In this document: piece by piece, positions 1 through 11,900 of the stretch | Numbering within the stretch: the first letter of the stretch is position 1 | Layout: every line of letters starts with the position of its first letter | Assembly: GCA_003577005.1 (NCBI GenBank) | Contig: QEUW01000247.1 | Coordinates: 1-11,900, forward strand | Direction of reading: 5' to 3' | Length of the DNA stretch: 11,900 nt | DNA from: Chloroflexota bacterium | GTDB taxonomy: Bacteria; Chloroflexota; Anaerolineae; Caldilineales; Caldilineaceae | Made by a program: the position numbers and the translations under genes | Notes under the pieces: model-generated | Told to the model about the DNA's origin: nothing | The model's database searches: none | What the model saw: only the letters and a program-made list of their open reading frames with translations

Positions 1-2484
1 GTTGTCTTCCGCACCAATCTTGCCCAGGGGCTGCCGGGGCAGAATCATCTTGTCTATGAGGTACGGGTGCTGGCTGATCGCGCGGTGCATGAATCTGTCT
101 ATGTGGACGCCCACAGCGGCGTCGTGATCGAAGAGTTTAGCAGCGTGCAGAGCGCGCTCCAGCGCCGTATCTACAAGAACTCGGCATCGCCCATCCCTGG
201 CGCCCTGGTCTGGCAAGAAGGGGATCCGCTGCCCTATGCTGATGAGGATCTGTCGGCACAAGCCAACATCAACCGGGTGATCGACTACAGCGCCCATGTC
301 TACAATTTTTTTGCCGGTCTGAGCGGTGGCTCGTTTCTCTCGTGGGACGGGGCGGATGCGCCGATGAACAATCTGTATGCGGTCCCGTCGTCGCGCTGCC
401 CCAACGCCAGCTTTTGTGTCCACACAGTCAGCGATGACCTGGTGGCGCACGAATGGGCGCATGGCTATACCCAGTCTACGCACGGCCTGGTCTACAAATG
501 GCAACCCGGTGCGCTCAACGAGGCCTATTCCGACATTTGGGGCGAAACCATCGACCTGATCAACGGCGCTGGCACAGACGAGCCGGACAATCCACGCACC
601 GCCGGGTCCTGTACGCGCTTCACCCATGAAAACGGCGTCGACAATTCGCGACGCTGGCTCCTCTTTGAGGACGCGCGCGGCTTTGGCCAGGCGCTGCGCG
701 ATCTGTGGAATCCCGCCTGTCTTGGCAACCCCGGCAAAGTGTCGGATACCAGCTATTTTTGCAGTACGAACGATGATGGCGGCGTCCACACCAATTCCGG
801 TATCCCCAATCATGCCTATGCCCTGCTGGTAGATGGTGGAACCTATAACGGACAGACCATACGCGGCATCGGTCTGACCCGGGCGGCCAACATCTACTGG
901 CGCGCCCAGACGGTCTATCATACCCTGACCAGCGACTTTGGCGACCATGCCGATGCGCTGGAACAGGCCTGTTCCGATCTGGTCGGCGCACGGCTCTTTG
1001 CGTTGGACACGGGCGATCCAGTTCCCCTGACGGCGACCGAGACGATCAGCACCGACGACTGCGCCCAGGTGAGCAACGCCATCGCCGCGGTGGAGTTGCG
1101 CCGCCCGCCCACCCAGTGCCGCTTCCCGGCGATGCTCCACCCCAACGCGCCGGCGCTCTGTCTGAACGAAGGTCCGCTGGCGACCCTGCTGTTGACCGAC
1201 TGGGAGAGCGGTCTAGACGGCTGGAACGCTGGAACACGCCCCGTGACGGAGCCTGGCAACGGTAGCCCGCCAGACTGGACCCCTGTCAATTCACTGCCAG
1301 ATGGCCGCACTGGGAGCGCCGCCTTTGCCGACAATCGCCAGACGGCCGGCGATGGCAATGTGGTAGAGACAGGCACACGCTTTCTCGAAAGCCCGCCCAT
1401 TGCGGCGCCAGATGCTGCACTGGCGCCCCGCCTGGCCTTCGACCACTGGTTCGCCACTGAAACCGCCAAGGATGGCGGCAACGTGAAGATCAGTATCAAT
1501 GATGGCGACTGGACTCTGATCCCCTCGAGCGCCTATTCGCTCAATCCCTACAACGGTATGGTGCCCACGGGCAGTGGACCCGAGAGCGCCTTTACCGGCG
1601 TCAATTATGCTACCTTCGACCAGGGCAGTTGGGGCCAATCCCAACTGCGTCTTCATGGTCTGGTTCAAGGGGGTGACACCTTCCGGCTCCGCTTCGAGTT
1701 TCATCAGGACGCAACCGGCGGCATCCACGGCTGGTATGTGGACGATGTTCACGCCTATTTCTGCCAGAGCTGTGGCAACGGGCAACTGAACGAGGGCGAA
1801 GGCTGTGACGACGGCAACCAGATGGACGGCGACGGCTGTTCCGCCTTGTGCCAGGTGGAACCGAACTGGTTTTGCAAGGACCCGGTCGCGCCCGGCACAA
1901 ATCGCCCCGCGGCACCCGGTGTCTGTACCAACCTGGCGTTGGCCATCTGTAGCGAGCCCAACCTGCCGATCCCGGATAACGACCCTGCCGGCGCGACCGA
2001 CACGATTACAGTGGCGCCGGGTCCGGCTGGCAGTGACCTGGCGTCTGTCACCGTGGGTGATCTGGATGTCTACGTCCTGGCTGAACATTCGTGGCTGGGC
2101 GACCTCAGCATCAAGTTGACCAAGATCGAGAGCGGTCGCCAGGCCGCGCTTCTCGACCGTCCCGGCTCGCAGACGCCCGGCGCCTTTGGCTGTAGTGGCG
2201 ATGATATGGAAGTGCTCTTCGATGACCAAAGCGTGCTGCCGGCTGAACATAGCTGTAGCAACACCAGGCAACCTGCTTTGCGTGGCAACCTGCTGCCCGG
2301 CCAGGGAACTGCGCCCGGTTTGAGTGTATTCAATGGCGAGTATATAGCTGGCCAATGGTCCTTAACATTAATGGACCATGCGGTGGATGAACTAGGGACG
2401 CTGCGACGCTGGTGCCTCATACCCACGGCGGGGACATCTGTCGCGCCGAACTACACGTTGCTGCTTCCATTCGTCGGTCGATAA
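1..2484 (+). CDS. Secreted M4 (thermolysin-like) zinc metallopeptidase with P-domain, 5'-truncated
   Basis: The frame is open to the left edge, so the signal peptide and most of the propeptide lie outside the window; 827 residues are visible. Residues about 17-45 look like the end of a PepSY propeptide (a YVDAHSG turn). The catalytic core follows: HEWAH at nt 448-462 (residues 150-154), then the third zinc ligand Glu174 in ALNEAYSD, exactly 24 residues after the first His as in thermolysin. A GGVHTNSG block (His263) matches the thermolysin transition-state His. After about residue 397 comes a jelly-roll-like region ending in WYVDDVHAYF. A Cys-rich repeat (CGNGxxxxGEGCDDGN, from residue 591) resembles the Myxococcus disulfide repeat. 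A proprotein-convertase P-domain (roughly residues 650-810) is next. The last residues are LLLPFVGR. Family and active site are clear; the substrate is unknown. It is expected to be exported and to digest extracellular protein. The GTG at nt 67 is an internal codon, not the true start. Confidence 0.93.
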   Translation, partial: VVFRTNLAQGLPGQNHLVYEVRVLADRAVHESVYVDAHSGVVIEEFSSVQSALQRRIYKNSASPIPGALVWQEGDPLPYADEDLSAQANINRVIDYSAHVYNFFAGLSGGSFLSWDGADAPMNNLYAVPSSRCPNASFCVHTVSDDLVAHEWAHGYTQSTHGLVYKWQPGALNEAYSDIWGETIDLINGAGTDEPDNPRTAGSCTRFTHENGVDNSRRWLLFEDARGFGQALRDLWNPACLGNPGKVSDTSYFCSTNDDGGVHTNSGIPNHAYALLVDGGTYNGQTIRGIGLTRAANIYWRAQTVYHTLTSDFGDHADALEQACSDLVGARLFALDTGDPVPLTATETISTDDCAQVSNAIAAVELRRPPTQCRFPAMLHPNAPALCLNEGPLATLLLTDWESGLDGWNAGTRPVTEPGNGSPPDWTPVNSLPDGRTGSAAFADNRQTAGDGNVVETGTRFLESPPIAAPDAALAPRLAFDHWFATETAKDGGNVKISINDGDWTLIPSSAYSLNPYNGMVPTGSGPESAFTGVNYATFDQGSWGQSQLRLHGLVQGGDTFRLRFEFHQDATGGIHGWYVDDVHAYFCQSCGNGQLNEGEGCDDGNQMDGDGCSALCQVEPNWFCKDPVAPGTNRPAAPGVCTNLALAICSEPNLPIPDNDPAGATDTITVAPGPAGSDLASVTVGDLDVYVLAEHSWLGDLSIKLTKIESGRQAALLDRPGSQTPGAFGCSGDDMEVLFDDQSVLPAEHSCSNTRQPALRGNLLPGQGTAPGLSVFNGEYIAGQWSLTLMDHAVDELGTLRRWCLIPTAGTSVAPNYTLLLPFVGR

Positions 2485-2488
2485 CGAG

Positions 2489-2517
2489 TTGACACAAACC
2501 TCCACGCTTAGTAAACT
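2489..2517 (+). promoter_or_regulatory. Sigma-70-type promoter for the ABC transporter operon
   Basis: A perfect -35 box TTGACA (2489-2494), a 17-base spacer and TAAACT (2512-2517, 4 of 6 consensus bases) lie directly after the peptidase stop codon. Transcription would start near 2524 and leave a leader of about 195 nt before the binding-protein gene. This is a sequence match only. Confidence 0.55.
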
Positions 2518-2580
2518 ACAGTCATCGAGCCCCTTGTATCTATGTACAGCAAAATAGGGTTGCGCCCCAAGCTCCCGGCT

Positions 2581-2614
2581 GTCACGCTGAATCTGCTTAT
2601 ACGAACAGCGTGAC
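2581..2614 (+). repeat. Inverted repeat in the leader of the binding-protein gene
   Basis: Arms GTCACGCTG (2581-2589) and CAGCGTGAC (2606-2614) are perfect 9-base reverse complements with a 16-base loop. No T-run follows, so it does not look like an intrinsic terminator. It may be a leader hairpin or a regulator binding site. The rest of the 235-base gap (2485-2719) shows only the promoter upstream and a ribosome binding site at its end. Confidence 0.5.
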
Positions 2615-2704
2615 CGCACCAGTTTGTAGCTCTCGTAACAGGCGGCAAGCGCAGCCAAACATAAGCCGACCTGCTCTTTTATTATTGATGAGCACTTTCC
2701 ACAA

Positions 2705-2711
2705 GAGGAGG
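2705..2711 (+). promoter_or_regulatory. Strong ribosome binding site of the binding-protein gene
   Basis: GAGGAGG ends 8 bases before the ATG at 2720. It fixes the start that gives a complete Tat signal and lipobox, and it is much stronger than the sites before the two permease genes. Confidence 0.8.
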
Positions 2712-2719
2712 AACCCAAG

Positions 2720-4414
2720 ATGCGCCGAACGTTGAGTCGTCGTCAATTTCTCCAGGTGACCGGCGGGGCGACCGGTGTTGCCGTCCTGGCGGCGTGCGCC
2801 CCACCTGCGGCCGCCCCCATCGGACCAGCCGTCGAGGAGGCTGAACCAGCGGCAGCCGCCCCCGAAGCTCCAGGCACGGCTGAAGGAGGCATGTTACGTC
2901 CGGGCGGCAATCCGAAGCGAGGAGGGACTCTGCGGGTCGCCGTCGGTGTGACCACATCGAACTATGACATCCAGCAAGGCGGCGCAGTACACGTCTTGTG
3001 CAATTTCTACAACAACCTCGTGCGGCTCAACCCGCTCGACGGTCTGCGGTCGATTGTCCCCGACCTCGCCACCAGTTGGGAGGTGGCAGACGATGGGTTG
3101 GCCTACACCTTTACTCTGCGTGAAGGCGTCACCTTCCACGACGGCGAGCCGTTCAGCGCCGATGACGTGGTCGCCACCTTTGACCGCATCCTCAACCCAC
3201 CCGAAGGAGTTGTCATCCCGCTACGGGCGGACATGGGCATGGTCGATGCTGTGGAAAAGGTCGATGAGATGACCGTTCGCTTTACGTTGAACAGCCCGCG
3301 CGCCTACTTTCTCAGTCTGCTGGCCGGTACGGCGATGGTCATCTTCTCAAAGAAGACGCTCGAAGAGAACAACTATGACCTGCGCGAGGTGCAGGTGGCC
3401 CCCGGCACGGGCGCATTCCGCTTTGTCGAATACTTGACCGCCGAAAAATGGACCATGGAGCGCAACCCCGCTTATTGGGACCAGGAGCTGCCTTACGTCG
3501 ATGTGCTCGAATATCTGCACGTTCCAGCGTGGTCGGACCGGGGCACAGCGGTGCTCACCGACCAGGCGGATATGTCGTGGAATGTCTCCTTCGAGACATG
3601 GAGCGAGGGGGAGAACCGCACCGATATTGTCCAGGTCAACAAGCTGGCGAACTTTGGCGCCTACTGGGTGCTCTTCAACAACCGACGAGAACCGTTCAAT
3701 GACCCGCGCGTCCGCCGCGCCATCCATCTGGCGGTCAGCCGGCAGAATTTGATCGCTGCGTTTGGCAGCCAAGAGCAGATGAATCTCACCCGTTGGATCC
3801 CCTACGGGGACCCGTACGCTACACCGCCGGAAGAGATCGCGCAACTGCCGGGCTACCGGGAGGACAAGAGTGCGGATATTGAGACGGCCAAACAACTGCT
3901 CGCTGATGCCGGCTTCCCCGACGGCATCCAGGGGGTGGAATTGCTGGCCGCCACCGGTCCCCAGGCCGAGCTCATCGCACCGGCGTTTCAGGATATGTTG
4001 CTGCGCAGCTTGAACATCCAGACCGAGATCCGCGCCATCGAGCGTTCGCAACTGGTCGAGGAGGAGCGCAACGGCAATTTCACCCTGGTGGTGGACACTT
4101 ACGGCCACGGCCTGTCGGACATCTCGCCGCGCGCCAATCTTTGGTGGCGGACGGACGGTTCGCAGAACTGGAGCGGCTACAGCAACGCTGACTTTGACGC
4201 CGTGCTCGATCAGATCGATGTGGAAATCGACGAAACCCGTCGCCAGGAACTGATCAACCAGGCGCTCGACATTCTGGATGAGGACCCACCCTGGTATCTG
4301 GTCGGCTATACGTGGCACCTCCCCATGTGGCGCACATCGGTCAAAGGTCTCGTGCTCGACAATCGCGCCTTTGTCGAGTGGGGCCGCGTCGAACCTGTCT
4401 GGCTGGACGTGTAA
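2720..4414 (+). CDS. ABC transporter substrate-binding lipoprotein, family 5 (peptide/nickel type), Tat-exported
   Basis: This 564-residue solute-binding protein belongs to the SBP_bac_5 family (DppA/OppA/NikA type) and would capture a peptide, opine, sugar or metal-chelate ligand outside the membrane for the permeases downstream. The N-terminus has a twin-arginine motif, SRRQFLQ (residues 6-12), a hydrophobic stretch and a lipobox LAAC with Cys26 as the lipid-anchored residue. An Ala/Pro/Glu-rich linker to about residue 60 leads into the mature domain, which opens GGTLRVAVG. Family landmarks include a PDLATSWEVADDGLAYTF block, FHDGEPFSADDVV, and RRAIHLAVSRQNLI in the second lobe. The length is normal for the family. 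The ligand cannot be read from the sequence. The Tat-type leader suggests export of a folded protein. It is the first gene of the operon, with its own promoter and a strong ribosome binding site. Confidence 0.94.
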   Translation: MRRTLSRRQFLQVTGGATGVAVLAACAPPAAAPIGPAVEEAEPAAAAPEAPGTAEGGMLRPGGNPKRGGTLRVAVGVTTSNYDIQQGGAVHVLCNFYNNLVRLNPLDGLRSIVPDLATSWEVADDGLAYTFTLREGVTFHDGEPFSADDVVATFDRILNPPEGVVIPLRADMGMVDAVEKVDEMTVRFTLNSPRAYFLSLLAGTAMVIFSKKTLEENNYDLREVQVAPGTGAFRFVEYLTAEKWTMERNPAYWDQELPYVDVLEYLHVPAWSDRGTAVLTDQADMSWNVSFETWSEGENRTDIVQVNKLANFGAYWVLFNNRREPFNDPRVRRAIHLAVSRQNLIAAFGSQEQMNLTRWIPYGDPYATPPEEIAQLPGYREDKSADIETAKQLLADAGFPDGIQGVELLAATGPQAELIAPAFQDMLLRSLNIQTEIRAIERSQLVEEERNGNFTLVVDTYGHGLSDISPRANLWWRTDGSQNWSGYSNADFDAVLDQIDVEIDETRRQELINQALDILDEDPPWYLVGYTWHLPMWRTSVKGLVLDNRAFVEWGRVEPVWLDV

Positions 4415-4416
4415 AT

Positions 4417-4494
4417 TTTAGATTCTGGATTTTGGATTTTGGATCATCTGGCGCTGAGGCTGGTCAATCCGAAATCTGAAATCCACAATCCCAA
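4417..4494. repeat. Imperfect long inverted repeat (GGATTTT-type) between binding protein and permease
   Basis: Left arm 4417-4444 and right arm 4467-4494 match as reverse complements at 22 of 28 positions by hand count, with a 22-base loop. The left arm contains tandem GGATTTT units. The element fills nearly the whole gap and begins just after the TAA stop. It resembles the low-complexity 'AAATCCAAAATCC' intergenic repeats seen in Chloroflexota and cyanobacteria. It could protect the 3' end of the upstream message or reduce read-through into the permeases. Confidence 0.7.
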
Positions 4495-4500
4495 GTCACC

Positions 4501-5460
4501 ATGTACCGCTATCTTCTGCGCCGGCTGTTTATTGCCGTGCCGACCCTCATCGGCATCACGATCCTGATCTTTCTGGCTATGCGGGTCTTGCCTGGCGACC
4601 CGTTGGCGGTGATCTTTTCCGAGTCATCGGGCAATTTTGTGCTCAGCGATGCGGAGTTGGCCGCGGCGCGCGCCAGCCTGGGATTAGACAAGCCGCTTCA
4701 TGTCCAGTATCTGGAGTGGATTCAACAGGTGATGCGCGGCGACTTCGGTTCGTCGTTCTGGACCAAGGAGCCGATCAGCGCGCTGATCCTGCGGCGCGGG
4801 CCGATCACAGCGCAGATCGCGATCATGGCCGTGATCTTCTCATGGCTGGTGGGCGTGCCTCTCGGGCTGTTGAGCGCGCTCTGGCGCAATTCGGTCTTTG
4901 ATTATGCCTCGCGGGTGGGGATTACCGTCTTTATCGCAGTGCCCAGCTTCTGGCTAGGGCTGCTGCTTGTGCTCTTTACGGTGCTTGTCTTTACCTGGCG
5001 CCCCCCGTTGACCATCGTCCAGTTTTGGGAAGACCCAGGGCGCAACTTGTCGATGACCTCATTACCGGCGCTGGCGTTGGGCCTGGGGCTGGCGGCCGGT
5101 CAGGCGCGCTTTGCCCGCTCGGCTGCCCTCGAGGTACTCTACGAGGACTATGTGCGCACGGCGCGCGCCAAAGGACTGAACGAGAAGCTGGTTATGTGGC
5201 GGCACGTGCTCAAGAATGCGTTGCTGCCGGTGATCACCACATCGGGGCTGGCGCTGGCGGGGCTGTTGGGCGGTGCGGTCTCGGTCGAGCGCGCCTTTGG
5301 CGTGCCCGGTCTGGGTACTCTCCTGGTGCAGGCGCTTAACGACCGCGATTGGATGATGATCCAGAACCTGGTGCTGCTCTATGGGGTCATCTTTGTGCTG
5401 ATCAACCTGATCGTCGATCTGAGTTATGCCTGGATCGACCCGCGTATCCGGTATGAATAA
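4501..5460 (+). CDS. ABC transporter permease, DppB/OppB type
   Basis: This 319-residue inner-membrane permease forms one half of the translocation channel for the binding protein encoded upstream. It begins MYRYLLRRLFIAVPTLIGI, the characteristic opening helix of the DppB family, followed by FLAMRVLPGDP. The cytoplasmic coupling (EAA) loop is DYVRTARAKG from residue 216, continuing WRHVLKNALLPVIT, which contacts the ATPase. About six membrane helices are expected and the length is normal. No clear Shine-Dalgarno sequence precedes the ATG, because the gap is taken up by the inverted repeat. Expression may therefore be lower than for the binding protein, as is usual in such operons. Confidence 0.94.
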   Translation: MYRYLLRRLFIAVPTLIGITILIFLAMRVLPGDPLAVIFSESSGNFVLSDAELAAARASLGLDKPLHVQYLEWIQQVMRGDFGSSFWTKEPISALILRRGPITAQIAIMAVIFSWLVGVPLGLLSALWRNSVFDYASRVGITVFIAVPSFWLGLLLVLFTVLVFTWRPPLTIVQFWEDPGRNLSMTSLPALALGLGLAAGQARFARSAALEVLYEDYVRTARAKGLNEKLVMWRHVLKNALLPVITTSGLALAGLLGGAVSVERAFGVPGLGTLLVQALNDRDWMMIQNLVLLYGVIFVLINLIVDLSYAWIDPRIRYE

Positions 5461-5517
5461 GCCGTTGGTCGGAGCCCCAAACCGGCGTGTTGTACCAAAA
5501 TGTTGTACGCGAATCTA

Positions 5518-5548
5518 GGTGCATCGCACACTGCGTGGGCAACGCACC
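5518..5548 (+). repeat. Small GC-rich region with alternative hairpins upstream of the second permease
   Basis: Several short complementary pairs overlap here: GGTGC/GCACC (5518-5522 with 5544-5548), GTGC/GCAC (5519-5522 with 5526-5529) and TGCGT/ACGCA (5532-5536 with 5542-5546). Just upstream the octamer TGTTGTAC occurs twice (5488-5495 and 5501-5508). The 128-base gap between the permeases is unusually long for this type of operon. No convincing promoter was found in it. Confidence 0.3.
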
Positions 5549-5588
5549 GGGGGAGCTTCGAAAAGCGATTGCCGCGATATTTGTTATC

Positions 5589-6518
5589 ATGCGTGAACTA
5601 AGCCCTGCCCTCTCTCAGAAGACACCGGTTGCGACGGGCGCCGTAGTCGCAACGCCGGGACTGCTCCATCAGCTTGGCAGCATGGTGCGGCGCTTTATCC
5701 GCCAGTCGCCACTCGGAGCGCTGGGGGCGCTTGTCTGGCTGTTGCTGATCGTGATGGCGATCTTTGCCCCGGTGTTGGCCCCGTACGATCCCCAAGAGGC
5801 GGACTACAGTGCGATCCGCCAGGCGCCCAGTGCGGCGCATCTGCTCGGCGCCGACGACATCGGCCGCGATGTGTTGAGCCGTATCATCTTCGGGGCGCGC
5901 ATTACGCTGGTAGTGAGTATCACCTCGGTGCTGATTGGCGACCTCATCGGTTTTTTGTGGGGAGTGCTCAGCGGCTATCTGGGCGGGCGCTTTGACCTGG
6001 TGAGCCAGCGGGTGCTCGATGTGCTCTTCTCGTTTCCGGCTATCATCCTGGCGTTGCTGTTGTTGGTGGCGATTGGCGCCGGGCTGACGACGGTGATCAT
6101 CGCCATTGCCATCACCCGCATCCCCGGTTCGACGCGGGTCATCCGCTCGGTGGTGCTCTCGGTCAAGTCCACCCCTTACATTGAGGCCGCGCGAGCCATC
6201 GGCGTGCGGCCGTGGCGAGTGATGCTCCGGCACATTGCGCCCCAGTGCTTGGCGCCCATCATCGTCGTGGCAACGCTCAACCTGGGCAGCGCCATCTTTG
6301 CCGAAGCGGCTCTGAGCTTTTTGGGGTTGGGTATCCCGCCGCCGGCGCCCAGTTGGGGCAACATGTTGGGGGGCGTCTTGGCGGCGGCGTTCCGGCCCTC
6401 ATGGTGGCTGGTCATCTTTCCCGGGCTGGCGATCACCATCAGCATCATGGCAGCCAACCTGCTGGGCGATGCGCTGCGCGACTTCCTCGACCCCAAGCTG
6501 CGGCAGCGGTTGGAGTAG
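5589..6518 (+). CDS. ABC transporter permease, DppC/OppC type
   Basis: This second channel subunit pairs with the DppB-type permease. The N-terminal pattern is typical of the family: a charged segment MVRRFIRQSPLGALG, a first helix, then FAPVLAPYDPQEADY (OppC N-terminal region) and HLLGADDIGRDVLSRIIFGAR. The EAA loop is YIEAARAIG from residue 197, and the C-terminus contains FLGLGIPPPAPSWGNML, a DppC signature. ATG 5589 gives 309 residues. The frame stays open to a GTG at 5487, but that would add 34 residues unlike the family. ATG 5682 is a shorter alternative. No strong ribosome binding site separates these choices. No ATPase gene follows; the next genes are unrelated. Confidence 0.9.
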   Translation: MRELSPALSQKTPVATGAVVATPGLLHQLGSMVRRFIRQSPLGALGALVWLLLIVMAIFAPVLAPYDPQEADYSAIRQAPSAAHLLGADDIGRDVLSRIIFGARITLVVSITSVLIGDLIGFLWGVLSGYLGGRFDLVSQRVLDVLFSFPAIILALLLLVAIGAGLTTVIIAIAITRIPGSTRVIRSVVLSVKSTPYIEAARAIGVRPWRVMLRHIAPQCLAPIIVVATLNLGSAIFAEAALSFLGLGIPPPAPSWGNMLGGVLAAAFRPSWWLVIFPGLAITISIMAANLLGDALRDFLDPKLRQRLE

Positions 6519-6538
6519 CAGAGATAGCATTTCGCTGA

Positions 6539-6567
6539 TTGACGGTCGAGTCCGGGTATGCTAGAAT
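6539..6567 (+). promoter_or_regulatory. Near-consensus promoter of the toxin-antitoxin cassette
   Basis: TTGACG (6539-6544), a 17-base spacer and TAGAAT (6562-6567) each match consensus at 5 of 6 positions, with an extended -10 TG at 6559-6560. It lies 21 bases after the permease stop. It makes the following pair an independent transcription unit. Confidence 0.75.
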
Positions 6568-6584
6568 CATCAAACAACCGTCAA
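6539..6584. promoter_or_regulatory. Possible antitoxin operator: inverted repeat flanking the promoter
   Basis: TTGACGGT (6539-6546) and ACCGTCAA (6577-6584) are perfect 8-base reverse complements 30 bases apart. The left arm covers the -35 box and the right arm lies just past the expected transcription start. This fits autorepression, as is known for Phd/YefM operons. Binding is inferred. Confidence 0.45.
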
Positions 6585-6606
6585 CCAAACATCATGGAGG
6601 TGAAAA

Positions 6607-6909
6607 TTGCAGACAATGCCGCAGTTAGTGCCAGTCTCTGAACTGCGCTACAACCATCGTGAAGTATTCAGGATGCTCAAAAATGGAGCAATTTTGCTGG
6701 CCCAGCGGAGTAAACCAGCTGCTGTCCTGGTTTCGGTCGAGGAGTGGGACCGCCGGGCAAGACGACTGATCGAGCTAGAGGGGTTATTGGAGGCGAAACA
6801 GGCCCTTGCGCGTATCGACGATGGTCTTGCCACCACTACGACGTTGGACGAACTAAAACAACAATTAGCACAGCGCAAGGCCAGCCATGGCGCCTCTTTG
6901 GGAAATTGA
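6607..6909 (+). CDS. Phd/YefM-family type II antitoxin
   Basis: This 100-residue protein has the YefM/Phd N-terminal DNA-binding fold pattern: LVPVSELRYNHREVF, then ILLAQRSKPAAVLVSVEEWD. A helical C-terminal tail (LIELEGLLEAKQALARIDDG and onward) would wrap around the toxin. The role is to neutralise the partner toxin and repress the shared promoter. GGAGG at 6596-6600 lies 6 bases before a TTG at 6607 and 15 before the in-frame ATG at 6616. Spacing favours the rare TTG start, though the ATG would cost only three residues. Base composition looks more AT-rich than the permeases next door, suggesting that the cassette was acquired. Confidence 0.85.
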   Translation: MQTMPQLVPVSELRYNHREVFRMLKNGAILLAQRSKPAAVLVSVEEWDRRARRLIELEGLLEAKQALARIDDGLATTTTLDELKQQLAQRKASHGASLGN

Positions 6910-7129
6910 GTTTACCGCTGAAGCTAAATTCTATTTCATTGACAGTGGCGACTACACTGGAAATCTCTTGGGTGAAATCGAATTGCTGCGCTATTACCTA
7001 GACGCCCTTCCTCCAGAGGATTGGACGGAAGTGGAGCCAGGGCTGTTTCGATGGGAGATCTTGAATCACCTGGTCTACTATCGAAAGCGTGGAAAGACGA
7101 TCATCATAGCCGTAGTGAAGCCACTGTAA
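6887..7129 (+). CDS. Small RelE/ParE-like toxin partner
   Basis: This 80-residue protein overlaps the antitoxin gene by 23 bases, as expected for translationally coupled toxin-antitoxin partners. Its beta-rich C-terminal part, LFRWEILNHLVYYRKRGKTI followed by IIAVVKPL, resembles the RelE/ParE fold (final strands carrying basic residues, then a hydrophobic strand). The N-terminal part (WEIEFTAEAKFYFI) is also compatible with it. Identification rests mainly on size, order and overlap; direct family motifs are weak. If RelE-like it would cleave mRNA on the ribosome; if ParE-like it would poison gyrase. The sequence does not decide between them. No strong ribosome binding site is visible; AAGG lies 6 bases upstream. 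Confidence 0.68.
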   Translation: MAPLWEIEFTAEAKFYFIDSGDYTGNLLGEIELLRYYLDALPPEDWTEVEPGLFRWEILNHLVYYRKRGKTIIIAVVKPL

Positions 7130-7166
7130 TATTGAGTTTTCACCCAGAAAGAGCCCGAGCAACACC

Positions 7167-7805
7167 ATGAGCTTTGAAGTCTACGACTACCGCACGACCA
7201 ATCGCAACGTCTTGATCACGCCCGAAATCCGGGCGCGGCTCTATCACATGAAGCCCGGCCAGGTGGACGGCCGCCACAGCCACGACCTGGGTCACGAGGT
7301 CTTTCTGATCCTTGAAGGGCAGGCCGAGTTCAACATCAACGGGGTCAAAAAGGTGTTGGGGCCGGGGCAGATGTGCATTGCCCTGGCCGACGAGATCCAC
7401 CAGGTGCGCAATATGCTGCCCGACAAAGAGACGGTCATGTATCTGTCGGTCACGCCGCACATCCATCCCACCCATACCCGGCGCCGGGACGATGACAGCA
7501 AAGCACCGCCGCACTTCAGCCCCAATGCCAACTATCACGCCGAGGATGACCTGAGCGTGCCCGTCGAGACGCTCATCGACCGTTTTGTCGAGGCCACGCA
7601 GATGGTGGCCGAGGCGGCGGCTGCCAGTGCGACGGTGCAGGCCGAAATGGCGGCTAAGCTAAAAGCTGCACGCACGAGCGGCGATACGGATGCGGCGACG
7701 GCTGCCCGGAACACCATGTGGGAGGCAGTCTACCAGCTCCACAAGGCGCTCTACGCCGCCGACCAGATCTGGAACGAGTTTACACCGCGCGCGGTCGAGG
7801 GATGA
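7167..7805 (+). CDS. Cupin-domain protein with helical C-terminal extension
   Basis: This 212-residue protein has a single small cupin barrel in its first ~115 residues. Cupin motif 1 is complete, with likely metal ligands His37, His39 and Glu44 (HSHDLGHE). Motif 2 is GPGQMCIALADEIHQVRN with His78 as the fourth ligand. A metal-binding role is therefore likely, either as an enzyme or as a small-molecule sensor. From about residue 130 the chain is Ala-rich and predicted helical, ending in a segment rich in Trp and aromatic residues (MWEAVYQLHKALYAADQIW). That extension is not part of the standard fold and may serve dimerisation. The stop codon region abuts or overlaps the dehydrogenase start, so the two are probably translated together. 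The exact reaction cannot be named. Confidence 0.85.
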   Translation: MSFEVYDYRTTNRNVLITPEIRARLYHMKPGQVDGRHSHDLGHEVFLILEGQAEFNINGVKKVLGPGQMCIALADEIHQVRNMLPDKETVMYLSVTPHIHPTHTRRRDDDSKAPPHFSPNANYHAEDDLSVPVETLIDRFVEATQMVAEAAAASATVQAEMAAKLKAARTSGDTDAATAARNTMWEAVYQLHKALYAADQIWNEFTPRAVEG

Positions 7806-7810
7806 CGAGT

Positions 7811-8602
7811 ATGAAGCTGGCTGGGAAAGTGGCGCTGGTCACCGGCGCCGGGCGGGGATTGGGCCGCGCCTATGCGCTCCATCTGGCCCAACTGGGCGCC
7901 GATGTGGTCGTCAACGACATCGACCTCCAATCGGCGCGCGAATATGATGAGCAGTTGAACGCCGAAACGGTCATGGCCGAGATCGAAGCCCTAGGCCGCC
8001 GGGCGCTGGGCGTCCAGGCCGATGTGACCAACAAGGATGCGGTCGATGCCATGGTTGAGGAAGCGTTGAGCACCTTTGGCCGGCTCGACATTTTGGTCAA
8101 CAACGCCGGCGGCAATTTGCGCGCCGAAGGCGCCGATGACTCCGCTTCTGGGACGCCACCCGAACGACTTCGATATATCTTGGACATCAACCTCACCAGT
8201 TGCATCCTCTGTTGCCAGGCGGCCAGCCGGCCCATGAAGGGGCAGCGCAGCGGCAAGATCGTCAATGTTGCCTCGCAAGCCGGTTTGTGGAGCGGGCGCA
8301 ACGGTGGAGCCATGCCGTACAAGCTTGCCAAGGCCGGAGTAGCGCACTATACCCGCATCCTCGCCGCCGAGTTGGGACCCTACAATATCAACGTAAACGC
8401 CATTGCGCCCGGTTTTATCGCCTCATCGCGAACCGTACGCTTCTGGGATAAAGCTGGAACCCAGCTTACCGACCAGATCGCCCTCCGTCGTGTAGGAAAT
8501 CCCCAAGAGGCGGCGCGTGTGGTTGAATTCTTGGTGACCGACCTCTCCGATTATGTGACCGGCCAGTGTATCCCCGTTTGTGGAGGCTACGTGGCCTGGT
8601 AA
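7811..8602 (+). CDS. Short-chain dehydrogenase/reductase (SDR family)
   Basis: This 263-residue classical SDR catalyses NAD(P)-dependent oxidation or reduction of an alcohol/ketone. Seen directly: the nucleotide-binding TGAGRGLG (residues 11-18), NNAGG at 97-101, and the catalytic set Ser155, Tyr170 and Lys174 (YKLAK), followed by NVNAIAPGFI. The Ser-Tyr distance is two residues longer than usual. Asp residues at the end of the second strand (VVVNDID) suggest NAD rather than NADP, by family rule. Start: GAGGG at 7797-7801 is 9 bases before ATG 7811. An in-frame ATG at 7802 overlaps the cupin stop as ATGA, adds three residues and is the main alternative. The frame also extends to a GTG at 7718, but that part lies inside the cupin gene. 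FabG-like in general form; the substrate is unknown, possibly linked to the cupin step. Confidence 0.92.
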   Translation: MKLAGKVALVTGAGRGLGRAYALHLAQLGADVVVNDIDLQSAREYDEQLNAETVMAEIEALGRRALGVQADVTNKDAVDAMVEEALSTFGRLDILVNNAGGNLRAEGADDSASGTPPERLRYILDINLTSCILCCQAASRPMKGQRSGKIVNVASQAGLWSGRNGGAMPYKLAKAGVAHYTRILAAELGPYNINVNAIAPGFIASSRTVRFWDKAGTQLTDQIALRRVGNPQEAARVVEFLVTDLSDYVTGQCIPVCGGYVAW

Positions 8603-8651
8603 CAGCGCCGCCGCTGCCCGCCCACAACGACGCAAGCCGGGCAACCCAGGC

Positions 8652-8659
8652 GGAAAGGA
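8652..8659 (+). promoter_or_regulatory. Ribosome binding site deciding the start of the first paralog
   Basis: GGAAAGGA lies 5 bases before ATG 8665. This supports that start over the upstream in-frame ATG at 8566, which falls inside the dehydrogenase gene. Confidence 0.7.
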
Positions 8660-8664
8660 TTGCG

Positions 8665-9948
8665 ATGTTGAGCCAGCCTGTCAGCTACGATTGGAGCATC
8701 ATCGAGGACGCGGAGTGGGAGCTAGCCGGGTTTGAAGCGACAGAAGCCGCTGGGCGCAACACGGCTGCCTTGAGCGAGCGGTGGGCGCTGCTCCAGCTTG
8801 CGCGCGGTCTGGTGTTGATCGTGGCAGCGTTGGCGCTGACTGGCGCGACCTTTGCCCCGGAGCCCGCCGAACGCACCTGGGCCTACGAGATGATCTTGCC
8901 CACGCTGCAACTGGAGACCAAAGCCTGGGCCACCCGCGATGAGGATCTGCTTGCTAGCCTGGTCGATGGTTATGTTCAGCCTCGCTTTCAGGACGAGTGG
9001 CGCGTGGGTTGGAACGCCGAGAACGAGGAGTACGCCCCGCGCAACACCACCCTGCTCAATGCTGAAGCGGTAAGCGACTTGATCCAGGTGCAAGTGAAGG
9101 TGGAACAGGTCAATCCGCAGTGGTGGATTTCAAGCCCTCATCGCGAAACGCGCTTTTATCGCCAGGTTGGCGCCGGTTGGGTGCGAACCGTCCCTACAGC
9201 GGAATTCTGGGGTGAGCAGCGGGTGCTAGAGACAAACCATCTCCGGTTTGAGTTCTATGACCACGATTTGCCTGCCGTTCTCGCTATGGTGGACCGGGTC
9301 GAGACCGCGTATGTGCAGGCGCATGCTTGGCTCGGCATCCCCGTACCCAAAGAGGAAGAGAAGATCACCTTTGCCATCCGGCCCGATCTGGTGCGTGGCT
9401 GGAGCGGTTCGGGTAACCGCCTGCATCTGACGACCCCGGCGCTTGCCAGGGTGCCGGCGGAGCTTTCAGATGCCGATTATCTGGCGCATCAGTTGATCAG
9501 CCGCGTGACGACCCGCACGTTCAACCGGCTCTTTACCGACTACGAACGCACCAACACTTACCAGTGGCGCACCATGTTGTGGGCGCTCAACGGCTGGGTG
9601 CGCAGCGAACTGGTTGGCCAACGTTCGCCCTGGCATCAACAGGCGGAGCTCCTCTTCGAGCGCGAGATGGCGAACAAACTCCCCTTGCGTCTCAGCGATA
9701 TCGAAAACCGCTACCCTTCCTGGCGTGTGGACCAGCAGGGGATGATGCTAGATTACGTCAGGGCAGAATCGGTCGTGGTCTACACCATGAATGAACTGGG
9801 CCGCGACCGTCTGCGCGAGTTGGTGATGGCCTTCCACCAACACGGCTCATGGATCGGCCTGGTGACGGATCTGTTTGGTGTAACCGTGGCCGAATTTGAG
9901 GCGGGCTGGAACGACTATCTGACCGAACGGTACCAACGGGCGCCATGA
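8665..9948 (+). CDS. Single-pass membrane protein with degenerate Peptidase_MA-like domain (paralog 1)
   Basis: This 427-residue protein has a short cytoplasmic head with the motif YDWSIIEDAEWE (residues 8-19), one membrane helix at about 42-63, and a large outer region. Residues ~70-210 resemble an NTF2-like fold (AWATRDEDLLASLVDG, then RETRFYRQ and WVRTVPTAEFWG). Residues ~215-425 follow the Peptidase_MA (gluzincin) pattern: HLRFEFYDHDLPAVLAMVDR, a helix where HExxH should be, and a closing block like YGxxxLxxLL...GVTVAEFEAGWNDYL. The zinc site is lost: HQLIS at 275-279 replaces HExxH, and LWALNGW (305-311) lacks the usual Glu of the W-L-N-E-G motif. Catalysis is therefore unlikely; binding or scaffolding is a better guess. 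It sits 62 bases after the dehydrogenase and overlaps its paralog by 4 bases. Family assignment is by pattern and needs a profile search. Confidence 0.75.
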   Translation: MLSQPVSYDWSIIEDAEWELAGFEATEAAGRNTAALSERWALLQLARGLVLIVAALALTGATFAPEPAERTWAYEMILPTLQLETKAWATRDEDLLASLVDGYVQPRFQDEWRVGWNAENEEYAPRNTTLLNAEAVSDLIQVQVKVEQVNPQWWISSPHRETRFYRQVGAGWVRTVPTAEFWGEQRVLETNHLRFEFYDHDLPAVLAMVDRVETAYVQAHAWLGIPVPKEEEKITFAIRPDLVRGWSGSGNRLHLTTPALARVPAELSDADYLAHQLISRVTTRTFNRLFTDYERTNTYQWRTMLWALNGWVRSELVGQRSPWHQQAELLFEREMANKLPLRLSDIENRYPSWRVDQQGMMLDYVRAESVVVYTMNELGRDRLRELVMAFHQHGSWIGLVTDLFGVTVAEFEAGWNDYLTERYQRAP

Positions 9949-11225
9949 CGCATGAGGTCTCTTTTGAATGGCGAGTAGTCGAAGATGCCGACTGGCACAG
10001 TCTGCCTGCCGGCTTCGCTCCCGCAGAACCCGGTCACAGAACGAGCGGTGATCGTTGGCTTCTTGTCGCAGCGCTGCGCGCTGCTGTCATCCTCAGCATT
10101 GCATGGCTCATCCCAGGCGCCACTCATCAGGCCCCTCTAGAGACACTACCTCCTACAACCGGGTTGGCCGTCCTACCGGTGTTGGAACGTGAGGCGGCCG
10201 CATGGCAGAGCAATGATTTGGCACGCATCGAACCACTGCTTGCGCCGGAGGTGCGCTTTGAGTGGCGAAATGAATGGCGTACCCCCTTTACCCTGGCCAC
10301 CGCCGCAGGTACAACGGTCGAAGAGACTGTCATCGCCCAGACGTCACACGGCGACATGGTTCAGGTTACGCTGCTGGTCCACGCCCCCACGCCGTGGACA
10401 TTGAACGCTGTCACCTATCGCGAAACTCGCTATTATCGGCCGGGCGAACAGAGTTGGTTGCGGACCCTGCCCCCACCTAGCGACTGGGGTGAAGAACACA
10501 CGCTCGAAACACCGCACCTGCGCTATCAGTTCCGCACGCGCGACACCGAGGCGGTGTTGGCGATCCTCGACCGGAACGAGTCGGTTTACCTCCTGCTCCA
10601 CGAGTTGCTTGAACTCGACCCATCCCCTGAGCCAGAGAAATTGACCATTCGTATCGACCCCAGGCTCGTGAGCGGCTGGGCCTATTTTGGGCGCATCCAG
10701 CCGCTCACGTCTCCGGCGCTTGCCCGTGTGCCGCACGGGATGAGCGATGCCGACTATCTGGCTCACAGCATTGCCAACCGCGTCACCGGTTTGCTCCTCA
10801 ATCAGCTTACCCTAGACGACAAGCGCGGGGAACAGGCAAAATGGCAACCGCTGGTCTGGGCCATCAACGGCTGGATGCGCACCGATCTCCAGGCGCGGCG
10901 CTCGCCCTGGCACCGCCGCGTCGAAACGATGCTCGACCGGAGGCGCGCCGAACTACTGCCCTTTCATCTGGCCGACATCCTGGATTCGCCTTTGCCCCGC
11001 CCCTATGAACAGCGTACGTTCATGCACCAGTATCTCCTCATCGAATCCCTGGTAGGGTATATCTTGACTGCCTACGGGCGCGACCAGTTGCCCGGTCTGC
11101 TGGCGGTTCTGCGCGACCACGGCTCGTGGCAGGTGGTGCCAGAGATGCTCTTGGGTATCGCGCCAGCCGAGTTCGAGGATGGCTGGAATCGTTTTGTCGC
11201 GACCCACTATCTGGGAATGCCGTAG
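9945..11225 (+). CDS. Single-pass membrane protein with degenerate Peptidase_MA-like domain (paralog 2)
   Basis: This 426-residue tandem paralog starts in an ATGA overlap with the preceding stop, so translation is probably coupled. It has the same layout: cytoplasmic motif FEWRVVEDADWH (residues 7-18), a membrane helix at about 38-57, an NTF2-like region (AWQSNDLARIEPLLAPEVRF, then RETRYYRPGEQSWLRTLP), then the MA-like domain. Shared blocks include LET-HLR, TSPALARVP (TTPALARVP in copy 1), SDADYLAH, RSPWH and DHGSW (QHGSW in copy 1). The HExxH position reads HSIAN (274-278), and WAINGWM lacks the third zinc ligand, so this copy also looks inactive. The two copies have diverged widely outside these blocks, indicating an old duplication with both kept. 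The stop codon lies in the left arm of the hairpin at 11223-11258. Confidence 0.75.
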   Translation: MTHEVSFEWRVVEDADWHSLPAGFAPAEPGHRTSGDRWLLVAALRAAVILSIAWLIPGATHQAPLETLPPTTGLAVLPVLEREAAAWQSNDLARIEPLLAPEVRFEWRNEWRTPFTLATAAGTTVEETVIAQTSHGDMVQVTLLVHAPTPWTLNAVTYRETRYYRPGEQSWLRTLPPPSDWGEEHTLETPHLRYQFRTRDTEAVLAILDRNESVYLLLHELLELDPSPEPEKLTIRIDPRLVSGWAYFGRIQPLTSPALARVPHGMSDADYLAHSIANRVTGLLLNQLTLDDKRGEQAKWQPLVWAINGWMRTDLQARRSPWHRRVETMLDRRRAELLPFHLADILDSPLPRPYEQRTFMHQYLLIESLVGYILTAYGRDQLPGLLAVLRDHGSWQVVPEMLLGIAPAEFEDGWNRFVATHYLGMP

Positions 11226-11258
11226 TGTAGTGATCAGTGGTCAGTGGTCACTACACTA
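11223..11258. terminator. Bidirectional hairpin between convergent genes, containing both stop codons
   Basis: TAGTGTAGTGA (11223-11233) and TCACTACACTA (11248-11258) are perfect 11-base reverse complements. Three more pairs inside, one a G-U wobble, extend the stem to 14 with an 8-base loop. The outer ends are the TAG stop of the plus-strand paralog (11223-11225) and, on the minus strand, the TAG stop of the membrane-protein gene (11256-11258). There is no T-run, so rho-independent termination is not certain. The loop carries a TCAGTGG tandem repeat, a pattern seen in dispersed intergenic repeats. Confidence 0.65.
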
Positions 11259-11675
11259 ACGGCGGTATTCCGCCCGCAGATAGGGGAGCGGCGCCAGGAC
11301 GCCCACCAGACAGAGCGCAAAGATGATGACCAGCAGGATGCGGCCAGCGATCGTCAACCCGGCAAACTCTTGTTGGAAGTAGCCGACCAGTAGTACCAGC
11401 GCTATCAATGTATTGGCCGTGATGATTGGGACCAACATCGAGAGGCCAATCTCTGGCTGGCTGGCGATGAGCAAAAAGAGCAGGCCAAGCGCCAGCAGCG
11501 CCGCTCCTGCCAGCCGCATTGGCCAGAGAGAGCCACCCTGGTAAAGCCCCCAGGCTGCCAGGGCGTGTCTGGAGAGGGTCAGCAACGCCAATCCCAAAGC
11601 CACGCCCACTGTGGAGCCATTGACACGTAGGGCAATCCGCAGGGGGCGGTAGTGGTCGCTGAGTGTATAGGCCAT
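11256..11675 (-). CDS. Small four-helix integral membrane protein of unknown function
   Basis: This 139-residue protein is mostly hydrophobic, with four likely membrane helices at about 15-35, 52-71, 79-98 and 108-129 and short charged ends (MAYTLSDHYRPLR at the start, YLRAEYRR at the end). The start is supported by AGGAAG on the minus strand (11682-11687), 6 bases before the ATG. No family motif is recognised. It is divergent from the rhomboid gene, with only 34 bases between start codons, so their promoters probably overlap, and convergent with paralog 2 through the shared hairpin. Its strong hydrophobic periodicity and good ribosome binding site argue that it is a real gene rather than a shadow. 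Confidence 0.75.
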   Translation of the reverse strand: MAYTLSDHYRPLRIALRVNGSTVGVALGLALLTLSRHALAAWGLYQGGSLWPMRLAGAALLALGLLFLLIASQPEIGLSMLVPIITANTLIALVLLVGYFQQEFAGLTIAGRILLVIIFALCLVGVLAPLPYLRAEYRR

Positions 11676-11709
11676 CGACAGCTTCCTATTCTATCGTGAG
11701 TCATTATCT

Positions 11710-11900
11710 ATGCAGGTACAAGCGCTTTACTGGCGCCAGCGCATCACCGTACGTCTACTGTTGTTCGGAGCGATCCTGCTCGTCCTCTGGGCAGTAGAGG
11801 TGGCGGACTGGCTGCTGTGGCACTTTCCGCTCGACCAATATGGCATCCGCCCGCGCACGCTGATTGGGCTGCGTAATATCCTCTTTGCGCCGTGGCTCCA
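11710..11900 (+). CDS. Rhomboid-family intramembrane serine protease, 3'-truncated
   Basis: An ATG at 11710 opens a frame that runs off the right edge after 63 codons. The visible part has a basic start (YWRQRITVR), a first membrane helix at about residues 16-37, then YGIRPRTLIGL and NILFAPWL. This matches the conserved start of bacterial rhomboids, where the YGIRPRxLxGLxxIxxAPxLH stretch precedes the loop leading to the active-site helices. The catalytic Ser (GxSG) and His lie beyond the window and cannot be checked. The family cleaves membrane-spanning helices of single-pass proteins. The ribosome binding site is weak (GTGAG about 10 bases upstream). The divergent neighbour suggests shared regulation. 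Confidence 0.8.
   Translation, partial: MQVQALYWRQRITVRLLLFGAILLVLWAVEVADWLLWHFPLDQYGIRPRTLIGLRNILFAPWL

Follow-up and report, generated by a model that had tools for sequence, protein, structure and literature searches.

What might two adjacent, membrane-tethered proteins that look like zinc metallopeptidases do when the zinc site itself is missing? The question is raised by two neighbouring genes in an 11,900-nucleotide stretch of DNA from a Chloroflexota bacterium (contig QEUW01000247.1; the window in what follows), which a preliminary description had taken for tandem pseudo-metalloproteases with a binding, sensing or scaffolding role. The two paralogous open reading frames that it reported are indeed present and encode proteins of 427 and 426 amino acids, here copy 1 and copy 2, with 36% identity across 429 aligned positions. 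Both share one order of parts from the N to the C terminus, namely a short tail, a transmembrane (TM) helix, an NTF2-like domain and a gluzincin-like pseudo-peptidase domain:

8665..9948, + strand: copy 1 (P0001, 427 aa), from the open reading frame and its translation; AlphaFold pLDDT 83.3, pTM 0.77
8686..8718, + strand: Trp-acidic tail motif of copy 1, YDWSIIEDAEW, residues 8-18, from alignments and the tail control
8776..8853, + strand: TM helix of copy 1, residues 38-63, from the model helix (38-63) and hydropathy
8878..9189, + strand: NTF2-like domain of copy 1, residues 72-175
9214..9945, + strand: gluzincin-like domain of copy 1, residues 184-427, from Foldseek, VIA and hhalign to HExxH-bearing relatives of the class
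9499..9513, + strand: HExxH-equivalent of copy 1, SRVTT, residues 279-283, from the hhalign register and residue counts
9580..9582, + strand: equivalent of the third-ligand Glu in copy 1, Trp306, from the family alignment, register inferred
9945..9948, + strand: four-base ATGA overlap of the copy 1 stop and the copy 2 start, from the sequence
9945..11225, + strand: copy 2 (P0002, 426 aa), from the open reading frame and its translation; AlphaFold pLDDT 80.6, pTM 0.74
9963..9995, + strand: Trp-acidic tail motif of copy 2, FEWRVVEDADW, residues 7-17, from alignments
10047..10118, + strand: TM helix of copy 2, residues 35-58, from the model helix (35-58) and hydropathy
10152..10466, + strand: NTF2-like domain of copy 2, residues 70-174
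10491..11222, + strand: gluzincin-like domain of copy 2, residues 183-426
10776..10790, + strand: HExxH-equivalent of copy 2, NRVTG, residues 278-282, from the alignment to copy 1
10857..10859, + strand: equivalent of the third-ligand Glu in copy 2, Trp305, from the family alignment, register inferred

The membrane tether proposed earlier corresponds to a single TM-like helix near the N terminus of each copy, seen in the AlphaFold models and in hydropathy, and both proteins probably have the N terminus inside and the C terminus outside the cell. The ATGA overlap suggests that the two copies may be translationally coupled. Sequence searches alone were uninformative on the fold: the best match of copy 1 in a PDB sequence search reached only E 0.41, and no NCBIfam family was matched. 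With the copy 1 model as query, Foldseek returned M1-type aminopeptidases and LTA4H at ranks 1-39, and VIA structure comparison retrieved M30 lugdulysin, M1 and M9 chains, together with NTF2-like chains for the N-terminal domain. The predicted structures thus place the C-terminal domain in the gluzincin fold, minus its zinc site, and the domain before it in the NTF2-like/SnoaL-like superfamily. The preliminary description had recognised the gluzincin-like pattern; the NTF2-like domain and the conserved tail were absent from it.

It was also right that neither copy contains HExxH or the Glu of W-L-x-E-G, but it placed the lost motif at HQLIS and HSIAN, one helical turn away from the true site. 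This site lies four residues downstream, at SRVTT and NRVTG, in an hhalign comparison of 79 family rows (75 kept) with 30 relatives of the same class, these being its 30 best PF13485 loci, with HExxH in 30/30 (prob 96.9, E 1.4e-10, 214 columns). The register is supported by site remnants in two relatives, EPLTH in L011 and GALVH followed by VEGL in L019. For the third ligand it was inferred from the family alignment, the hhalign being gapped in that stretch, and it points to Trp306 and Trp305. Since HExxH aligns to SRVTT and NRVTG, the His of SDADYLAH, previously proposed as the first zinc ligand, does not have that role; its column holds 14 His against 33 Gln in the 79 rows, and Gln in three relatives with 79-80% identity (P0003-P0005). 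The C-terminal GWN block of the earlier reading is genuine, with its FE.GWN aligning by hhalign to the C-terminal end of the domain in the HExxH-bearing relatives.

Across the 79-row alignment the site columns vary freely. Among the family rows, 106 have a letter in each of the five site columns, and in these neither HExxH nor the catalytic Glu (position 280) occurs even once, the first His is found in 5 and the second in 4; in the 79 rows, the second His is kept in 4 and a Glu at 306 in 9, with L019 keeping both. Copies 1 and 2 retain none of the four site residues. Nor do other residues appear to form a replacement metal site, the best ectodomain His column being 54% His and the best Cys column 31% in 108 rows, which are mutually distinct although some are fragments (L005, for one, belongs to L001 copy 1) and L043 and L077 overlap. 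The PF13485 profile that had been suggested as a check matches neither copy over its curated cut-off, and reaches E <= 1 in 13 of the 28 members of the window proteins' alignment (best 7.1e-5). Hence, the two proteins cannot be ordinary gluzincin peptidases and are very probably non-catalytic altogether.

Is this loss peculiar to the pair? Relatives of copy 1 at E <= 0.01 comprise 27 proteins, including the window's own and two under 280 aa, and P0003-P0005, of 426-427 aa, are encoded on other contigs. Matches at E <= 1e-3 occur in 33 of the 46 genomes of the GTDB family that holds the genome of a related locus, L001 (a Caldilineaceae MAG, NCBI phylum Chloroflexota), and at least 60 of 249 sampled genomes of the class match at E <= 1e-8. 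Some genomes have about eight copies, with genes called by a simple longest-ORF script and some genomes being fragmented. A first scan of genome contigs and a search of viral contigs recovered no relative. Members are named solely “hypothetical protein” where the source gives a name, and no paper on the family was listed by the literature searches; this is a large Chloroflexota family without an established name.

HExxH is absent from all 73 family ORFs of the fetched loci, a count including the two window ORFs and some duplicates, and the two HExxH strings among the family ORFs of the class sample are both outside the site. The idea that orthologs elsewhere might keep the motif has thus found no example. 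Of 150 genomes sampled from the class, 92 have a PF13485 match above the cut-off of the model, but none of the 46 genomes of the order (identical to the 46 of the GTDB family) does, one weak match there having E 4e-6. Because none of the 106 rows has HExxH at the site, its loss would most simply precede the radiation of the family; judged from these sequences, the family ancestor most likely lacked the zinc site already, and the loss would not stem from duplication of the window pair. Tandem copies likewise recur, with four in L160 (one cut by the contig end), three in L167 and two each in L161, L162, L166 and L206. The special coupling of zinc loss with two copies, on which the preliminary description had built, therefore gives way to family-wide loss and recurrent arrays.

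Some family proteins contain two units, as judged by eye, and by the same means several further architectures were noted. A 742-aa protein (L144, 337-2562) apparently fuses two units of NTF2-like and dead gluzincin domains. A long form of about 840 aa (L051, L053-L059, L061-L063, L163 and L164) combines the family tail, TM and first domains with a beta-propeller-like C-terminal stretch, and occurs mostly as one match per genome among G007-G023, with none in G011 and G021. In L052 (379-2304), the tail and first domains are apparently fused to a solute-binding-protein-like C-terminal part.

The most conserved residue of the family is the tail Trp, above anything in the gluzincin-like domain. Trp10 is W in 71/71 rows with a letter in the 79-row alignment (8 gaps) and in 99/99 class-wide (9 of 108 gapped), and is usually followed by acidic residues and often by a second Trp; the rows were selected with a tail-containing profile, which favours tail conservation and inflates the tail counts somewhat. 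Under equal criteria, 44 of 47 family genes have a Trp followed by at least three acidic residues before an early TM, compared with 1 of 162 others from the same DNA, with 23 of 70 family genes omitted for having no TM called in range. With looser TM limits for the family, and so with criteria differing from those of the control, the pattern was present in 84 of 97, with 11 of 108 omitted. When seven genomes were searched with a tail profile, scoring no more than 150 candidates in each, the matches listed up to E 2e-4 were all family members, and no other protein class was among those listed. Weaker non-family matches, up to E about 1, start at profile position 14 or later, so mainly the TM part is matched. 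Arg-rich stretches, seen by eye, precede the TM in many members and suggest that the tail is cytosolic; it could alternatively serve in insertion, sorting or turnover.

Upstream of the pair lies a set of genes whose order is shared with L001, in that an importer, a cupin, an SDR, copy 1 and copy 2 follow one another at both loci:

2720..6518, + strand: family-5 solute-binding protein and two permeases of an ABC importer, from Pfam and synteny
7167-7805, + strand: cupin gene, from the open reading frame and Pfam
about 7811-8602, + strand: SDR gene, from the open reading frame, named by eye from the sequence

The SDR stop is 62 bp from the copy 1 start. Between the window and L001, identity is 55% for copy 1 and 34% for copy 2, the latter over 251 aligned residues of a 3' piece of L001 copy 2 that follows a masked gap. 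The two second copies fall in different subclades, P0002 with P0011/P0013 (fork 89/92) and L001 copy 2 with P0012/P0015 (fork 99/92), in a tree that was midpoint-rooted for drawing and has weak support around P0002. Moreover, in comparisons with relatives, the identity of copy 2 does not exceed 37%. By sequence, then, copy 2 is not clearly an ortholog of L001 copy 2, and the second slot of the pair is either fast-evolving or has been replaced. Such doubtful orthology between syntenic loci speaks against an old fixed heterodimer.

Between the permease and the cupin, at 6607-7129, the window has a toxin-antitoxin-like pair: a Phd/YefM-type antitoxin (Pfam E 1.3e-10) and, after it, an ORF with a weak ParE-like match (E 0.16). 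This pair looks like an insertion because the equivalent gap of L001 (3903-4070) lacks it. The window begins with an active-looking M4 peptidase of the thermolysin type, open at its 5' end (1-2484), which carries HEWAH as well as DUF4215 and a P-proprotein domain (Pfam). Downstream, an inverted-repeat-like stretch noted by eye (11224-11258) lies between copy 2 and a convergent membrane ORF (11675-11256) and is possibly a terminator shared by both.

The neighbourhoods of the wider family point to regulators of the STAND class. They are frequent neighbours in the other genomes with several family copies. Of 27 family genes whose context is complete, 12 have a STAND gene within three genes, compared with 6 of 178 controls (Fisher 2.5e-8); the control regions come from two genomes, the STAND seeds were taken from the neighbourhoods of family genes, and the loci, where related, lack independence. 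A divergent STAND gene is found immediately upstream of 10/46 family genes against 1/276 controls (1.4e-8; two family genes without upstream DNA were skipped), and of 6/27 against 1/178 in the 27-gene set; downstream neighbours show no such link (1/44 against 1/280). Pfam NB-ARC occurs within 4 kb of 9 of 40 family genes where 1.42 are expected (Poisson 1.8e-5), with the matches of one gene merged and a weak family match, G026:C649 (E 7.2e-4), omitted. The seven STAND proteins scanned have SARP/BTAD, HTH_31/HTH_3 or LuxR heads with NB-ARC/AAA and TPR.

Such regulators are recurrent neighbours of a sister clade (11 of 18 genes, with L212 and L213 assigned to it by eye and not by the tree), often head to head, as opposed to 1 of 9 genes in the clade of the window pair, which is itself left out of the count. 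The pair has no adjacent STAND gene, and none was seen among the window's ORFs (ORF list, Pfam); given the difference between the clades, the STAND link alone does not cover it. Any functional link between the family and STAND regulators is putative. Among 10 further divergent upstream neighbours, Pfam found no STAND protein but LysM (2), an aldo/keto reductase and an MR_MLE, with no Pfam family for six, some of which are perhaps mis-called frames. Of the 27 family genes, 9 have ABC importer parts within three genes, compared with 29 of 178 controls, a weak enrichment (Fisher 0.037, uncorrected). A biotin-ligase-like gene, recognised by eye, adjoins class-level relatives in four genomes (L160, L161, L176 and L179), and MiaB-like genes are near family members in L162 and L167. 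A reading as anti-sigma factors was dropped, no sigma-factor gene having been recognised by eye among the neighbours inspected.

The computations show the architecture, the predicted fold, absence of the site, the conserved tail, recurrent tandem copies and the sister-clade STAND neighbourhoods, whereas we infer the topology, ligand binding, docking of the tail and pairing of the two copies. Our best guess, tentatively held, is that the two proteins have no catalytic role but bind or sense something outside the cytoplasm and use the Trp-acidic tail for signalling or docking, a reading that preserves the binding or sensing role first suggested. Outside the cytoplasm, the module of NTF2-like and dead-peptidase domains would bind a ligand, be it a peptide, some other solute or a partner protein. 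The tail would bind a partner in the cytosol, and the state of the module would either be relayed to this partner or serve to hold it; the two copies might work as a coupled pair, possibly in a heterodimer. It is a more doubtful step to see here a new bacterial transmembrane signalling module. In such a module, ectodomains of the dead gluzincin type, frequently in tandem, would detect extracytoplasmic ligands and, through the invariant Trp-acidic tail, control or anchor regulators in the cytosol, these being STAND proteins in one clade and another partner for the window pair. If the tail does read out to STAND regulators, these ATPases would gain a membrane input and a family of hypothetical proteins a role.

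Other readings were weighed against that of binders or sensors. The proteins could be structural or scaffold components of the cell envelope, the ectodomain binding wall or envelope material or assembling proteins and the tail anchoring to a cytosolic structure with no signalling. The LysM genes that adjoin family members in L074 and L095 (Pfam), with a similar gene in L168 (BLAST cluster), are in keeping with this, as are the near absence of the regulator link in the window's clade and the pseudopeptidases acting in binding or complex assembly that are described in excerpts of a review (PMC11266112). It predicts neither the STAND genes that recur beside sister-clade members nor the high copy number in diverse contexts, and we regard it as rather unlikely. 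We give less credence to accessory subunits of the neighbouring ABC importer and catabolic cluster, which would capture substrate or recruit the transporter with no part in gene control: the gene order kept between the window and L001 and the importer parts near other family genes favour them, whereas that enrichment is weak, family contexts are diverse, the tail is conserved even with no importer nearby and, in the window, the toxin-antitoxin-like pair separates importer and cupin.

Two further explanations fare much worse. That the proteins are active hydrolases in which a non-canonical metal site has been rebuilt could be imagined from the scattered second His and Glu at 306, above all in L019 with both; the missing catalytic Glu in all 106 rows, the modest His and Cys columns and the lack of all four site residues in the window copies make this highly improbable. 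Fractionally less probable still is a decaying remnant heading for loss. The vanished site residues and the low identity of copy 2 to its relatives would fit decay, but both frames are open at full length, the homologues P0003-P0005 remain at 79-80% identity and 426-427 aa, structural residues are invariant, and synteny with L001 is conserved.

The nearest active counterparts of the non-catalytic binders or sensors that we favour are the HExxH-bearing Peptidase_MA_2 proteins (PF13485) of the same GTDB class, with which hhalign aligns the gluzincin-like domain, the C-terminal helices and the YG...L...FE.GW block; unlike these, the window proteins lack HExxH, the Glu and a PF13485 match, and have an additional NTF2-like domain and conserved tail. 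M30 lugdulysin (7bb8), titled a zinc metallopeptidase, is 7-9% identical. The M1-family pseudo-peptidases TAF2 and Tma108 differ from the window pair in being eukaryotic and are not known to be membrane-anchored or paired. According to excerpts of the review, Tma108 lacks just one of its active-site residues and has uncertain activity (PMC11266112). The same excerpts describe Goe, a Drosophila M13 pseudo-peptidase (PMC11266112) that resembles the window pair, as predicted, in being a type II membrane protein whose extracellular metallopeptidase domain is dead; it is eukaryotic, belongs to a different family and has a dispensable cytosolic part, in contrast to the window family, where the tail Trp is the most conserved residue. 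The metallo-pseudopeptidases covered in those excerpts are almost all eukaryotic (PMC11266112), and against this background, the proteins described here represent a whole bacterial family that keeps the predicted fold without the zinc site.
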